A stretch of 64,000 bases of DNA. Origin: Tritonibacter scottomollicae (GTDB lineage: Bacteria; Pseudomonadota; Alphaproteobacteria; Rhodobacterales; Rhodobacteraceae). The stretch spans positions 124,001-188,000 of the forward strand of contig NZ_PVUF01000003.1 of the NCBI RefSeq assembly GCF_003003215.1, written 5' to 3'. Below, one piece after another: positions 1-64,000 of the stretch. The notes below the pieces were generated by a model. The model was not told where the DNA came from. It did not search any database and saw nothing but the letters and a program-made list of their open reading frames with translations. Each line of letters starts with the position of its first letter. Within the stretch, counting starts at the first letter, position 1. A program made the position numbers and the translations under genes.

Positions 1-2
1 GC

Positions 3-485
3 GAGGTCTCTGCCGCCGTGACCGCCGAGGCACGCCCGGTGGCGGGCTGCGATGCCTTTGCGCTTGGGCAGCTGGATTATGTGGCCACCGCCAGCCCCGC
101 CTTCATGGCGCGCTGGTTCGCAGACGGGCTGACGCCGGAGGCCGCTGGACGCGCGCCCTGCATGATCTTCAACACCAAGGATCGCCTGCAACACCGCTGG
201 CTGACGACCCATGTGACCCCGGATGTCGTGCCGCCCGCCCATTACCTGTCGTCGACACAGGCCTTTCTGGATGCAGCGACTGCGGGCCTCGGCTGGGGCA
301 TGAACCCGGTGCAACTGGCCCGCCCCTATCTGGAGCGCGGGGATCTGGTGGAACTGGTCCCGGGCAGCACTCTTGGTACGCCGCTCTACTGGCAGGTGAG
401 CCGGATCATGGCCCCGGCCCTGCGCGACATCACCCAAGCCGCGCGCCGTGCGGCGGCAAAGACGCTGACGCCTGTAGACGCCTAG
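3..485 (+). CDS. LysR-family regulator, ArgP-like, C-terminal part (truncated by window edge)
   Basis: The reading frame is open from the first complete codon of the window, so this is the 3' part of a longer gene and no start can be assigned. The visible ~160 residues match the effector-binding half of ArgP/IciA-type LysR regulators: a run ending in PVAGC, then a 'Y-V-A-T-A-S-P-A-F' strand, and a late G-W-G-M-N-P segment where the family has its second co-inducer subdomain. ArgP proteins sense lysine/arginine and usually activate an amino-acid exporter (argO/lysE); that partner would lie left of the window and is not seen. The DNA-binding half is also outside. Confidence 0.75.
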   Translation, partial: EVSAAVTAEARPVAGCDAFALGQLDYVATASPAFMARWFADGLTPEAAGRAPCMIFNTKDRLQHRWLTTHVTPDVVPPAHYLSSTQAFLDAATAGLGWGMNPVQLARPYLERGDLVELVPGSTLGTPLYWQVSRIMAPALRDITQAARRAAAKTLTPVDA

Positions 486-556
486 GCGAGCACGCACCCC
501 ACCGGCCGCTCACCTGCCGCTAGCGAGCGCGCGCCGGACAGTGCTAGGCTGGTTGG

Positions 557-1411
557 ATGCGGCGCGCCCTTCTTTCATCGCCCCGGTCGTTCGGGTGGAC
601 CTTCTGGCTCATGCTGGCGATGCCGCGTGCGCTGGTGATCGCGATGCTTTGGGGTTTGACCCATCTGGCTGACATGCCGCTGACGCTGGCCTCTGCGCTG
701 ATCGCCAGTGATGCGCTCGTGCTGATATGGCAGATCATACGCTACCATCACAGCGCCGACGCCCATATCCGCGACACCGGCGCAATGGTGGCAAGCTGGG
801 GCGGGTATTTCGCCTGTTTTCTGGCTCTGCTCGCCTCGGCAACGCTGTGGTGGGATCTGGTTCTGATCGCAACGCGCCCGCCCGTGGCAGAAACATTCGA
901 CCAGCAGATGCGACGCGAGCGAGAGCAGCTTTATGTGCTGGAGGTCGCTTCAGACGGCACCGAACTGCGGTTTGAGGGCGAAATCACCTATGGGCTGAAA
1001 GCACGGCTCACGGGCCTTCTTGTGGCACATCCGAACCTGCGCCGCATGTCATTGACCAGCCCCGGCGGCCATGTCTTCGAGGCCCGTGGCACGGCTCAGG
1101 TGATCTCTGCGGCAGGGCTCGACACTTACGTGGAGGGGGACTGCACCTCGGCCTGCACATTGTTGTTCGCAGCTGGACAGCGCCGCAGCCTCGCCCCAGA
1201 TGCGCGGCTTGGATTTCATGGCTACGGGTTTGCGACGGTGGTGCATCTGCCCGGTTATGATATCGAGGCGGCACAGAACAAGGATCGCGCCTTTTTCCTG
1301 TCTCATGGGATCGCCCCGATGTTTGTCGCGCGCATGTATGACACCCCGGCACAGGACATGTGGTTCCCGGACCTGAGCGTGCTCAGAGCCGCTGGCTGGC
1401 TCCGCGACTAG
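557..1411 (+). CDS. Membrane-anchored ClpP/crotonase-fold protein (COG3904-like), function unknown
   Basis: The 284-residue product has about three hydrophobic segments at the N terminus (roughly residues 12-34, 43-62, 79-104) followed by a soluble domain. The soluble part has the ClpP/crotonase-like signature S-P-G-G (about 168-171), a C-T-S-A-C box (about 196-200, Ser198 the candidate nucleophile) and a conserved His in F-H-G-Y (about 221). Proteins of this kind are usually called predicted periplasmic proteins and their substrate is unknown. The gene stands alone, 70 bp after the LysR gene and convergent with yebC. Protease activity is inference; the fold call is fairly firm. Confidence 0.7.
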   Translation: MRRALLSSPRSFGWTFWLMLAMPRALVIAMLWGLTHLADMPLTLASALIASDALVLIWQIIRYHHSADAHIRDTGAMVASWGGYFACFLALLASATLWWDLVLIATRPPVAETFDQQMRREREQLYVLEVASDGTELRFEGEITYGLKARLTGLLVAHPNLRRMSLTSPGGHVFEARGTAQVISAAGLDTYVEGDCTSACTLLFAAGQRRSLAPDARLGFHGYGFATVVHLPGYDIEAAQNKDRAFFLSHGIAPMFVARMYDTPAQDMWFPDLSVLRAAGWLRD

Positions 1412-1436
1412 ACGATCCCAAATGCCCCAAACGACA

Positions 1437-1465
1437 AACGGCCCCGCCAGATGGGCGAGGCCGTT
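1437..1465 (-). terminator. Rho-independent terminator of yebC
   Basis: A 7-bp perfect stem (AACGGCC/GGCCGTT) extended by further G-C pairs lies just beyond the yebC stop. Read on the minus strand it is followed by a T-rich run (TTTGTCGTTT). It sits between two convergent genes and may stop both. Confidence 0.65.
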
Positions 1466-1490
1466 CTCGGGTTACTTTGTCAGGGGCCGC

Positions 1491-2231
1491 TCAGAGCTGC
1501 GCCATCACCTCGTCGGAGGCCTCGAAGTTGGTGGTGACCCGCTGCACGTCGTCGTCATCTTCCAGCGCATCCACCAGCCGCATCAGCTTTTGCATGCCTT
1601 CCAGGTCCAGCTCGGTGGTGGTGGTGGGCTTCCAGATCAGCTTGGTGCTGTCGCTCTCGCCCAGCTCGGCCTCCAGCGCGTTGGACACGTCGTTCAGATC
1701 GGTGTCCGCGCAATAGACGATGTGACCGTCCTCGGAGCTTTCCACATCCTCGGCGCCGGCCTCGATCGCCGCCATCATCACCGTGTCCGCATCGCCAACT
1801 TCGGCGGGATAGGCGACCTCGCCCTTGCGTTCGAACATGAAGCCGACAGAGCCGGTCTCGCCGAGATTGCCGCCGTTCTTGGAGAAGGTCGAGCGCACGG
1901 TGGAGGCGGTGCGGTTCTTGTTGTCGGTCATCGTCTCCACGATCACCGCAACGCCGCTGGGGCCATAGCCCTCATAGCGGATCTCGTCATAGGTCTCCGC
2001 GTCGCCGCCGGTGGCCTTCTTGATGGCGCGGTCGATCACGTCCTTGGGCACGGAGTTCGACTTTGCCTCCTTGACGGCCAGACGCAGGCGCGGGTTCTTT
2101 TCCGGATCCGGGTCGCCCATTTTGGCGGCGACGGTGATTTCCTTGGAGAGTTTGGAGAACAGCTTGGATCGCGCAGCATCCTGGCGACCTTTACGGTGCT
2201 GGATGTTCGCCCATTTGGAATGGCCTGCCAT
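1491..2231 (-). CDS. yebC: YebC/PmpR family protein (TACO1-like translation/transcription regulator)
   Basis: The 246-residue product has the hallmark start [14 protein letters not shown] and the family's conserved [12 protein letters not shown] block near residue 80, with full length for the family. YebC proteins are cytosolic; they were first described as DNA-binding regulators and more recently as ribosome-associated factors that help translation of polyproline stretches, as mitochondrial TACO1 does. In many bacteria yebC neighbours ruvC; here it does not, being followed by a terminator and preceded by a 400-bp gene-poor gap. The ATG start is fixed by the conserved N terminus. Confidence 0.95.
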
Positions 2232-2408
2232 GGTGCATCCTATGTTTTGATTTCAGAAACTGGCGCTCATATAGCCCCGGAGCGTGCAGGCATTCAAGCC
2301 GGGGCTGTTTTTCTTTGCCACGAGGACAGTTCGAACGCGTCACATCCAGTTCAGGGTGTGTATGGCATTCTGCATTTCTTGCGGAGCGCACCTCCTCAAG
2401 AACCTGTT

Positions 2409-2507
2409 TCACGCGACGCAGGCGAAGATCCGGTTTCCTATGCCGAAACCGATGTAGAATATCTCGTTCTTGCGTGGATCAATGAGCGCATAAACATAGC
2501 GCCCCAT
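2409..2507 (-). pseudogene. Truncated GIY-YIG nuclease domain remnant
   Basis: A 32-codon stretch starting at an ATG reads Y-V-Y-A-L-I-D-P-R, then E-I-F-Y-I-G-F-G-I-G-N-R-I-F, then stops. This matches the first strand and the Y-I-G-x-G-x-G-N-R segment of GIY-YIG nucleases that begin with an 'IDPR' strand. Such proteins normally show GKGKGNRVFAH and continue for well over 100 residues; here both Lys positions are replaced and a TGA follows immediately. No convincing continuation was found in the other frames. The surrounding 2232-2644 interval holds no other gene that I can support, so this looks like a decayed gene. Confidence 0.55.
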
Positions 2508-2644
2508 CCGGTCCACGAGTACGCCCCTAGAACATGAACCCCACGTAGCCAATTGATTTTCCTCGACTGATTGTTCACTGCTGTAATACCAGAGCATTGC
2601 CGAAGGTGCTGAGGTGATGCCTACTAAAAACCCCGGAGCCAACG

Positions 2645-4420
2645 ATGACATTGGACCAAACCCTGCTTTTCAGCCTCTTTGCCGCCGTATTCGGCCTGCT
2701 CCTCTGGGGAAAATTCCGCTATGATCTGGTGGCCTTTGGCGCGCTGATGGTGGCCGTGGTGCTGGGGCTGGTGGAAACCAAGGACGCCTTCGCAGGCTTT
2801 GGTCATCCGGCCACATTGGTGGTGGCGCTGGTGCTGATTGTCTCTGCGGGGTTGGTGAAATCCGGGGCGGTGCATCTGATCACCCGCACCCTGGTGGATC
2901 AGAGCCGTTCGCTGGGGGCACATATTGTCATGATGGGCAGCGTCGGCGCGGTGCTGTCGGCCTTCATGAACAATGTGGCGGCCCTGGCGCTGCTGATGCC
3001 GGTGGACATCCAGACCGCGCGCAAGGCGGGGCGCGCGCCGGGCCAGAGCCTGATGCCCCTGTCCTTTGCCACCATCCTCGGCGGCATGGCGACGCTGATC
3101 GGCACGCCCCCCAACATCATCATCGCCAGTATCCGCCATGACACGCTGGGCGAACCGTTCAAGATGTTCGATTTCGCCCCCGTGGGCCTTGCAGCTGCCG
3201 CGGCCGGTCTGGCCTTTGTCGCCCTTGTGGGCTGGCGGCTGATCCCGGACCGCTCGGGCGCGGCAGGCGCCACGGAGAGCCAGCTTTCTCCTTACGTGGC
3301 GGAGCTGACGGTGCCGGAAGAGTCTGAGCTGATCGGCCAGCGGCTGGGCGGTCTGGACCCGGAGGCAGAGAAGGCCGATGTGGCCATTCTCGGGCTCATG
3401 CGGAGCGGCCAGCGGCGGTATGGTCGCTCGGCGGGGGCGATCCTGCAGGCCGGAGACACCATCGTGCTGGAGGCCACGCCGGAGGCGCTGGACGAATTCC
3501 GCTCGACCCTGAAGCTCGACTTCTCCGATGCTGCGCGCGAGGAGAAGCTGAAGGCCGCGGGCGACGGGCTGGAGCTGATCGAGGTGGTGGTGCCCGAACA
3601 TTCCCGCATTGCCGGGCGCAGTGCGCAGGCGGTGGGGCTGGCATGGCGGCAGAGCGCGGTGCTGCTGGGCATCGCGCGTCAGGGACAGCGGCTGAAAAAG
3701 CACCTGCGTCAGACCGAAGTCGCTCCCGGTGATATCCTGCTGATCCTCTGCCCGCGTGATCGCGGCACAGAAGTGGCCGACTGGCTGGGCTGCTTGCCGC
3801 TGGCCGCACGAGGCCTGTCGGTGACGGCCAATGACAAGACCTGGTGGGCGATCGGTCTCTTCGCGGCGGCGGTGACGGCGGCCTCTTTCGGGTTAGTGTA
3901 TCTCCCGATCGCCTTGGGGTTGGTGGCGATCAGCTATGTGCTGCTGAAGATCCTGCCGGTGGCGGAGATCTACGATCATGTGGAATGGCCGGTGATTGTG
4001 TTGCTGGGCTCGATGATCCCGCTGGGGCAGGCGCTGGAGAAATCTGGCGGCACAGAGCTGCTTGCCACGGCGCTGGTCGATCTGACCCAGGGGCTGCCTG
4101 CCTGGGCGATCCTGACGGTGCTGATGGTGGTGACCATGACCCTCTCGGATGTGCTGAACAACACCGCCACGGCGATCGTGGCGGCGCCGGTTGGGATTTC
4201 GATGGCCAATGCGCTGGATGTCTCGCCCGATCCATTCCTGATGGCGGTGGCGGTGGCGGCCTCGGCGGCCTTCCTCACTCCGATCGGGCACAAGAACAAC
4301 ACGCTGGTTCTGGGCCCTGGCGGCTATCGGTTTGGCGATTACTGGCGCATGGGGCTGCCGCTGGAGATCCTGGTGATCACCGTCTCGATCCCCGCGATCC
4401 TGCTGTTCTGGCCGCTTTAG
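2645..4420 (+). CDS. SLC13-family (DASS) permease with two internal TrkA-C domains
   Basis: A 591-residue inner-membrane transporter. Hydrophobic segments fill residues 5-205 and 400-591; the middle (about 215-380) is a soluble insert with two RCK_C/TrkA-C-like repeats (each with an 'L-x-x-G-D-x-I' turn). Both halves of the SLC13 fold are visible: N-N-V-A at 109-112 with G-T-P-P-N at 153-157, and N-N-T-A at 505-508 with a late T-P-I-G-H-K-N-N motif. Members with this insert (the SAC1/SdcS-like branch) carry sulfate or dicarboxylates; which substrate is moved here cannot be told. A second, diverged copy of the same architecture lies 3 kb downstream. Start is the first ATG after a CCGGAG-like site. 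Confidence 0.88.
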   Translation: MTLDQTLLFSLFAAVFGLLLWGKFRYDLVAFGALMVAVVLGLVETKDAFAGFGHPATLVVALVLIVSAGLVKSGAVHLITRTLVDQSRSLGAHIVMMGSVGAVLSAFMNNVAALALLMPVDIQTARKAGRAPGQSLMPLSFATILGGMATLIGTPPNIIIASIRHDTLGEPFKMFDFAPVGLAAAAAGLAFVALVGWRLIPDRSGAAGATESQLSPYVAELTVPEESELIGQRLGGLDPEAEKADVAILGLMRSGQRRYGRSAGAILQAGDTIVLEATPEALDEFRSTLKLDFSDAAREEKLKAAGDGLELIEVVVPEHSRIAGRSAQAVGLAWRQSAVLLGIARQGQRLKKHLRQTEVAPGDILLILCPRDRGTEVADWLGCLPLAARGLSVTANDKTWWAIGLFAAAVTAASFGLVYLPIALGLVAISYVLLKILPVAEIYDHVEWPVIVLLGSMIPLGQALEKSGGTELLATALVDLTQGLPAWAILTVLMVVTMTLSDVLNNTATAIVAAPVGISMANALDVSPDPFLMAVAVAASAAFLTPIGHKNNTLVLGPGGYRFGDYWRMGLPLEILVITVSIPAILLFWPL

Positions 4421-4459
4421 ATCGCTCGTTGACGCAGCCGCACAGCTGAAGACTGCGGG

Positions 4460-4543
4460 GGGGCTCCCGCCCCTTTTTCCTGCGGCAGAGCCACCATCAA
4501 AAGCGTTGGGCCGGGCGGGGGCCGCGCCGAAGGCGCGGCCCCC
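4460..4543 (+). repeat. GC-rich intergenic repeat, family A, copy 1
   Basis: Two blocks define it: GGGGCTCCCGCCC (4460-4472) and CGTTGGGCCGGGC (4504-4516), followed by a 12-bp perfect hairpin with a GAA loop (4517-4543). The same order recurs near 9.2 kb (reverse) and 29.6 kb. It fills most of the 316-bp gap between the permease and the flavoprotein gene, in which no coding sequence is supported. Confidence 0.7.
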
Positions 4544-4736
4544 GCCCCCTCGCGACGCACAGGGTGCGGCGCAACACCTCTGTGGCGCTGACCTTTCATG
4601 TCGCACGGACGAGAGGCACGGCACTACCGCGCCGCGGCACCTGCCCTCACGGCAGCGCCACACGCAAGGATTGCGCGGCGCGGCCCCTTGCGCCTAGGCT
4701 CAGACAGAAGAGCACCGCGAACCGGGGAGGAACGCC

Positions 4737-6410
4737 ATGGCCGCCGCGCAGAGAGACAACAGCGCCGATGTCATCGTGATTGGCGCCGGGCTGGCCGGGC
4801 TGGTCGCGGCAAACGAGCTGGCCGACCGCGGAAAGCGGGTGATCCTGCTGGAGCAGGAACCGCCGCATTTCCTAGGTGGGCAGGCGCATTGGAGCCTTGG
4901 CGGGCTATTCATGGTCGACACGCCGGAACAGCGCCGCATGGGCATTCGCGACAGCCTCGATCTGGCACGGCGTGACTGGGCCGGCAGCGCGCAATTCGAC
5001 CGCGACGAGGATCACTTTCCGCGCCAATGGGCCAAGGCCTATCTAGAGTTTGCCGCAGGCGACATGCGCCAGTGGCTGCATTGTCTGGGCCTGCGCTGGT
5101 TTCCGGTCGTCGGCTGGGCCGAGCGCGGCGATGGCCGCGCCGAGGGGCATGGCAATTCGGTGCCGCGGTTTCACGTCACCTGGGGCACCGGGCCGGGCGT
5201 GGTTGCGCCCTTCGCCCAACGGGTCGAGGCGCATATCGCGGCTGGGCGCATTGAGGCACGCTTTCGCCATCAGGTCAGCCACGTCATCCAGCAGAGCGGC
5301 CTCATCACGGGAGTGTCGGGAGAAATCCTCGCCAAGGACGCCAGCCCGATCGGCGCTCAGACCAGCCGCCAGGAGGTCGGTGAGTTCGAGGTCTATGCCC
5401 CTTCGCTGATCGTGGCTTCGGGTGGTATCGGCGGCAATCTGGAGATGGTGCGCGCCAACTGGCCGGTGGAGCGTCTCGGCCCCGCGCCAAACCGCATGGT
5501 CTCTGGCGTGCCCTTCCACGTCGACGGGCGCATGCTGAAGGTGGCGCAGACCGCGGGTGGCCATATCATCAACAACGACCGCATGTGGCATTACTGCGAG
5601 GGCCTTCGGAACTGGGACCCGATCTGGCCCAACCACGGCATCCGCATCCTGCCCGGCCCCTCGTCGCTGTGGTTCGACGCTCATGGCAGCCGCCTGCCCG
5701 ACCCGGCGCTGCCGGGGTTCGACACGCTGGGCACCCTGAAGGCGATCCTCGCCACCGGACAGGACTACAGCTGGTTCATCCTCAGTCAGAAGATCATCGA
5801 GAAGGAATTCGCCCTGTCCGGTTCTGAACAGAACCCGGACCTGACCTCCGGCAAATGGGGCGAGGTGCTGCGCGCCCGTCTGCTGTCGCGCGGACAGGCA
5901 CCAGGGCCGGTGGAGGCCTTCAAGAAACACGGCGCCGATTTTGTGGTCGCCGACACGCTGTCGGAACTGATCCGCGGCATGAACGATATTGGCGATGTTG
6001 CGGTGGACGAAGCCCATATGCGGGCCCAGATCGAGGCGCGGGATGCGCAGGTCGACAATCCCTTTGCCAAGGACCGGCAGATCCAGGCGATACATGCGGC
6101 GCGCAACTATCGCGGCGACAGGCTTATCCGGACCGCCAAGCCGCATCGCATTCTGGACCGCGCCAACGGGCCGCTGATCGCCGTGCGGCTCAACATCCTG
6201 ACGCGCAAAACGCTGGGCGGGCTGCAAACCAATCTCGACAGTCAGATGGTCGGCGCAGATGGCCAGCCCCTGCCCGGCCTGTTTGCGGTGGGAGAAGCCG
6301 CCGGCTTTGGTGGCGGCGGCTATCATGGCTACAACGCACTGGAAGGCACTTTTCTGGGCGGGTGCCTGTTTTCAGGCCGACAGGCGGGACGCTCGGACAA
6401 GATCGCCTGA
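4737..6410 (+). CDS. FAD-dependent dehydrogenase (KsdD/fumarate-reductase flavoprotein family)
   Basis: The 557-residue product begins with a dinucleotide-binding motif V-I-G-A-G-L-A-G-L (residues 14-22) and the acidic residue of the second strand (E39). It ends with G-L-F-A-V-G-E-A-A-G-F-G-G-G-G-Y-H-G-Y-N-A-L-E-G, the flavin-pyrimidine-binding segment typical of the 3-ketosteroid-delta1-dehydrogenase / FAD-binding dehydrogenase branch. No signal peptide is present, so it acts in the cytosol. The true substrate is unknown: this branch is often annotated as 3-oxosteroid dehydrogenase without evidence. It is preceded by GGGGAGGAAC, a strong ribosome binding site 6 nt before the ATG, and is not obviously in an operon. 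Confidence 0.85.
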   Translation: MAAAQRDNSADVIVIGAGLAGLVAANELADRGKRVILLEQEPPHFLGGQAHWSLGGLFMVDTPEQRRMGIRDSLDLARRDWAGSAQFDRDEDHFPRQWAKAYLEFAAGDMRQWLHCLGLRWFPVVGWAERGDGRAEGHGNSVPRFHVTWGTGPGVVAPFAQRVEAHIAAGRIEARFRHQVSHVIQQSGLITGVSGEILAKDASPIGAQTSRQEVGEFEVYAPSLIVASGGIGGNLEMVRANWPVERLGPAPNRMVSGVPFHVDGRMLKVAQTAGGHIINNDRMWHYCEGLRNWDPIWPNHGIRILPGPSSLWFDAHGSRLPDPALPGFDTLGTLKAILATGQDYSWFILSQKIIEKEFALSGSEQNPDLTSGKWGEVLRARLLSRGQAPGPVEAFKKHGADFVVADTLSELIRGMNDIGDVAVDEAHMRAQIEARDAQVDNPFAKDRQIQAIHAARNYRGDRLIRTAKPHRILDRANGPLIAVRLNILTRKTLGGLQTNLDSQMVGADGQPLPGLFAVGEAAGFGGGGYHGYNALEGTFLGGCLFSGRQAGRSDKIA

Positions 6411-6478
6411 GCCACCGTATCCGGGCAGCATCACTGACAGGCCAAGCATGCTCTCGATAGGCGCACAGTCCGGATGGT

Positions 6479-6943
6479 TCAGCCGCTGGTCTCCAGCAAG
6501 CTCTCTTCCTCGGCGTCGCGGCTGTAGCGCAGCAGCTCGGTGCCCTCCTCATCCAGCAGGATCAGCGCCGTCGGCTCGATCTGGTAGGAGGTCACACGGG
6601 CCAGCAGCGCCAGCACTGTTTCCTCCTGCTCCGCCAGCCCTTCCGGACAGGCCATCATGGTGCCCGCGATCTTGTCCGGGAAGGTGATCGCCTCGCCGTC
6701 GATCTCCGCCTCACCCATGAACCGGTTGCAGCCAGCGCTGGTTCCGAACTGTCCATCCTCGGCAAAGCTGAGATCGAGACCACGTCCCTCCAGCGGTTCG
6801 GCGCCCTCGATCTGGCTCAATGTCCAGTCCGTCTCGGTGAGCGCGGAGTGCCCCACTTCGGTGGCACGTGTCTGTACCCCGATGACAATGGCGGACGCCG
6901 AAATCATAATTGCTGCGATAAATGCGCGTCGGGTTGTTTGCAT
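6479..6943 (-). CDS. META/HslJ-domain exported protein
   Basis: About 154 residues from the chosen ATG. The N terminus has basic residues then a hydrophobic stretch (about 5-25), giving a signal peptide or anchor. The mature part has the META signature: T-D-W-T-L, a central S-A-G-C-N-R-F-M-G motif and T-M-M-A-C-P-E, as in HslJ, which contributes to novobiocin resistance in E. coli and is heat-inducible. I prefer the ATG at 6943, preceded by GGGAATGGGA, over upstream in-frame ATG/TTG codons that would only add G-M-G-P. It is convergent with the flavoprotein gene and stands alone. Confidence 0.75.
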   Translation of the reverse strand: MQTTRRAFIAAIMISASAIVIGVQTRATEVGHSALTETDWTLSQIEGAEPLEGRGLDLSFAEDGQFGTSAGCNRFMGEAEIDGEAITFPDKIAGTMMACPEGLAEQEETVLALLARVTSYQIEPTALILLDEEGTELLRYSRDAEEESLLETSG

Positions 6944-7071
6944 GGGTCCCATTCCCAATTTCTAATTCACTTATCAAATGTGGGACTGCAATAAGGCCAC
7001 CACAAGAGGCGCCGTTGGGCGAAACGCAGAGATGCGCGGAAAGACGCGCAGTTGCTGCCAATTGATCCCCG

Positions 7072-8850
7072 TCAGAGCGGCCACAATAGCGGGATCACCG
7101 CCGAGGCCAGCAGCCCCATGGACAGGTTCAACGGGATGCCAACGCGCAGGAAGTCCGAGAACTTGTAGCCGCCGGGCCCATAGACCAGCATGTTGGTTTG
7201 ATAGCCGATCGGTGTCGCGAAGGCAGCTGACGCCGCGATCATCACCGCGATCACCAGCGGGCGGGGATCGAGTCCCATAGACTGCGCCAACCCCACCGCG
7301 ATCGGCGTGACAACAACGGCGACCGCGTTATTGGAGACCAGCTCGGTCAGCACGGACGTCAGAAGATAGACCGCCCAGACAAGGAAGAATGGCGGCAGGT
7401 CTGCAAGCGAGGGCCCGATCGCAGTCACGATCAGCTGCACCGCGCCAGAGCTTTCCAGTGCCGCACCGATGGCCAGCATGGAGAAGATCAAGGCCAACAA
7501 GCGCCCGTCGATAAACGAGAAGGCCTCGTCCGCATCGATGCAACGGGTGACCAGCACCAACGCCACAGCAAGGATCGACAGCATGAAGATCGGCGCAAGC
7601 CCGAAGGCCGCGCCAATCACAATGCCGACCATCGCGGCCACAGCGACCGGCGCATGACTGCGGCGATAGGCACGTTGCGTGGGCTGCGACACGTCAGCCA
7701 TGTCGGTTTCCGCCGCGAGCCGCTGAATGTCGCCAGGGGCCCCCTCCAGCAGCAGCGTGTCGCCGACGCGCACGACAAGATCATCCAGCTGCACGCCGAT
7801 GTTCTGATTGCGCCGGTGCACCGCCAGCACATAGACGCCGTAGCGCCGCCGCAAACGCATCGCGCCAAGGCTGCGGCCAACCAGACGACAGCCGGGCGTG
7901 ATCAAGACTTCGACGGTCTTGGTCTCCACTGCGGAGACCTGATCGACGCGCTTCAGCTCCTTGTTGCTTTGCAGGCTGAGCAGTTCGGTCATCTTGGTGC
8001 GCAGGACCACCCGGTCCCCCACCTGCAACTGCACGCCTTCGAGGTTGCGGCGCAGCGAGTCATCGCCACGGATCACGTCGATCAAACGTACACCGGGGCG
8101 TTTGAACAGCTGAACGCCGGTCACTTCGCGCCCGATCAGGTTGCTGTCCGGGGGGATCACCGCCTCGGTGAAGAATTTCATCTTGGAGCGATCCGACAGC
8201 ATCATCGCCAGATTGTCGCGCTCCGGCAGCAGATGTGGGGCGATGAAGCGCAGGTAGAGCATGCCCCAGATCACAACCACGATCCCCAGCGGGGTCACTT
8301 CGAAGATCGAGAACGGCTCCAGCCCCTGCGCGCGCGCGACACCATCCACCAGCAGGTTGGTCGAGGTCCCGATCAGCGTCAGCGTCCCGCCAAGCACAGC
8401 AGCATAGGACAATGGGATCAGCATCTTGGAGGCCGACACATTGAGCGTGCGCGAGATCTGGATGAACACCGGAATCATCACGACAACAACCGGTGTGTTG
8501 GACACAAAGGCAGAGGCGATCACCACGAACCCCATCAGCAGGGCGACGGCAAGTCTCGGGCTGACCTCGGCCTTCTTGCGCGCCACGGCCGTAAAGGCAT
8601 TCAACGCACCCGTGCGCACCATCGCCCCCATGATCACGAACATCGCGGCGATGGTCCAGGGCGCCGGGTTGGCAAGGACCGGCAGTGCTTCGCTATACGG
8701 CAGCACGCCGGTGACAAGCATGACAGACACGCCACAGATGGCGACCACCTCGGTCGGATAGGACTCGCGCAAGAACGCCACGAACATCGCAAGAACGATC
8801 AACAGCGCAAGAATGGCGCTCGATGTGTCACCCGATTGAAAGAGAAACAT
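7072..8850 (-). CDS. SLC13-family (DASS) permease with two internal TrkA-C domains, second paralogue
   Basis: A 592-residue membrane protein with the same plan as the permease at 2.6-4.4 kb: N-terminal membrane half (V-S-N-T-P-V near 114-119, L-I-G-T-S-T-N near 160), a soluble middle with two RCK_C repeats (about 215-395), and a C-terminal membrane half (V-S-N-N-A-V, then A-T-P-I-G-Y-Q-T-N). The sequence differs clearly from its paralogue (GTSTN versus GTPPN at the substrate site), so it probably carries another anion. SLC13/SAC1 members move sulfate, succinate or related anions. It is transcribed from a 580-bp gene-free upstream region that holds a family A repeat. Confidence 0.88.
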   Translation of the reverse strand: MFLFQSGDTSSAILALLIVLAMFVAFLRESYPTEVVAICGVSVMLVTGVLPYSEALPVLANPAPWTIAAMFVIMGAMVRTGALNAFTAVARKKAEVSPRLAVALLMGFVVIASAFVSNTPVVVVMIPVFIQISRTLNVSASKMLIPLSYAAVLGGTLTLIGTSTNLLVDGVARAQGLEPFSIFEVTPLGIVVVIWGMLYLRFIAPHLLPERDNLAMMLSDRSKMKFFTEAVIPPDSNLIGREVTGVQLFKRPGVRLIDVIRGDDSLRRNLEGVQLQVGDRVVLRTKMTELLSLQSNKELKRVDQVSAVETKTVEVLITPGCRLVGRSLGAMRLRRRYGVYVLAVHRRNQNIGVQLDDLVVRVGDTLLLEGAPGDIQRLAAETDMADVSQPTQRAYRRSHAPVAVAAMVGIVIGAAFGLAPIFMLSILAVALVLVTRCIDADEAFSFIDGRLLALIFSMLAIGAALESSGAVQLIVTAIGPSLADLPPFFLVWAVYLLTSVLTELVSNNAVAVVVTPIAVGLAQSMGLDPRPLVIAVMIAASAAFATPIGYQTNMLVYGPGGYKFSDFLRVGIPLNLSMGLLASAVIPLLWPL

Positions 8851-9121
8851 GTAGATCCACTATGCCAGGGTTATCCCGCCGCACTCCGCACGGGCGTGTC
8901 GGCTGGCGGTCAGTTTCACCGATCCCGCGTCGCACAGCAAGCGATTGTCGCAGCAAAAATGCAGTAAACGCAGTATGATCGACGCAGACGTCGCGGATGC
9001 GACACGCGCTGCTGGTCGCCGAGCGCCGGCAAAGGTTTCGCGACCTGCTGCCCCAGACCGACTGGCGGGGATGCTCCCGCCCAAGACACGCTGCTCTGGC
9101 CTGCGCCAGAGAAACGGTCTC

Positions 9122-9212
9122 GGTTGGGCCGGGCACCGCACGCAAGCGTGCGGTGCCCGGCCCAACGGGAGGAGGGTTTTTGTCAAAAAACATGACGACG
9201 GGCGGGAGCCCC
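9122..9212 (-). repeat. GC-rich intergenic repeat, family A, copy 2 (reverse orientation)
   Basis: On the minus strand the same block order appears as in copy 1: GGGGCTCCCGCCC (9212-9200), a CATG plus T/A-rich linker, then CGTTGGGCCGGGC (9167-9155) that here forms one arm of a 20-21-bp perfect hairpin (9123-9143 with 9146-9166). The rest of the 8851-9429 gap contains no gene I can support; it should hold the promoter of the permease. Confidence 0.75.
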
Positions 9213-9429
9213 CCCCGGCCCGCAGGGTGCCCCCGACCCCGCCAATACTCATTTCGCGCCCCGCTTAGGGCGCTGCGTGACCCGGACTGAAAACAGGCGC
9301 GACAGTGACTAGGCAATATTCAGCAACGCGAACGAAATGCGCAGGGCACACCCTTTCCAATGGCGAACTCTTGCGTTGAAAAGATCGGGCAGTCATCGTC
9401 TCAGGAGAGGCGAAACAGATCCCTCTGCC

Positions 9430-10242
9430 TCAGGGCGCCGCCTGTTGCAGCAAACCGCCCTGGCGCACCATTTCGATGCGTTTGGCAGCCCCGGTGCGAT
9501 CATCGGTTTCCACATAGACGCCGGACAAGGTCGCCTCGCCCGAGGCCGGTGTAAACCGCCCCTTGGGCATGCCGGTCAGGAAGCGACGCATCGGTTCCGC
9601 CTTGTCCATGCCGATCACCGAATTGTAGTCGCCACACATGCCCGCGTCACTCAGATAGGCGGTGCCGCCCTCGAGGATCTGCGCATCGCCGGTCGGCACA
9701 TGGGTGTGGGTCCCCACCACCAGCGAGGCCTTGCCATTGCAAAAATGCCCCATGGCCATCTTCTCCGAGGTGGCCTCGCAATGCATGTCGACGATGATCG
9801 CCTGTGCCAAGCCCCCGCGCGGGTGCGATTTCAGTACGCCTTCCACAGCGCCAAAGGGATCGTCAAAAGCGCGTTTCATGAACACCTGCCCCAGCGCCTG
9901 CAGCACCAGAACCTTCTGGCCGCCGCGCGCCGTGAACAGCCGGTGCCCACGCCCCGGTGCCCCCTTGGCAAAGTTCAAGGGCCGCACGATCCGACTGTCC
10001 TGTTCGATATACTGCAGCATGTCCTTCTGATCGAAGGCATGGTCGCCCAGCGTCACGCAATCGGCCCCCGCATCAAACAGCAGCTTGGCGTGTTCGCCCG
10101 ACAGCCCCATGCCGTTGGAGGCGTTCTCGCCATTCACCACGACAAAATCGAGCCGCCAGTCGTCGCGCAGACGCGGCAGGTTTTCGGAAATCGCCGCACG
10201 TCCCGCGCGGCCCATGACATCGCCAAGAAACAGAATTCGCAT
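9430..10242 (-). CDS. YmdB-family metallophosphoesterase (TIGR00282)
   Basis: The 270-residue product starts M-R-I-L-F-L-G-D-V and carries the calcineurin-like metal ligands in order: G-D-V (Asp8), N-G-E-N-A (around 38), L-G-D-H-A-F-D, V-D-M-H-C-E, and G-T-H-T-H-V-P-T-G-D. This is the YmdB family; B. subtilis YmdB is a cyclic-nucleotide phosphodiesterase affecting biofilm fate. I chose the ATG at 10242 because it begins the conserved first strand; an upstream in-frame start adds 14 unrelated residues. In many alphaproteobacteria the gene follows the 5-FTHF cyclo-ligase gene, and here the two are separated only by a divergently read oxygenase gene. Confidence 0.9.
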   Translation of the reverse strand: MRILFLGDVMGRAGRAAISENLPRLRDDWRLDFVVVNGENASNGMGLSGEHAKLLFDAGADCVTLGDHAFDQKDMLQYIEQDSRIVRPLNFAKGAPGRGHRLFTARGGQKVLVLQALGQVFMKRAFDDPFGAVEGVLKSHPRGGLAQAIIVDMHCEATSEKMAMGHFCNGKASLVVGTHTHVPTGDAQILEGGTAYLSDAGMCGDYNSVIGMDKAEPMRRFLTGMPKGRFTPASGEATLSGVYVETDDRTGAAKRIEMVRQGGLLQQAAP

Positions 10243-10549
10243 AGTCCCCGAATAGGCGCTGTCGCGATGCGCCACAAGAGCCAAAGCTGCCGCTGTGATG
10301 TTGCACCACGGCTCTCAACCGGTGGAACAGTCCTGCCCCTCGAGGCGCGCGCCCTTGCATGGAAACTGTTGCGATGGGGCAAACAATCCTGCATGCCATA
10401 GGAGATTGCCGCGAGCTTTATCCGGTTCACCCTGCAAAAATTACAGTTTTTAGATAAATTGGTTGCGAGATGGAGCCGAGGCGACGAGCCTTAGCAAGAG
10501 CAGATCCGCCTGCCGCCCCTTTGCATCCGCCGTTTGCGAGAGTTTTATC
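10243..10549. other. Divergent intergenic region, no gene seen
   Basis: Separates the YmdB-type gene (minus) from the oxygenase gene (plus), so it should contain both promoters. The last 150 bases are AT-richer (CAAAAATTACAGTTTTTAG around 10435-10453). No RNA gene or operator could be defined. Confidence 0.5.
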
Positions 10550-11389
10550 ATGTCCACACCGATTCTGAGCCTCGACCCCGACACGCTTTTGATGTCCACC
10601 AAGGATGCCCGATCTGCGGCCACTGCGCTGGCGCCGGAGTATCAGTCGCGCGGCCCCTTCAACTACGGTGGCTACGACGGTTTTCTCGACCCGGAGATCC
10701 TGGAGCGCGTGCGCGAGGAGCTCAAGCAGCTGCCGGAGGCGGAGAACAGCTATGACCGCCCGCAGGAACGGCTGAAGACCTCCTATGTACCGGAGCGCCT
10801 GCCGATGTACACCCGACAGCTGTTCTACGCGCTGAATTCGCGTCCCGTGCTGGCGTTTGTGGAAGAGCTGACCGGCATCAAGGGGCTGATCCCCGATCCC
10901 TATTTCGCCGGTGGCGGCGTGCATGTGGTGGCCAATGGCGGCCATCTGGACATCCATGCGGATTTCAACCACCACGCCGGGCTGAACCTCGAACGACGGG
11001 TCAATATGCTGATCTATCTCAACAAGGACTGGCGCGCGGAGTATGGCGGCTCCTTCGAGGTCTGGGATGAGAATATGTCCAACAAGCTCGGCAGTTACGT
11101 GCCTGAGTTCAACCGGATGTGCATGTTCTCCACCTCCTCCGACAGCTGGCACGGCAACCCGGAGCCGGTGAACCACCCCGATGGCGAACCGCGCATGTCG
11201 ATCGCGCTGTATTACTATACCGCGACCTGGGACAGCACCCGCAAGAGCCACACCACCCTGTTCAAGCCCCGCCCCGGCAGCAAGGACCAGCGCGACCGGC
11301 AGGTGGCACGGCGCGAGCTGCTGCAAGATCTGCTGCCGCCAGTGATCCACCGCAAACTGGCGTGGCGGCTGGAAAAGCTGGGGTTCTGA
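10550..11389 (+). CDS. 2-oxoglutarate/Fe(II)-dependent oxygenase (prolyl-4-hydroxylase-like)
   Basis: The 279-residue product carries the facial triad of this fold: H-A-D-F-N (His136 and Asp138), a distal His in S-W-H-G-N-P (about 201), and the 2-oxoglutarate-binding Arg in P-R-M-S-I-A-L-Y-Y-Y (about 215). It resembles the PF13640 branch, which in bacteria hydroxylates proteins (ribosomal protein, EF-Tu) or small molecules; which is the case here is unknown. An in-frame GTG/ATG further upstream exists, but the ATG used opens the recognisable protein and follows GCGAGAG. It interrupts the otherwise minus-strand mgtE, cyclo-ligase, ymdB order, suggesting later insertion. Confidence 0.82.
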   Translation: MSTPILSLDPDTLLMSTKDARSAATALAPEYQSRGPFNYGGYDGFLDPEILERVREELKQLPEAENSYDRPQERLKTSYVPERLPMYTRQLFYALNSRPVLAFVEELTGIKGLIPDPYFAGGGVHVVANGGHLDIHADFNHHAGLNLERRVNMLIYLNKDWRAEYGGSFEVWDENMSNKLGSYVPEFNRMCMFSTSSDSWHGNPEPVNHPDGEPRMSIALYYYTATWDSTRKSHTTLFKPRPGSKDQRDRQVARRELLQDLLPPVIHRKLAWRLEKLGF

Positions 11390-11476
11390 TCTCTCAGGAC
11401 TGCCGACACGGACCGCTGACGGCGCCGAACCTAAATGCACTGGTTGGCGGCCCGTTCGGGTCCGTGCGGGCCGTTC

Positions 11477-12061
11477 CTAGCGTTTGAAATCCAGGATCCG
11501 GCTTTCGGTCACGATCATGTCGAGCGGCTGATCGGTGGGCTCCAACGGCAGCTGCTCGGCCTCCTGCGCGTCAAAGGCAAAACCGATGGCCAGCGTGGCA
11601 CGACGGCTGCGCAGCCGTTCCAGCGTGCGGTCGTAAAAGCCGCCGCCATAGCCCAGACGGTTGCCCGCAGCATCAAAGGCCACCAGCGGCACGATCAGGA
11701 TTTCCGGGTCGAAATAATCGTCCACCTCCGGCACCTTGGCACCAAAGGGTCCGTCCCGCAGCGCGCCGTCGGGGTGCCAGAGGCTGAACTCCAAGGCCAA
11801 ACCCGCGCCTTGAATGACCGGCACGCCTACGGGGCCATGGGCGGCGGCTTCGGCCATCACCGCGAGCGGGTCGATCTCGGTGCGGATCGCCATGTAACCG
11901 GCCAGCGGCACGCCGCGATAGCCGGCCAGCACCTCGGCCAGATGGCCTGCCGCGCCTGGATGCTGCGCCTCAAACGCGCCCTTGCGGCGCACGAAGGCCG
12001 CCTTGCGCGCCGCCGCCTTGATCGCTGCCAATGCGCTGGCGTCCTGATCCGTCTCGCTCAT
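11477..12061 (-). CDS. 5-formyltetrahydrofolate cyclo-ligase
   Basis: The 194-residue product shows the family's nucleotide-binding signature L-G-Y-G-G-G-F-Y-D-R-T-L near residue 140 and an N-terminal basic helix (K-A-A-A-R-K) that contacts ATP. The enzyme converts 5-formyl-THF to 5,10-methenyl-THF with ATP, clearing a folate-enzyme inhibitor. It begins 20 nt after the mgtE stop, so the two are likely one transcript. Length is normal for the family. I looked for 6S RNA nearby, as this linkage occurs in other proteobacteria, without success. Confidence 0.92.
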   Translation of the reverse strand: MSETDQDASALAAIKAAARKAAFVRRKGAFEAQHPGAAGHLAEVLAGYRGVPLAGYMAIRTEIDPLAVMAEAAAHGPVGVPVIQGAGLALEFSLWHPDGALRDGPFGAKVPEVDDYFDPEILIVPLVAFDAAGNRLGYGGGFYDRTLERLRSRRATLAIGFAFDAQEAEQLPLEPTDQPLDMIVTESRILDFKR

Positions 12062-12081
12062 GTCCTGCTCCTGCCGACCTG

Positions 12082-13470
12082 TTACAGCAATATCGCTCCG
12101 GCAAGACCGAGGAAGGCAAAGAAGCCAACCACATCCGTCACCGTGGTCACAAAGGCGCCGGAGGCCAGCGCCGGATCGACGCCGATACGATCCAGAATAA
12201 CCGGGATCACCGTGCCTGCGAGCCCCGCCACGACAAGGTTGATCACCATTGCGGCACCGATGACGACGCCCAACATGGGCGTGCCGAACCAGATCACGCC
12301 GATGATGCCCATGACGATGGCAAAGATGACGCCGTTGATCAGCCCCACCAGCACCTCGCGCCGGATCACCCGCCAGACGTTGGCGCCGGTCAGGTCGCGG
12401 GTGGCAAGTGAGCGCACCGCCACCGTCAGCGACTGGGTGCCTGCGTTGCCGCCCATGGAGGCGACGATCGGCATCAGCACCGCCAGCGCCACAAACTGCG
12501 CGATGGTGGCCTCGAACTGGGCGATCACCAGCGAGGCGAAGATCGCCGTCACCAGGTTCACCGCCAGCCAGGGAAAGCGCTGCTTGGTGGTTTCCGACAC
12601 CTTGTCCGACAGGCTGCCGTCGCCGACACCGGCAAGGCGCAGGATGTCTTCTTCGTGTTCCTCGTCCAGCACCACCATGGCGTCGTCGATGGTGATGGCG
12701 CCGACCAGTCGCCCGTCGCCATCCACCACCGGGGCGGAGATCAGGTGATACTGATTGAAGGCATAGGCGACGTCTTCCTCGTCCTGATCTGCGGGGATGA
12801 CCTGAAAGGTCTCCTCCATGATCTCCAGCAACGGCAGGGTCCGGCGCGAGCTCATCAACCGACCCAGCGTCACCTGCCCTACGGGGTGCATGCGCGGGTC
12901 GACGATCACCACGTGGTAGAACTGTTCCGGCAGCTCCTCGGCCTCGCGCATGTGGTCGATGACCTGACCGACGCTCCAGTGTTCGGGGGCGGTGACCACC
13001 TCGCGCTGCATCAGACGGCCGGCGGAGTTCTCCGGGTAGGCCAGCGATTGTTCCACCGCGACCCGGTCGCTGTCTTCCAGCGCGTCAAGGATGGCTTCCT
13101 GCTGCGGCTCCTCGAGGTCCTCGAGCAGGTCGACCACATCATCGCTGTCGAGGTCGCGCACCGCATCCGCCAGCACCTGTGGTGTCAGCGCGGCGATGAC
13201 CTCTTCGCGGATCGACTCGTCCAGTTCCGACAGGATGTCGCCGTCGAATTCCTTGTCGTATAGGCGGATCAACCGCCCCCGATCAAAGGCATTGATCTGT
13301 TCCAGAAGGTCGGCGATGTCGGCCGGGTGAAGCGGCTCCATCAGCTCGACGAGCGTTTCGCGCTCATCCCGATCGAGCGCAAAGAGGATCTGCGCGACCC
13401 GTTTGCGGTCCAGCTCGTAGGCGTCCTCGCCCGTGGCTTCGACGTCGGGGGTGTCCTCGCCTGTGGTCAT
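12082..13470 (-). CDS. mgtE: Magnesium transporter MgtE
   Basis: A 462-residue protein in the standard MgtE order: an N-terminal MgtE-N helical domain (about 20-125) rich in acidic residues, a CBS pair (about 130-260) with H-P-V-G-Q-V-T-L and G-A-I-T-I-D-D-A, then a five-helix membrane domain (about 285-460) with G-G-N-A-G-T-Q and the pore-lining E-x-x-x-G-x-x-N-G. It imports Mg2+ with gating by cytosolic Mg2+. I place the start at the ATG with GGAGGG nine bases upstream; the longer in-frame extension lacks conserved residues. Cotranscribed with the folate enzyme gene downstream. Confidence 0.95.
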   Translation of the reverse strand: MTTGEDTPDVEATGEDAYELDRKRVAQILFALDRDERETLVELMEPLHPADIADLLEQINAFDRGRLIRLYDKEFDGDILSELDESIREEVIAALTPQVLADAVRDLDSDDVVDLLEDLEEPQQEAILDALEDSDRVAVEQSLAYPENSAGRLMQREVVTAPEHWSVGQVIDHMREAEELPEQFYHVVIVDPRMHPVGQVTLGRLMSSRRTLPLLEIMEETFQVIPADQDEEDVAYAFNQYHLISAPVVDGDGRLVGAITIDDAMVVLDEEHEEDILRLAGVGDGSLSDKVSETTKQRFPWLAVNLVTAIFASLVIAQFEATIAQFVALAVLMPIVASMGGNAGTQSLTVAVRSLATRDLTGANVWRVIRREVLVGLINGVIFAIVMGIIGVIWFGTPMLGVVIGAAMVINLVVAGLAGTVIPVILDRIGVDPALASGAFVTTVTDVVGFFAFLGLAGAILL

Positions 13471-13607
13471 CCGCAGCCCTCCGGTTTTCTGAACCATCTG
13501 CCTAAAGGAAGGTGCCGGGAGAACGCAACGGTCCGTCAGCGATTTACCCTCGGCTGTGGGAGGCCTATCCTGTGTCTGCATGATTTTACAACAGGTGTGA
13601 TGCGTCG

Positions 13608-14897
13608 ATGGAACAAGATCTCATTCTTCTGGGCCGGGTGCTGTCCTTTGTGGCCTCTCCCTTTTCCGAGGCCGGACCGGAGGCCGCGGTGCAGGAGCAT
13701 GAGGCCATTGCCCTGCGCGGCGGTCGAATCGTGGCGCTTGGCACCAGGGCGGCGCTGGTGAAGGCGCTGCCGGGGGCGCAGTTGCTGGACCATGGGGACA
13801 AGGTGATCCTGCCCGGGTTTGTCGATGCGCATGTGCATTATCCGCAGACCGCGATTATCGCCAGCTGGGGCAAGCGGCTGATCGACTGGCTGAACACCTA
13901 TACCTTTCCCGAGGAGATGCGGTTTGGCGATGCGGGCTATGCGGCAGAGATCGCGGCGCGCTATCTGGACCTGACCACCGCCTGTGGCACCACCACGTTC
14001 GCCAGTTACTGCACCATCCACCCCGAAAGCGTCGAGGCGCTTTTTGCCGCCGCTCAGACACGCGGCCAGCGCGTGGTGGCGGGCAAGACCTGCATGGATC
14101 GCAACGCGCCCGAGGGCCTGCGCGACACGCCCCAAACGGCCCATGACGAGAGTGCCGCGCTGATCGCGCGCTGGCACGGGGTCGACCGGCTGACTTATGC
14201 GATCACGCCACGATTCTCGCCCACCTCGACGCCGGAACAGCTGGAGGCGCTTGGCGCGCTCTGGGCGGCGCACCCGAGCTGCCTGATGCAGACCCATCTG
14301 AGCGAGCAGCTGGACGAGATCGAATGGGTGCGCGGGCTGTTCCCGCAGGCGCGCGATTATCTCGACACCTACGAGGGCTTTGGCCTGTTGGGCGAAGGGG
14401 CGGTGTTTGGCCATGCCATCCACCTGCAGCCGCGCGAGCGCGACCGGCTGCGCGAAAGCGGTGCAAGCCTGGTGCATTGCCCGACCTCCAACACCTTCAT
14501 CGGCTCAGGCCTGTTTGATCTGCACGGCCTGATGGCGGAGGGACAGCGGATCGGGCTGGCCACCGATACCGGCGGCGGGTCGAGTTTCTCGATGCTGCGC
14601 ACCATGGCTGCCGCCTATGAGGTGGCGCAGCTGCGCGGCACGCCCCTGCATGCGGCGCAATTGCTGTGGCTGGCCACCCAAGGCTCGGCCCACGCGCTGC
14701 GGCTGCAGGACAAGGTCGGCAACCTCGCGGTCGACATGGAGGCGGATCTCGTGGTGCTCGACCTGGCCTCGACCCCGGCCATCGCGCAGCGGGTGGCGCG
14801 GGCAGATGACCTCTGGGAGGCGCTGTTTGCCACCGTGATGATGGGCGATGACCGCGCCATATCAGAGGTGCGGATTGCCGGTCGCAAGGTGGTGTGA
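13608..14897 (+). CDS. guaD: Guanine deaminase
   Basis: A 429-residue amidohydrolase with zinc ligands H-V-H (about 75-77), Q-T-H-L-S-E (about 229), G-H-A-I-H-L (about 266) and A-T-D-T-G-G-G (about 321), plus the guanine-deaminase-specific strings T-C-M-D-R-N and P-R-F-S-P-T-S. It hydrolyses guanine to xanthine and ammonia in the cytosol. It is divergent from mgtE and followed, beyond a hairpin repeat, by an FMN reductase and by a convergent 8-oxoguanine deaminase gene, so several genes for guanine-type base degradation sit together. Confidence 0.93.
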   Translation: MEQDLILLGRVLSFVASPFSEAGPEAAVQEHEAIALRGGRIVALGTRAALVKALPGAQLLDHGDKVILPGFVDAHVHYPQTAIIASWGKRLIDWLNTYTFPEEMRFGDAGYAAEIAARYLDLTTACGTTTFASYCTIHPESVEALFAAAQTRGQRVVAGKTCMDRNAPEGLRDTPQTAHDESAALIARWHGVDRLTYAITPRFSPTSTPEQLEALGALWAAHPSCLMQTHLSEQLDEIEWVRGLFPQARDYLDTYEGFGLLGEGAVFGHAIHLQPRERDRLRESGASLVHCPTSNTFIGSGLFDLHGLMAEGQRIGLATDTGGGSSFSMLRTMAAAYEVAQLRGTPLHAAQLLWLATQGSAHALRLQDKVGNLAVDMEADLVVLDLASTPAIAQRVARADDLWEALFATVMMGDDRAISEVRIAGRKVV

Positions 14898-14917
14898 GTG
14901 CGGCGTGGATGTCCGGT

Positions 14918-14993
14918 GGCTCAGGCCCCAAGGGGCCCGAGCCTGCAGGGGGCGCTGCCCCCTCGGCCCTGACGGGCCTCACCCCCGGGATAT
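14918..14993 (+). repeat. Intergenic hairpin repeat, family B, copy 1
   Basis: Three successive hairpins: GGCTC-AGGCCCC/GGGGCC-GAGCC (14918-14943), GGGGG-CGCTG-CCCCC (14948-14962) and GGCCC-TGAC-GGGCC (14966-14978), ending CACCCCCGGGATAT. The same plan recurs near 24.1 kb. It may also act as the guaD terminator. Confidence 0.65.
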
Positions 14994-15066
14994 CTGCGCT
15001 CAAAAGACATAGGCATCCGGGGTTTGCCCCTTTGAGAGCGCCCCCAAGCGACGCAGAAAGAGCAAG

Positions 15067-15600
15067 ATGATGAAACTCCTGGCGATTTCCGGCAGCGCCC
15101 GGCAAGCCTCCAGCAATACCGCGCTGTTGCGGGCGGTGGCAGAGGTTGCGCCGCCCCCTTTCGAGACCTCCGTCTTTGCAGGGCTCCCGGGCTTGCCGGT
15201 GTTCTCTCCGGATCTGGAGGCCGCGCCGCTGCCCGCCCCGGTGCAGGCGTTTGCCGATCTGATCGCCGAGGCGGACGGGCTGATCCTCGCCAGTCCGGAA
15301 TATGTGCACGCCCTGCCCGGCGGGCTGAAGAACGCCATCGATTGGCTGGTGTCGCGCGAGGAGATCATCGCCAAACCCATCGCCCTGATGCATGGCTCGC
15401 ATCGGGGCGATGAGATGCTGGCGCAATTGCGCCGAGTGCTGTCAACGGTGAGCAGCGGTTTCATGGCAGAGCCGTTTCTGCGTCTGGACCTGCTGAAGCG
15501 CAGCCCGGAAGAGATCGCAACGCAGATGCGGGCAGATGAGATGCGCGCGGCGGTCGCGGAGTATCTGGAGTTGTTTCGCAGCCGCTGCACATCCGCCTGA
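15067..15600 (+). CDS. NADPH-dependent FMN reductase family protein
   Basis: A 177-residue flavodoxin-fold protein: FMN phosphate loop G-S-A-R-Q-A-S-S-N near residue 9-17, S-P-E-Y near 76, and L-P-G-G-L-K-N-A-I-D-W near 83, as in ChrR/YieF/azoreductase-type NADPH:FMN reductases. It reduces FMN, quinones or chromate-like oxidants using NAD(P)H; the physiological acceptor is unknown. Two ATG codons in tandem could start it and cannot be told apart. It lies between guanine deaminase and 8-oxoguanine deaminase genes, which suggests a link with oxidative damage but does not prove it. Confidence 0.85.
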   Translation: MMKLLAISGSARQASSNTALLRAVAEVAPPPFETSVFAGLPGLPVFSPDLEAAPLPAPVQAFADLIAEADGLILASPEYVHALPGGLKNAIDWLVSREEIIAKPIALMHGSHRGDEMLAQLRRVLSTVSSGFMAEPFLRLDLLKRSPEEIATQMRADEMRAAVAEYLELFRSRCTSA

Positions 15601-15620
15601 GACGGCTAGCCGCCGTTGGC

Positions 15621-16958
15621 CTATCCGTTGGCCAGCGCGCGGGTCATCTCGCCATGGCGGCGGATCACCCCCGGCAGGTCCAGCGTGGTGACGGCGCCGC
15701 CCCGGACCACCTGACGCCCCTCGACGAACAGGTCGCGCACCTGGCGTGGCCCGGCCAGCACCAGCGCCGCTGGATCCCAGCTGCCGCTGGAGGCCAGACC
15801 GGAGACATCCCAGATCGCCAGATCGGCGCGTTTGCCAACCGCGATGCGGCCACAATCCACCCGCCCCAGCACGTCGGCGCCACCGCGGGTGGCCATCTCC
15901 AGCGCCTCATAGGCGGACATCGCATCGGCGCCATTGGCGACCCGCTGCAGGAGCATGGCCTGACGGGTCTCTTCCCACATGTTTGCGATGTCGTTGCTGG
16001 CGGAACCGTCGACCCCGAGGCCGACCTTGACGCCGGCATCACGCATCTGACGCACCGGCGCGATGCCGCTGCCGAGGCGACAGTTCGAGCAGGGGCAATG
16101 GGCCACGCCGGTACGGGTTCTGGCAAAGAGATCAATCTCCTGCCCGTCGAGTTTCACGCAATGGGCGTGCCAGACGTCCTCGCCGGTCCAGCCCAGATCC
16201 TCGGCGTATTGACCCGGGCGGCAGCCGAACTGCGCCTTGCTATAGGCGACATCCTCGTCATTCTCCGCCAGATGGGTGTGCAGCATCACCCCCTTGTCGC
16301 GGGCCAGAACCGCGGTGTCGCGCATCAGCTCGCGGCTGACCGAGAACGGCGAACAGGGCGCGAGGCCAACCCGGCACATGGAGCCTTCGCCCGCATCGTG
16401 AAAGGCATCCACCACCCGGGTCATGTCGTCGAGAATATCCGCTTCGCGCTCCACCAGGCTGTCGGGCGGCAGGCCGCCATCGCTTTCCCCGATGCTCATG
16501 GCGCCGCGGGTCGGGTGAAAGCGCAGCCCCACCTCGGCGGCGGCATGGATGGTATCGTCCAACCGTCCACCGTTGGGAAAGAGGTAGAGGTGATCCGAGG
16601 TCAGGCTGCAGCCCGAGAGTGCCAGCTCTGCCAGCCCCAGCTGGGTGGAGACCTGCAGATGCGCCGGCCCCATGCGCGCCCAGATCGGGTAGAGCGTCTG
16701 GAGCCAACCGAACAGCAGCGCATCCTGCCCACCCGGCACCGCGCGGGTCAGGTTCTGGTAGAGGTGGTGATGGGTGTTGACGAGCCCCGGGGTGACCACC
16801 GTGCCGCGGGCCTCCACCACAGGTTCCTCGCCTTGAAGCCCGGTGCCGATTTCGGCAATCACCCCGTCGCGAACCCGGATATCGACGGATTTCAGCACCC
16901 GCCGTGCGTCATCCATGGTGAGCAGGGTTTCAACGTTCTTGATCAAAAAAGCAGACAT
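15621..16958 (-). CDS. 8-oxoguanine deaminase (TrzA/AtzB-like amidohydrolase)
   Basis: A 445-residue amidohydrolase with zinc site N-T-H-H-H-L-Y-Q (around 61-68), H-T-H-L-A-E (around 228), W-H-A-H-C-V and the acidic V-D-G-S-A-S-N-D. The H-H-L-Y-Q-N-L-T-R and S-N-C-R-L-G-S-G-I strings are typical of 8-oxoguanine deaminase, often mis-named hydroxydechloroatrazine hydrolase. It turns 8-oxoguanine into urate, preventing reuse of the damaged base. The ATG at 16958 follows GGAG at good spacing; a start five codons upstream is less likely. It is convergent with the FMN reductase gene with only 20 bp between stops. The 230-bp upstream gap holds no gene. Confidence 0.88.
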   Translation of the reverse strand: MSAFLIKNVETLLTMDDARRVLKSVDIRVRDGVIAEIGTGLQGEEPVVEARGTVVTPGLVNTHHHLYQNLTRAVPGGQDALLFGWLQTLYPIWARMGPAHLQVSTQLGLAELALSGCSLTSDHLYLFPNGGRLDDTIHAAAEVGLRFHPTRGAMSIGESDGGLPPDSLVEREADILDDMTRVVDAFHDAGEGSMCRVGLAPCSPFSVSRELMRDTAVLARDKGVMLHTHLAENDEDVAYSKAQFGCRPGQYAEDLGWTGEDVWHAHCVKLDGQEIDLFARTRTGVAHCPCSNCRLGSGIAPVRQMRDAGVKVGLGVDGSASNDIANMWEETRQAMLLQRVANGADAMSAYEALEMATRGGADVLGRVDCGRIAVGKRADLAIWDVSGLASSGSWDPAALVLAGPRQVRDLFVEGRQVVRGGAVTTLDLPGVIRRHGEMTRALANG

Positions 16959-17192
16959 GATTTCACGCTCCATCTATCGCCCGTTTCGGTGTGTGGAGGT
17001 GATGATGCGCCGACAGAACAGGGGCAAAGGACTCGGCGCGCCCCTATTGGTACAACCGCTGCCGCGATGGGGCAAGTTCGGCAACCCGCATAAGCGTTTT
17101 GCCGAAATCCTGAAAATCAACCCTGACATGGCCGCATCATGGGCACTGGACCGGAACAGGATCGCGGCGCGCTTTGTCTGATGCTGTTCGAG

Positions 17193-17975
17193 TCAGCCCG
17201 CCTTGAGCAAAGCCAGAGCGGCGGCGTGAATCTGCGGGTTGGCCGCCGCAAGCGCGCGACCGCCGTTGTGCACGGGGTCGCCTTCCCAATTGGTGACGAT
17301 CCCCCCTGCCGCCTCGATCACCGCGATGGGGGCCTGAATGTCATAGGCGTTGAGCCCGGCCTCGATCACCAGATCCACCGTGCCGGCCGCCAGCAGCGCA
17401 TAGGCATAGCAATCCATGCCATAGCGGGTCAGCTTGACCTCACGTGCCACCCGCTCAAACCCGTCGCGGTCGGCCTCGGTGCCAACCTCGGGAAAGGTGG
17501 TGAACAAGATCGCATCCGCAAGACTGTCTGTGCGGCGCGTGACCAGCGGTCGCGTGCCATGCGGGCCAACGACTTGGGCGTGGTCACGACTGCCTTCGAA
17601 ACGCTCACCAATGTAGGGCTGATCGACAATGCCCAGCATCGGGCCATCCCCATCCGACAGGGCGATCAACACCCCCCATGTCGGCGTGCCGCTGATGAAA
17701 CCGCGGGTGCCGTCGATCGGGTCCAGCACCCAGGTACGCCCGCTTGTTCCCGATTTCGGGGCAAATTCCTCGCCGAGGATGCCATCCTCCGGGCGCAGGT
17801 CGGCCAAGACAGAGCGCATCGCCTCCTCTGCGGCGCGGTCTGCAATGGTGACAGGGTCGAAGCCGTCATGCAGCTTGTTGTCAGCGGTCGTATTAGCATT
17901 GCGGAAATGCGGCAGAATGACAGCGCGCGCCGCATCGGCAAGCTGTCGCGCAACGTCGAGGTCAGACATCGTCAT
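17193..17975 (-). CDS. Inositol-monophosphatase family protein, probable histidinol-phosphatase (HisN type)
   Basis: The 260-residue product carries the Li+-sensitive phosphatase metal sites: E-E (about 69-70), D-P-I-D-G-T-R (85-91) and a late A-Y-D-I-Q-A-P. The spacing and the strings G-T-P-T-W-G-V-L-I and I-V-D-Q-P match HisN, which dephosphorylates L-histidinol phosphate in histidine synthesis in actinobacteria and alphaproteobacteria; a sugar- or inositol-phosphatase role is the alternative. The frame extends 73 codons further upstream, but those residues look unrelated; MTMSDLD is the likely N terminus (ATG codons six bases apart). Confidence 0.85.
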   Translation of the reverse strand: MTMSDLDVARQLADAARAVILPHFRNANTTADNKLHDGFDPVTIADRAAEEAMRSVLADLRPEDGILGEEFAPKSGTSGRTWVLDPIDGTRGFISGTPTWGVLIALSDGDGPMLGIVDQPYIGERFEGSRDHAQVVGPHGTRPLVTRRTDSLADAILFTTFPEVGTEADRDGFERVAREVKLTRYGMDCYAYALLAAGTVDLVIEAGLNAYDIQAPIAVIEAAGGIVTNWEGDPVHNGGRALAAANPQIHAAALALLKAG

Positions 17976-18182
17976 GGCAAGGGTCCCGGTCAAATCAAAA
18001 GATAGCGGTGTCCTGCGGGTGCCATGGCGCGCGGATGCTTTCAAGAGAAAAGCCCGAAGCAAACCCATTGCAGAAAAAACGAATGCAATTCCGCCAATCC
18101 GCCCAACGGAAGGCACAGAGCGATGCTGCAAAGCGATGAAAACACATCGCTGTGATGAAACGATGGATACATCCCAACGAAA

Positions 18183-18206
18183 AGGAGGCCGCAATTGCGG
18201 CCTCCT
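18183..18206 (-). terminator. Terminator downstream of the PraR-like gene
   Basis: A perfect 24-nt palindrome (AGGAGGCCGCAA and its complement). Read on the minus strand it is followed by TTTTCG. It lies about 65 bp beyond the stop of the XRE gene. The adjacent 17976-18270 gap has no gene. Confidence 0.7.
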
Positions 18207-18270
18207 CGGGTATGCGGATGTGTAAAGCGGATATGTTCGGAACAGACACGTCCAACATATCTAGTTTTTG

Positions 18271-18642
18271 TCAGGCGACGTCGCTCAGAACACGCGCCAG
18301 TTCAAAAAGACGGCGGCGCTGGTTTTCCGGAATGGCATAGTAGGACCGCACCAGATCAAGCGCTTCCTTGTCGCCCATGAGGTCCGCAGGCACACGCGCC
18401 TTTTCAGCGACGGCCTTGTCCTCATCCTGCAGCCCTTCGAAAAAGAAACTGACGTTCACGCCGAGCGCATCAGAAATGTCCCAGAGCCGCGACGCGCTGA
18501 CGCGGTTCGCGCCGGTTTCGTACTTCTGGATCTGTTGAAATTTAATTCCAACTTTTTCAGCCAATTGCTGCTGCGTCATTCCAATCAGCCAGCGGCGATG
18601 TCGAATGCGTTTGCCAACGTGAGTGTCGACGGGATGTGCCAT
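18271..18642 (-). CDS. XRE-family transcriptional regulator, PraR/PhrR-like
   Basis: A 123-residue protein with an N-terminal helix-turn-helix (about 9-65): R-I-R-H-R-R, M-T-Q-Q-Q-L-A-E-K-V-G, and the very conserved F-Q-Q-I-Q-K-Y-E-T-G-A-N-R-V. The C-terminal half is a helical segment ending in R-R-L-F-E-L-A-R-V. This arrangement matches the rhizobial PraR/PhrR and other alphaproteobacterial SinR-like regulators of adhesion, biofilm and quorum sensing. It stands alone, with its own terminator and an AT-rich upstream region. The target genes cannot be inferred from the neighbourhood. Confidence 0.85.
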   Translation of the reverse strand: MAHPVDTHVGKRIRHRRWLIGMTQQQLAEKVGIKFQQIQKYETGANRVSASRLWDISDALGVNVSFFFEGLQDEDKAVAEKARVPADLMGDKEALDLVRSYYAIPENQRRRLFELARVLSDVA

Positions 18643-19006
18643 TTAAAGTATCTCCCAGTTACGGTAGCCCAGAATGCTGGCGGTGCAGCCTTCACAAGGC
18701 CCACAATTCTATTTCCGGACCCGCAGGCCGATGGCGCACAAACCGTCATCGGTATCTTTTGGTTAGAGTCAGAGGTTCAGTTATGTGGAAAGTGTACGCT
18801 CTTCGTGGTTGAATTCAAGTAAAGCAACACGCGCACAACGGGCCGGGCCAAGCAAATATATGATTTTATGCATCAAAATTTAGAATGGTTAATACCGCAA
18901 ATACGGTTTCCAGCCACCCGCCATAAATAGCGAGGCTGTAAATCGTTGTATATGCGCTTGCATCAATGCCGAATCGCTAGCGCAAGAATCAGGGAGTAAA
19001 ACATCT
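18643..19006. other. AT-rich divergent intergenic region, no gene seen
   Basis: This 364-bp region lies between the PraR-like gene and the quinone oxidoreductase gene and is clearly AT-richer than the genes, especially 18850-18960. It should contain both promoters; no clear operator palindrome was identified. Confidence 0.5.
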
Positions 19007-19981
19007 ATGCTATCCTTTCGTATAGGAAAACAGGGGTCCTGCGGAAATCTGATGGAAATTGACACCCCCGCTCCTGGCCCCGGTCAGATCGGTTTGAAAA
19101 TCCATGCATGCGCGCTCAACTTCGCCGATCTTCTGATGGTTGAGGGGCGCTATCAGGATACACCGCCCCTGCCCTTCACGCCGGGCCTGGAATGCGCAGG
19201 GCGGGTTACTGCAGTGGGCGATGACATTTCGGAATTCCAAATCGGAGATCGGGTCGCAGTTTTTGGGGGCCAGGGTGGGCTGGCCGAGTTCGGCGTCTTC
19301 GATGCGGCGCGGGCGGTCCCCTTGCCCGCGTCGGTGGGCTACGACGCGGCGGCGGCATCCTTGATCGCCTATGGCACCAGCCTGCTGGCGCTGGAACAAC
19401 AGGCCCGGCTGCAGAAGGGCGAGACGCTGCTGGTGACTGGCGCCGCTGGAGGCGTCGGGTTGACGGCAGTCGAGATCGGGAAACATCTGGGGGCGACAGT
19501 CATCGCGCAGGCGCGCGGCGCGGAGAAGCTCGCAGTGGCAAAAGCTGCAGGCGCAGATCACCTTATCGACGCATCCGAGGATCTGCGCCTGCGCGTGAAG
19601 GCGCTGGGTGGCGCCGATGTGGTCTATGATGCCGTCGGAGGCGAGACCTGGAAGGCGGCGTTCCGGGCCACCAATCCAGGCGGGCGGCTGCTGCCGATCG
19701 GCTTTGCCGGTGGCGAGGTGCCGCAGATCCCGGCCAATCACCTGCTCGTCAAGAACCTCACCGTGATCGGCTTCTACCTCGGCGGGTTGGTGAGCCTGCG
19801 CCCGGAGCTGGGGCGCGAAACCTTTGACAAGCTGATGCGCTGGCTGGCCGAGGGGCGGATCACCCCGCACATCAGCCACCGCCTGCCCCTGAGCGAGACC
19901 GCACAGGGACTGGAGTTGATCCGCAGCCGCAAAGCCACGGGCAAGGTGATCATGCAACCCCGACCTGAGACGTCGGGCTGA
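19007..19981 (+). CDS. Zinc-less NADPH:quinone oxidoreductase family protein (MDR superfamily)
   Basis: A 324-residue medium-chain dehydrogenase. The N-terminal GroES-like domain shows N-F-A-D-L-L-M-V-E-G-R-Y and P-G-L-E-C-A-G-x-V; the Rossmann domain shows V-T-G-A-A-G-G-V-G-L-T-A (about 142-153). The catalytic zinc cysteines are absent, which places it in the quinone oxidoreductase branch (QOR, NADPH-dependent one-electron or alkenal/one reductions). C-terminal residues overlap the convergent LysR gene by 32 nt. Some homologues are encoded beside acyl-CoA dehydrogenase genes; none is here. Confidence 0.88.
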   Translation: MLSFRIGKQGSCGNLMEIDTPAPGPGQIGLKIHACALNFADLLMVEGRYQDTPPLPFTPGLECAGRVTAVGDDISEFQIGDRVAVFGGQGGLAEFGVFDAARAVPLPASVGYDAAAASLIAYGTSLLALEQQARLQKGETLLVTGAAGGVGLTAVEIGKHLGATVIAQARGAEKLAVAKAAGADHLIDASEDLRLRVKALGGADVVYDAVGGETWKAAFRATNPGGRLLPIGFAGGEVPQIPANHLLVKNLTVIGFYLGGLVSLRPELGRETFDKLMRWLAEGRITPHISHRLPLSETAQGLELIRSRKATGKVIMQPRPETSG

Positions 19982-20867
19982 CCACCTCGGTGCCGACCAT
20001 GCGTAGGCCGGGTTGGGACAGCCCGGCAAACCCCTGCCGGATCAACCCGGCCAGGTGCTCAACGTATTGGGCACGCGCCCGCTCTGCCCCATAGAGGTTG
20101 ATGTGCTGCCCCGGCAGCGATGGCAGGGCGCCGCCGTGGTCGATCGCTTGCTGATGCGCGGGCTGGGTGCCTTCCAGCAGCACGCCCACCGCCAGATCCG
20201 CGCTGATGGTGGCCTCCACCGTGCGATCCGACTCGCTGTCGACGGCCATTTCCCAACGGATGCCCGCATCGTCGAGCGCCGCAGTGGCCAGCCCGCGGAA
20301 GATGCAGTTGCGGCAAAACCCAATGCGCAACGGGCGCTGACGCCAGGTCTGCCCATTGAGGGCCCCGATCCAGCGCAGCGGCATCTGGTGGATGGTCTCA
20401 CCACCGGCCCCGGCCACGCTTTCGGTCGTGACGATCAGGTCGAACCGCCCGAGGTCAAAATCCGTCCTCAGGCCCCGGGTGTGAGAGGTGCAAAGGTTCA
20501 CCTTCACCCGCGGAAACTGTGCGTTAAAGCGTTGCAAGACCATCGGGATCACCGGATGCACCACGTCATGCGGCACCCCCAGTGTCACCTCGCCCTCGAA
20601 CGCCTGGTCCGTCAGGCGGGAAATGATCTCGTCATTGAGGCTGAGCATCTTGCGCGCGAACCCCAAGAGCTGCTCTCCGGCCGCGGTCAGGCCGATACTG
20701 CGCCCGCTGCGATCCAGCAACTCCTCGCCCAGCATCTCTTCCAGCCGCTTGAGCTGCATGGACACCGCCGATTGCGTCAGATGCAAAAAGGAGGCGGCGC
20801 GCGTCACGCCGCCCGTGTCGGCGACGGCCACAAACGAGCGCAGCGTGGTTATGTCCAGATTTCGCAT
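19950..20867 (-). CDS. LysR-family transcriptional regulator paired with DUF1127 gene
   Basis: About 305 residues with an N-terminal winged helix (L-R-S-F-V-A-V-A-D-T-G-G-V-T-R-A-A, S-A-V-S-M-Q-L-K-R-L-E) and a substrate-binding domain with D-L-G-R-F-D-L-I-V. Three start codons (GTG, ATG, ATG) occur in tandem; the third has GAGG seven bases upstream and is preferred. The gene is divergent from a small DUF1127 protein gene, a pairing common in Rhodobacterales, and a LysR-type palindrome lies 33 bp upstream of the start, so it probably regulates itself and its neighbour. The 3' end overlaps the oxidoreductase gene tail to tail. Confidence 0.9.
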   Translation of the reverse strand: MRNLDITTLRSFVAVADTGGVTRAASFLHLTQSAVSMQLKRLEEMLGEELLDRSGRSIGLTAAGEQLLGFARKMLSLNDEIISRLTDQAFEGEVTLGVPHDVVHPVIPMVLQRFNAQFPRVKVNLCTSHTRGLRTDFDLGRFDLIVTTESVAGAGGETIHQMPLRWIGALNGQTWRQRPLRIGFCRNCIFRGLATAALDDAGIRWEMAVDSESDRTVEATISADLAVGVLLEGTQPAHQQAIDHGGALPSLPGQHINLYGAERARAQYVEHLAGLIRQGFAGLSQPGLRMVGTEVVSPTSQVGVA

Positions 20868-20899
20868 CATCACACCTCTTGATGGGTTACTTCAAAATC

Positions 20900-20914
20900 A
20901 TTCGTTTTGAGAAT
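20900..20914. promoter_or_regulatory. Candidate LysR-type binding site (ATTC-N7-GAAT)
   Basis: A 15-nt dyad ATTC-N7-GAAT that satisfies the LysR T-N11-A rule, placed between the divergent LysR and DUF1127 genes. The region also contains an AT-rich stretch (CTATATATCAA) suitable for a promoter. Confidence 0.5.
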
Positions 20915-20992
20915 ACACCTATTCGCCTCTATATATCAACAGAAGTGATGCAAGAAAGCTCACTCATCACAAACGATACTATGGAGCCCATC

Positions 20993-21205
20993 ATGACCTG
21001 CAGCATATCCCAAAGCACGCCACTCCCCCGCAGCCGCCCCTCACTGCTTGCGCGCCTTCACGCTGTCGTTGCGCTTCGTCGGCAGCGCCGCGCCCTGGCG
21101 TCACTGTCCGACACCCAGCTGAAGGACATCGGCCTCAGCCGGGCAGAAGTTGACGCCGAAGCCCGTCGAAAGCCTTGGGATGCGCCTCACCACTGGCAGG
21201 GTTGA
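20993..21205 (+). CDS. DUF1127 small protein
   Basis: A 70-residue protein whose C-terminal half carries the Arg-rich DUF1127 motif: R-R-Q-R-R-A-L-A-S-L-S-D-T-Q-L-K-D-I-G-L-S-R-A-E-V. Small DUF1127 proteins in Rhodobacter and Agrobacterium bind RNA or affect RNA turnover, phosphate and carbon metabolism. Start choice: GGAG lies six bases before the ATG; upstream in-frame ATGs have no such site. It is divergent from the LysR gene, from which it is likely controlled. Confidence 0.85.
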   Translation: MTCSISQSTPLPRSRPSLLARLHAVVALRRQRRALASLSDTQLKDIGLSRAEVDAEARRKPWDAPHHWQG

Positions 21206-21245
21206 GGTCGCCACAGTGATCTCTCTGATATTGCCGAAAAACCAT

Positions 21246-21282
21246 CGGAACCGGCCCGCCATCATCTGCTGCGCCGGTTCCG
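21246..21282 (+). terminator. Hairpin after the DUF1127 gene
   Basis: A 10-bp perfect stem (CGGAACCGGC/GCCGGTTCCG) with a 17-nt loop, about 40 bp beyond the DUF1127 stop. A-rich tracts flank both sides and there is no T run on the plus strand, so it may be a processing or stability element instead of a terminator. Confidence 0.4.
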
Positions 21283-21434
21283 CTAAAAAACATGTCTTTG
21301 TCGCGTCGCTTTTCGTTGGTTTGCAGTCCGGAACCCCTTGAACATGAGGGCCCAAAGGCCAATATTTGGCACAACAGGCAGGTCCGCGTCGCGGATGTGC
21401 TCTGAGGGAGAATTCTAGACGGAGACCATGACAT

Positions 21435-22214
21435 ATGGCACAGTTTGACAGCATTCGGTCTGCTGCCGGCGCACGTACCGCCGAGATCGACGCAGGGCTT
21501 CGCGCCCACATGAACAAAGTCTACAGCACGATGTCCGTGGGCACGCTCATCACGTTCCTCGCCGCTTGGGCGATCGCGGGCCTTGCGGTCACGTCTGATC
21601 CGGCCAACGCGGTCGCTCAGCTGAGCGGTGACAACTACCTGACCAACTTTGGCTACGCGATCTACGCTTCGCCGCTCAAGTGGGTGATCATGTTCGCGCC
21701 GCTGGCGTTTATTTTCTTCGGCTTCGGTGCCGCAGCGAAACGCCTGCCCGCGTCCGGCGTGCAGCTGGTGTTCTACGCATTTGCCGCGCTGATGGGCCTG
21801 TCGATCTCCTCGATCTTCGTGGTCTTCACCGGCGAGAGCATCGCTCAGGTCTTCCTGATCACCTCCGTCGCCTTCGCGGGTCTGTCTCTGGTGGGCTACA
21901 CCACCAAGAAAGACCTCTCCGGCATGGGCTCCTTCCTGATCATGGGTGTGATCGGCCTGATCGTTGCATCCGTCGTGAACATTTTCCTGGCCTCCTCGGC
22001 CATGGCGTTTGCGATCTCCGTGCTTGGCGTTCTGATCTTTGCCGGTCTGACCGCTTATGACACTCAGCGCATCAAGAACGACTATCTGCAGATGGTACAT
22101 GCCGGTGACCAGGAGTGGCTGGCCAAGTCCGCGATCATGGGCGCTCTGAGCCTTTATCTGGACTTCATCAACATGTTCATGTTCTTGCTCCAGCTGTTTG
22201 GGAACCGCGAATAA
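21435..22214 (+). CDS. Bax inhibitor-1/YccA family membrane protein
   Basis: A 259-residue polytopic protein with about seven hydrophobic helices spread over residues 35-257 and the family's closing signature: A-Y-D-T-Q-R-I-K (about 211-218) followed by L-S-L-Y-L-D-F-I-N-M-F. BI-1 family proteins (YccA, YetJ) are inner-membrane proteins; YetJ is a pH-sensitive Ca2+ leak channel and E. coli YccA inhibits the FtsH protease. The ATG start fits the conserved N terminus with a GGAGA site. It is monocistronic, bounded by a strong terminator. Confidence 0.93.
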   Translation: MAQFDSIRSAAGARTAEIDAGLRAHMNKVYSTMSVGTLITFLAAWAIAGLAVTSDPANAVAQLSGDNYLTNFGYAIYASPLKWVIMFAPLAFIFFGFGAAAKRLPASGVQLVFYAFAALMGLSISSIFVVFTGESIAQVFLITSVAFAGLSLVGYTTKKDLSGMGSFLIMGVIGLIVASVVNIFLASSAMAFAISVLGVLIFAGLTAYDTQRIKNDYLQMVHAGDQEWLAKSAIMGALSLYLDFINMFMFLLQLFGNRE

Positions 22215-22241
22215 CGCACTCTCCCATACCATATGACAGCC

Positions 22242-22272
22242 GGGGCGGATCTTTCAGATCCGCCCCTTTTTT
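22242..22272 (+). terminator. Rho-independent terminator of the BI-1 gene
   Basis: An 11-bp perfect stem (GGGGCGGATCT/AGATCCGCCCC) with a TTC loop followed by six T. Textbook form, 28 bp after the stop codon. Confidence 0.92.
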
Positions 22273-22349
22273 GTTCGCCTATCCCTTTTGTTCGCCAAAC
22301 CCATTTTGCGACAGCCATTTGAACCGACATCAGAAATGAGGATTCTCAC

Positions 22350-22829
22350 ATGAGGATTTCACCACTTGATCCACATGAGGCCCCGCGCCTTGTCCCGCTC
22401 CTGCAAGACTTGCACGCGCTGCATGTCGCGCATCAGCCCGCCCGCTATCCCGCGGACCCCGCACCCGATGCGCTGACGCTCTGGCTGCAGGAGTGGCTGT
22501 CGCAGCCGCAGACCGTCGCTCTGGTGGCGCTCAGCCCGCAGAACGCGGTGATGGGCTATCTGATCTACGAGGTTGAGGATCGCACCGCGCTGCCCGTCCG
22601 CGCCGCAGAACGACGCGCCATGGTGCACCACATCGCCGTCGCAAAACCGTTCCGTCGCATCGGTGTCGGCAAGGCCCTGATGGCGGAGATGAAACGCCGC
22701 GCGCTCGCCGATGGGGCAACGGTGATCGGCGTGACCTATGCGCCGTTCAACACCGCGTCAGCCGGGTTGATTCAGAGCATGGGGCTGAAACCGGTCACAA
22801 CCGTTGCGGAATGGCGCCTGGAGGGCTGA
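22350..22829 (+). CDS. GNAT-family N-acetyltransferase
   Basis: A 159-residue protein with the GNAT acetyl-CoA site: H-H-I-A-V-A (strand 4) followed by R-R-I-G-V-G-K-A-L-M (the R/Q-x-x-G-x-G/A loop, about 108-114) and a final A-G-L-I-Q-S-M-G-L-K-P. The substrate is unknown. It begins about 75 bp beyond the BI-1 terminator, and no partner gene is adjacent. Confidence 0.85.
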   Translation: MRISPLDPHEAPRLVPLLQDLHALHVAHQPARYPADPAPDALTLWLQEWLSQPQTVALVALSPQNAVMGYLIYEVEDRTALPVRAAERRAMVHHIAVAKPFRRIGVGKALMAEMKRRALADGATVIGVTYAPFNTASAGLIQSMGLKPVTTVAEWRLEG

Positions 22830-22915
22830 TAGCGATGCGTGACATGCGCGGGCCGTCCCGCCACGTCCCCTGGCTTGCCGGTGTGGAGAAGAGGCCAGAG
22901 AGCTAGGGTATGCCC

Positions 22916-23041
22916 TCAGAGCAGCTCTACGACGATCTGTGAGGGCGGCCCCATCACCTCGGCGGTGTCGTCCCTCTCTTTCACCACGGCCACCGCAGGA
23001 AGCAAAAGAATGAGCGCCGATAGTCCCAATACTTTTTTCAT
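22916..23041 (-). CDS. Putative 41-residue exported small protein
   Basis: From an ATG at 23041 the frame encodes M-K-K-V-L-G followed by a hydrophobic run (L-S-A-L-I-L-L-L-P-A-V-A-V-V) and a short polar tail. This is a signal-peptide or single-membrane-anchor architecture. GGGGTG lies upstream as a possible ribosome binding site. No family is recognised. It is downstream of rpmG beyond a terminator, on the same strand. The call rests on architecture only. Confidence 0.35.
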   Translation of the reverse strand: MKKVLGLSALILLLPAVAVVKERDDTAEVMGPPSQIVVELL

Positions 23042-23209
23042 ATCAAACACCCCGATCAACACACACGCCACTGAGAAGTCTTCTTCTGCAGGGAGAATGT
23101 GGTTGGAATGTGTGAGCGCGGCGGCGTCAAATGGCAGCTCGTCGCGCATTTTAGAAAACTACGACAGAGCTGAGCACGCGCGGCGTGGCCCTTTTTACAG
23201 GTTCCACAG

Positions 23210-23238
23210 AAAAAAGGGCCACGCGATATGCGTGACCC
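23210..23238 (-). terminator. Rho-independent terminator of rpmG
   Basis: On the minus strand GGGTCACGC-ATATC-GCGTGGCCC is followed by six T, about 35 bp after the rpmG stop. The arm 23216-23224 can also pair with 23183-23191 to form a second, longer hairpin with A/T extensions. Confidence 0.8.
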
Positions 23239-23275
23239 TTTTCAAATCAAAAGATCTTTTCTGATCCCGAAAGCC

Positions 23276-23443
23276 TTACTTGATTTTGCCTTCTTTGTAC
23301 TCGACGTGCTTGCGCGCGACCGGGTCGTACTTACGTACGGACATTTTTTCGGTCATGGTGCGTGCGTTCTTCTTGGTCACGTAGAAGTGGCCCGTGCCCG
23401 CGGTCGAGTTCAGGCGGATTTTGATGGTGGTCGGCTTCGCCAT
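23276..23443 (-). CDS. rpmG: 50S ribosomal protein L33
   Basis: A 55-codon frame reading [15 protein letters not shown], then [12 protein letters not shown], and ending [18 protein letters not shown]. This is full-length bacterial L33 of the zinc-independent type (no CxxC pairs). L33 is a small protein of the large ribosomal subunit near the E site. The start follows GGAGAAGCACA. It has its own terminator and is monocistronic. Confidence 0.97.
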
Positions 23444-23601
23444 TGTGCTTCTCCTGCGTCCGAAAAGGCAGGGGGCCTCTCGGGTCTAATTCCTATATGA
23501 GCGTGCGGTTTTACCCTTGTCGTGGCGAGTGTCAATAGGATTCGCCGGGATAAATGTGCTGCCCGTTGAAATGGCGGTCCTTGCGGGCCGACCACTATGA
23601 T

Positions 23602-24035
23602 TTGCGCAGAGAGCCTGTAAGCCGGATCTTGTTCCCCCTGCCCCGAAGGACAAGGTTCGATGACCATTCTTCTGCGACGCCCGTTGCCGGACGCCTGTAG
23701 CTGCCAACCCGGCCTCTCTCGGGTGAAACATCCCTAGCGGCGGTATCGGGTTGCCCCGACCGGCCCGCGCGGAGGCCCTATTTGGCATTGCTCCCGGTGG
23801 GGCTTGCCGTGCCACCCCTGTTGCCAGCGGCGCGGTGGGCTCTTACCCCACCGTTTCATCCTTACCCCGCAACGTCCCCTTCGGCGAACCTCCGGTTTGG
23901 CGAGGCGGTTTCATTTCTGTGGCGCTTTCCGTCAGGTTGCCCTGCCCGGGCGTTACCCGGCACCGTCGTTTCAGGGAGTCCGGACTTTCCTCGCGGGGGC
24001 TTGCACCCCAACGCGGCCATCCGGCTCTCTGCGCG
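23602..24035 (-). ncRNA. rnpB: RNase P RNA (class A)
   Basis: Read on the minus strand, the RNA begins GCGCAGAGAG and ends CTCTCTGCGC, which pair as helix P1. Near the 5' end is the diagnostic G-AGGAAAGTCCGGACTCC (CRI core) and near the 3' end GATCCGGCTTACAGGCTC (CRV region). Internal GC-rich hairpins fit helices P7-P14. RNase P RNA is the catalytic subunit that removes 5' leaders from tRNA precursors. The 5' end agrees with a promoter whose -10 box ends six bases upstream. Ends are good to within a few bases. Confidence 0.95.
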
Positions 24036-24040
24036 CGGTC

Positions 24041-24069
24041 TGCCTACGCCTGCGTGGGCGGTGCGTCAA
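24041..24069 (-). promoter_or_regulatory. Promoter of rnpB
   Basis: On the minus strand TTGACG (24069-24064), a 17-bp spacer, then TAGGCA (24046-24041), placing +1 at the first base of helix P1. Good sigma-70-type fit in a region with no other role. Confidence 0.65.
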
Positions 24070-24083
24070 GGTGGCACGGAGGT

Positions 24084-24144
24084 GAGGGGCGTTGCCCCTC
24101 TGCGCGGATGCGCATTCACCCCAAGGTATTTGTGAAAAGATGAA
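24084..24144 (+). repeat. Intergenic hairpin repeat, family B, copy 2
   Basis: Same plan as the copy at 14.9 kb: GAGGGGC-GTT-GCCCCTC (24084-24100), TGCGC-GGAT-GCGCA (24101-24114), then TTCACCCCAAGGTATTT and AAGATGAA. It fills the space between the amidase 3' end and the rnpB promoter. Confidence 0.65.
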
Positions 24145-24145
24145 A

Positions 24146-24805
24146 TCAATCCAGGAGTGGAGGCAGATCGTCGGGGCACAGTGGCCCCTCCCCCCAGGGC
24201 CGATAGCGCAGACGAACGGCTTCAAGAAGCGTGGCATCGTCAACCTCGGCGGTGAACCCGCAGGCCCGCGCGGCCTTGCGAAAACTCTGCGGCGTGGCGG
24301 CTGTGGCGGCATTTGACCGGCGGGCGGGCCGCGCAAATCCGAGGGTCGCAAGCCGCTGCCAGTCGAAGCGCGGCCCCGGATCACATTTGCGACCAGGCGC
24401 CATGTCGGAGTGACCAATCACCCCCTCTGGCGCGATACTCCACCGCGTCATGATGCGCGGCAGCAGCGCCTCTAGGCGCCGCATCTGCGGGTCTGGGAAC
24501 GGGTGATCGCCGCGATTGTCCAGCTCGATCCCGATCGAGCGCGAATTGATGTCGGTGTGCCCCATCCACTCGCCAGCCCCCGCATGCCAAGCGCGCATAT
24601 CTTCACGCACCATCTGCCAAAGGGTCCCATCACTGCCTATCAGATAATGCGCCGAGACCTCATGCGCGGGATCACACAGTCGGCTCAATGCCGCCTCTGC
24701 GCTGGCCATCGCGGTGTAGTGCAACACGATCAGCTGCGGACGCAGACCGTTGCGCCGCGGCCCGAAGTTGGGGCTCGGGTGCCAGAGGGGCGCACAGCCG
24801 GTCAA
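24146..24805 (-). CDS. N-acetylmuramoyl-L-alanine amidase (AmpD-like, amidase_2)
   Basis: A 219-residue amidase_2 protein. Zinc ligands are visible: L-H-Y-T-A-M (His near 29), then G-H-S-D-M-A-P-G-R-K-C-D-P-G (His near 131; Lys and Asp typical of AmpD), with W-H-A-G-A-G-E-W and S-I-G-I-E-L-D-N in between. It cleaves the amide bond between MurNAc (or anhydroMurNAc) and L-Ala in muropeptide recycling. There is no signal peptide, which suits a cytosolic recycling enzyme. The start seems to be TTG, 10 bases after the stop of the upstream lipoprotein gene, giving translational coupling; no better in-frame start precedes W-H-P-S-P-N. Confidence 0.88.
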   Translation of the reverse strand: MTGCAPLWHPSPNFGPRRNGLRPQLIVLHYTAMASAEAALSRLCDPAHEVSAHYLIGSDGTLWQMVREDMRAWHAGAGEWMGHTDINSRSIGIELDNRGDHPFPDPQMRRLEALLPRIMTRWSIAPEGVIGHSDMAPGRKCDPGPRFDWQRLATLGFARPARRSNAATAATPQSFRKAARACGFTAEVDDATLLEAVRLRYRPWGEGPLCPDDLPPLLD

Positions 24806-24814
24806 GCAGGGCCC

Positions 24815-25576
24815 TTACTGGCTCTGAGCGCGTACGGCGGCACGATAGGGGGCCGGATCCCAGCCGCAGGCATAGCCGTCGCCATCGGGATCCAATGCCT
24901 TGCGGTCCCGTTTCGGCCCTCCCAGCTCAAGGAAGGCTGTTTGCGCCAGATCTGGCGAAGCGTATTCGGCGCAATGACGCTGGGACCGGGCTTGCAGATT
25001 AAGACCAGTGCGGCTGTAGATGCGCTGCCCCCGGGGGTTCGAGGTCGACAGCGCATAGCGCACGATGTTCGGCGACAGGTCCTGTGGACGGTCCGGCACC
25101 GCTGTAGGCGTGACAACTTCATATTGCGCGCGCTGCCGGGCAAGCCGCTCCGCATCGCTTTCGATGGTCTGCCGGGAAGCCACCGCTTCAAAGTTGTTTT
25201 CATCCGAAATCGTCGGATTACCAACAAGTGCAGGCGCCGGGTTGGACGGGCTGGCCTCAAGCGGTGCCTGGCCCGAATTCTGTCCGGATGCGCTGATCGC
25301 AGCGGCAGCTTCGCGGGCAATGTCGTCATTGCCCGCAGAGGCAGCGCCAGAGGGGCGTGGATCTTGCCAGTTGGCGGTGTTGGAGGCGTTCTCGTCAGAC
25401 AGGCGCGTGGGAGATACCAGCGGGTCGCCGTTCAGTGTCTGCCCCGGCTCGACCTCGGGCGGCGCATTGAAGGGGCTCGTGTCATCCCCGATCCCTGCGG
25501 CGCTGTCGGGCACTTGCGGGCTGCAGGCTGCGAGCGCAATCACGCTCACCGCCACCATGGTTCCCAGAACTCGCAT
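24815..25576 (-). CDS. Lipoprotein with C-terminal excalibur calcium-binding domain
   Basis: A 253-residue protein starting with a lipoprotein signal (hydrophobic run ending L-A-A-C, Cys near 18), then a long low-complexity segment rich in Ala, Ser, Pro and Asn, and finally an excalibur domain: C-A-E-Y-A-S, then L-D-P-D-G-D-G-Y-A-C-G-W-D-P. The D-x-D-G-D-G loop binds Ca2+. Probably an outer- or inner-membrane lipoprotein in the periplasm; role unknown. The ATG at 25576 is chosen because it opens the signal peptide; the frame extends further upstream without sense. It is tightly coupled to the amidase gene. Confidence 0.85.
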   Translation of the reverse strand: MRVLGTMVAVSVIALAACSPQVPDSAAGIGDDTSPFNAPPEVEPGQTLNGDPLVSPTRLSDENASNTANWQDPRPSGAASAGNDDIAREAAAAISASGQNSGQAPLEASPSNPAPALVGNPTISDENNFEAVASRQTIESDAERLARQRAQYEVVTPTAVPDRPQDLSPNIVRYALSTSNPRGQRIYSRTGLNLQARSQRHCAEYASPDLAQTAFLELGGPKRDRKALDPDGDGYACGWDPAPYRAAVRAQSQ

Positions 25577-25616
25577 AGGTCTCACCTGTCTGCTCAGTTT
25601 TGCTTTGCCGTTTGTC

Positions 25617-27104
25617 TTACCACCACTGCGCCGGTTTGGCCACAAAGCCCGCCGATTGCTCCAGCGCATAGGCAGTGTTCAGCAGATCGCCCTCGTCCCA
25701 CGGCTTGCCGATGAGCTGCAGACCCAACGGCAGTCCCTGTGCATCCAGCCCGGTCGGCACCGAGATGCCGGGCAGGCCGGCGAGGTTCACGGTGACGGTG
25801 AAGACATCATTCAGGTACATCTTGACCGGATCGGCGTCGTTCATCTCGCCCAGGCCAAAGGCCGCGGAGGGGGTCGCCGGGGTCAGGATCGCGTCGACAC
25901 CGGCGGCAAAGACATCCTCGAAGTCCTTCTTGATCAGGGTACGGACCTTGCGGGCGCGGTTGTAATAGGCATCGTAGAAGCCTGCCGACAGCACATAGGT
26001 GCCGACCATGACGCGGCGCTGCACTTCGGAGCCAAAGCCCTCGGCGCGGGTCTTCTCATACATCTCGGTGATGCCGTCGCCGGCGTCGAGGCTGGCACGG
26101 TGGCCGAAGCGAACCCCGTCGTAGCGCGCCAGGTTCGACGACGCCTCTGCCGGGGCAATCACGTAGTAAGCCGGCAGCGCGTATTTCGTGTGCGGCAGGG
26201 AGATGTCGACAATCTCCGCACCGGCCGCCTTCAGCATCTCTGTGCCATCATCCCAGAGTTTGGCGATTTCGGAAGGCATGCCGTCCATGCGATATTCGCG
26301 CGGGATGCCGATCTTCTTGCCCTTGATGTCGCCGGTCAGCATTGCCTCGAAGTTCGGCACCGCGAGGTCTGCGGAGGTCGAATCCTTCGCGTCATGACCA
26401 CACATGGCCTCCAGCATGATCGCCGCGTCGCGCACCGATTTGGTCATCGGACCAGCCTGATCCAGCGAGGAGGCAAAGGCAACAATGCCCCAGCGCGAGC
26501 AGCGCCCGTAGGTGGGTTTGATGCCCACGGTGCCGGTGAAAGCCGCAGGCTGGCGGATCGACCCGCCCGTGTCGGTGCCGGTCGCCGCAAGGCACAGGTC
26601 AGCCGCCACCGCAGAGGCGGAGCCACCGGAGGAGCCGCCGGGGGTGATCGCGGTCTCATCCGCGCCGCGCCGCCAGGGGCTGATCGCATTGCCATAGGCG
26701 GAGGTCTCGTTCGACGACCCCATGGCAAATTCATCCATGTTCAGCTTGCCGAGCATCACCGATCCGGCGTCCTGCAGCTTTTGCGAGACGGTGGATTCAT
26801 ACTCCGGCTTGAAGCCCTTGAGGATGTTCGAAGCCGCCTGGCTGTCCACGCCCTTGGTGCAGAACAGATCCTTGATGCCGATCGGCAGGCCGCACATGGC
26901 GGGCGCGTCGCCCTCCTTGATGCGCGCATCCGCCGCCTTGGCGCGTTCCAGTGCGATCTCAGGCGTCTTGTGCACAAAAGCGTTGAGGGCATTTGCGGCG
27001 TCGATGGCCTTGAGGCAGCTCTCAGTCAGCTCGACCGAGGTGGTCTCGCCCTTGCGCAGCAGATCGCGGGCCTCTGCAAGGCCCAGTTTGTTCAGGTCAG
27101 ACAT
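25617..27104 (-). CDS. gatA: Glutamyl-tRNA(Gln)/aspartyl-tRNA(Asn) amidotransferase subunit A
   Basis: A 495-residue amidase-signature enzyme with the Ser-cisSer-Lys triad: Lys78 in G-I-K-D-L, Ser158 in P-G-G-S-S-G-G-S and Ser182 in [10 protein letters not shown]. GatA releases ammonia from glutamine so that GatB can amidate Glu-tRNA(Gln) or Asp-tRNA(Asn). It lies three bases after the gatC stop, in the normal C-A order; gatB is not adjacent and is expected elsewhere. Length is normal. Confidence 0.97.
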
Positions 27105-27107
27105 GTC

Positions 27108-27395
27108 TTACTCCACAACCTTGGGCACGGCGAAAAAGCCTTCGCGGGCATCGGGGGCATTGGCCAGCACCTTGTCCTGCTGGTTGCCGTCGGTGACCTC
27201 GTCGACGCGGCGCGCGAGGCGCTGCGGGGTGACCGAGGTCATCGGCTCGACGCCTTCGACATCCACTTCGTTCAGTTGCTCGATGAATCCGAGGATCGTG
27301 TTGAACTCCTCTGCCAGCGCGGGCAGAGCGTCCTCCTCGACCTTGATCCGGGCCAGTTTGGCCACCTTCGCGGCTGTGCTTTGGTCAATCGACAT
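27108..27395 (-). CDS. gatC: Glutamyl-tRNA(Gln)/aspartyl-tRNA(Asn) amidotransferase subunit C
   Basis: A 95-residue protein: V-A-K-L-A-R-I-K-V near the start, then F-N-T-I-L-G-F-I-E-Q-L-N-E-V-D-V and V-E-P-M-T-S-V, and a C-terminal F-F-A-V-P-K-V-V-E, the standard GatC profile. GatC is a small wrap-around chain that stabilises GatA and GatB. The ATG at 27395 follows GAGGGTTATTG; a TTG one codon upstream is also in frame. First gene of the gatCA unit. Confidence 0.95.
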   Translation of the reverse strand: MSIDQSTAAKVAKLARIKVEEDALPALAEEFNTILGFIEQLNEVDVEGVEPMTSVTPQRLARRVDEVTDGNQQDKVLANAPDAREGFFAVPKVVE

Positions 27396-27716
27396 CAATA
27401 ACCCTCATCTCGTGTTGCCCCCGCATTTACCGCCCGCGCCTGCGCGCCGCAAGCCTGCCTTGGGATTTCTCCGCCCAAAGGCCAAATGAAGTGCTGCGCC
27501 AGGGCGCTTGCTGGGTTGGTCCGGGTCGCCGCCGCCGGGAAGTCTCTGGTAAAGATCGCGCCGCGCGCGCCACGACCTGAGCCACAGGATCTTGCTGCCC
27601 AGGACGTGTTTACTCTGACACGCAATCTTGCGCGTTAGATCAATGGATTTTTCCGCAACCCCTGATAGGGTCGCAAAAAAGGCATCCTGCATGAACCACC
27701 CACAGGGAGAGCGCAT
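27396..27716. other. Divergent intergenic region, no gene seen
   Basis: Separates gatC (minus) from the UPF0173 gene (plus). It includes CTTGGGATTTCTCCGCCCAA and CCAAATGAAG (about 27461-27490), which may be a degenerate tail of a family B repeat. AGGGAGAG just before 27717 is the ribosome binding site of the plus-strand gene. Confidence 0.4.
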
Positions 27717-28409
27717 ATGAAACTGATCTGGCTTGGTCATGGCGGCTTCCGCCTGCAAACCGGCGACACCACGATCCTCATCGACCCTTGGCTGACCGGC
27801 AACCCGATGCTGGAGGACCACCAGCACGAGGCTGCGACAGCCGGCACCACCCACATCTTGCTGACCCATGCGCATTTTGACCATGTTGCGGATGTGCTCG
27901 GCCTGGCCAAGCATCTCTCCGTGCCGATCATCGGCCAATACGACCTGATGGGGTTTTGGGGCGAGACCGAGGGCGTGGAGACCCTCGGCTTTAACAAGGG
28001 TGGCACGGTCGAGGTTGGCGACACCCGCGTCTCCATGGTGCCGGCCTCGCATTCCAACACGTTTTCCACCCGCGACGGGCTGCGCACCGCCGGCAGCGAG
28101 GTTGGGTATATGATCCAGGCCGAGGGGCATATGATCTATGTCTCGGGCGATACCGACATCATGGCAGACATGGACTGGATGGGGGATTACTACCGGCCCG
28201 ACATCGGCATCCTGTCCGCTGGCGGTCATTTCACCATGGACATGAAGGCCGCCGCCTATGCCGCGAAGCGCTATTTTGCCTTCAAAACGGTCATTCCATG
28301 CCACTATCGCACTTTTCCATTGCTGGAACAGAGCGCACAGGACTTGATTGACGGGCTTCCCGGCGTCAACGTCATCGAGCCACAGGTTCTGAAAGAAATC
28401 GAGTTCTAA
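27717..28409 (+). CDS. UPF0173 metal-dependent hydrolase (metallo-beta-lactamase fold)
   Basis: A 230-residue protein with the metallo-beta-lactamase metal site T-H-A-H-F-D-H-V-A-D (His, His, Asp, His near 52-58), V-P-A-S-H-S-N, G-D-T-D-I and C-H-Y-R-T-F-P near the end. These strings match the UPF0173/YtkL family, with no settled substrate. Its TAA stop overlaps the ATG of the next gene by one base (TAATG), so the two are translationally coupled and probably work together. Confidence 0.9.
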   Translation: MKLIWLGHGGFRLQTGDTTILIDPWLTGNPMLEDHQHEAATAGTTHILLTHAHFDHVADVLGLAKHLSVPIIGQYDLMGFWGETEGVETLGFNKGGTVEVGDTRVSMVPASHSNTFSTRDGLRTAGSEVGYMIQAEGHMIYVSGDTDIMADMDWMGDYYRPDIGILSAGGHFTMDMKAAAYAAKRYFAFKTVIPCHYRTFPLLEQSAQDLIDGLPGVNVIEPQVLKEIEF

Positions 28410-29578
28410 TGCCAGCCAACGATTTTACCACCACCGAATACGCCCGCAGACTGGAAAAGACCCGCCGCGCCATGGCCGCGCAGGGCTTTAAAACACTGGT
28501 GATCTGCGATCCCTCCAATATGGCCTGGCTCACCGGCTATGACGGCTGGAGCTTCTATGTTCCGCAGGCGGTGATTCTGCATGAGACCGGCATGCCGATG
28601 TGGTGGGGCCGCACCCAGGACAAGCCGGGCGCCGCGCTGACCACCTGGCTGGAGGCCGATCACCTGTTCGACTGGCCCGAAGAACACGTCCAGCACCCGG
28701 ACCACCATCCGTTCGACTCGCTGGTGGAGCTGCTGCGCGACTTCGGCTGGACCGAGGCCATCGGGGTGGAGATGGACAACTATTATTACTCCGCCCGCAG
28801 CCATGAGATCCTTGAAACCGCCCTTGGTCGCGACGCCCTGGCCGATGCCACCGGCCTGGTGAACTGGCAACGCGCGGTCAAGAGCGAGCAGGAGCTGCAG
28901 CTGATGGAGGCCGCAGGCAAGCTCTCGGCGCATATGCACGGGGTGCTGCGTGCCTCCTTCAACGAGGGCATCGCAAAGAACGCGCTGGTCGCGCGGGTGC
29001 AGGCCGCCGGCATCGAAGGCCTGCCGCTCCTGGCCGGGGACTATCCGGCGATTTCACCCATTGCGCCCTCGGGGATCGAGGCCTCCGCCTCCCACATCAC
29101 CTGGAATGACCGTCCCTTGGCCCCCGGCGAGGCGACGTATTTCGAGATCTCCGGCTGTGTGCGCCGCTACCACTGCCCGATCAGCCGCACGCTGTTCCTC
29201 GGCAGCCCGCCCGAGGACATCCGCCGTGGTGAAAAGGCAATCCTGCAGGCGATCGAGGACACCTTCGCCGTCGCCAAGCCGGGCGTAACCTGCGAGGAAG
29301 TCGCCGCCTGCGTCTACGAGAGCTTTGGCCGCGCGGGCTATATCAAGGGCAACCGCACCGGCTACCCGGTGGGTCTCAGCTACCCGCCGGACTGGGGCGA
29401 GCGCACCATGTCGCTGCGCCCCGGTGACACCACCAAGCTGGAGGAGAACATGACCTTCCACCTGATGCCGGGCCTGTGGACACCGGATTGGGGCATGGCG
29501 ATCACCGAGACCTTTGTTGTGACTCCCAACGGCGGCGAGCCGCTGGTGGATGTGCCGCGCGAAATCGTGGTGAAATAA
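28409..29578 (+). CDS. Creatinase/M24-fold hydrolase, ectoine-hydrolase (DoeA/EutD)-like
   Basis: A 389-residue protein with a creatinase N-terminal domain (D-P-S-N-M-A-W-L-T-G-Y-D-G-W-S-F-Y near 31-47) and a pita-bread C-terminal domain. The strings N-Y-Y-Y-S-A, G-L-V-N-W-Q-R-A-V-K-S and S-Y-P-P-D-W-G-E-R-T are those of ectoine hydrolase, which opens the ectoine ring. The first two M24 metal ligands (Asp, Asp) are not present: the segment reads E-I-S-G-C-V-R-R-Y-H-C-P-I-S-R-T, so a metal-free creatinase-like mechanism is likely. None of the usual ectoine genes (eutE, eutABC, uehABC) is nearby, so the substrate is open. Coupled to the UPF0173 gene. Confidence 0.75.
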   Translation: MPANDFTTTEYARRLEKTRRAMAAQGFKTLVICDPSNMAWLTGYDGWSFYVPQAVILHETGMPMWWGRTQDKPGAALTTWLEADHLFDWPEEHVQHPDHHPFDSLVELLRDFGWTEAIGVEMDNYYYSARSHEILETALGRDALADATGLVNWQRAVKSEQELQLMEAAGKLSAHMHGVLRASFNEGIAKNALVARVQAAGIEGLPLLAGDYPAISPIAPSGIEASASHITWNDRPLAPGEATYFEISGCVRRYHCPISRTLFLGSPPEDIRRGEKAILQAIEDTFAVAKPGVTCEEVAACVYESFGRAGYIKGNRTGYPVGLSYPPDWGERTMSLRPGDTTKLEENMTFHLMPGLWTPDWGMAITETFVVTPNGGEPLVDVPREIVVK

Positions 29579-29613
29579 CACCGCAGCTCAATCGCTTACC
29601 ACACTGCCGGGCG

Positions 29614-29726
29614 GGGGAGCTCCCGCCCGGCGGCATGGTTTATAAAAAACCACACCTTCCGTTGGGCCGAGCGCCGCGCGCCCTTCGGGCGCGCGGCGCG
29701 GGTCGCTTTGGGCGAAGCCCAAAGCG
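29614..29726 (+). repeat. GC-rich intergenic repeat, family A, copy 3
   Basis: Block 1 GGGGAGCTCCCGCCC (29614-29628), a TTTATAAAAAACC linker, block 2 CGTTGGGCCGAGC (29660-29672), then a 13-bp hairpin (29671-29699, TTC loop) and a second 10-bp hairpin (29704-29726, GAA loop). It occupies the gap between the M24 gene and tag and may end both transcripts. Confidence 0.75.
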
Positions 29727-29786
29727 AAACAGCTCAGACAAGACATCTGCCATCAAATCAAAAATCAGTCGGGACAGGTCCGAAAG

Positions 29787-30389
29787 TCAGACCGGGACTG
29801 TGAACGCCCGACGCGCCTGAGCCGCCAACGGGCGGCAAAAACAGCCTTCGGCATGGTCATTGACCAACCCCATCGCCTGCATGAAGGCAAAGCAGGTGGT
29901 CGGTCCGACGAATTTCCAGCCACGCTTTTTCAAGTCCTTCGACAACGCCACCGACTCGGGACAGGTAGAGACCGTCTGCGGCTCTGGCGGTGTCTTGACC
30001 TCATAGCGCCAGAAAAACGCGGCCAGAGAGCCTTCGCGCGCTTCAATCTCGATTGCCCGTGCGGCGTTGTTGATGACCGCTTCGATCTTCCCGCGATGAC
30101 GGATGATACCGGCATCCTGCAACAAGGCCGCAACCTTCTCCGGCCCGTAGCCCGCCATCGCGTGATAATCGAAGCCATCAAAGGCCGCGCGAAAGTTCTC
30201 GCGCTTTGACAGGATGGTGCGCCAGCTCAGGCCGGACTGGAAACTTTCCAGACAGATCTTTTCAAACAACCGCCGATCCTCGCCCACCGGAAAGCCCCAC
30301 TCCGCATCGTGATAGGCGTCGAACTCCGGCGCGGAGGCAGACCATGCGCAGCGGTCACGTCCGTCCGCGCCGGTGACAATCCGGCTCAT
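29787..30389 (-). CDS. tag: DNA-3-methyladenine glycosylase I
   Basis: A 200-residue protein with the Tag zinc snap Cys14 (R-C-A-W), His27 (A-Y-H-D-A-E-W-G), His179 and Cys183 (N-D-H-A-E-G-C), plus S-G-L-S-W and I-I-R-H-R-G-K-I. It excises 3-methyladenine from alkylated DNA. Its start overlaps the yciI stop by four bases (ATGA), so the two are cotranscribed. Length is slightly above E. coli Tag owing to a short N-terminal extension. Confidence 0.95.
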   Translation of the reverse strand: MSRIVTGADGRDRCAWSASAPEFDAYHDAEWGFPVGEDRRLFEKICLESFQSGLSWRTILSKRENFRAAFDGFDYHAMAGYGPEKVAALLQDAGIIRHRGKIEAVINNAARAIEIEAREGSLAAFFWRYEVKTPPEPQTVSTCPESVALSKDLKKRGWKFVGPTTCFAFMQAMGLVNDHAEGCFCRPLAAQARRAFTVPV

Positions 30390-30679
30390 GCGGCCACCTT
30401 CAGGAACTGAAGCCGCGCATCGGTGCGTGCGGGCGTGAACTTGGTAATCTCCGCCACAACAACTCCTTCAACCACGAAGGGGTCTGCGGCGACCCGGGCC
30501 TCCAACGCTCTACGGTCCTCTCCCGATGCAAGGATCGCCCCGCCCTGTCCCTCTTCCAGTGACCCCGCCACGAGGAAAACGCCATCGGAAAACCCCTGCG
30601 CCAGCCACGCCTTATGCGCCTCCATGACCTGCGCGGCGCGCGCCTTTTCTGCAGTGAATTTCAAATAGATCACAAACAT
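30386..30679 (-). CDS. YciI-like protein
   Basis: A 97-residue ferredoxin-like-fold protein with the YciI pattern: M-F-V-I-Y-L-K-F at the start, a H-K-A-W-L segment (His near 23), G-S-L-E near 40, and D-P-F-V near 68. The family includes a putative active-site His/Asp pair and dehalogenase-like members, but the function is not known. It is the first gene of a two-gene unit with tag and lies 28 bp after the TetR gene stop. Confidence 0.85.
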   Translation of the reverse strand: MFVIYLKFTAEKARAAQVMEAHKAWLAQGFSDGVFLVAGSLEEGQGGAILASGEDRRALEARVAADPFVVEGVVVAEITKFTPARTDARLQFLKVAA

Positions 30680-30707
30680 CGCGACCCTCTCTCCTGTTTT
30701 GAATGGG

Positions 30708-31280
30708 CTATGGGGCCTGCGTCGCGATTTGCTGCTCGACCCAATCTGTCATCTGCGCAACCTCTGCCTCGATCAGCGCCTCGTCACCAAAGGCCTGCGC
30801 CAGCGCCGCCACGCCCTGACTGCGCCCCATCAGATGGGTGGCCAGTGCCTTCGCATCTCGCTCAATACCAGCGCTGCGAAATTGCGTTGCGAGCCAGTCG
30901 ATGAAGAGGGTGAACAGCTCCGCCGCGCGACTTTGTGCGGCATGTTCGAGCTTTGACAGCTCGCTGACCAATGTGCCCACCGGGCAGCCCCAGGACATGA
31001 TCTTGGCACGATTGCGGATCAGGATGCGGATGAAACAGGTGATGCGCGCAAGGGGCGTGTTGCTCTCTGCTTCCCACGCCGTCAACATCGCCGCCGTGCG
31101 AGACAAGCGCAGGTCTATGACCGCATTCAAAATCTCATCCTTGGCCTTGAAATGATAGTAGAAATTCCCGCGCGACAGGCCCAGCGCCCCGGCAATATCG
31201 GCCAAGGACGTGGCCTCAAACCCGCGCTCGTAAAACAGCACATCCGCCTGACTGACAATTCGATCTCTCGTGCGGGTCAT
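30708..31280 (-). CDS. TetR-family transcriptional regulator
   Basis: About 190 residues. The N-terminal helix-turn-helix reads F-Y-E-R-G-F-E-A-T-S-L-A-D-I-A, then L-S-R-G-N-F-Y-Y-H-F-K-A-K-D. The C-terminal ligand domain includes C-P-V-G-T-L-V-S-E-L, found in the branch that regulates small-molecule stress (AcrR C-terminal, TetR_C_33-like). I prefer the ATG with GGAGAG at eight bases, four codons inside the longest frame. Two tandem palindromes upstream are probable autoregulatory operators. It may also govern yciI-tag downstream, which are co-directional. Confidence 0.87.
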   Translation of the reverse strand: MTRTRDRIVSQADVLFYERGFEATSLADIAGALGLSRGNFYYHFKAKDEILNAVIDLRLSRTAAMLTAWEAESNTPLARITCFIRILIRNRAKIMSWGCPVGTLVSELSKLEHAAQSRAAELFTLFIDWLATQFRSAGIERDAKALATHLMGRSQGVAALAQAFGDEALIEAEVAQMTDWVEQQIATQAP

Positions 31281-31323
31281 CGGTCTCTCCATCCACGTGT
31301 GAAACCCGAGCAGATTTGACGAT

Positions 31324-31339
31324 TAGGTCAATTGCCCTA
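31324..31339. promoter_or_regulatory. Candidate TetR operator, proximal (imperfect)
   Basis: TAGGTCA-AT-TGCCCTA, one mismatch from a perfect dyad. It lies about 45 bp upstream of the TetR start codon, and its minus strand contains TTGACC, a possible -35 box. Confidence 0.6.
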
Positions 31340-31348
31340 GCTCACATT

Positions 31349-31364
31349 TAGGTCACTTGACCTA
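31349..31364. promoter_or_regulatory. Candidate TetR operator, distal (perfect)
   Basis: TAGGTCA-CT-TGACCTA, a perfect 7-bp dyad with a 2-bp spacer. It is 25 bp centre to centre from the proximal copy and includes the stop codon of the upstream kinase gene. Confidence 0.65.
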
Positions 31365-32186
31365 GATCTGCAAGCCCGATTTCGCAACGCGGAGCATGTG
31401 CCGCAAGAGCATACGGTCATCCAGGGTTTCTTGCCCGGACCAGAGCATCGACAGAAGCAGCTTCGCAATTGCCCAATGGAGTTGCTCCCGCGCAGTGCAG
31501 CCCGCCACACGTCCCCACATCATCGCGCGACGCCGGATCACCTGCGGGTCTGCGGCATGGGCGCGACATCCACGCGGATGACGAAACGCATTGGCCAACT
31601 CATAGGCGCGCGGCCCCACCAACCCCTTGGCGTCAAAGGCCCGCAAGCCCTGAGCCGTTTGGATGATGTTGTCGTGGTGCAGATCACCGTGCTGGGCGAC
31701 GTCCTCCCCCGCACCGCATTGCAACTGATCCAGACAGGCCCGCGCAACCCCTTGCGATTCTTGCGCTTCGGGCGAGGTGAAAGTGGCGTCGCGCAGGGGC
31801 GACATGACCGTTGATACTGGCAGCAATCCGGCGCCTGAAATGCGGGTGGCACACAATCGAGCGGCCACGTCAGTCACCCCATGATCCGCCGCCTCTGCCC
31901 CCTTCGCACGCGCCAGATCCCCCAATGATGGCCCCTCAAGCCACTCCATCAGAACCGCATCCGCACTGCGCTCGAAAACCCGCACGGCTCCCGCGCCCTC
32001 GCAGCGTTCGAGATAGGCAAGGCCGCTTGCCTCATTCCCCATATGACCGGCGGGATAGTACTTCAGCGCCGCCCATGCGCCCGACCCCCGGCGTACGCGC
32101 CAGACCTTCGCACGCGCGGTCTCTGCCACCAGCTCGGGCGCGCTCAGGCCAAAGCGCTGCAACAGGTCTGTTGGTGGCAGGCTCAT
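31362..32186 (-). CDS. Aminoglycoside/hydroxyurea-type phosphotransferase (APH(6)/HUR family)
   Basis: A 274-residue kinase-fold protein. The catalytic loop reads Q-H-G-D-L-H-H-D-N-I (about 165-174), and the metal-binding segment F-D-A-K-G-L-V-G-P-R-A-Y-E replaces the usual DFG, as in PF04655 (streptomycin 6-kinase and hydroxyurea kinase). In environmental genomes such genes are common and seldom proven resistance genes; the true substrate may be an endogenous metabolite. Its start overlaps the tadA stop by four bases, so it is cotranscribed with tadA. The stop codon lies inside a TetR operator candidate. Confidence 0.82.
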   Translation of the reverse strand: MSLPPTDLLQRFGLSAPELVAETARAKVWRVRRGSGAWAALKYYPAGHMGNEASGLAYLERCEGAGAVRVFERSADAVLMEWLEGPSLGDLARAKGAEAADHGVTDVAARLCATRISGAGLLPVSTVMSPLRDATFTSPEAQESQGVARACLDQLQCGAGEDVAQHGDLHHDNIIQTAQGLRAFDAKGLVGPRAYELANAFRHPRGCRAHAADPQVIRRRAMMWGRVAGCTAREQLHWAIAKLLLSMLWSGQETLDDRMLLRHMLRVAKSGLQI

Positions 32187-32635
32187 CCGCGCCGTTTCGC
32201 GAAGAAGTCCCGCAACAGCGCCTCAGATTGTGTCGCGGAAAAGCCGTCATAAACCTCCGGCGCGTGATGGGCCTGCGGGTGGTCGAACACGCAGGCGCCA
32301 TGGGCCACACCGCCGGATTTCGGGTCGGACGCGCCGTAATAGACGCGCGCCACACGGGCAGCGGCGATGGCAGCCGCGCACATCGCACAAGGCTCCAGCG
32401 TCACATAGAGATCGTGCCCCAGGAGCCGCTCAGTCCCCGATGCCGCACACCCCGCGCGGATCACCAGAACCTCTGCATGGGCAGTGGGGTCGTTGAGTTC
32501 CCGTGTGCGATTGCCAGCCCGCGCGACCACCTCGCCCGAGGGGCCTACCAGCACCGCGCCCACCGGCACCTCGCCGCGTGCGGCGGCGGCGCGCGCCTCA
32601 ATCAGCGCTTCTGCCATGAAGGATCGAAACTCCAT
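32183..32635 (-). CDS. tadA: tRNA(Arg) adenosine-34 deaminase
   Basis: A 150-residue cytidine/deoxycytidylate-deaminase-fold enzyme with H-A-E (53-55) and P-C-A-M-C (Cys83, Cys86) as the zinc site, and N-D-P-T-A-H-A-E typical of TadA. It converts A34 to inosine in tRNA-Arg(ACG), an essential modification. It reads away from the divergent pseudouridine synthase gene, a common arrangement in alphaproteobacteria. Confidence 0.95.
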   Translation of the reverse strand: MEFRSFMAEALIEARAAAARGEVPVGAVLVGPSGEVVARAGNRTRELNDPTAHAEVLVIRAGCAASGTERLLGHDLYVTLEPCAMCAAAIAAARVARVYYGASDPKSGGVAHGACVFDHPQAHHAPEVYDGFSATQSEALLRDFFAKRRG

Positions 32636-32736
32636 CCCTGTGGTGCTCCTTTGTCGCCCATGCCGCCGAGATCCGGGGCAGCCCTACCCTGCAATGGGTG
32701 CTTTCGCAGGTCTCGCGAATAGGCTATGGCAGCGCC

Positions 32737-33927
32737 ATGAGCAAGAAAACCCCATCCGCCCCTTCCAAGCATCGCGCAGCCACCGGTGCCGCGCCCGGCT
32801 CCCGGCCAAAGGCCAAACCGTCGGCAAAGCCGCGCGCGCCGCAAGGCCCGCAGGGTGATGCGTCGGTCAACGCACAACCCGCGTCCGAAGGCGGCCGTAT
32901 CGCCAAAGTGCTGTCCCGTGCTGGCGTTGCCTCGCGTCGCGAGGCAGAGCGGATGATCGCCGAGGGCCGCGTGGCGGTGAACGGCAAAGTGATCGACAGC
33001 CCGGCGCTGAATGTGACCGACAACGACCGCATTGTCGTGGATGGCAAGCCCCTGCCCGAGGCCGAGGCCCCGCGCCTGTGGCTCTATTACAAACCCACCG
33101 GGCTGGTGACCAGCAACTCGGACGAAAAGGGCCGTCGCACGATCTTTGACGAACTGCCCGAGGATCTGCCCAGGGTGATGACCGTCGGACGGCTCGACAT
33201 CAATTCCGAGGGGCTGTTGCTGCTGACAAACGACGGCGGCGTCAAACGCCAGCTGGAGCTGCCCTCCACCGGCTGGCTGCGCCGCTACCGGGTGCGCATC
33301 AATGGCCGCCCTCAGGACCATGAGTTCGAGATCCTGCGCAAGGGCGTGGTGATCGACGGCGAACGGTTCCAGCCGATGACCGTGACCCTAGACCGCCAGC
33401 AGGGCGCCAATGCCTGGCTCACGATCGGGCTGCGCGAGGGCAAGAACCGCGAAATCCGTCGTGCGATGGATGAGGTGGGATATCCGGTCAACCGGCTTTT
33501 GCGTGTGTCCTACGGTCCTTTCCAACTTGGCACGCTGAAAGAAGGCGAAGTCGAAGAGCTGCGGTCGCGGGTTGTCCGTGACCAGCTTGGCCTGCCAGCG
33601 CCCGAAGGTGATGGCGAAGCGAAAAAGAAACCGCAGCGCCCCTCGCGCGGGCCACGCAATGCCCCCGGCAAACCGCAGGGTCGCCCTGACCAGCCCGGTG
33701 GCAGGTCTGAGGGTCGCCCAGCGGGCAAGGCCCCGGCAGGCAAGCCCACGGGCAAGGGTGGCGGTGGCAAGGATGGCGGCGCGAGCATGGGCCGTGGCAA
33801 GACCTTTGGCAGCAAAACCTCCAGCAGCGCCACACGCCCGGGAAAGTCCGGCCCTGCCACAGGCGGTAGACCCAGCGGCAAACCAAGTGGCAAATCAGGG
33901 CGTTTTGGCAAAAAACCGCAAGGTTGA
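32737..33927 (+). CDS. rluB: 23S rRNA pseudouridine synthase (RluB/RsuA family)
   Basis: A 396-residue protein with three parts: a basic low-complexity N-terminal arm (1-50), an S4 RNA-binding domain (about 53-100; V-L-S-R-A-G-V-A-S-R-R-E-A-E), the RsuA-type catalytic domain with G-R-L-D-I-N-S-E-G-L-L (catalytic Asp near 154), and a 110-residue Gly/Lys/Pro/Ser-rich tail. RluB makes pseudouridine 2605 of 23S rRNA. The disordered basic tail is long but common in this branch in alphaproteobacteria. The ATG chosen opens with M-S-K-K; an earlier in-frame start adds 13 residues. Confidence 0.9.
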   Translation: MSKKTPSAPSKHRAATGAAPGSRPKAKPSAKPRAPQGPQGDASVNAQPASEGGRIAKVLSRAGVASRREAERMIAEGRVAVNGKVIDSPALNVTDNDRIVVDGKPLPEAEAPRLWLYYKPTGLVTSNSDEKGRRTIFDELPEDLPRVMTVGRLDINSEGLLLLTNDGGVKRQLELPSTGWLRRYRVRINGRPQDHEFEILRKGVVIDGERFQPMTVTLDRQQGANAWLTIGLREGKNREIRRAMDEVGYPVNRLLRVSYGPFQLGTLKEGEVEELRSRVVRDQLGLPAPEGDGEAKKKPQRPSRGPRNAPGKPQGRPDQPGGRSEGRPAGKAPAGKPTGKGGGGKDGGASMGRGKTFGSKTSSSATRPGKSGPATGGRPSGKPSGKSGRFGKKPQG

Positions 33928-34013
33928 GCGCCCTTGAGCGGACTTCCCCCTAGTACGCGGGCCTGAGATCTCCTAGGTTTCAATGCGTTGAGGAAAGTCT
34001 GGGGGCCAAAACG

Positions 34014-34088
34014 GTGAAATCCATCGCCTATGTCGCGTTGCTGATCCTGATGCTGGGCATCGGGACCGGCTGGATCGTTGGGGTCTAG
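34014..34088 (+). CDS. Putative 24-residue single-pass membrane mini-protein
   Basis: A GTG-initiated frame of 24 codons reads M-K-S-I-A-Y-V-A-L-L-I-L-M-L-G-I-G-T-G-W-I-V-G-V when split as short blocks: a charged start, then one hydrophobic helix. GGGGG lies nine bases before the start. The stop is four bases before the ATG of the XpaC-like gene, so it would be translationally coupled to the membrane-stress module. No family is recognised. Coding status is inferred from position, hydrophobicity and ribosome site. Confidence 0.45.
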   Translation: MKSIAYVALLILMLGIGTGWIVGV

Positions 34089-34092
34089 ACAC

Positions 34093-35007
34093 ATGGCACA
34101 GCGTTTTGGTGGCAAATTCAGCCCCTCGGGCAACGACCCCTCCGGCAGCCGTCCGGACGGTCGCACCTCAAGCTCCTCCCGGATGATGGCTAACGCACAG
34201 GTGAACCCCGTGGGCCTGCGCGCCAACCTGATGTTCGTACCTGCTGCTGTTCTGATGCTGTTCTCCCTTGGCGCTGGCGCCTCGGCCCTGGTGATCGGAC
34301 TGATCGGCGCAGGTCTTTGGGTCGGCTCCGCTGTGATGCTGCGCGAAGGGCTGAAGGCCGAAGCCGCCTATGCTGCGCGCAAGGTGGCGCGTCGCCCCGC
34401 CCTGCCCCGCAAAATCCTCGCCGCGCTTCTATGTGGTCTCGGCGGCGCTGTCGGTGCATGGGCCAGCGAGCCTGGCGTGATCACGGCTGCGCTCTATGGG
34501 CTGGCCTGTAGCGGGCTGCATTTCGCCGCCTTCGGTGTTGACCCGCTCAGCGACAAGGGCGTCGCGGGGGTGGACGAATTCCAAAGCTCCCGCGTGGCCC
34601 GCGTGGTGGATGAGGCCGAAACCCATCTGGCCGCGATGAAGGATGCCGTTCTGCGTGCCAAGGATCGTCAGGTCGAGCTGCGCGTCGACCAGTTCCAGTC
34701 CGTGGCCCGTGACCTCTGCCGCACGGTGGAGGAAGACCCGCGCGATCTGACCGCCGCGCGCAAGTATCTGACCGTCTACCTCATGGGGGCCCGCGACGCG
34801 TCCATCAAGTTTGCCGATATCTTTGCGCGCAGTGGCGACGCACAGGCCCGCGCCGACTATCTGGCGCTGCTCGACGATCTGGAACAGAATTTTGCCGCCC
34901 GGACCGAAAAACTCCTGCTGGAGGACCGTGGCGACCTGACGATTGAAATTGATGTATTGCGCGCCCGGTTGGAGCGCGAAGGCGTCCAGATGGACCGCCC
35001 CTCTTAA
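34093..35007 (+). CDS. XpaC-like protein (5-bromo-4-chloroindolyl phosphate hydrolysis family)
   Basis: A 304-residue protein. A polar Ser/Gly-rich start (1-40) is followed by four hydrophobic segments in two pairs (about 42-83 and 107-148), then a long helical cytosolic domain (160-304) rich in charged residues. The architecture matches XpaC (PF10112), historically named for hydrolysis of X-phosphate in B. subtilis but of unknown role; XpaC genes usually lie next to telA, as here (21 bp spacing). I chose the ATG of M-A-Q-R-F-G-G over an in-frame start five codons upstream that overlaps the mini-protein stop. Confidence 0.8.
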   Translation: MAQRFGGKFSPSGNDPSGSRPDGRTSSSSRMMANAQVNPVGLRANLMFVPAAVLMLFSLGAGASALVIGLIGAGLWVGSAVMLREGLKAEAAYAARKVARRPALPRKILAALLCGLGGAVGAWASEPGVITAALYGLACSGLHFAAFGVDPLSDKGVAGVDEFQSSRVARVVDEAETHLAAMKDAVLRAKDRQVELRVDQFQSVARDLCRTVEEDPRDLTAARKYLTVYLMGARDASIKFADIFARSGDAQARADYLALLDDLEQNFAARTEKLLLEDRGDLTIEIDVLRARLEREGVQMDRPS

Positions 35008-35028
35008 CCTGACAGAAAGGCCTGGCCC

Positions 35029-36219
35029 ATGTCCGAGACCATTCAGAAAAAAGCCGTCGAAGCCGAAACATTGGTGAAGGAAGTGACCGAGGTTGCCCTG
35101 GCTGAGCCCAAGGGCGAGCTGGCCACGCTGGAGGCCGCAGACCCGGAGACCACCACCGCGATCCGTCGCCGCATTGGCGAGATCGACATGGGTGACACCA
35201 ATTCGATCATCTCTTTCGGCTCTGCCGCACAGGGCGAATTGCAGCAGATCAGCCAAGCGATGCTGACGGATGTACGCAACAAGGATGTCGGCCCCGCCGG
35301 CGATTCCCTGCGCGATATCGTCACCACCATTCGCGGCTTTTCGGTCTCCGAACTGGATGTGCGCCGCAAGCCCACCTTCTGGGAACGGCTGCTGGGCCGG
35401 GCCGCGCCCTTTGCCAAGTTCACCGCCAAATACGAGACCATCCAGGGCCAGATCGACCGGATCACCGACAATCTCCTGGGCCATGAGCACACGCTGCTGA
35501 AGGACATCAAATCCCTTGACGTGCTCTATGAGAAGACGCTGAACTTCTACGACGAGCTGGCGCTTTATATTGCCGCCGGTGAGGCAAAGCTGGCAGAGCT
35601 AGACGCCACAGACATTCCCGAAAAAGAAGCTGCCGTCGAGGCGGCGCCAGAAGACGACAAGGTCATCAAGGCGCAGGAGCTGCGCGATCTGCGTGCGGCC
35701 CGCGACGATCTGGAGCGCCGGGTGCATGACCTCAAGCTGACCCGTCAGGTCACCATGCAGTCGCTGCCCTCGATCCGCCTGGTGCAGGAAAACGACAAGT
35801 CGCTGGTGACCAAGATCAACTCCACCCTCGTGAATACCGTGCCGCTGTGGGAAACCCAGCTGGCGCAGGCGGTAACCATCCAGCGCTCGGCCGAGGCGGC
35901 GCATGCGGTGCGCGACGCCAACAACCTGACCAACGAGCTGCTGACTGCCAATGCCTCCAACCTGCGCGAAAGCAACAAGGTGATCCGGCAGGAAATGGAA
36001 CGCGGCGTGTTTGACATCGAGGCCGTAAAACAGGCCAATGCGGATTTGATCGGCACCATCGAGGAAAGCCTTCAGATCGCCGACGAGGGCAAGCGCAAGC
36101 GCGCCGAGGCAGAGACCGAGCTGAAGAAGATGGAAACCGAACTGCGCGACACGCTGGCCTCCGCCAAGGCGCGCAAGGATGGTGTCGGCGACAATGCCGG
36201 CACCGCCGTGCCAAAGTGA
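35029..36219 (+). CDS. TelA/KlaA family protein (toxic anion resistance)
   Basis: A 396-residue, almost entirely helical cytosolic protein with a TelA pattern: W-E-R-L-L-G near 125, then F-T-A-K-Y-E-T-I-Q-G-Q-I-D, L-Y-E-K-T-L-N-F-Y and the strongly conserved Q-S-L-P-S-I-R-L-V-Q-E-N (about 246-257), followed by W-E-T-Q-L. Coiled-coil propensity is high towards the C terminus. TelA/KlaA was linked to tellurite resistance on plasmid RK2, and chromosomal TelA genes contribute to resistance to cell-envelope-active agents. AAAGG precedes the ATG. It is in one run with XpaC and DUF2927 genes. Confidence 0.93.
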   Translation: MSETIQKKAVEAETLVKEVTEVALAEPKGELATLEAADPETTTAIRRRIGEIDMGDTNSIISFGSAAQGELQQISQAMLTDVRNKDVGPAGDSLRDIVTTIRGFSVSELDVRRKPTFWERLLGRAAPFAKFTAKYETIQGQIDRITDNLLGHEHTLLKDIKSLDVLYEKTLNFYDELALYIAAGEAKLAELDATDIPEKEAAVEAAPEDDKVIKAQELRDLRAARDDLERRVHDLKLTRQVTMQSLPSIRLVQENDKSLVTKINSTLVNTVPLWETQLAQAVTIQRSAEAAHAVRDANNLTNELLTANASNLRESNKVIRQEMERGVFDIEAVKQANADLIGTIEESLQIADEGKRKRAEAETELKKMETELRDTLASAKARKDGVGDNAGTAVPK

Positions 36220-36229
36220 GCATGGGCGC

Positions 36230-37180
36230 GTGACGCCTCGACACAACAAGACCCGGAACCGCCGCCTCGGCGCGGTTTTGTCGCTGGGCGCGTCTGTCGT
36301 GCTCAGCGGGTGTCTGGCGCTTGCGCCCGGCCCCAAGGACACGCCGCGCCCAACGCCACGGCCCGAAAAACCGATCTACACCCCGTCGGTCGAGGCACAG
36401 GCCCTGACGAAATACTACGCTGATCTTGAACAGGATCTGCTGACCCGTGGGTTATTGCGCACAGATGGTGGCGGGCCGGAAACGCCGTATGACGCCGAGG
36501 ACCTAGCGGAAAACTTTGAAACCCTTGCGTTTTACGACGAATACGCCACGGCCTCTGATGGCGGTGCCGGGGGCCTGGGGCGTTGGGAACAGCCGGTGCG
36601 TCTGGTGCCGGTCTTTGGCCCCTCGGTATCCGCGGCGCAGGCCAAGCGGGATCGCGCCACACTTGCTGCATATGCCGCCCGTCTCGCGCGCATCACCGGG
36701 CATCCCGTCACGGTCGGCTCCAGCGGCAATTTCACCGTGATCTTTGCAGGCATTGATGACGCTGACTATGTTGAAAGCAAGGTGCGCCAGCTCCTGCCCA
36801 ATCTTTCGGCCAGTGACGTCGCCCTGTTTGCGACCCCACCGCGCAAGTTCTACTGCCTGGTCTTTGCAGGCGGCCCGCAACGCGACCCGCTGAATTACTC
36901 CCGCGGGGTTGCGCTGATCCGGGCCGAGCAATCTGAGCTGATGCGCGACAGTTGCATTCACGAAGAAATCGCGCAAGGCCTTGGCCTGCGCAACGACAGC
37001 CCCAGGGCGCGGCCCTCCATCTTCAACGATGATGACGAATTCGCCCGCCTGACCAGCCACGACGAGAAACTGTTGCAGATCCTGTATGATTCCCGTCTGC
37101 GCGTGGCGATGAGCGCGGAGGAAGCCCGACCGACCGTCGCGCGTATCGCCCAAGAGATCATGGGCGATCTGTCTCTCTAG
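36230..37180 (+). CDS. DUF2927 lipoprotein
   Basis: A 316-residue protein with a lipoprotein signal: basic N terminus, hydrophobic run and lipobox L-S-G-C (Cys28), then a Pro-rich linker (P-R-P-T-P-R-P). The body shows the DUF2927 core S-C-I-H-E-E-I-A-Q-G-L-G-L-R-N-D, followed by F-N-D-D-D-E-F-A-R-L-T. The H-E-E-I-A-Q-G-L-G-L string loosely recalls metallopeptidase helices, but a full zinc site is not evident. The GTG start 11 bp after the telA stop gives a proper signal peptide; the longer frame begins inside telA. Probably periplasmic, tethered to a membrane; function unknown. Confidence 0.82.
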   Translation: MTPRHNKTRNRRLGAVLSLGASVVLSGCLALAPGPKDTPRPTPRPEKPIYTPSVEAQALTKYYADLEQDLLTRGLLRTDGGGPETPYDAEDLAENFETLAFYDEYATASDGGAGGLGRWEQPVRLVPVFGPSVSAAQAKRDRATLAAYAARLARITGHPVTVGSSGNFTVIFAGIDDADYVESKVRQLLPNLSASDVALFATPPRKFYCLVFAGGPQRDPLNYSRGVALIRAEQSELMRDSCIHEEIAQGLGLRNDSPRARPSIFNDDDEFARLTSHDEKLLQILYDSRLRVAMSAEEARPTVARIAQEIMGDLSL

Positions 37181-37333
37181 GACGCCGTCCCTGCACCCCC
37201 TCGGCACGTGCACCATACGGTTGCGGGGAAAAGCGCCATGTCTCCGGCAGAATCGCAAGTTCCACGCCCTGCCCTCTGGTTTCGAGGCAACGGGGTTGCT
37301 ACATCTTGGGAAACAGCCGTGGGAGGACACAGC

Positions 37334-38515
37334 GTGGGCATTTTCGATTTTCTCAAAGGCGAATTCATCGACGTCATCCATTGGACCGATGACACCCGCG
37401 ACACCATGGTCATGCGGTTTGAACGCGAAGGCCATGCGATCAAATACGGCGCCAAACTGACGGTGCGCGAGGGTCAGGCGGCGGTCTTTGTCCATGAAGG
37501 CCAGCTGGCGGATGTGTTCACGCCCGGTCTTTACATGCTTGAGACCAACAATATGCCGGTGATGACGACGCTGCAGCACTGGGATCACGGCTTTCAGTCG
37601 CCGTTCAAATCCGAGATCTACTTTGTCGCGACAACGCGGTTCAATGACCTCAAATGGGGCACCAAGAACCCGATCATGTGCCGCGACCCGGAGTTTGGCC
37701 CAGTCCGCCTGCGCGCCTTTGGCAGCTACTCGGTGCGGGTGGTTGATCCGGCGCGTTTCCTGACCGAGATCGTCGGCACCGATGGTCAGTTCACCATGGA
37801 CGAGATCTCCTATCAGATCCGCAATATCATCGTGCAGGAGTTCTCGCGCGCCATTGCAGGATCGGGCATCCCGGTGCTGGACATGGCGGCCAACACCGCC
37901 GATCTGGGCAAGCTGGTGGCGGCCGAGATTGGCCCCGTCGTGGCGGAATACGGCCTCGCCATCCCGGAGCTTTATGTGGAAAATATCTCGCTGCCGCCGG
38001 CGGTGGAGCAGGCGATGGACAAGCGCACCCAGATGGGCATCATCGGCGATCTGGGCCGCTATACGCAGTTCAAGGCCGCCGAAGCCATGGAAGCCGCCGC
38101 CAAGACCCCCAACAGCGGCATGGGCGCGGGCCTTGGCATGGGAATGGGCATGGCGATGGCACAGCAGATGGGTCAGACCTTGCACCAGGCGCAGTCCCCG
38201 GCAGCAGCGGGCCAGACCACCGGTCCCTGGGGCACACGGCCCGCACCCGCTGCCTCGCAGGCGCCAGCGCAGGCCGCCCCGATGGCCCCGCCGCCACCGC
38301 CGGTGGAGCATGTCTGGCATACTGCTGAAAATGGCAAAACCTCCGGGCCATTTTCCAAGGCGCGCATGGGGCGCATGGCGCAGGAAGGCCAGCTGACACG
38401 TGACACCCATGTCTGGACCCCGGGACAAGACGGCTGGATGCGCGCAGGCGACGTCACCGAACTGGCGCAGCTCTTCACCATCCTGCCCCCACCGCCTCCG
38501 CCGCCTGCGGGGTAG
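37334..38515 (+). CDS. SPFH-domain protein with C-terminal GYF-type domain (virion-core-protein-like)
   Basis: A 393-residue protein. The N-terminal SPFH/band-7-like domain (about 1-260) starts M-G-I-F-D-F-L-K-G-E-F-I-D and shows V-R-E-G-Q-A-A-V-F and L-Y-M-L-E-T-N-N-M-P. A Gly/Met-rich linker (265-285) and a Pro/Ala-rich linker (300-330) lead to a GYF_2-like domain with W-H-T-A-E-N-G-K-T-S-G-P-F and W-T-P-G-Q-D-G-W. Such proteins are commonly mis-named lumpy-skin-disease virion core protein. They are thought to scaffold membrane microdomains. A perfect GGAGG seven bases upstream supports the GTG start. It sits in a run with TelA and a zinc-ribbon protein. Confidence 0.88.
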   Translation: MGIFDFLKGEFIDVIHWTDDTRDTMVMRFEREGHAIKYGAKLTVREGQAAVFVHEGQLADVFTPGLYMLETNNMPVMTTLQHWDHGFQSPFKSEIYFVATTRFNDLKWGTKNPIMCRDPEFGPVRLRAFGSYSVRVVDPARFLTEIVGTDGQFTMDEISYQIRNIIVQEFSRAIAGSGIPVLDMAANTADLGKLVAAEIGPVVAEYGLAIPELYVENISLPPAVEQAMDKRTQMGIIGDLGRYTQFKAAEAMEAAAKTPNSGMGAGLGMGMGMAMAQQMGQTLHQAQSPAAAGQTTGPWGTRPAPAASQAPAQAAPMAPPPPPVEHVWHTAENGKTSGPFSKARMGRMAQEGQLTRDTHVWTPGQDGWMRAGDVTELAQLFTILPPPPPPPAG

Positions 38516-38527
38516 TATCCCTTGACG

Positions 38528-39022
38528 ATGCCGAGCTTTTCACCCTACTCAACGCAACAATGGAGGTATGCGGTCAGCCTGAGCGGCCCGATCGCATACA
38601 ACATCATCCTTATTGTTTCGACGGCTCCAATTCTGCTTTCAAGCGACCCTTGGTATGCTGCAATTCTGTATATCTTGGTGTTTGCTCTAGTTGGTACACC
38701 AATTGCCTTGATGGCGAGTTGGGTATTCTTGTCTGCGCCACTTAGGCTTCTTATGCGACGCCGCGTAAGCTGGGGAGTTGCAGTGCTTTGGGGGGCCATA
38801 ATTCCGATGGTTGCCATAGTGACCTATTCGCTTCTGATAAATACTATTGGAACAACAGGGCTTGGGTGGACCAGCCCCACAGCGCGAGACTGGACAGTCT
38901 CGGCTGAACATCAGCTCCTCACATCGTCTCAATCGAGAGCGATATTCGTAAGCGCATGCGTTTCAACCGCACTTTTTATTCGCTTCTGTCTCGGACCTGG
39001 CAGACAACTTGAAGCACCTTGA
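38528..39022 (+). CDS. Small membrane protein of low GC, unknown function
   Basis: About 164 residues with four hydrophobic segments (roughly residues 20-38, 43-66, 84-108, 137-155 from the chosen ATG). No family is recognised. The gene is visibly AT-richer than its neighbours and uses codons such as ATA, AGA and TTA that are rare around it, suggesting recent acquisition. It lies 12 bp after the SPFH gene and 33 bp before the zinc-ribbon gene, all on one strand. Two starts are possible (TTG at 38522 or this ATG). Confidence 0.6.
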   Translation: MPSFSPYSTQQWRYAVSLSGPIAYNIILIVSTAPILLSSDPWYAAILYILVFALVGTPIALMASWVFLSAPLRLLMRRRVSWGVAVLWGAIIPMVAIVTYSLLINTIGTTGLGWTSPTARDWTVSAEHQLLTSSQSRAIFVSACVSTALFIRFCLGPGRQLEAP

Positions 39023-39055
39023 ATAATTGGCTCTAGACCAAATGGTATACTCCGC

Positions 39056-40189
39056 GTGACCCAGACACCGCCGCCCCCGCCCGCAATGGACACAGCCCCC
39101 CAAGAAGCAGAGGAAACGCACCGCTTTCCTTGTGAACAATGCGGTGCCGATTATCGCTTTGCGCCAGCAGAAGGCGCGTTGATCTGTGATCACTGTGGCC
39201 ACCAGAAAGACCTGACAGAGAGCCCATGGGGCGGCAGCGCCCTGAAGGAGCTCGATTTCCTCTCCGCGTTGCGCGAACAGCTTCCTGCCGCCGAGATGGA
39301 AGTGACCCGCGTTTCCTCCTGCCCCAATTGTGCCGCGCAGGTGGAGTTTGACCCCTCGGTGCATGCGCTGGAATGCCCCTTCTGCGCCACTCCCGTGGTG
39401 GCGGACACCGGCGAGAACCGTCACATCAAACCCAAGGGTGTCCTGCCCTTTCAGTTCGACGAACGCGCCGCGCACACGGCGATGGAAGACTGGTTGGGCG
39501 GGCTGTGGTTTGCGCCAAATGGCCTCAAGGAATATGCCCGTAAAGGGCGCAAGATGGATGGGATCTACGTCCCCTACTGGACCTATGACGCCCAGACCCA
39601 CAGCCAATACACCGGCCAGCGCGGCACGGAATATACCGTCAGCCGCACCGTCATGGTCGACGGCAAACCGCAGGTGCGCACCGAAGTTCGCGTGCGCTGG
39701 TCCAATGTCCGTGGGCGCGTGCAGCGATTCTTTGACGACGTATTGGTGCTCGCCTCCAAAAGCCTGCCGCGCAAATATACCGAAGGGCTGGAGCCTTGGG
39801 ACCTGTCGCAGCTTGCCCCCTATCAGCCCAAATATCTGGCCGGGTTCCGGGCTGAGGCCTATACCATCGACCTTGAGCCCGGCTTTGCCGATGCCAGCCG
39901 GAAAATGGACCGGGTGATCGAACGCGACATCAAGTTCGATATCGGCGGCGACCGCCAGCGCATCAGCTCGGTCGATACCGATGTGAGTGCGGTGACGTTC
40001 AAACACGTGCTGCTGCCGGTCTGGATGGCAGCCTATAAATACCGCGGTCAAAGCTATCGCTTTGTGGTGAACGGGCAGTCGGGCCGGGTGCAGGGCGAAC
40101 GCCCCTATTCCGCATGGAAGATCGCAGGCGCCGTTGTGCTGGGTTTGATCGTGGCGGCTGGCGTGGCCTACCTCGCGTCACAGAGTTAA
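39056..40189 (+). CDS. Double zinc-ribbon, C-terminally anchored membrane protein
   Basis: A 377-residue protein. Two zinc ribbons lie near the N terminus: Cys26/29/44/47 and Cys89/92/107/110 (each C-x2-C...C-x2-C). A middle domain of beta character (130-345) includes G-V-L-P-F-Q-F-D, Y-V-P-Y-W-T-Y-D-A and L-P-V-W-M-A-A-Y-K-Y, then a single transmembrane segment at the C terminus (about 352-373). It is often annotated as primosomal-protein-N'-like or TFIIB-type, on the zinc ribbons only. Homologues commonly neighbour SPFH/GYF genes, as here. Starts with GTG. Confidence 0.8.
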   Translation: MTQTPPPPPAMDTAPQEAEETHRFPCEQCGADYRFAPAEGALICDHCGHQKDLTESPWGGSALKELDFLSALREQLPAAEMEVTRVSSCPNCAAQVEFDPSVHALECPFCATPVVADTGENRHIKPKGVLPFQFDERAAHTAMEDWLGGLWFAPNGLKEYARKGRKMDGIYVPYWTYDAQTHSQYTGQRGTEYTVSRTVMVDGKPQVRTEVRVRWSNVRGRVQRFFDDVLVLASKSLPRKYTEGLEPWDLSQLAPYQPKYLAGFRAEAYTIDLEPGFADASRKMDRVIERDIKFDIGGDRQRISSVDTDVSAVTFKHVLLPVWMAAYKYRGQSYRFVVNGQSGRVQGERPYSAWKIAGAVVLGLIVAAGVAYLASQS

Positions 40190-40259
40190 ATTCCGACACC
40201 TGCTTGCCTTTTCGCGACTCCCCCTGCATGTTCGCGCCAAATTCCGGGGAGACGATACA

Positions 40260-40940
40260 TTGTCCAACAGCGCTTTGAGCGAGTTAGACCAGCTGCTAAG
40301 CACGCGGCATAGCTGCCGCGGGTTCAGGCCCGATCCAGTACCCCGCGCGGTGATCACCCAGATCTTGGACGCCGCTTGCAAAGTGCCTTCCTGGTGCAAC
40401 GCTCAACCCTGGGCGCTCACGATTACCAGCGGCGCGGAGACCGACCGGCTGCGCACGGCTCTGACCGAGGCCGCCACTGCCGGTGACCATGACCCTGACC
40501 TTGCCTTTCCCACGCGGTATTCCGGCGCCTATCAGGCCCGCAGACGCGCTTGCGGCTGGGCGCTTTATGAGGCGGTCGGGGTTCAAAAGGGCGACCGGGA
40601 GGGGGCCGCGCGACAGATGATGGAGAACTTCTCCCTCTTTGGTGCCCCCCATTGCGCGATCCTGTCGAGCCCGGCTGAACTCGGCTCCTATGGCGCAATG
40701 GATTGCGGCGGTTTTGTCGCCGCTTTTACCCTTGCGGCGCAGGCGCTGGGGGTCGCAACGATCCCGCAAGCCGCCGTCGCGTCTCATGCGCCGCTGCTGC
40801 GCCAGCTCTACGATATACCCGAGGATCGGCTGATCCTCTGTGCGATCAGCTTCGGCTACGAGGATCCGGATCATCCCGCCAACGGGTTTCGCACCACTCG
40901 GGCCGCGATCAAAGACTTCACCGATTGGCGCGGCGCCTGA
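40260..40940 (+). CDS. Nitroreductase family protein
   Basis: A 226-residue FMN-dependent fold protein: S-C-R-G-F-R-P-D near residue 18-25 (phosphate contact), P-S-W-C-N-A-Q-P-W near 42-50, and a late A-T-I-P-Q-A-A-V and C-A-I-S-F-G-Y-E-D-P. Such enzymes reduce nitro compounds, quinones or flavins with NAD(P)H. The start is TTG with GGGGAGA eight bases upstream; no ATG fits. 22 bp before dtd on the same strand, so probably cotranscribed. Confidence 0.88.
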   Translation: MSNSALSELDQLLSTRHSCRGFRPDPVPRAVITQILDAACKVPSWCNAQPWALTITSGAETDRLRTALTEAATAGDHDPDLAFPTRYSGAYQARRRACGWALYEAVGVQKGDREGAARQMMENFSLFGAPHCAILSSPAELGSYGAMDCGGFVAAFTLAAQALGVATIPQAAVASHAPLLRQLYDIPEDRLILCAISFGYEDPDHPANGFRTTRAAIKDFTDWRGA

Positions 40941-40961
40941 ACCGCCGCAGGAAGGACAGCC

Positions 40962-41432
40962 ATGCGCGCCCTGTTGCAACGTGTGAGCGCGGCAAGCGTC
41001 ACCGTCGACTCTGCCACCATCGGCGAGATCGGCCCCGGAATACTGGTCCTGATCTGCGCGATGCAGGGCGATAGCGAGGCCGAGGCCGAACATTTGGTGC
41101 ACAAGATTTCACGCCTGCGCATCTTTCGCGATGACGCGGGCAAGATGAACCGCTCGGTTGCGGATGTCGGTGGCTCAGTGCTGGTGGTCAGCCAGTTCAC
41201 GCTAGCCGCAGACACCCGCAGCGGCACAAGGCCCGGTTTTTCCAAAGCCGCGCCACCAGCAAAAGGAGAAGAGCTTTATCATTGTTTTTGCGACAAAATG
41301 CGGGCTACGGGCCTGCCCGTTGCAACCGGCGCATTTGGAGCTGACATGAAAGTTTCACTTGTAAACGACGGTCCTGTTACAGTCTGGCTGGACACCGATG
41401 ATCGTCCTAACAAGTCCGCAAGACCGGGGTAA
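40962..41432 (+). CDS. dtd: D-aminoacyl-tRNA deacylase
   Basis: A 156-residue protein with M-R-A-L-L-Q-R-V at the start, the catalytic S-Q-F-T-L motif (about 77-81) and the C-terminal [11 protein letters not shown] (about 134-144) holding the Gly-cisPro-type loop in DTD. It hydrolyses D-aminoacyl-tRNA to keep D-amino acids out of proteins. Full length for the family. GGAAGG precedes the ATG. Confidence 0.95.
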
Positions 41433-41624
41433 CACCCCCGCGCAGCCAGAGCATTCGCAGGCCATGATGGGAGCTCTCAAGGGCCGGTTATCCCGGCACT
41501 CCCAGCAAGTCGGACGCAATTTTCTGGCATTATTCCTTGCCCCAGTGTGCCAAATCGGCAAATCTTGTACCACCATTCAAGAAAAAACCGGGGCCTACTC
41601 GTAACCTCGATAGGGAGACAACGC

Positions 41625-43208
41625 ATGAACGATTATCTCAAACACCTCGCACAGGAAGCCGCTCTGGGCCGTATGGGCCGACGCGAATTCCTCGGCCGCG
41701 CTGCGGCGCTGGGTGTCACCGCATTGGGTGCAAACACGCTGTTGGCATCCGCTGCAAAGGCGGCCGGTCCTCAGGCCGGTGGCACGCTGCGTGTCGGTCT
41801 GCAGGGTGGCTCCACCACCGACAGTATGGATCCGGCGCTGGCCACCAATCAGGTTGCGCTTTCGGTGATCCGCCTCTGGGGCGAGCCGTTGGTCGAACTG
41901 GCCGAAGACGGCGGTCTGGACGGAATGGTTGCAGAGAGCTTCGAAGCATCTGCCGACGCCAAGACCTGGACCTTCAAGATCCGCTCCGGCATCACCTTCT
42001 CCAATGGCAAAGCCGTGACCGCAGAAGACGTGGTTGCCACCATGGAGCGCCACTCCGGCGAAGACACGAAATCCGGCGCGCTTGGCATCATGCGGTCGAT
42101 CACCAAAGTATCGGCTGACGGCGACAACGTGGTGTTCGAACTCGACAGCCCGAACGCCGACCTGCCCTACCTGCTGACCGACTACCACCTTGTGATCCAG
42201 CCCAATGGCGGCAAGGACGACCCAGCCGCAGCGATCGGCACCGGCGCCTACGTGATGAAGGCCGTCGACATGGGCGTGCGTTTCGTGGCCGAGAAAAACC
42301 CCAACTACTGGGGCGATCTGGGCAACGCGGAAACCATCGAATACGTGGTCATCAACGACAACACCGCGCGCGTCGCCGCGCTGCAGGCCGGTCAGGTGGA
42401 TATGATCGACCGTGTGCCGCCCCGCACCGCCAAACTGGTGGACCGCGCGCCCAACATCACCGTGCATTCCACCGCAGGTCCCGGCCACTATGTGTTCATC
42501 GCTCATTGCGACACGGATCCCTTTGCCAACAACGACGTTCGGATGGCGCTGAAATACGGCATCAACCGTGAGGAACTGGTAGACAAGATCCTCAACGGCT
42601 TTGGCTCCGTCGGCAACGACAGCCCCATCAACGCCTCCTACCCGCTGTTCACCGCGGCCGAGCAGCGCACATACGACCCGGACAAGGCGAAGTTCCACAT
42701 GAAGAAGTCGGGCTATGACGGCTCCATTCTTCTGCGGACCTCCGACAACTCCTTCCCGGGTGCGCCGGATGCGGCGGCTCTGTTCCAGCAATCGCTGGCG
42801 GCAGCCGGTATCGAGCTTGAAATCAAGCGCGAGCCGAATGATGGCTACTGGTCCGAAGTCTGGAACAAGCAGCCCTTCTGCACCTCCTACTGGGGTGGCC
42901 GTCCGACTCAGGACCAGATGTTCACCACCGCCTATCTGTCCACGGCAGACTGGAACGACACCCGTTTCAACAACGAGCAGTTCGACCAAATGCTGATCGC
43001 CGCGCGCGGCGAGCTGGACAATGCCAAGCGGACGCAGATGTATGCGGACATGTCCGACATGGTGCGCAACGAAGGCGGCTTGATCTGCCCGATGTTCAAC
43101 GACTTCGTCGATGCAACATCCGACAAGGTAGACGGCTGGGTTGACGGCGTGAAAGGCCACGCCCTGATGAACGCATATGCCCCGCTGAAAATGTGGGTCA
43201 AAGCCTGA
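41625..43208 (+). CDS. ABC transporter family 5 substrate-binding protein, Tat-exported
   Basis: A 527-residue extracytoplasmic solute receptor. The N terminus carries a Tat motif, G-R-R-E-F-L-G-R (twin Arg near 19-20), then A-A-A-L-G-V-T-A-L-G and A-S-A-A-K-A-A, giving export of a folded protein. The mature part has the SBP_bac_5 shape: G-G-T-L-R-V-G-L-Q-G, W-T-F-K-I-R-S-G-I-T-F and N-P-N-Y-W-G. Family 5 proteins bind peptides, nickel chelates or sugars; the ligand is not evident. Start is the ATG with AGGGAG. It heads a four-gene ABC unit. Confidence 0.92.
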   Translation: MNDYLKHLAQEAALGRMGRREFLGRAAALGVTALGANTLLASAAKAAGPQAGGTLRVGLQGGSTTDSMDPALATNQVALSVIRLWGEPLVELAEDGGLDGMVAESFEASADAKTWTFKIRSGITFSNGKAVTAEDVVATMERHSGEDTKSGALGIMRSITKVSADGDNVVFELDSPNADLPYLLTDYHLVIQPNGGKDDPAAAIGTGAYVMKAVDMGVRFVAEKNPNYWGDLGNAETIEYVVINDNTARVAALQAGQVDMIDRVPPRTAKLVDRAPNITVHSTAGPGHYVFIAHCDTDPFANNDVRMALKYGINREELVDKILNGFGSVGNDSPINASYPLFTAAEQRTYDPDKAKFHMKKSGYDGSILLRTSDNSFPGAPDAAALFQQSLAAAGIELEIKREPNDGYWSEVWNKQPFCTSYWGGRPTQDQMFTTAYLSTADWNDTRFNNEQFDQMLIAARGELDNAKRTQMYADMSDMVRNEGGLICPMFNDFVDATSDKVDGWVDGVKGHALMNAYAPLKMWVKA

Positions 43209-43209
43209 T

Positions 43210-44166
43210 ATGCACCCTGTCCTAAAACTACTGACTCAGCGCATTGCGCTGAGTCTCATTCTCCTGTTGATGATCTCCGTGCTGATCTTTGCCGGCACCA
43301 TGATCCTTCCAGGCGATGTCGCCCAGTCCATCCTCGGACAGTCCGCAACGCCCGAGGCGCTGGAGAATTTGCGCGCTGAATTGGGCCTGAACGATCCGCC
43401 TGTCACCCGATACTTCCAATGGTTTTTTGGCGCCCTGCAGGGAGACCTTGGCACTGCTCTGACCTCTGGGCAGGACATCACATCCGCCATCGGATCACGC
43501 CTGTCGAACACGCTGTTCCTCGCCTTCTGGGCCGCGCTGATCGCCGTACCGCTGGCGATTTTTCTCGGCCTTCTGTCGGTGCGCTACAAGGACCGCTGGC
43601 CGGATAAGCTGATCTCCGGCGTCACGCTGGCGTCGATCTCCATCCCTGAATTCCTGATCGGCTACGTCCTGATGTATCTGGTCGCCGTTAAACTGCGCTG
43701 GTTTCCCTCTGTCGCCATGATCAACGACAGCATGAACCTGTGGCAGAAGCTCAATTCCATCGCCCTGCCCGTTGCGGTGCTGACGCTTGTGGTGCTTGCC
43801 CACATGATGCGCATGACCCGTGCGGCGATCCTGAACGTGATGCAGTCCGCCTATATTGAGACCGCTGAACTGAAAGGGCTTTCGACCTTCAAGGTGATCT
43901 GGCGTCACGCGTTCCCCAACTCGATCGCTCCGATCGTGAATGTGGTGATGCTGAACCTCGCCTATCTGGTTGTCGGCGTCGTGGTGATCGAAGTGGTCTT
44001 CGTCTACCCGGGCATGGGGCAATATCTGGTCGATCACGTGTCGAAACGCGACGTGCCGGTGGTGCAGGCCTGTGGTCTGATCTTTGCCGCCGTCTACATC
44101 GGGCTCAACATGGTTGCCGATATCGTCTCGATCCTGTCGAACCCGCGCCTGCGGCACCCGAAGTAA
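43210..44166 (+). CDS. ABC transporter permease, DppB/OppB type
   Basis: A 318-residue permease with six or so hydrophobic segments and the N-terminal domain of OppB (R-I-A-L-S-L-I-L, L-G-L-N-D-P-P). The cytosolic EAA loop is E-L-K-G-L-S-T-F-K-V-I-W-R-H-A (about 217-231), which contacts the ATPase. It begins one base after the stop of the binding-protein gene and ends 10 bp before the second permease. Confidence 0.94.
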   Translation: MHPVLKLLTQRIALSLILLLMISVLIFAGTMILPGDVAQSILGQSATPEALENLRAELGLNDPPVTRYFQWFFGALQGDLGTALTSGQDITSAIGSRLSNTLFLAFWAALIAVPLAIFLGLLSVRYKDRWPDKLISGVTLASISIPEFLIGYVLMYLVAVKLRWFPSVAMINDSMNLWQKLNSIALPVAVLTLVVLAHMMRMTRAAILNVMQSAYIETAELKGLSTFKVIWRHAFPNSIAPIVNVVMLNLAYLVVGVVVIEVVFVYPGMGQYLVDHVSKRDVPVVQACGLIFAAVYIGLNMVADIVSILSNPRLRHPK

Positions 44167-44176
44167 GGACACGGAC

Positions 44177-44992
44177 ATGAAAAATATACCCGTATCCGCC
44201 CTCATCGGCCTGTTTTTCACGGCCCTCTATTTCCTCGGCGCGATCTTTGCGCCCCTGCTCGCGCCCTATGGTATGGCCGAAGTGGTCGGCGATGTCTGGG
44301 AGCCCTCCAGCGCCGACTATCTCTTGGGCACCGACAACATCGGTCGCGACCTCCTCAGCCGCATGATCTATGGCGGCCGGACCACCATCTTCATCGCCAC
44401 CGTGGCGACCATCATCTCCTTCACCACCGGCTCCATCCTCGGCATCTTTGCCGCGGTGGCAGGTGGCTGGGTGGATCAGACGCTGTCGCGTTTCGTCGAT
44501 CTGATCATGTCGATCCCGACGCTGATCTTTGCACTGGTGGTGCTGTCGGTGACACCTGTCACCGTGCCGATGCTGATCCTCGTCATGGGTCTTCTAGACT
44601 CCACCCGCGTGTTCCGTCTGGCCCGCGCGGTCGCCGTGGACATCGAGGTGATGGACTTTGTAGAAGCTGCCCGCCTGCGCGGTGAGCGCACGGTCTGGAT
44701 CATCTTTCGCGAGATCCTGCCCAACGCCCTCTCGCCGCTGGTGGCCGAGATGGGCCTGCGCTTCATCTTCATGGTGCTGTTTGTCTCCACCCTGTCGTTC
44801 CTCGGCCTTGGCGTGCAACCGCCCGAAGCTGACTGGGGCGGCATCGTGAAGGAAAACAAGGACGGCATCGTCTATGGCATTCCCGCCGCCCTGATCCCCG
44901 CCTTCGCCATCGCGACCCTCGCGATCTCGGTGAACCTGGTGGCCGATTGGGTCCTGAACCGAACCACATCGCTGAAAGGAGGCCGCGGATGA
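44177..44992 (+). CDS. ABC transporter permease, DppC/OppC type
   Basis: A 271-residue permease: L-L-G-T-D-N-I-G-R-D-L-L-S-R-M near 48-62 (typical of DppC/OppC), and the EAA loop A-R-L-R-G-E-R-T-V-W-I-I-F (about 170-182). Six membrane segments. The longer frame starts inside the previous gene; the ATG preceded by AGGACACGG is the proper start. Its TGA overlaps the ATG of the ATPase gene by four bases. Confidence 0.94.
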   Translation: MKNIPVSALIGLFFTALYFLGAIFAPLLAPYGMAEVVGDVWEPSSADYLLGTDNIGRDLLSRMIYGGRTTIFIATVATIISFTTGSILGIFAAVAGGWVDQTLSRFVDLIMSIPTLIFALVVLSVTPVTVPMLILVMGLLDSTRVFRLARAVAVDIEVMDFVEAARLRGERTVWIIFREILPNALSPLVAEMGLRFIFMVLFVSTLSFLGLGVQPPEADWGGIVKENKDGIVYGIPAALIPAFAIATLAISVNLVADWVLNRTTSLKGGRG

Positions 44993-46626
44993 GCGAACCA
45001 CTTCTGAAGGTCCGCGACCTGAAAATCGGCGCCACGGTCTACCCGCCGGGTGAAAAGCCCCATGATATCGAGATCGTGCATGGGGTCAGCTTTGACCTGA
45101 TGCCGGGCAAGGTGCTCGGGTTGATCGGGGAATCCGGCGCCGGCAAGTCCACCATCGGTCTGTCCTCCATGGCCTATGGCCGTGGCGGCGTGAAGATCAC
45201 CGGCGGCGAGGTCTGGGTCAACGGCCGCGATATCCTGCAGTCCAAACTCAGCGATATCCGCAAGCTGCGCGGTGGCGAGGTGACCTATGTGTCGCAATCC
45301 GCCGCCGCCTCCTTCAACCCGGCCAAACCCATCATGGAACAGGTGGTCGAAGCTGCGGTCGAGCAGGGTAAATTCTCTCGCAAGAATGCCGAGGCCCGGG
45401 CGCGGGCGCTGTTTGACAAGCTGGGCCTGCCCGATCCGGACAACATCGGTGAGCGCTATCCGCACCAGGTCTCCGGTGGTCAGCTGCAGCGCTGCATGAC
45501 GGCGCTGGCGCTCTGCCCCGAACCCGATCTGGTGGTCTTTGACGAGCCCACGACGGCGCTGGATGTAACCACCCAGATCGACGTGCTGATGGCGATCAAG
45601 GAAGCGATCCGCGACACCGGGGTGGCGGCGCTCTATATCACCCACGACCTCGCGGTGGTGGCACAGGTCTCCGATGACATCATGGTGCTGCGTCAGGGCG
45701 AGACCGTGGAATACGGCCCCGTCAACCAGATCATCAATGAGCCGCAGGAGGAGTACACCCAGGCGCTGGTCTCCGTGCGCTCCATCGATCACGAGGAAAA
45801 GGCACCCACCGAGGAGCCGGTGCTGTCGGCGCGCAATGTCACCGCGCGCTATTCCGGCACCAAGTTCGATGTGCTGCACAACGTCAACGTCGACCTCTAC
45901 CCCGGCCAGACGCTGGCGGTGGTCGGCGAATCCGGCTCCGGCAAATCGACGCTGGCGCGGGTGATCACCGGGCTATTGCCCCCACGTGAGGGCGATATCC
46001 AATTTGCCGGTCGCACCCTGTCGCCGGACTTCAAGAACCGCACCCGCGAGGATCTGCGCGAATTGCAGATGATCTACCAGATGGCGGATGTGGCGATGAA
46101 CCCGCGTCAGACCGTGGGCACCATCATCGGTCGGCCGCTGGAGTTCTACTTCGGTCTGCGCGGAGCGGAAAAGCGCAAGCGGATCCAGGAGCTGCTGGAT
46201 GAGATCGAGCTTGGCGACGGTTTCATCGACCGCTACCCGGCAGAGCTGTCGGGCGGTCAGAAGCAGCGTGTCTGCATTGCCCGCGCGTTGGCGGCCAAGC
46301 CCAAGGTTATCATCTGCGACGAGGTCACCTCGGCGCTGGATCCGCTGGTGGCGGACGGCATCCTGAAGCTCTTGCTCAACCTGCAAAAGATCGAGGATGT
46401 GGCCTATCTGTTCATCACCCACGACCTGGCGACGGTGAAGGCGATCTCCGACAACATCGCGGTGATGTACAAGGGCAAGGTGCAGCGCTACGGCGGCAAG
46501 ACCGAGGTGCTGAGCCCGCCGTTTGATGACTACACCGACCTCCTGCTCAGCTCCGTACCGGAGATGAAGCTGGGCTGGCTTGAAGAGGTCATCGCCAATC
46601 GCAAGATGGAGAGCGCGGGCAACTGA
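44989..46626 (+). CDS. Fused double ATPase of the peptide-type ABC transporter (DppD-DppF fusion)
   Basis: A 545-residue protein with two nucleotide-binding domains in tandem. Domain 1: Walker A G-E-S-G-A-G-K-S-T (about 47-55), signature V-S-G-G-Q-L-Q-R, Walker B L-V-V-F-D-E-P. Domain 2: Walker A G-E-S-G-S-G-K-S-T (about 312-320), signature L-S-G-G-Q-K-Q-R, Walker B V-I-I-C-D-E-V. In classical Dpp/Opp systems these are two genes; here one protein supplies both. Starts at ATG overlapping the permease stop, after AGGAGG. It completes a full importer; the phosphodiesterase gene that follows may be in the same transcript. Confidence 0.94.
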   Translation: MSEPLLKVRDLKIGATVYPPGEKPHDIEIVHGVSFDLMPGKVLGLIGESGAGKSTIGLSSMAYGRGGVKITGGEVWVNGRDILQSKLSDIRKLRGGEVTYVSQSAAASFNPAKPIMEQVVEAAVEQGKFSRKNAEARARALFDKLGLPDPDNIGERYPHQVSGGQLQRCMTALALCPEPDLVVFDEPTTALDVTTQIDVLMAIKEAIRDTGVAALYITHDLAVVAQVSDDIMVLRQGETVEYGPVNQIINEPQEEYTQALVSVRSIDHEEKAPTEEPVLSARNVTARYSGTKFDVLHNVNVDLYPGQTLAVVGESGSGKSTLARVITGLLPPREGDIQFAGRTLSPDFKNRTREDLRELQMIYQMADVAMNPRQTVGTIIGRPLEFYFGLRGAEKRKRIQELLDEIELGDGFIDRYPAELSGGQKQRVCIARALAAKPKVIICDEVTSALDPLVADGILKLLLNLQKIEDVAYLFITHDLATVKAISDNIAVMYKGKVQRYGGKTEVLSPPFDDYTDLLLSSVPEMKLGWLEEVIANRKMESAGN

Positions 46627-46682
46627 TGCCCGCCTCCTGCCAACCGTCAGCGTCCGCTCGATGCGGGCGCAAGACAACAAAA

Positions 46683-46712
46683 GCCCTGTTCGGCCGCAAG
46701 GCCGGACAGGGC
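46683..46712 (+). terminator. GC-rich hairpin after the ABC operon
   Basis: A 13-bp stem (GCCCTGTTCGGCC/GGCCGGACAGGGC, one G-U pair) with a GCAA tetraloop, about 57 bp past the ATPase stop. No T run follows, so it may stabilise the ABC mRNA 3' end or only partly terminate. Confidence 0.5.
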
Positions 46713-46807
46713 CCGACCCTCCCCCCAGCGAGGGCGCTTCACGCCCACCCTAGGCTCGGGCGCTGTCCTGAGCACCAACAGACCACCCCCAGCCCAGGAC
46801 CTCTCAC

Positions 46808-47644
46808 ATGGACCGCAAACTCCTGCTCATCATCCTTGATGGCGTGCCCTACCGCAATTTCCGCCGCCTGTTCGGCAACCTCGAAGGCTGGGTGCAGTCG
46901 GGCGAGGCGCGCGTCTGGAAACACCGCGCCGTGCTGCCGTCGATCTCGGCCAGCTGCTACGCCTCGATCCACACAGGCGTTTCGCCGCAGGTGCATGGCT
47001 GCACCGGCAACGGCAATGTGTTCCGCCTGAAGGAGGACGATGTGTTCTCGCAGGTGCGCAAGGGCGGCGGCACAACAGGCGCCGTGGCGCATAGCTTCTG
47101 GTCAGAGTTCTTCAACCGTTCGCCCTTCGATTACGTGCGCGACATCGAGTATGACGAACCCGAAAGCGCCACCATCAACCATGGCCGGTTTCACTCCATG
47201 ACCGGTTACGGCCACGACAATCAGATGACGCCCTCAGATGTGGATCTCTTTGCGACGCTGACCAACCTCTGCGGTCGCTTCGATCTCAACTACGGCATGC
47301 TGCACACCTGCACGTTGGACAGCATGGGGCACCGGTTCTTTCACGAAAGCGCCGAGATGGACAAAGCCTGTTTCGTGATGGACGAAATGCTGGCCCCCTT
47401 CATTCCGCGCTGGCGTGCCATGGGCTATGAGGTGATCGTGACTGCCGACCATGGCCAGGACGACCGAGGCCACCACGGCGGACACCACCCGCTGCAACAG
47501 GAAACCGCGCTTTATTACTTTGGCGAGGCCGAGGGGCCGGCGCAGGACGACGTGATCGACCAGCGGCAGCTGGCGCCGACGATCCTGAACCGCCTTGGCG
47601 CGCCGGTTGCAGACAGCATGAAAGCCGGGGCATTCTTGCGCTGA
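46808..47644 (+). CDS. Alkaline-phosphatase-superfamily phosphodiesterase
   Basis: A 278-residue enzyme, smaller than most nucleotide pyrophosphatase/phosphodiesterases. Metal site strings: I-I-L-D-G-V-P (Asp near 10), L-P-S-I-S-A-S-C-Y-A-S-I-H-T-G (nucleophile segment near 45-57), L-D-S-M-G-H (about 166-171) and T-A-D-H-G-Q-D-D-R-G-H-H-G-G (about 218-231). No signal peptide is visible, so it is probably cytosolic. It follows the peptide-type ABC importer on the same strand, hinting at a phospho-substrate linked to transport, which is inference only. Confidence 0.85.
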   Translation: MDRKLLLIILDGVPYRNFRRLFGNLEGWVQSGEARVWKHRAVLPSISASCYASIHTGVSPQVHGCTGNGNVFRLKEDDVFSQVRKGGGTTGAVAHSFWSEFFNRSPFDYVRDIEYDEPESATINHGRFHSMTGYGHDNQMTPSDVDLFATLTNLCGRFDLNYGMLHTCTLDSMGHRFFHESAEMDKACFVMDEMLAPFIPRWRAMGYEVIVTADHGQDDRGHHGGHHPLQQETALYYFGEAEGPAQDDVIDQRQLAPTILNRLGAPVADSMKAGAFLR

Positions 47645-47652
47645 GGACACAT

Positions 47653-47680
47653 TAGGCCGCCGCACAGACGCGGCGGCCTA
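47653..47680 (+). terminator. Terminator after the phosphodiesterase gene
   Basis: A 10-bp perfect stem (TAGGCCGCCG/CGGCGGCCTA), eight bases after the stop codon, followed by TTC. A further hairpin GTCACGC/GCGTGAC at 47710-47730 lies nearer the convergent alpha/beta-hydrolase gene. Confidence 0.6.
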
Positions 47681-47788
47681 TTCATGCGGGCAAGCCCGAT
47701 CTGCTCAACGTCACGCGTCACCAGCGTGACACGTCCTCGTCCCGGTCTACATCGCTATCAGGTCAAGAGCTGGCCACGCTCGCTGAGG

Positions 47789-48715
47789 TCACTCGTCGTA
47801 GGGCCAGATTTCTTGTCCCAGCCCCTCAATCGCCAGCACGATACGTTCGAAACTATCGCGCGCACGGCCCACGCTGTGACGGGCGCGTAGATATCCATGC
47901 ACCAGACCCGTCTCATTCATCCATTCCGCCACCCCGCCCGCCGCGTGGATGGCATCGCGATAGGCGCGGCAATCATCGCGCAGCGGATCGCAATCGGCAG
48001 AGAACATCACCGTCGGCGGCAGTCCTGCAAAATCGCTGTCCTGTAACGGCGCATAGGTGGGGTCATTGCTGACCGGTGTGCCGCCGCTGCGCACGTCTGC
48101 ATAGAATTTGACATCCTCCAGCGTCAGCATCGGCGCGTGAGCATGTTCGTTGTAGGAAGGCAGAGTGTGTTCACCGCCAAGCCCCGGATAGATCAGCACC
48201 TGGCCCAAGACCGCATCAACGCGACCACGCGCGTGATGTGCCACTGAGGCACTGAGCGTCCCGCCCGCGCTGTCACCTGCAAGAACCACGCCCCCGTCAT
48301 ATGTCGTGGCGATCCATTGCAGCACCGTCCAGGCGTCGTCGAACTGCGCCGGGTGCTCGTTTTCAGGTGCAAGCCGATAGTCCACGGCCACCACACGGTA
48401 GCCGGTCTGCTCGCAAATTTCGGAACACACATCATCATGGCTGTTGAGATCACCGACGACAAAGCCGCCGCCATGACAGTACATCACCGTGCGGGTGGGA
48501 TCTCCGGCCTCGTAGATGCGGACCGAGACCGTCTGGACCGTCTTCTCGGTGACCTCGACCACCTCGGAACGCGGTTTGCGAAAGGCCGCGGCCATCTTGT
48601 TGTAGACCGCGCGTTGTTCGTCGATGCTCAGATCCACGGTGTCTTCGGGGTAATGACGACCCGTCTCCCGGATAAAGGCCCAGGTTTCTTCGTCAATTTG
48701 CTTTTCATAATCCAT
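47789..48715 (-). CDS. Alpha/beta hydrolase (acetyl-esterase/HSL-like)
   Basis: A 308-residue protein of the hormone-sensitive-lipase family. The oxyanion motif H-G-G-G-F (about 82-86) and nucleophile elbow G-D-S-A-G-G (about 147-152) are plain; the acid D-C-D-P-L-R-D-D and His in L-V-H-G-Y lie towards the end. Cytosolic esterase, substrate unknown. I chose the ATG after GGGTGGACACT; a GTG three codons upstream is also in frame. Same strand and downstream of the acyl-CoA synthetase but with a terminator between. Confidence 0.88.
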   Translation of the reverse strand: MDYEKQIDEETWAFIRETGRHYPEDTVDLSIDEQRAVYNKMAAAFRKPRSEVVEVTEKTVQTVSVRIYEAGDPTRTVMYCHGGGFVVGDLNSHDDVCSEICEQTGYRVVAVDYRLAPENEHPAQFDDAWTVLQWIATTYDGGVVLAGDSAGGTLSASVAHHARGRVDAVLGQVLIYPGLGGEHTLPSYNEHAHAPMLTLEDVKFYADVRSGGTPVSNDPTYAPLQDSDFAGLPPTVMFSADCDPLRDDCRAYRDAIHAAGGVAEWMNETGLVHGYLRARHSVGRARDSFERIVLAIEGLGQEIWPYDE

Positions 48716-48786
48716 AGTGTCCACCCATCGGCGTCCTCAGTCACGTCGAGCCTAGGACCGCAAGTCCGGGTTGGAAACGGTAAAAT

Positions 48787-48819
48787 GGAAAAAGCACACC
48801 AAAGGTGGCGTGCTTTTCC
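48787..48819 (-). terminator. Terminator of the acyl-CoA synthetase gene
   Basis: On the minus strand GGAAAAGCAC is paired with GTGCTTTTTCC around an inner GCCACC/GGTG stem, followed by ATTTTA. It begins 25 bp past the synthetase stop and separates it from the hydrolase gene. Confidence 0.75.
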
Positions 48820-48843
48820 AGTGATACGGCGTGATCGCAGATG

Positions 48844-50736
48844 TCAGGCAGCGGGCTTGGCTTCGTCCCAGGGCCGAGTGAAGGCAGACAGCACATTGCC
48901 GACGTCCTCGGGGCCACTGCCGTGCAATGTGACCTGAGCCACCAGCCCGCGCTTCTTGTCATCGATGACAGAGGTCACGCGCGCGTCCAACCCTGCCTTC
49001 TCCAGCGCCGCGTCATAGACGCGAATGATCGCGTGACGGCGCAAATCCGGCTTGAAGACCTTACCGACAGCGGTTTTGGGCAGCTCTGGCAGAATGGTCA
49101 TATGCTTCGGGATCGCCGCCCGTTCGTGAATATGGCGTTTGCAATGCGCCAGAAGCTCTTCTTCGGTGACGGAGGCCCCATCGACCAGCTCGACAAAGGC
49201 GCAGGGCAGCTCGCCCGAATGGGCATCCGGCTGGCCGATCGCACCGGCAAAGGCCACCGCATCATGGCCAAGCAGGGCTTCTTCGATCTCCGCCGGGTCA
49301 ATGTTGTGGCCGCCGCGAATAATCAGATCCTTGGCCCGGCCCGTGATCCAGAGATAGCCGTCCGGATCCACGCGCCCCAAGTCCCCGGTCCGCAGGTATT
49401 TGTCCTGATAATAGAGATCGATGTTCTTGTCGGTCTCCGTGTAGGTATGGCCGGGGAACACACCCGGCGTATAGACGCAGATCTCGCCGATTTCGTCAGT
49501 GCCGCATTCCTTCAGCCCCTCGGGCGTGCCTTTGATGATTTTCACGTCGGCATAGGGGAATGGAATGCCGATGGAGCCGACCTTCTTCTCGCCCTCTACC
49601 GGGTTGCAGGAGACGAGGCAGGTGGCCTCGGTCAGGCCATAGCCCTCAACCAGCGTGACCCCGGTGGCCTTTTCAAAGCGGCGGAACAATTCCAGCGGCA
49701 GCGGGGCCGAGCCGGAGAACGCGGTCTTGATGGTAGAGACATCCGCGTCCACCGGGCGCTGCATCTTGGCAGAGATCGCCGTGGGGACCGTGATGATAAA
49801 GGTGATCTTCCAGCGCTCGCAGAGCTTCCAGAAATTGTCGAAAACCCCATCCCCGCGATATCCCTGCGGCGTCGGAAACACCACATGCGCGCCAGACGCG
49901 ACAGCGGCCATGACGATCACATGGCAGGCAAAGACATGGAACAGCGGCAGAGGACACATGATGTTGTCCTCCTCGGTAAACAGCAGCGTGTGCCCAAGCC
50001 AGCCATTGTAGATCATGCCCTGATAGGTGTGCTGTGCGACTTTCGGCATGCCGGTTGTGCCGCCGGTGTGGAAGTAGCAGGCCACCCGGTCGCCGTCGCT
50101 GTCAGGGAAGGTCAGCTCGGTCGGTTGCTTGGCCATTTCCTTGCGAAAACACTTGTAGTCCGCATGGGCGTGGGCCTTGTTCACCTTGGGCCGGATCAGC
50201 GGCACGATCCAGGATTTCGGCGGCGTCAGATAGCGGTTGAGATCCACCTCCAGCACGGTCTTGACGCTGGGCGCATGCGCCACCGCCTCGGCCACCTTCT
50301 GCGGTACATCGGTCTTCGGAAAGCCCTTGAGCGTCACCACAACCTTGGCACCGGTCTCGCGCAGAATGGACGCGATCTGCTCTGGTTCCAGCAGCGGGTT
50401 GATCGGGTTCACGATCCCCGCCACCGCGCCGCCCAGCATGGTGATCAGCGTCTCGTTGGCATTGGGCAGCACGTAGGCAACAACGTCCTTTTCGCCCACG
50501 CCCAGGGACCGGAACAGATTGGCCGCCTGCGTGGTCTTGTCTTTCAACTCGGACCACGTCAGCGTTTCTGCCTTGTCCGTCGGACCGGAAAAGATCTGGT
50601 AGCTGACGGCACGGTTGTTTGGAAAGTTGCCCGCAGTGCGCGACAGCAGACCATAGAGCGTCTTGGGGACGTCGCGATCCGCCCAGGCACATTCCTGTTC
50701 GATCGCCGCGACATCCGCGGTCGTTGCAAAAGCCAT
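48844..50736 (-). CDS. Acyl-CoA synthetase (AMP-forming, ANL superfamily)
   Basis: A 630-residue adenylating enzyme. AMP-binding P-loop: F-H-T-G-G-T-T-G-M-P-K (about 219-229); E-G-Y-G-L-T-E-A-T (about 366-374); hinge and A8 motif Y-L-R-T-G-D-L-G-R-V-D, I-R-G-G-H-N-I-D-P; and the catalytic Lys in P-K-T-A-V-G-K-V-F-K near the C terminus. Substrate class (medium/long-chain fatty acid, or other carboxylate) is not clear. GGGGAGGAAGAAC directly precedes the ATG. Cytosolic or membrane-associated. It is a single gene with its own terminator. Confidence 0.93.
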   Translation of the reverse strand: MAFATTADVAAIEQECAWADRDVPKTLYGLLSRTAGNFPNNRAVSYQIFSGPTDKAETLTWSELKDKTTQAANLFRSLGVGEKDVVAYVLPNANETLITMLGGAVAGIVNPINPLLEPEQIASILRETGAKVVVTLKGFPKTDVPQKVAEAVAHAPSVKTVLEVDLNRYLTPPKSWIVPLIRPKVNKAHAHADYKCFRKEMAKQPTELTFPDSDGDRVACYFHTGGTTGMPKVAQHTYQGMIYNGWLGHTLLFTEEDNIMCPLPLFHVFACHVIVMAAVASGAHVVFPTPQGYRGDGVFDNFWKLCERWKITFIITVPTAISAKMQRPVDADVSTIKTAFSGSAPLPLELFRRFEKATGVTLVEGYGLTEATCLVSCNPVEGEKKVGSIGIPFPYADVKIIKGTPEGLKECGTDEIGEICVYTPGVFPGHTYTETDKNIDLYYQDKYLRTGDLGRVDPDGYLWITGRAKDLIIRGGHNIDPAEIEEALLGHDAVAFAGAIGQPDAHSGELPCAFVELVDGASVTEEELLAHCKRHIHERAAIPKHMTILPELPKTAVGKVFKPDLRRHAIIRVYDAALEKAGLDARVTSVIDDKKRGLVAQVTLHGSGPEDVGNVLSAFTRPWDEAKPAA

Positions 50737-50915
50737 GTTCTTCCTCCCCTAGCCCGTCCCACGGATCTTGATTGTTCCTCAGGGCCACGATGATTGGAAT
50801 ACCTTGGCCGTGCAAGCAAGACACGAGGTTCACGTAAAGGAAGTTCAGATATGACGCTGCGCAATTTCATGCCTGCGCGCACTGTCAGGGAGACGGCGCG
50901 CAGGCAAATCCGGGC

Positions 50916-52718
50916 TCAGGCCACGGCCTGACCATCGGTGAACTGCAACCGCGCGAGACGGGCATAGAGCCCCCCTTCGGCCACAAGGCTGTCGTGGGTG
51001 CCCACCGCCACGATCTGTCCCTGATCCATCACCACAATGCGATCCGCCTTCTTCACGGTCGCCAAGCGATGCGCCACCACGATGGTGGTGCGATCGCGGC
51101 TCAGATCCTCAAAGGCGGCCTGCACCAGACCTTCGCTCTCGGCGTCGAGTGCCGAGGTCGCCTCGTCAAGCAACAAGACCGGTGCGTCGCGCAGGATGGC
51201 ACGTGCGATCGCGATCCGCTGTTTCTGCCCGCCCGACAACATCACGCCACGCTCACCCACATAGGCGTCATAGCCCTCGGGCAGTTTCATGATGAAGTCA
51301 TGCGCGGCCGCGGCCTCTGCGGCGGCCTCAACTTCGGCATCGCTGGCGTCCGGGCGGCCGAAGCGGATATTCTCGCGCGCGGTGGCGGCAAAGATGATCG
51401 GATCCTGAGGCACCATGGCAATATGACGCCGGAACTCACCGCGCGAAAGCGCCGTCAGCGGCACGCCGTCCAGACGCACCTCGCCAGACTGCGGATCATA
51501 GAACCGCTGGATCATCTGGATGATCGTGGTCTTGCCCGCCCCGGACGGACCAACAAAGGCCACGGTTTCGCCGGGCTGGATGGTCAGCTGCACCTGATCC
51601 AGCGCAGAGGTGTCGGGACGCGACGGATAGGTGAAGGACACGTTGTCAAAGGTCAGCTCGCCGCGCACCGGCTCGGCCAGCACCTGTGCGGCTGCGGGGT
51701 CCGTCACGCTGTCCTCGGCCTGCAACAGCTCTACCAGACGCTCCGTCGCCCCTGCGGCGCGTTGCAGCTCGCTCCAGATTTCCGACAGCGCCGCGACAGA
51801 GCCTGCCACCATCACGGCATAGATCACGAATTGCACCAGCGCGCCTTCGGTCATGTCGCCAAAGCGCACATCGTTGGCGCCGATCCACAGCACGCCTACC
51901 ACGCCAGAGAACACCAGGAAGATCACGATCACCGTCAGCCAGGCGCGGGTCTGGATACGCCGGCGCGACACGTCATATGCGGTCTCGGTCATATCCGAGA
52001 AATGCGCGCGGCTCATATCTTCGTGGGTGAAGGCCTGCACGGTCTGCACTGCACTCAGCGCCTCGCCCGCGTTGCCGGAGGAGGCCGCAATCCAGTCCTG
52101 ATTCTCCTTCGAGATCACCCGAAGACGTCGTCCAAGCACCAGAATGGGTACGATCACCGCAGGCACGATCAGCAAAACAAGCGCCGTCAGTTTTGCCGAG
52201 GTCAACAGCATCAGAACGAGACCACCGAGAAAGATCAGAAGGTTGCGCAGCGCGACCGAGGCAGAAGAGCCCAGCACCGACTGGATCAGAGTGGTGTCCG
52301 TGGTGATCCGGCTCAGCACCTCGCCGGTCATGATCCGCTCAAAGAAGGCCGGGCTCATGCCAATGATGCGATCAAACACCGCCTTGCGGATATCGGCCAC
52401 CACCCGCTCGCCCAGCTTGGTGACCAACGCGTAGCGCAGACCGGTGCCAACCGCGAGCAATGCCGCCATCACCATCGCGGCGGTGAAATACTGGTTCAGC
52501 AGCGCGGCATCGGTGATGCGGAAATTGTCCACCACCCGGCGCACCGCCAGCGGCAGCGACAGAGAGACGCCCGCAGTCAGGGTCAGGGCCGCCAGTGCCG
52601 CGAAGATCATGGTCTTGTAGGGGCGCATGAACGGCCAGAGTGCCTTCAGCACCCCGATCTTGCGGGAGCCTTCACGCTCTTCGTTGCCGCCTTGGGTTTT
52701 CACCGCACGTCGTGCCAT
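50916..52718 (-). CDS. MsbA/BmrA-type ABC exporter (fused membrane and ATPase domains)
   Basis: A 600-residue half-transporter. Six transmembrane helices (about 35-310) precede an ATPase domain: Walker A G-P-S-G-A-G-K-T-T (about 390-398), signature L-S-G-G-Q-K-Q-R, Walker B L-L-L-D-E-A-T-S, and switch A-H-R-L-A-T. It works as a homodimer to flip or export lipids or drugs. The ATG with AAAGGAG seven bases upstream is preferred; a start 21 codons earlier lacks support. Substrate unknown. The tRNA-Gly gene upstream is also on the minus strand. Confidence 0.93.
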   Translation of the reverse strand: MARRAVKTQGGNEEREGSRKIGVLKALWPFMRPYKTMIFAALAALTLTAGVSLSLPLAVRRVVDNFRITDAALLNQYFTAAMVMAALLAVGTGLRYALVTKLGERVVADIRKAVFDRIIGMSPAFFERIMTGEVLSRITTDTTLIQSVLGSSASVALRNLLIFLGGLVLMLLTSAKLTALVLLIVPAVIVPILVLGRRLRVISKENQDWIAASSGNAGEALSAVQTVQAFTHEDMSRAHFSDMTETAYDVSRRRIQTRAWLTVIVIFLVFSGVVGVLWIGANDVRFGDMTEGALVQFVIYAVMVAGSVAALSEIWSELQRAAGATERLVELLQAEDSVTDPAAAQVLAEPVRGELTFDNVSFTYPSRPDTSALDQVQLTIQPGETVAFVGPSGAGKTTIIQMIQRFYDPQSGEVRLDGVPLTALSRGEFRRHIAMVPQDPIIFAATARENIRFGRPDASDAEVEAAAEAAAAHDFIMKLPEGYDAYVGERGVMLSGGQKQRIAIARAILRDAPVLLLDEATSALDAESEGLVQAAFEDLSRDRTTIVVAHRLATVKKADRIVVMDQGQIVAVGTHDSLVAEGGLYARLARLQFTDGQAVA

Positions 52719-52897
52719 GAGCGCTCCTTTGCTCGCCGCCTGAAGTCTGGCGCGCATTGCGCCATTGCCGCCTCGTGTCATGGCCTTGCCTCACAGGCAG
52801 GTCAAGGCTGCATTGGGTCGCACAGTGGGAACAATCGCCGCAGGAGCGCGCAGCAACCATTTGAAACCACGATGATTTAGCAAGTGGGGAGAGAATT

Positions 52898-52971
52898 TGG
52901 AGCGGGTAGCGGGAATCGAACCCGCACCTTAAGCTTGGAAGGCTCTTATGATACCATTTCACCATACCCGC
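52898..52971 (-). tRNA. tRNA-Gly (anticodon TCC)
   Basis: On the minus strand the 74-nt gene starts GCGGGTA and ends TACCCGC-T-CCA, so the acceptor stem is perfect and CCA is encoded. The anticodon loop reads CTTCCAA (TCC), and the T arm is GCGGG-TTCGATT-CCCGC. Decodes GGA/GGG. Confidence 0.96.
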
Positions 52972-52983
52972 TTCGTATCGTGT

Positions 52984-53012
52984 GGTCTATGTGAAGGACT
53001 TTTTGCCGTCAA
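52984..53012 (-). promoter_or_regulatory. Promoter of tRNA-Gly
   Basis: On the minus strand TTGACG (53012-53007), a 17-bp spacer, then TAGACC (52989-52984), 12 bp before the mature tRNA 5' end. Confidence 0.6.
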
Positions 53013-53152
53013 CCACTTATGCGGAGTTTTTCTGCGACAGATGGCGTGACACACGTTTCGCCAGGACAAGAGACCCGCACTTGCCCCTTCCCTGCGGCTG
53101 CCGCCCGCCCTAGGTTCAGACCTCTGACGCCAACGCCTTTCCCACGGAGCCC

Positions 53153-53896
53153 ATGACAGCACATCCGCGCATCGCCATTCTGACCTCGCATGGTCAGCCC
53201 TCCGCCCCGCCCCCGCCGGAGATCCATCTCGCCGCAGTTGCCGCCGCGGTGCAGGATCACCTGCCGGGCTGGGAGGTGCGCTCTGCTACGCTGTCGTCCA
53301 AAGGGTTTCTGGAGGCCGCAATGCCAGAGGACGGTGCGGTGATCTATCCGTTCTTCATGGCGCGCGGCTGGTTCACCGGCAAGGTGCTGCCCAAACGTCT
53401 GGCGGGCTGGCGCTATCGTATGGCCACGCCCTTCGGACTTGACCCCGCACTGCCCGCGCTCACGGTGACTGCGCTGCAAGACGCGATTGCAACCCGCGGC
53501 TGGGACGTCACTGACACCGAAGTACTGCTTGCGGCCCATGGCTCTGCCCGTGGACCAAAGGCGGCCGAAGCGGCGGAAAAATTTGCGGCAACCCTGCGCC
53601 CTGCCCTGCCCGGATTGAGACTGACGACAGGATTTGTGGAACAGGCGCCCTTTGTCGACGCCGCAGCACGCCCGCTTGGGACGCGATCCCTCTGCCTGCC
53701 GTTTTTTGCGCAATCCGGCGCGCATGTCCGGCATGACATCCCGGAGGCGCTGGCACAGGCGGATTTCAAAGGCGACCTTCTGCCGGTTCTCGGCGCATTG
53801 CCCGGCGTGCCTGCATTGATTGCACAGGCCATTTGCCGGGCTGAGACGGCGGAGCTGTCGGCGTCCCCCGCAAAAACGGACACCGAACTGCCCTGA
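53153..53896 (+). CDS. CbiX-like cobalto-/ferrochelatase
   Basis: A 247-residue protein of two chelatase-like repeats. The second has L-L-A-A-H-G-S-A-R-G-P (His near 129), then G-F-V-E-Q-A-P and C-L-P-F-F-A-Q-S-G-A-H-V-R-H-D; the first, T-S-H-G-Q-P, keeps a similar His. This is the CbiX/SirB family, which inserts Co2+ or Fe2+ into sirohydrochlorin for B12 or siroheme. No other cobalamin gene is nearby, so which metal is used cannot be told. Confidence 0.85.
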   Translation: MTAHPRIAILTSHGQPSAPPPPEIHLAAVAAAVQDHLPGWEVRSATLSSKGFLEAAMPEDGAVIYPFFMARGWFTGKVLPKRLAGWRYRMATPFGLDPALPALTVTALQDAIATRGWDVTDTEVLLAAHGSARGPKAAEAAEKFAATLRPALPGLRLTTGFVEQAPFVDAAARPLGTRSLCLPFFAQSGAHVRHDIPEALAQADFKGDLLPVLGALPGVPALIAQAICRAETAELSASPAKTDTELP

Positions 53897-54129
53897 ACCG
53901 GCCGACGCGCGGCCGCGCGGTCTGTGCCGTGACAGAACTGTGCCGTGATGAAAATCCTCGGACATCGTGCCTGTGCTGCCGGACCGCCCGAGGGCTTTGA
54001 CGGGCGCGACCAAGGGTTTGCGTCAATTTGACTGACCAGCCGTGAATTTGTCGTTTTCTCAAGGACTAGGCCTTTGCCTCGGGCACGCTTTGGATATGAT
54101 CGCCGCGATCAGGAGAGGAAGACCAACAG

Positions 54130-55842
54130 ATGTCCAGCGACAGAGCACAGCCCAACGCCACCCCCCTTCGCAGCGGTGGCAGACTTCTTGCGGACCAGTT
54201 GCAGATCCTGGGAGCGGACACGATCTATTGCGTCCCCGGAGAAAGCTACCTGGAGTTGCTGGACGGGCTCCATGCCCATCAGGACGCGATCAATGTCGTG
54301 ACCTGCCGCCACGAATCCGGTGCTTCCAACATGGCAGATGCCTATGGCAAGCTGACCGGGCGCCCCGGCATCTGTGCGGTGACGCGCGGTCCGGGGGCCA
54401 CCAATGCCTCCAACGGGGTGCACACCGCGTTTCAGGATTCGACGCCAATGATCCTGCTGATCGGTCAGGTCGGCCGCGACATGATGGACCGCGAGGCGTT
54501 TCAGGAGATCGACTATCGTCGCATGTTTGGCGAAATGGCCAAATGGGTGGCCCAGATTGATGATGCAGCGCGCATACCGGAATACATGGCTCGCGCGTGG
54601 AAAATCGCGCAATCGGGGCGGCCCGGCCCCGTGGTGCTGGCCCTGCCCGAGGACATGTTGACCGATGAGGTCCATGCACAGGATCTGCGCCCGACACCCC
54701 GGCCCCGGCCCGCGCCGCACGCACAGGACATCGCGTCCCTGCAAGCCATGATCGCCAAAGCAAAACGACCGATGTTGATGGTGGGCGGCCCGTCCTGGAG
54801 CAAAAGCTGTGCTGACAAGGCGCTGGCCTTTGCGGAGCGACTGGGCCTTCCCGTCACCACGTCCTTTCGCAGTCAGGACTACGTCGACAACGGGCACGAC
54901 AACTTCGTCGGAGCGGTTGGCATTGCCCCGGTTCCCAACCTTCGCAAGCGGTTGCGCGAAGAGGTTGATCTGCTGATCGCGGTGGGTCCGCGGCTGGGCG
55001 AGATGACCACACAGGGCTACGAGCTGATCGATATTCCGCATCCGCAGATGACGTTCGTGCATGTGCATCCCGGCGCGGAAGAGCTCGGCCAGGTCTACCA
55101 GCCGGACCTGTCGATCCAATCCGATCCCGAGCTGTTCTTTGATGCCGCGGACGCCATCACCGGTCCGGATGGAGCAGATGTCTGGTCCGATTGGCGACAG
55201 GCGCAGCGGGCCGACTACCTGGCCTTCCAGACACCGACCGATGTGCCGGGCGATGTGAACATGGGCCAAGTGGTGCGCCACATGAGTGAGGCCTTGCCCC
55301 AGGATACGATCTACACCAATGGCGCGGGCAACTACACGGTCTGGCTGCATCGCTTCCATCAGCACCGCGCCTATCGCACCCAGCTTGCCCCCACCAGCGG
55401 CTCCATGGGCTACGGGGTGCCGGCGGCGGTGGCGGCCAAGCTGCAGCACCCGGAGCGGACAGTGGTGGCGATGGCCGGGGACGGCTGTTTCATGATGACC
55501 TCGCAGGAAATGGCGACCGCCGCCCAGCACGGCGCCGACGTGATTTACGTGGTGGTCAACAACGGCATGTATGGCACAATTCGCATGCACCAGGAGCGCC
55601 ACCACCCGGGCAAGGTGATGGCAACGCAGCTGGTGAACCCGGATTTTGTCGCCTATGCCGCCGCGTTTGGCATTGCCGGAGAGCGGGTCTTGTCCACCGA
55701 CGGCTTCCCGGCCGCGTTGGAGCGGGCGCGGAGTTCAAAGGGCGGCTATCTGATCGAGATCGTCGTCGACCCCGAGGCCCTGACGCCGAACCAGTCTCTG
55801 TCTGCCGTGCGTGCAGAAGGTGAAGCAAAATCAGCGGAGTAA
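54130..55842 (+). CDS. Thiamine-diphosphate-dependent enzyme, acetolactate-synthase-like
   Basis: A 570-residue protein in the N-M-C domain order of the ALS/POX family. The catalytic Glu lies in T-C-R-H-E-S-G-A-S (near 61). The ThDP motif runs from G-D-G-C-F-M-M (about 449) to V-N-N-G-M-Y-G (about 476). Also seen: G-P-G-A-T-N-A (near 96-102). Homologues are called acetolactate synthase, benzoylformate decarboxylase, sulfoacetaldehyde acetyltransferase or oxalyl-CoA decarboxylase; no ilvN small subunit follows, so a biosynthetic acetolactate synthase is unlikely. CAGGAGAGGAAG precedes the ATG. Stands alone. Confidence 0.85.
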   Translation: MSSDRAQPNATPLRSGGRLLADQLQILGADTIYCVPGESYLELLDGLHAHQDAINVVTCRHESGASNMADAYGKLTGRPGICAVTRGPGATNASNGVHTAFQDSTPMILLIGQVGRDMMDREAFQEIDYRRMFGEMAKWVAQIDDAARIPEYMARAWKIAQSGRPGPVVLALPEDMLTDEVHAQDLRPTPRPRPAPHAQDIASLQAMIAKAKRPMLMVGGPSWSKSCADKALAFAERLGLPVTTSFRSQDYVDNGHDNFVGAVGIAPVPNLRKRLREEVDLLIAVGPRLGEMTTQGYELIDIPHPQMTFVHVHPGAEELGQVYQPDLSIQSDPELFFDAADAITGPDGADVWSDWRQAQRADYLAFQTPTDVPGDVNMGQVVRHMSEALPQDTIYTNGAGNYTVWLHRFHQHRAYRTQLAPTSGSMGYGVPAAVAAKLQHPERTVVAMAGDGCFMMTSQEMATAAQHGADVIYVVVNNGMYGTIRMHQERHHPGKVMATQLVNPDFVAYAAAFGIAGERVLSTDGFPAALERARSSKGGYLIEIVVDPEALTPNQSLSAVRAEGEAKSAE

Positions 55843-56190
55843 GCATCCGGCTGAATGCCCTGCTTGACTTAGAACCCTCGCATGACGTGGCACCGCGTGC
55901 CGCGTCATGTGCGCCGTATTCGCCCCCTAGGCTGAGCAGCAACACAATCACCCGCAGCACGAGATCGACACAACGCAGGACCAGAATTTCCTTCGGCAGG
56001 ATAAATTGAGTCTCCCCAAACAGCGCCAACCGCTATATCCGCACCGCGAAACGCAACCGGCCCCTCTCGCCACAGCTCCGCATGCTTTGTCGACTGCCAC
56101 CGCTATATCGACTTCCCATAGAGGGCCGGACGGGATACGCAGCGCACTCCGGGGTCCGCAGCCCGATTTCAGAACGTATTGAGAAAAATC
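55843..56190. other. Intergenic region with one long hairpin, no gene seen
   Basis: Contains a 13-bp hairpin with a CGC loop (55881-55909; CATGACGTGGCAC with GTGCCGCGTCATG), about 38 bp past the ThDP-enzyme stop, probably its terminator though without a T run. The rest holds the yaeQ promoter. Confidence 0.45.
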
Positions 56191-56736
56191 ATGGCGCAAA
56201 ATGCCACCATCTACAAAGTAGAGTTGTCGGTCTCTGACATGGATCGCCACTATTACGAGACCCATAAACTAACGGTGGCCAAGCATCCCTCGGAGACTGA
56301 TGAGCGATTGATGGTCCGCCTTGTCGCCTTTGCTCTGAATGCACATGAGCATTTGGAACTGACCAAAGGGTTGTCCACGGATGACGAGCCCGACATCTGG
56401 CAAAAGAGCCTGAGTGGTGAAATCGATCTGTGGGTGGCGCTTGGGCTGCCCAGCGAGAAGGTCATGCGGCAATCCTGCAGCAAGGCGTCGAGTGTGATTG
56501 TCTACCCCTACGGCGGCCGGACAGCCGAAGTGTGGTGGGACAAGGTCAAGAACGCCACCACCCGTTTCGATAACCTGCACGTCATCAATCTTTCGGAGGC
56601 CGACACCGCTGCCCTGGCAGAGCTGGCCAGCCGGTCGATGAAGCTGCAGGTCAATATTCAGGATGGTGAGGTCATGGTCAGCTGCGGTGAAAGCCTCGTC
56701 TATCTGAACCCCGTCATATGGAAAGGCGCAGCCTAG
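56191..56736 (+). CDS. yaeQ: YaeQ family protein
   Basis: A 181-residue protein with the YaeQ profile: Y-K-V-E-L-S-V-S-D-M-D-R-H-Y-Y (about 9-23), H-P-S-E-T-D-E-R-L-M-V-R-L (about 32-44), E-P-D-I-W-Q-K near 67 and L-W-V-A-L-G-L-P near 80. YaeQ has a PD-(D/E)XK nuclease-like fold; a role in transcription elongation was proposed for E. coli YaeQ, but the activity is unclear. The ATG four codons inside a TTG-initiated frame is used because M-A-Q-N-A-T matches the family start. Confidence 0.92.
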   Translation: MAQNATIYKVELSVSDMDRHYYETHKLTVAKHPSETDERLMVRLVAFALNAHEHLELTKGLSTDDEPDIWQKSLSGEIDLWVALGLPSEKVMRQSCSKASSVIVYPYGGRTAEVWWDKVKNATTRFDNLHVINLSEADTAALAELASRSMKLQVNIQDGEVMVSCGESLVYLNPVIWKGAA

Positions 56737-57032
56737 GTTCGCTGCGCTCACCGACAGATCAAACCACCCAAGCTGCGCGCCAAACTCGACAGCGCGCCGG
56801 TCTGCACTGCGTCGCAATGATCGCCGTGCCTGCAGAGAGGCGTGTAAGGTCGCTTCACCGTGTTCTTGAGCACGGCGGCGCCCTGTGAGCGTGTGGTCTG
56901 TCGCGGTGTCGAGGAACTGAAGCGGACACATGTCCCGCCCGTCACGGGATGGCTACAGGACCCACGTCGCTGGGCGCTTAACGGCCCCTCTTTGCTGCGA
57001 GGGAATGTATGGCAAACAGTGCGCTAGGCCTC
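56737..57032. other. Intergenic region, no gene seen
   Basis: Between yaeQ and tRNA-Cys. No convincing frame with a ribosome site was found, and no repeat. Confidence 0.45.
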
Positions 57033-57061
57033 TTGCGCTTCCTCTCGGAATCACCTAACTA
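57033..57061 (+). promoter_or_regulatory. Promoter of tRNA-Cys
   Basis: TTGCGC (57033-57038), 17-bp spacer, TAACTA (57056-57061), ending 20 bp before the tRNA. A modest -35 box. Confidence 0.5.
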
Positions 57062-57081
57062 GTCGCAACCACAGCGGCTTA

Positions 57082-57155
57082 GGCGAGTTGGCGGAGTGGT
57101 GACGCAGCGGATTGCAAATCCGTGAACACCGGTTCGATTCCGGTACTCGCCTCCA
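57082..57155 (+). tRNA. tRNA-Cys (anticodon GCA)
   Basis: A 74-nt gene starting GGCGAGT and ending ACTCGCC-T-CCA. Acceptor stem pairs fully, the anticodon loop is TTGCAAA (GCA), and the T arm is CCGG-TTCGATT-CCGG. CCA is encoded. Confidence 0.96.
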
Positions 57156-57609
57156 ACACTTTCAATAACTTATGCATTCTTTCGCTTCCTCGGTACCACT
57201 GACGGTATCGGGTTCTTGTTGTGGTCCGGCTTCGTTCACCTGCGTTTGTCTGCGGCCTGTCTCGCTTTCATGATTTGCCGCGCGTCACCCACGCCATCGC
57301 GTGGCAGTCCATCGCAGATCCTTCGGCGCGCGTGAGAAATGACATGAGAGATGCGGCATCGTGGGCAAGCTGTCATTTGCCCTATCCAGCGTGGCTTTCA
57401 GGGATGCCGTGCAAGGAAGCTGCAAGGCAATGTTGGTCTTGTTCTGATGTACTTAAAGCGCCTCACCGTCCAGGCACCCCATCTGAAATCCACCCAACCT
57501 GACGTGCGCCCTCTGCAATTTGACTGGCGCTCAACAGCGTGATGCGTGTCGAGCGCAAATGCGACCCCGCCGTGATAAGCGGCAAGCCGACAAACACACA
57601 GAGGCGGCG
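57156..57609. other. Intergenic region after tRNA-Cys, no gene seen
   Basis: A 454-bp stretch between tRNA-Cys and the 3' end of ptsP. There is no integrase, no direct repeat of the tRNA 3' end that I can see, and no frame with a plausible protein. GGCGGC-GTCAGA-GGCCGC just before ptsP may belong to the ptsP 3' end. Confidence 0.45.
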
Positions 57610-59847
57610 TCAGAGGCCGCGTAGATACTCCATGACCGCCGGTCGCACGGTCTGATCCCCGCGATGGCGCGCGTCAGAGATGATATTGCGCAGCTCAGCC
57701 AGATCCACCCGCAGCAAAAGCGACTTCACCGGGCCGATCGAGGCCGGGCGCATCGACAGGGTGCGGATACCCATGGCCGCCAGACAGACCGCCTCGATCG
57801 GGCGGCCCGCATCCTCGCCGCAGAAACTCAGCGGTGTACCGGAGATATCGCAACGCTCCACGATGCGTTCAATGAAGCTCAGGAAACTCACATTGAGCGA
57901 GTCATAGCGCTTGCGCACCCGCTCGTTCTCGCGGTCGGCAGCAAAGAAGAACTGCTTCAGGTCATTGCCGCCGATCGACAGAAAATCCACTTCCTCAAAG
58001 AAACGAAGCGGTGCGAATCCCAAAGACGGTGTTTCCAACATCGCCCCGACTTCCAGACTTGATGGCAGCACATGCCCAAGCCGCTTCTCGCGCTCAATGG
58101 TCTTGTCGACCTCCTGACGCGCCTGACGGTATTCTTCGAACTGCGCCACGAAGGGGAACATCACGGTGAGCGGACCGCCGTTGGCTGCCCGGATCAGGGC
58201 CTGCAACTGCATGCGCATGACGCCGGGTTTGTCCAACCCAACGCGGATTGCGCGCCAACCAAGCGCCGGATTGGGTTCGTCCTGCGGCTTCATGTAGGGC
58301 AAGACCTTGTCTGACCCGATGTCCAGCGTACGGAACACCACCCGCTTGCCACGCGCCGCCTCCATCACGCGCTGGTAGAGCACCACCAGCTCTGACCGTT
58401 TCGGCATCTGGTTGCGCACCAAAAACTGCAACTCGGTCCGGAACAGCCCCACGCCCTCCGCACCAGAGTTTTCCAACGATGGCAGGTCGGCCATGAGACC
58501 CGCATTCATCAGCAGATTAACCGTTTGCCCATCTTTGGTTACGGCAGGTTTCTCACGTATGGATGTGTAGCGCTCCTGCGCCTGCGCCTGCATCGCGATC
58601 TTGTCACGGAACGCGCTGACCACCGGATCATCGGGGCGCAGATGCACCGCGCCGTGATCGCCATCGACCAGAACATGATCGCCGTTCAGCCCTTCGGTGG
58701 TGATCCGGCCCACCCGCACCACCAACGGAATCGCCAGCGCCCGCGCCACGATCGCCGCATGCGAACCGACGGAGCCCTCCTCCAGGATGACCCCTTTCAG
58801 CTTGCGGCCATACTCCAGCAGTTCCGCCGGGCCGATGTTGCGGGCCACCAGAATGGGGTTCTCCGGCAGCTCGGCCCCGGTGTCCTTGCCCTGCCCAGTC
58901 AGGATGCGCAGCAGCCGGTTTGACAAGTCATCAAGGTCGCTCAGCCGTTCGCGCAGATAGGCGTCTTGCACCTGCGCCATGCGACCGCGCGCCAGCGATT
59001 GCTCTTTCTCAACCGCCGCTTCGGCACTCAGACCGCGCGCGATGTCCTCTTCCATGCGCCGCATCCAGCCCTTGGAATTGGCGAACATGCGATAGGTTTC
59101 AAGTACCTGGGCCTGTTCCTTATTCCCCCCCGAGACCTGCAGCATCTTGTCGACGCCAACGCGCAGCTCGTCCACCGCCTCTTGCAGGCGCTCAAACTCG
59201 CGGTGCGGATCATCAGCAAAGGGATTGGTCACCACCACGCGCGGCTCATGCAGCCAGATATGGCCCTCCGCTGCGCCCTCCTGGCCGGTAATCCCCTTCA
59301 GCAGCACCGAGTGCTGGTGCAGCGGCGACATGGCGGAGCCTTCGCCCACGAAGGCGCCCAGCTCGGTCATCTCTGCGATCACCATGGCGACCACTTCCAG
59401 CGCATAGACCGCATCGGCAGAGTAGTCTCGGGTTTCCTTGGACTGCACCACCAGCACGCCCATCATCTCGCCCAACCGCTGGATCGGGATGCCAAGGAAG
59501 GAAGAGAACCGCTCTTCGCCAGTCTCCGGCATGTAGCGAAAGCCCCGCGCACTGGGCGCGTCGGGTGTGTTGATAACCTTGCCGGTGCGGGCAACACGAC
59601 CCACCAGCCCCTCGCCGACGCGCATGCGGGTCTGGTGCACGGATTCGCGGTTCAACCCTTCGGTGGCACAAAGCTCCAGCGTTTCTTCGTCGCGAAACAG
59701 ATAGATGGAGCACACTTCGGTGCCCATGCTGTCGGCAATCAGCTGGGTGATCTTGTCGAGGCGCGCCTGCCCGGCGTCATCTCCCGCCATGGCCTCGCGC
59801 AGACGAACCAGAAGCTTCCTGCTCTCGGATTCCGTGTTCTCAACCAT
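57610..59847 (-). CDS. ptsP: Nitrogen-PTS enzyme I, GAF-PEP phosphotransferase
   Basis: A 745-residue protein. An N-terminal GAF domain (about 1-160; G-E-G-L-V-G-R-V-A) precedes the enzyme I parts: the phosphoryl His in G-S-V-G-S-H-A-A-I-V-A-R (about 350-361), and the PEP-binding barrel with E-G-V-G-L-F-R-T-E, D-I-G-S-D-K, S-I-G-G-N-D-L and C-G-E-D-A-G. EI-Ntr takes phosphate from PEP and passes it to NPr (ptsO) and then to EIIA-Ntr; its GAF domain senses glutamine/2-oxoglutarate. Downstream of lysC on the same strand, as often in alphaproteobacteria. Confidence 0.96.
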   Translation of the reverse strand: MVENTESESRKLLVRLREAMAGDDAGQARLDKITQLIADSMGTEVCSIYLFRDEETLELCATEGLNRESVHQTRMRVGEGLVGRVARTGKVINTPDAPSARGFRYMPETGEERFSSFLGIPIQRLGEMMGVLVVQSKETRDYSADAVYALEVVAMVIAEMTELGAFVGEGSAMSPLHQHSVLLKGITGQEGAAEGHIWLHEPRVVVTNPFADDPHREFERLQEAVDELRVGVDKMLQVSGGNKEQAQVLETYRMFANSKGWMRRMEEDIARGLSAEAAVEKEQSLARGRMAQVQDAYLRERLSDLDDLSNRLLRILTGQGKDTGAELPENPILVARNIGPAELLEYGRKLKGVILEEGSVGSHAAIVARALAIPLVVRVGRITTEGLNGDHVLVDGDHGAVHLRPDDPVVSAFRDKIAMQAQAQERYTSIREKPAVTKDGQTVNLLMNAGLMADLPSLENSGAEGVGLFRTELQFLVRNQMPKRSELVVLYQRVMEAARGKRVVFRTLDIGSDKVLPYMKPQDEPNPALGWRAIRVGLDKPGVMRMQLQALIRAANGGPLTVMFPFVAQFEEYRQARQEVDKTIEREKRLGHVLPSSLEVGAMLETPSLGFAPLRFFEEVDFLSIGGNDLKQFFFAADRENERVRKRYDSLNVSFLSFIERIVERCDISGTPLSFCGEDAGRPIEAVCLAAMGIRTLSMRPASIGPVKSLLLRVDLAELRNIISDARHRGDQTVRPAVMEYLRGL

Positions 59848-60141
59848 GTTCGCCCTTTCTCGGGTTTTCCTTAGACCACCGCGGTGCCTGACAGATGTTT
59901 GGCTGGGCCCGGCGCTCGGAATAACAGATGACGCTCATACGCATCAACACTCTTCACGCAGACCATTGGTGGTCTTTGGCAATGTGTCGGCTGCTCCGGG
60001 CGCTGGCAAGTGGTTTTACGTCTGCGACACGCAGGGTTACACCTCCTGCTCACCGGAGCGGCGCCCCCATGAAAGGCTGAAAAAACCGGGCTGCACCACC
60101 GCATTGCACGCGGGCCAACGCAGCCATTGCCCCCCTTCACG

Positions 60142-60175
60142 AAAAACGCGCCGGATGCTCAGCTCCGGCGCGTTT
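60142..60175 (-). terminator. Rho-independent terminator of lysC
   Basis: On the minus strand AAACGCGCCGG and CCGGCGCGTTT pair fully over 11 bp with a 10-nt loop, followed by TTTTT. About 24 bp beyond the lysC stop. The remaining bases up to the ptsP start (59848-60141) show no gene and should hold the ptsP promoter. Confidence 0.88.
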
Positions 60176-60198
60176 CAAGTCTCGTGCTGGTGATCGGA

Positions 60199-61437
60199 TC
60201 AGCTGGCCTTGTCCAGTTCGAACGCGTCATGCAGCGCCTGCACGGCCAGCTCCATGTACTTGCGGTCGACCAACACGGAAATCTTGATCTCAGACGTGGT
60301 GATGACCTTGATGTTGATGCCCTCATCCGACAGCACCTTGAACATCTTGGCGGCAACGCCGGATTGCGAGCGCATGCCGATCCCGACCACGGAGATCTTC
60401 GCCACGCCGGTGTCGGCCACCAGTTCCGCGTAGTTCAGCTCACCCTTGTCCTTGAACGCGTTCAGGGCCAGTTCGGCGCGCTGCACCTGATCGGTCGGGC
60501 AGGAGAAGGTCATGTCGGTGCGGCCATCTTCCGAGATGTTCTGCACGATCATGTCCACATTGACCCCCGCATCCGACAGGCAGCCGAAGATGGTCGCCGC
60601 GATGCCGGGACGGTCGGCCACCGACAGGCATGTCAGCTTGGCCTCATCACGAGAGTAGGCAACGCCGTTGACAACATTGGATTCCATGATTTCCTCCTCG
60701 TCGCAGACCAGGGTTCCGGCCTCGTCGGATTGTTCTTCGAAACTCGACAGCACGCGCAGCTTCACCTTGTAGCGCATCGCCAGTTCAACAGAGCGGGTCT
60801 GCAGCACCTTCGCGCCCAAGGACGCCAGCTCCAGCATTTCCTCAAACGCGATCTTGTCGAGCTTGCGCGCCTTGTCGCAGATCCGCGGGTCGGTGGTGTA
60901 GACCCCGTCCACATCGGTGTAGATGTCGCAGCGCTCGGCGCCAAAGGCCGCCGCAAAGGCCACCGCGGTGGTGTCCGATCCACCCCGGCCCAGCGTGGTG
61001 ATCCGGCCCTCGGGGCTGATGCCCTGAAAGCCCGCAACCACTGCGACCTTCATGCCCTCGCCAAACTTGGCGTTGATATGCTCGGTGCCGATTTCCTCGA
61101 TCCGGGCCTGACTGTGGGCGGAGTTGGTCTTGAGCGGCACCTGCCAGCCCTGCCAGCTGCGCGCCGGCACGTCCATCTCCTGCAGGGTCAGCGCCATCAA
61201 ACCAGCGGTCACGATCTCACCCGAGGAGACCACGGCGTCATATTCGCGCGCATCATAGAGCGGAGAGGTCTCGCCAACCCAGCCCACCAGCTCGTTGGTC
61301 TTGCCGGACATGGCGGAGACGATGACGATCACGTCATAGCCCTTTGCCACTTCAACGCCGACACGTTTGGCAGCACGGCGGATGCGGTCGAGATTGGCGA
61401 CAGATGTGCCACCGAATTTCATCACAAGTAGGGGCAT
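60199..61437 (-). CDS. lysC: Aspartate kinase
   Basis: A 412-residue enzyme: kinase domain opening with V-M-K-F-G-G-T-S-V-A-N (about 5-15), F-Q-G-I-S and L-G-R-G-G-S-D-T-T (about 166-174), and two ACT domains at the C terminus (about 265-330 and 345-405; V-A-D-R-P-G-I-A-A and S-G-V-A-A-K-M-F). It phosphorylates aspartate at the entry to lysine, threonine and methionine synthesis and is feedback-inhibited through the ACT domains. The ATG chosen opens M-P-L-L-V-M; the frame extends 39 codons upstream into non-conserved sequence. Confidence 0.96.
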   Translation of the reverse strand: MPLLVMKFGGTSVANLDRIRRAAKRVGVEVAKGYDVIVIVSAMSGKTNELVGWVGETSPLYDAREYDAVVSSGEIVTAGLMALTLQEMDVPARSWQGWQVPLKTNSAHSQARIEEIGTEHINAKFGEGMKVAVVAGFQGISPEGRITTLGRGGSDTTAVAFAAAFGAERCDIYTDVDGVYTTDPRICDKARKLDKIAFEEMLELASLGAKVLQTRSVELAMRYKVKLRVLSSFEEQSDEAGTLVCDEEEIMESNVVNGVAYSRDEAKLTCLSVADRPGIAATIFGCLSDAGVNVDMIVQNISEDGRTDMTFSCPTDQVQRAELALNAFKDKGELNYAELVADTGVAKISVVGIGMRSQSGVAAKMFKVLSDEGINIKVITTSEIKISVLVDRKYMELAVQALHDAFELDKAS

Positions 61438-61573
61438 GGGGCCTGAGACTCCCTCCGCTTGCGGGGTTAAGGTTCGCGCGTTTCTAGGCGAGCGTCCCAG
61501 CAAGGGCAAGATGGGCGGCGCCGTTTCTTGCCCGCACCCCGGCGATTTGCGCAAGCATTGTCTGCATGCGACC

Positions 61574-63022
61574 TCAGCTGCGCCAGAAACGAACCGTCAG
61601 GATGGCGTAGACCGCCATCAGTTCCAGCCGTCCGATCAGCATCGCGATGGCGAGGATCCATTTGGCCGTGTCATTCAGCGGCGCGAAGTTGCCGGCCGGG
61701 CCGATTGTCTGCCCCAGACCGGGGCCGATGTTGGCCACCGCCGTTGCCGCACCGGAGATCGCGGTGATGAAATCCAGCCCCGTCAGTGCCAGCGCCCAGG
61801 CCACGATGCCCATGGTGATGACAAAGAACATGAAGAACGAGATCACCGAGCTCAGAACATCCGGCGTCACCGCCCGTCCCTGATAGCGCGGCACGAAGAT
61901 GCCATTGGGCGAACGGATCCGCTGCACCTGCACCCGGATCGAGGCAAACAGCAGCTGATAGCGGAAGATCTTCACCGAACAGGCGGTCGACCCCGCACAG
62001 CCCCCGATCAGCCCGATGAAGAAGAACAGCATGATCAGGAAAGACCCCCATTGCATGTAGTCCACGCTGGCATAGCCGGTCCCTGACATAATGGAGATGA
62101 TGTTGAACAGCGCCTCGCGCACCGCCTGTTCGGGGTGATGCGGAAAGATCGTGACCAGCACCCCTGCGGTGACCAGAACCAGCACCGTGATCGTGGCGAG
62201 AAAGGTCTGGATCTGGCTGTCCTTGAACAGCGGCACCATGTGGCCGTTCACCATCTGCACATAACGCACGAAGGGCAGCGCCGCCGCCACCATGAAGAAA
62301 GACGCAGCATATTCCGCCGGGCCGGAGAAGGTACCAAAAGAGGCATCATAGTTGGAAAACCCGCCGGTGGACACGGTGGTCATCGCATGCACCACCGCAT
62401 CGAAGGGGCCCATGCCCAGCACCGTGTAAACCAGCGCGCAGACCATCGTCAGCACCAGATAGATGACCGAGATCTGCTTGGCGATTTCCTGCGCGCGCGG
62501 CAGGATTTTCCCCATGGTGTCAAAGGCTTCGGATTTGAAGATCTGCATACCACCAACCCGCAGCTCGGGCAGGAACACCATCGCGACCACAATGATACCG
62601 ATGCCCCCCAGCCATTGCAGGATGCCGCGCCACAGCAACAGCCCGCGCGGCAGCTCATCCAGGCCGGAAATCACGGTGGAGCCGGTGGTGGTCAGCCCCG
62701 ACATCGCCTCGAAAAACGCATCCGTAAAGCTCAGTTCCGTGGCCCCCAGCATCAGCGGAAGCGCCCCGAAGAAGGGCAGCGCGACCCAGACCAATGTAGT
62801 GAGCAAGAAGGTCTGGCGGATCGACAACCCGCGCCCCACCCCATTGGCGCAGGACAACGCCAAAAGACCGCCCGAGAGCAGGCAGAAAATGGCACTTTCC
62901 AGAAACACCGGCCACTCCCCCTGACCATCATAGAGGTCAAGGAGAAACGGAAAGACCATCATGCCGCCCAGAATGGTGACAAGAAGGCCAATGACATATC
63001 CAACCGGGCGCAGATCCAACAT
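61574..63022 (-). CDS. TrkH family potassium uptake protein
   Basis: A 482-residue membrane protein with four pore-loop repeats of the SKT superfamily: S-G-L-T-T-T-G-S-T near 112-120, T-T-V-S-T-G-G-F-S-N, S-G-T-G-Y-A-S-V-D, and G-G-C-A-G-S-T-A-C-S-V-K. TrkH forms the K+ channel subunit, working with the TrkA regulator; no trkA is in the window. I chose M-L-D-L-R-P-V-G-Y because TrkH proteins begin so; a TTG six codons upstream is also in frame. It starts 47 bp after the upstream gene on the same strand. Confidence 0.93.
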   Translation of the reverse strand: MLDLRPVGYVIGLLVTILGGMMVFPFLLDLYDGQGEWPVFLESAIFCLLSGGLLALSCANGVGRGLSIRQTFLLTTLVWVALPFFGALPLMLGATELSFTDAFFEAMSGLTTTGSTVISGLDELPRGLLLWRGILQWLGGIGIIVVAMVFLPELRVGGMQIFKSEAFDTMGKILPRAQEIAKQISVIYLVLTMVCALVYTVLGMGPFDAVVHAMTTVSTGGFSNYDASFGTFSGPAEYAASFFMVAAALPFVRYVQMVNGHMVPLFKDSQIQTFLATITVLVLVTAGVLVTIFPHHPEQAVREALFNIISIMSGTGYASVDYMQWGSFLIMLFFFIGLIGGCAGSTACSVKIFRYQLLFASIRVQVQRIRSPNGIFVPRYQGRAVTPDVLSSVISFFMFFVITMGIVAWALALTGLDFITAISGAATAVANIGPGLGQTIGPAGNFAPLNDTAKWILAIAMLIGRLELMAVYAILTVRFWRS

Positions 63023-63069
63023 GACGCGAAGCGTTGGCAAGCCCCGGTCAGACTGTCAAGCCAAAGCGA

Positions 63070-63858
63070 TCACGACTCGTCGTTTGTTCCGCCCTTCCCC
63101 GCACTGGCCTCCGGCATCACCGGCGGAGTGGCGGGCGCGCGCGGACGTCGGCGCGGCGGTTTGGCGCCATGTTCTGGGGCGCGCGCGTCATGTTGCACAG
63201 CATTGGTCGCAGCACCATTGCCCGACGCGGGTCGCTCAGCCAGCGCGCCTTCCGGCGCTTTCGGCTTTGACGAAGACACCGACTTCGTGTTCGGCGCAAC
63301 GGACGCTTCCGCCTTTGGCGCAGGTTTGGCCGCAACGGGCTTTCGGGCGGCGGGCTTTGCTGATGGCGCAGGCGCGGATTTGACGGGCGCGGGCTTTGCG
63401 GCAGCGGCGGTGGCTGATGCAGCGCCTTTGGCGGAGGATGTTTTTGCCGCCGGAGCAGCCTTTCGCACGCCAGATTTCGTCGCGCTTGCGCTCTTGCGGG
63501 CGGGGGCCTTGCGCGGCGCAGCGGCCTTTTTCGCCCTCGGTTTTGTGGTGGCGGGTGCGGTGACATCGGCAGGCGCAGTCTGGGACGGCGCGGCCTCTGT
63601 TGCTGAAGCCTGTCTGGAGGACTGTGTTGCAGCCCGCGCCGAGACAGCCTTGGTGACCGTCGAAAGCGAACCAGGCAGCCCGCTGATCCACTCCTGCTGC
63701 ATTTTCAGCAACGCCTGTGTCAGGTGCAATTGCCGCTGTGGCGCCTCTGCCGTCAGGGCCGCAACCGACCGAAACATTTTCATCTGCCGCCCCAGCGCAT
63801 AGCCAGCCCAAGCCTGCGGGGTGGTGGGGATGTCCTTCAAACCTTCAAACCGGATCAT
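63070..63858 (-). CDS. Ala/Lys/Pro-rich protein with histone-H1-like tail (PHA-granule/phasin-like N-terminal part possible)
   Basis: A 262-residue protein in two parts. Residues 1-75 form amphipathic helices (M-I-R-F-E-G-L-K-D-I, then L-T-Q-A-L-L-K-M-Q-Q-E-W). Residues 80-262 are low-complexity, rich in Ala, Lys, Pro and Ser with repeated A-P-A-K/R-K-style blocks, as in histone-H1-like, AlgP or PhaM tails that bind DNA. I do not recognise the family with confidence: a polyhydroxyalkanoate-granule or nucleoid-binding role is inference. It starts at an ATG about 120 bp after a TGCCGCA-type palindrome, and lies directly upstream of trkH. Confidence 0.6.
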   Translation of the reverse strand: MIRFEGLKDIPTTPQAWAGYALGRQMKMFRSVAALTAEAPQRQLHLTQALLKMQQEWISGLPGSLSTVTKAVSARAATQSSRQASATEAAPSQTAPADVTAPATTKPRAKKAAAPRKAPARKSASATKSGVRKAAPAAKTSSAKGAASATAAAAKPAPVKSAPAPSAKPAARKPVAAKPAPKAEASVAPNTKSVSSSKPKAPEGALAERPASGNGAATNAVQHDARAPEHGAKPPRRRPRAPATPPVMPEASAGKGGTNDES

Positions 63859-63977
63859 GTGATCTCCTCAGGGTCGACCTTAAACAACACTCGAACAGGG
63901 CGGGCGCCCGGACGAATGACGCAAGCGCCCCCTTGAGGATCACGGTAACATGGTTTTTCTTCGCAGCAGCAGAAAAA

Positions 63978-63992
63978 TGCCGCATTGCGGCA
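63978..63992. promoter_or_regulatory. Palindrome TGCCGCA-T-TGCGGCA, candidate operator
   Basis: A perfect 7-bp dyad with one central base, about 120 bp upstream of the histone-tailed gene. TGC-rich dyads resemble the sites recorded for the PHA regulator PhaR in related Rhodobacterales, but this match is only approximate. The gap 63859-64000 contains no gene. Confidence 0.4.
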
Positions 63993-64000
63993 AATTTGAG

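Follow-up and report, generated by a model that had tools for sequence, protein, structure and literature searches.

A conserved predicted operon of Rhodobacteraceae joins XpaC and TelA to a YdjI/YdjG-like pair of SPFH and zinc-ribbon proteins and a candidate pseudo-matrixin lipoprotein

The window analysed here is a 64,000-nucleotide stretch of contig NZ_PVUF01000003.1 of Tritonibacter scottomollicae. Translation of the window gave seven open reading frames, all on the plus strand between positions 34014 and 40189, at the coordinates reported in an earlier sequence-only reading of the same DNA (Table 1). The co-directional run with gaps of 4 to 153 bp described there was confirmed by these coordinates, with intergenic gaps of 4, 21, 10, 153, 6 (or 12), and 33 bp in gene order. 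The proposal of five membrane or lipid-anchored products also agrees with a simple hydropathy scan. The Pfam scan covered the six larger products. The signals from sigma-70 promoter and terminator scans were no better than those from shuffled sequence.

Table 1. Features of the seven-gene block, with positions in the window.
Feature	Position	Strand	Evidence
Promoter-like conserved element CTTCCCCCTAG-N14-ATCNCCTA(g)	33943..33976	+	46/123 upstream regions
Mini-protein, 24 aa, GTG start, one TM-like stretch	34014..34088	+	translation; 94/123 loci; pN/pS 0.48
XpaC, N-terminal TM-like stretch(es)	34093..35007	+	PF10112 E 4.8e-24; hydropathy scan
TelA, predicted all-helical, no TM-like stretch	35029..36219	+	PF05816 E 4.3e-109; AlphaFold2 model
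DUF2927 lipoprotein, predicted matrixin fold, zinc ligands replaced (EExxQxxGxxN)	36230..37180	+	PF11150 E 4.3e-57
SPFH-GYF protein, C-terminal poly-proline tail	37334..38515	+	Band_7_1 PF13421 E 8.4e-99; GYF_2 PF14237 E 2.5e-19
Small membrane protein with several TM-like stretches, inserted locally	38522..39022 (TTG; or ATG at 38528)	+	relatives L112, L114; GC 0.50-0.54
YdjG-like zinc-ribbon protein (ZnR), two zinc ribbons, C-terminal TM-like stretch	39056..40189	+	PF11781 E 3.2e-9

Among 295 genomes from this family, 258 had a TelA match over the cut-off, compared with 17 of 190 across the class. In the 80 best TelA matches listed, a set dominated by close relatives in which one locus (L156) bears an actinobacterial name, the five-gene order was intact in 78 loci, the XpaC-TelA, TelA-DUF2927, and DUF2927-SPFH adjacencies on one strand were each present in 79, and ZnR was present in 73, where the absences take in loci near contig ends as well as possible true loss. 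A gene that we read from the sequences as a b561-like cytochrome lay inside the block in 18 of these 80 loci. The same-strand XpaC-TelA-SPFH-ZnR core was complete in 40 of 43 further distinct family loci, the window included; these loci correspond to 44 rows (L054 and L102 are one locus), and 40 of them were hand-picked from the 258 genomes with TelA. Furthermore, tadA/rluB were missing from the 3.5 kb upstream in 12 of 114 loci, a set that requires xpaC, SPFH, and 3.5 kb of upstream sequence and that, like the 123-locus set used below, contains repeats (L054/L102, recognised by coordinates, and L063/L116, L050/L155, and L066/L178, recognised by the length of the contig and the position on it), and xpaC, telA, SPFH, and ZnR were kept in all 12. 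In Paracoccus ferrooxidans, TelA-DUF2927-SPFH-ZnR is carried on a 1.46 Mb plasmid. The order in 78 of 80 loci and the core retained in every locus with changed upstream flanks indicate conservation of the block beyond chance.

Allowing up to 3 mismatches, the element CTTCCCCCTAG-N14-ATCNCCTA upstream of the mini-protein gene was matched by 46 of 123 regions and not by the other 77 (reverse-strand control, 0), its 19 fixed positions having been derived from relatives in which it was then counted. The exact element occurs once in the genome, and there were 4 others at 3 mismatches versus 4 for a reversed-pattern control; 12 matches lay elsewhere in the 4.3 million strand-bases of loci examined. 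No regulon for this element was seen, the near matches in the genome being at control level. The element would fit a putative promoter of the block in some members of the family.

An iterated HMM, seeded from eight loci that are themselves counted, detected the mini-protein reading frame ahead of xpaC at 94 of the 123 loci, with none in the reverse-strand control. Its pN/pS was 0.48, whereas the two shifted frames gave 1.05 and 1.94; these values come from 1144 non-independent pairs of 60-98% identity among those 59 of the 94 cores whose E was at most 1e-9. A typical relative reads MSGTGVQKLAYAALLVLLFGVCTGxLGGL and has one TM segment. At some loci, the mini-protein sequence forms the end of a longer protein. 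By these sequence criteria, the predicted mini-protein is a real conserved small membrane protein. The small membrane gene further downstream had been counted as a member of the block, and this was not sustained: it lies outside the conserved set, with a relative at the same position in only 2 of 123 other loci (L112 and L114), its DNA has a GC content of 0.50-0.54 compared with roughly 0.57-0.72 in the surroundings, and its product matched no Pfam family over the family's cut-off.

Up to E 1, the SPFH-GYF protein matched only Band_7_1, Band_7, GYF_2, and GYF, the flotillin domain PF15975 being absent, and the simple hydropathy scan found no TM-like stretch in it; neither a signal-like stretch nor a lipobox was found. 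It therefore differs from flotillins (FloA/FloT, YqiK) in having neither PF15975 nor a membrane segment of its own. The PF13421 family also matches in B. subtilis. The GYF region is shared with GltJ/AglX of gliding motility; GltJ presumably also has a zinc ribbon and a Pro-rich linker, and we take it to have no SPFH domain. When PDB sequences were compared with the SPFH-GYF protein, this region of GltJ/AglX (7z3c) was the sole match at E 0.01 or below (E 3.9e-4). In 75 of 79 cases, the SPFH protein has a PPP run among its final 25 residues, compared with 24 of 73 ZnR relatives in which a crude scan found one near the N-terminus. Thus, the poly-proline tail of the protein itself appears likelier as GYF ligand than the N-terminal proline run of ZnR, which had been proposed as a recruited partner. 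The other proposed partner, the Pro-rich linker of DUF2927, is not supported in this role, since DUF2927 has a signal-like stretch and a lipobox and is predicted to be exported, which should place the two proteins on opposite sides of the membrane. Along its full length, ZnR resembles the product of the Enterococcus gallinarum gene that is flanked by SPFH and TPM (E 2e-36, with 26% identity across 377 aligned columns), which marks it as a predicted YdjG-like protein. It also has a conserved region without a Pfam match, and its TM-like stretch lies at residues 356-374.

A matrixin fold was predicted for DUF2927, with support from fold comparison. The columns of the zinc motif read EExxQxxGxxN instead of the HExxHxxGxxH of matrixins, so that the His-His-His ligands of MMPs and karilysin are replaced by Glu-Gln-Asn; unlike these matrixins, DUF2927 is a lipoprotein, and the lipobox regular expression matched in 65 of 79 members. 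None of the 107 sequences compared has a histidine at any of the three ligand positions; this is a set from which short pieces had been removed and which keeps 27 of 29 survey loci (6 of the 27 from the same family), L204 having been lost as a short piece and L232 for lack of an HMM match. Sequence comparison by itself did not bring out the link to metzincins: when 41 members were scanned against Pfam, all 41 matched DUF2927 and the remaining matches were stray and weak, and PDB sequence searches with DUF2927 found no metzincin. The hhalign comparison with 12 PF00413 rows, one of them (L244) out of frame, followed the expected register over 114 columns at probability 0.1 and E 0.44, with E 0.61 for the reversed control and 0.32-0.72 for four others. 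The literature searched held no papers on DUF2927. We infer from the predicted fold that DUF2927 is a matrixin-shaped pseudo-enzyme lipoprotein, which would bind and not cleave.

The co-occurrence of XpaC and TelA assumed in the sequence-only reading holds, including in records from B. subtilis and Listeria. The PF10112 gene lies directly upstream of the PF05816 gene in the window, as in xpaC-yaaN of B. subtilis and lmo1966-lmo1967 of Listeria, although in the stretches read the latter two have no adjoining SPFH, ZnR, or lipoprotein gene. In the available text on Listeria, disruption of lmo1967 (TelA) increased the sensitivity to nisin by 4-fold and that to tellurite by 2-fold (PMC12791056). 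The literature matches listed offered no interaction or phenotype data on the block and no mechanism for TelA, and none of the listed titles and abstract openings dealt with the operon; the sole expression hint among them was the detection of Paracoccus TelA in a plastic-biofilm metaproteome, in the available part of the source (PMC11962581). The window TelA is also a homologue (28% identity) of klaB of IncP-type plasmids, which is plasmid-borne, unlike the window block, and klaB/TelA on plasmids is annotated as tellurium resistance. We take YceH of B. subtilis to be a TelA protein as well. Its gene is in one operon with yceF (TerC), according to the available part of one report (PMC3498285), and TerC proteins metalate exported enzymes, as another states in the section available (PMC10550928). 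Together with a TerC-like gene that immediately precedes xpaC at 14 of the 80 best TelA loci listed (read from seed sequences), these observations would suit a Ter-type homeostasis of metals or oxyanions, in which TelA, XpaC, and TerC handle tellurite or manganese and SPFH-ZnR merely organises the exporter. However, PF03741 (TerC) had no match in the window's genome, no TerC-like gene was detected beside the block in the other 66 of these 80 loci, and the Listeria disruption affects nisin more than tellurite, so we consider such a metal-handling role unlikely.

Outside the family, a class search gave 16 TelA loci in 14 genomes, of which four hold XpaC-TelA-SPFH-ZnR (L025, L026, L028, L036), eight hold XpaC and TelA without SPFH, one of them (L008) being on a 3.1 kb contig from the same genome as L036, and four hold TelA alone. 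Loss of synteny outside close relatives, named in advance as evidence against a common complex, was thus seen in part: the core was kept in 4 of these 16 loci and not in 12. In genome G012, TelA (L035) and SPFH (L101) are about 130 kb apart. The PF13421 search of the phylum matched 102 of 299 genomes at E <=0.001, 60 of them over the cut-off, and 17 of the 18 loci taken from it are outside the family. TelA and XpaC were absent at all 17, a full-length ZnR adjoins SPFH in eight, and eight have zinc-ribbon matches only; at L095, the sole one of these eight to be scanned, the match is a DUF4178 protein with a DUF350 gene in the neighbourhood, and at L087 the contig ends. The SPFH and ZnR genes are separated by 3 bp on a Vibrio plasmid, and E. 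gallinarum has the gene set SPFH-ZnR-TPM, which the available parts of two papers describe for B. subtilis (PMC11237479, PMC8581546). The expected pairing of SPFH proteins with zinc ribbons is therefore supported, and the two halves of the block can work apart, given the SPFH loci without TelA or XpaC, the 12 of 16 TelA loci without SPFH, and the split in G012.

A coupling of the same kind was found in large phages. Sinorhizobium phage Phosso (469 kb) carries YqiJ, flotillin (PF15975), XpaC, and TelA consecutively, and YqiJ-flotillin-XpaC precedes TelA in 3 of 12 IMG/VR TelA loci (L192, L193, L194) and not in the other 9, the contigs being viral as assigned by that collection. As in the window, XpaC-TelA is beside an SPFH protein; unlike the window, this is a flotillin with YqiJ, and ZnR, DUF2927, and GYF_2 were not found there. 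In the TelA tree of 28 rows, a 97/93 branch parts YdjI-type-linked TelAs from the flotillin-linked phage ones, with 12 of the 28 rows in neither group and L030, which has no SPFH in the stretch read, inside the YdjI-type side. It could also be that XpaC-TelA, SPFH-ZnR, and DUF2927 were co-inherited by chance in one family and share no complex, since both pairs are found alone elsewhere, DUF2927 occurs without TelA or SPFH in loci of about 3.6 kb in other genomes, and the SPFH tree, with two changes and one also compatible, allows a double or a single origin. The core genes kept in 12 of 12 loci with changed flanks and the phage link of XpaC-TelA to another SPFH class argue against this, and we regard chance as an improbable explanation.

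The TelA closest to that of the window among the matches listed was from Phaeobacter sp. HF9A (91%). The AlphaFold2 model of TelA has two helices of about 78 residues at a mean pLDDT of 68.6; for this weak model, the fold matches were ClyA-type helical bundles and not PspA, no ESCRT-III/PspA chain was among the 50 matches listed, and no PDB sequence relative was found up to E 1. It is highly improbable that TelA would be a ClyA-like membrane-inserting helical protein kept in check by the SPFH, ZnR, and DUF2927 proteins.

The closest parallel is the pspA-ydjGHI operon of B. subtilis, which likewise combines a PF13421 SPFH protein with a two-zinc-ribbon YdjG-like membrane protein and in which the soluble SPFH protein also needs a membrane partner. 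In the available part of the source, PspA foci depend on the SPFH protein YdjI, whereas recruitment to the membrane requires YdjG and YdjH (PMC8581546). In contrast, the window block has no PspA or TPM (YdjH) gene, its SPFH protein ends in GYF_2 and poly-proline instead of a zinc ribbon, and it adds XpaC, TelA, DUF2927, and the mini-protein. Neither PspA nor TPM (PF04536) was matched among the six larger products, and the one PspA_IM30 match in the genome lies on another contig, so TelA need not replace PspA. In the B. subtilis table, as far as the source was available, xpaC-yaaN are core and pspA-ydjGHI and yceCDEFGH secondary sigma-W genes (PMC3498285). This listing and the role of YdjI in PspA recruitment support the envelope-stress interpretation made from the sequence. 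By analogy, we infer that Rhodobacteraceae unite in one predicted operon what Bacillus keeps split under one sigma factor. On sequence grounds, the block is a conserved predicted operon that would merge PspA-YdjGHI-like membrane protection with XpaC-TelA, and its candidate pseudo-matrixin and its microprotein are of special interest.

The reading we favour, as somewhat the more probable, is that of a membrane-protection operon whose mode of action would resemble that of the PspA-YdjGHI branch in the response of Bacillus to envelope stress, with TelA instead of PspA at its centre. It is favoured by the gene order, the core kept in four loci of other families, the YdjG-like ZnR, the sigma-W relatives, the nisin effect in Listeria, and the phage coupling of XpaC-TelA with SPFH, and it is weakened by the absence from the block of PspA and TPM, which are central in the Bacillus system, by the mostly separate occurrence of the two halves outside the family, and by the fold matches of the weak TelA model to ClyA-type bundles and not to PspA. 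We hypothesize that the tail-anchored ZnR would keep the SPFH-GYF protein at the inner membrane, where the SPFH-GYF protein would oligomerise via its SPFH domain and may be locked or linked through the GYF domain and the poly-proline tail that it carries itself. It would recruit the long-helix protein TelA, with which XpaC would partner in the membrane; the mini-protein, with its single TM segment, would be an accessory of XpaC. Across the membrane, DUF2927 could be a periplasmic arm that binds a partner and does not cut it. The operon would let the cell withstand damage to its membrane or envelope, and any effects on tellurite would be secondary.

A wider and more doubtful extension of the membrane-protection reading is that TelA-XpaC may be the core of a second machine for membrane repair, one that acts independently of PspA and has repeatedly been joined to SPFH scaffolds, of the YdjI type in Alphaproteobacteria and of the flotillin type in large phages. 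In Rhodobacteraceae, the envelope might then be spanned by DUF2927 pseudo-matrixins sensing or holding a periplasmic partner, and the microprotein might tune XpaC. TelA is named after toxic-anion resistance, and its role becomes testable because the block ties it to the YdjI/YdjG membrane-stress proteins and is carried by most of the genomes sampled from a family that includes tractable laboratory strains. DUF2927 gains a predicted fold and the falsifiable hypothesis of binding instead of cleavage. The phage copies suggest a benefit of carrying genes that would hold the host membrane together.

A TerC-like gene, so labelled from a reading of seed sequences, was located directly upstream of xpaC in 14 of the 80 named loci, which are the best 80 TelA matches of a longer scan and are dominated by close relatives. 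Loci with TerC in this position include L029, L043, L045, L053 and L054, among others. The genome of T. scottomollicae containing the window was also searched for TerC, with no match. The same genome encodes a PspA-family protein of 232 aa (L104, contig C12), separate from the XpaC-TelA-SPFH operon and flanked by glyA-like and TetR-like genes, and a second copy of DUF2927 with a long C-terminal extension (L106, contig C10).

Other arrangements of xpaC and telA were also found. In L031, L033, L037 and L038, the genes after telA are, in order, one for a solute-binding/VWA-like protein, xpaC, and another that resembles a binding-protein gene, these neighbours being named from sequence reading. 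A tandem pair of XpaC-type genes is located ahead of telA in some loci (L060, L062, L070, L072). A Rhodobacteraceae-like block was present on a contig bearing the actinobacterial name Enemella evansiae (L156), possibly a mixed or mislabelled record.

A membrane module of YqiJ-flotillin-XpaC-TelA occurs in large phage and viral contigs (L191, phage Phosso, 353144-364175; L192-L194), and none of the matches listed in a literature search concerned such a phage or viral module. In L095, DUF350 and SPFH-ZnR/DUF4178 genes share one neighbourhood, which resembles the PSP-linked operons described in PMC11237479.
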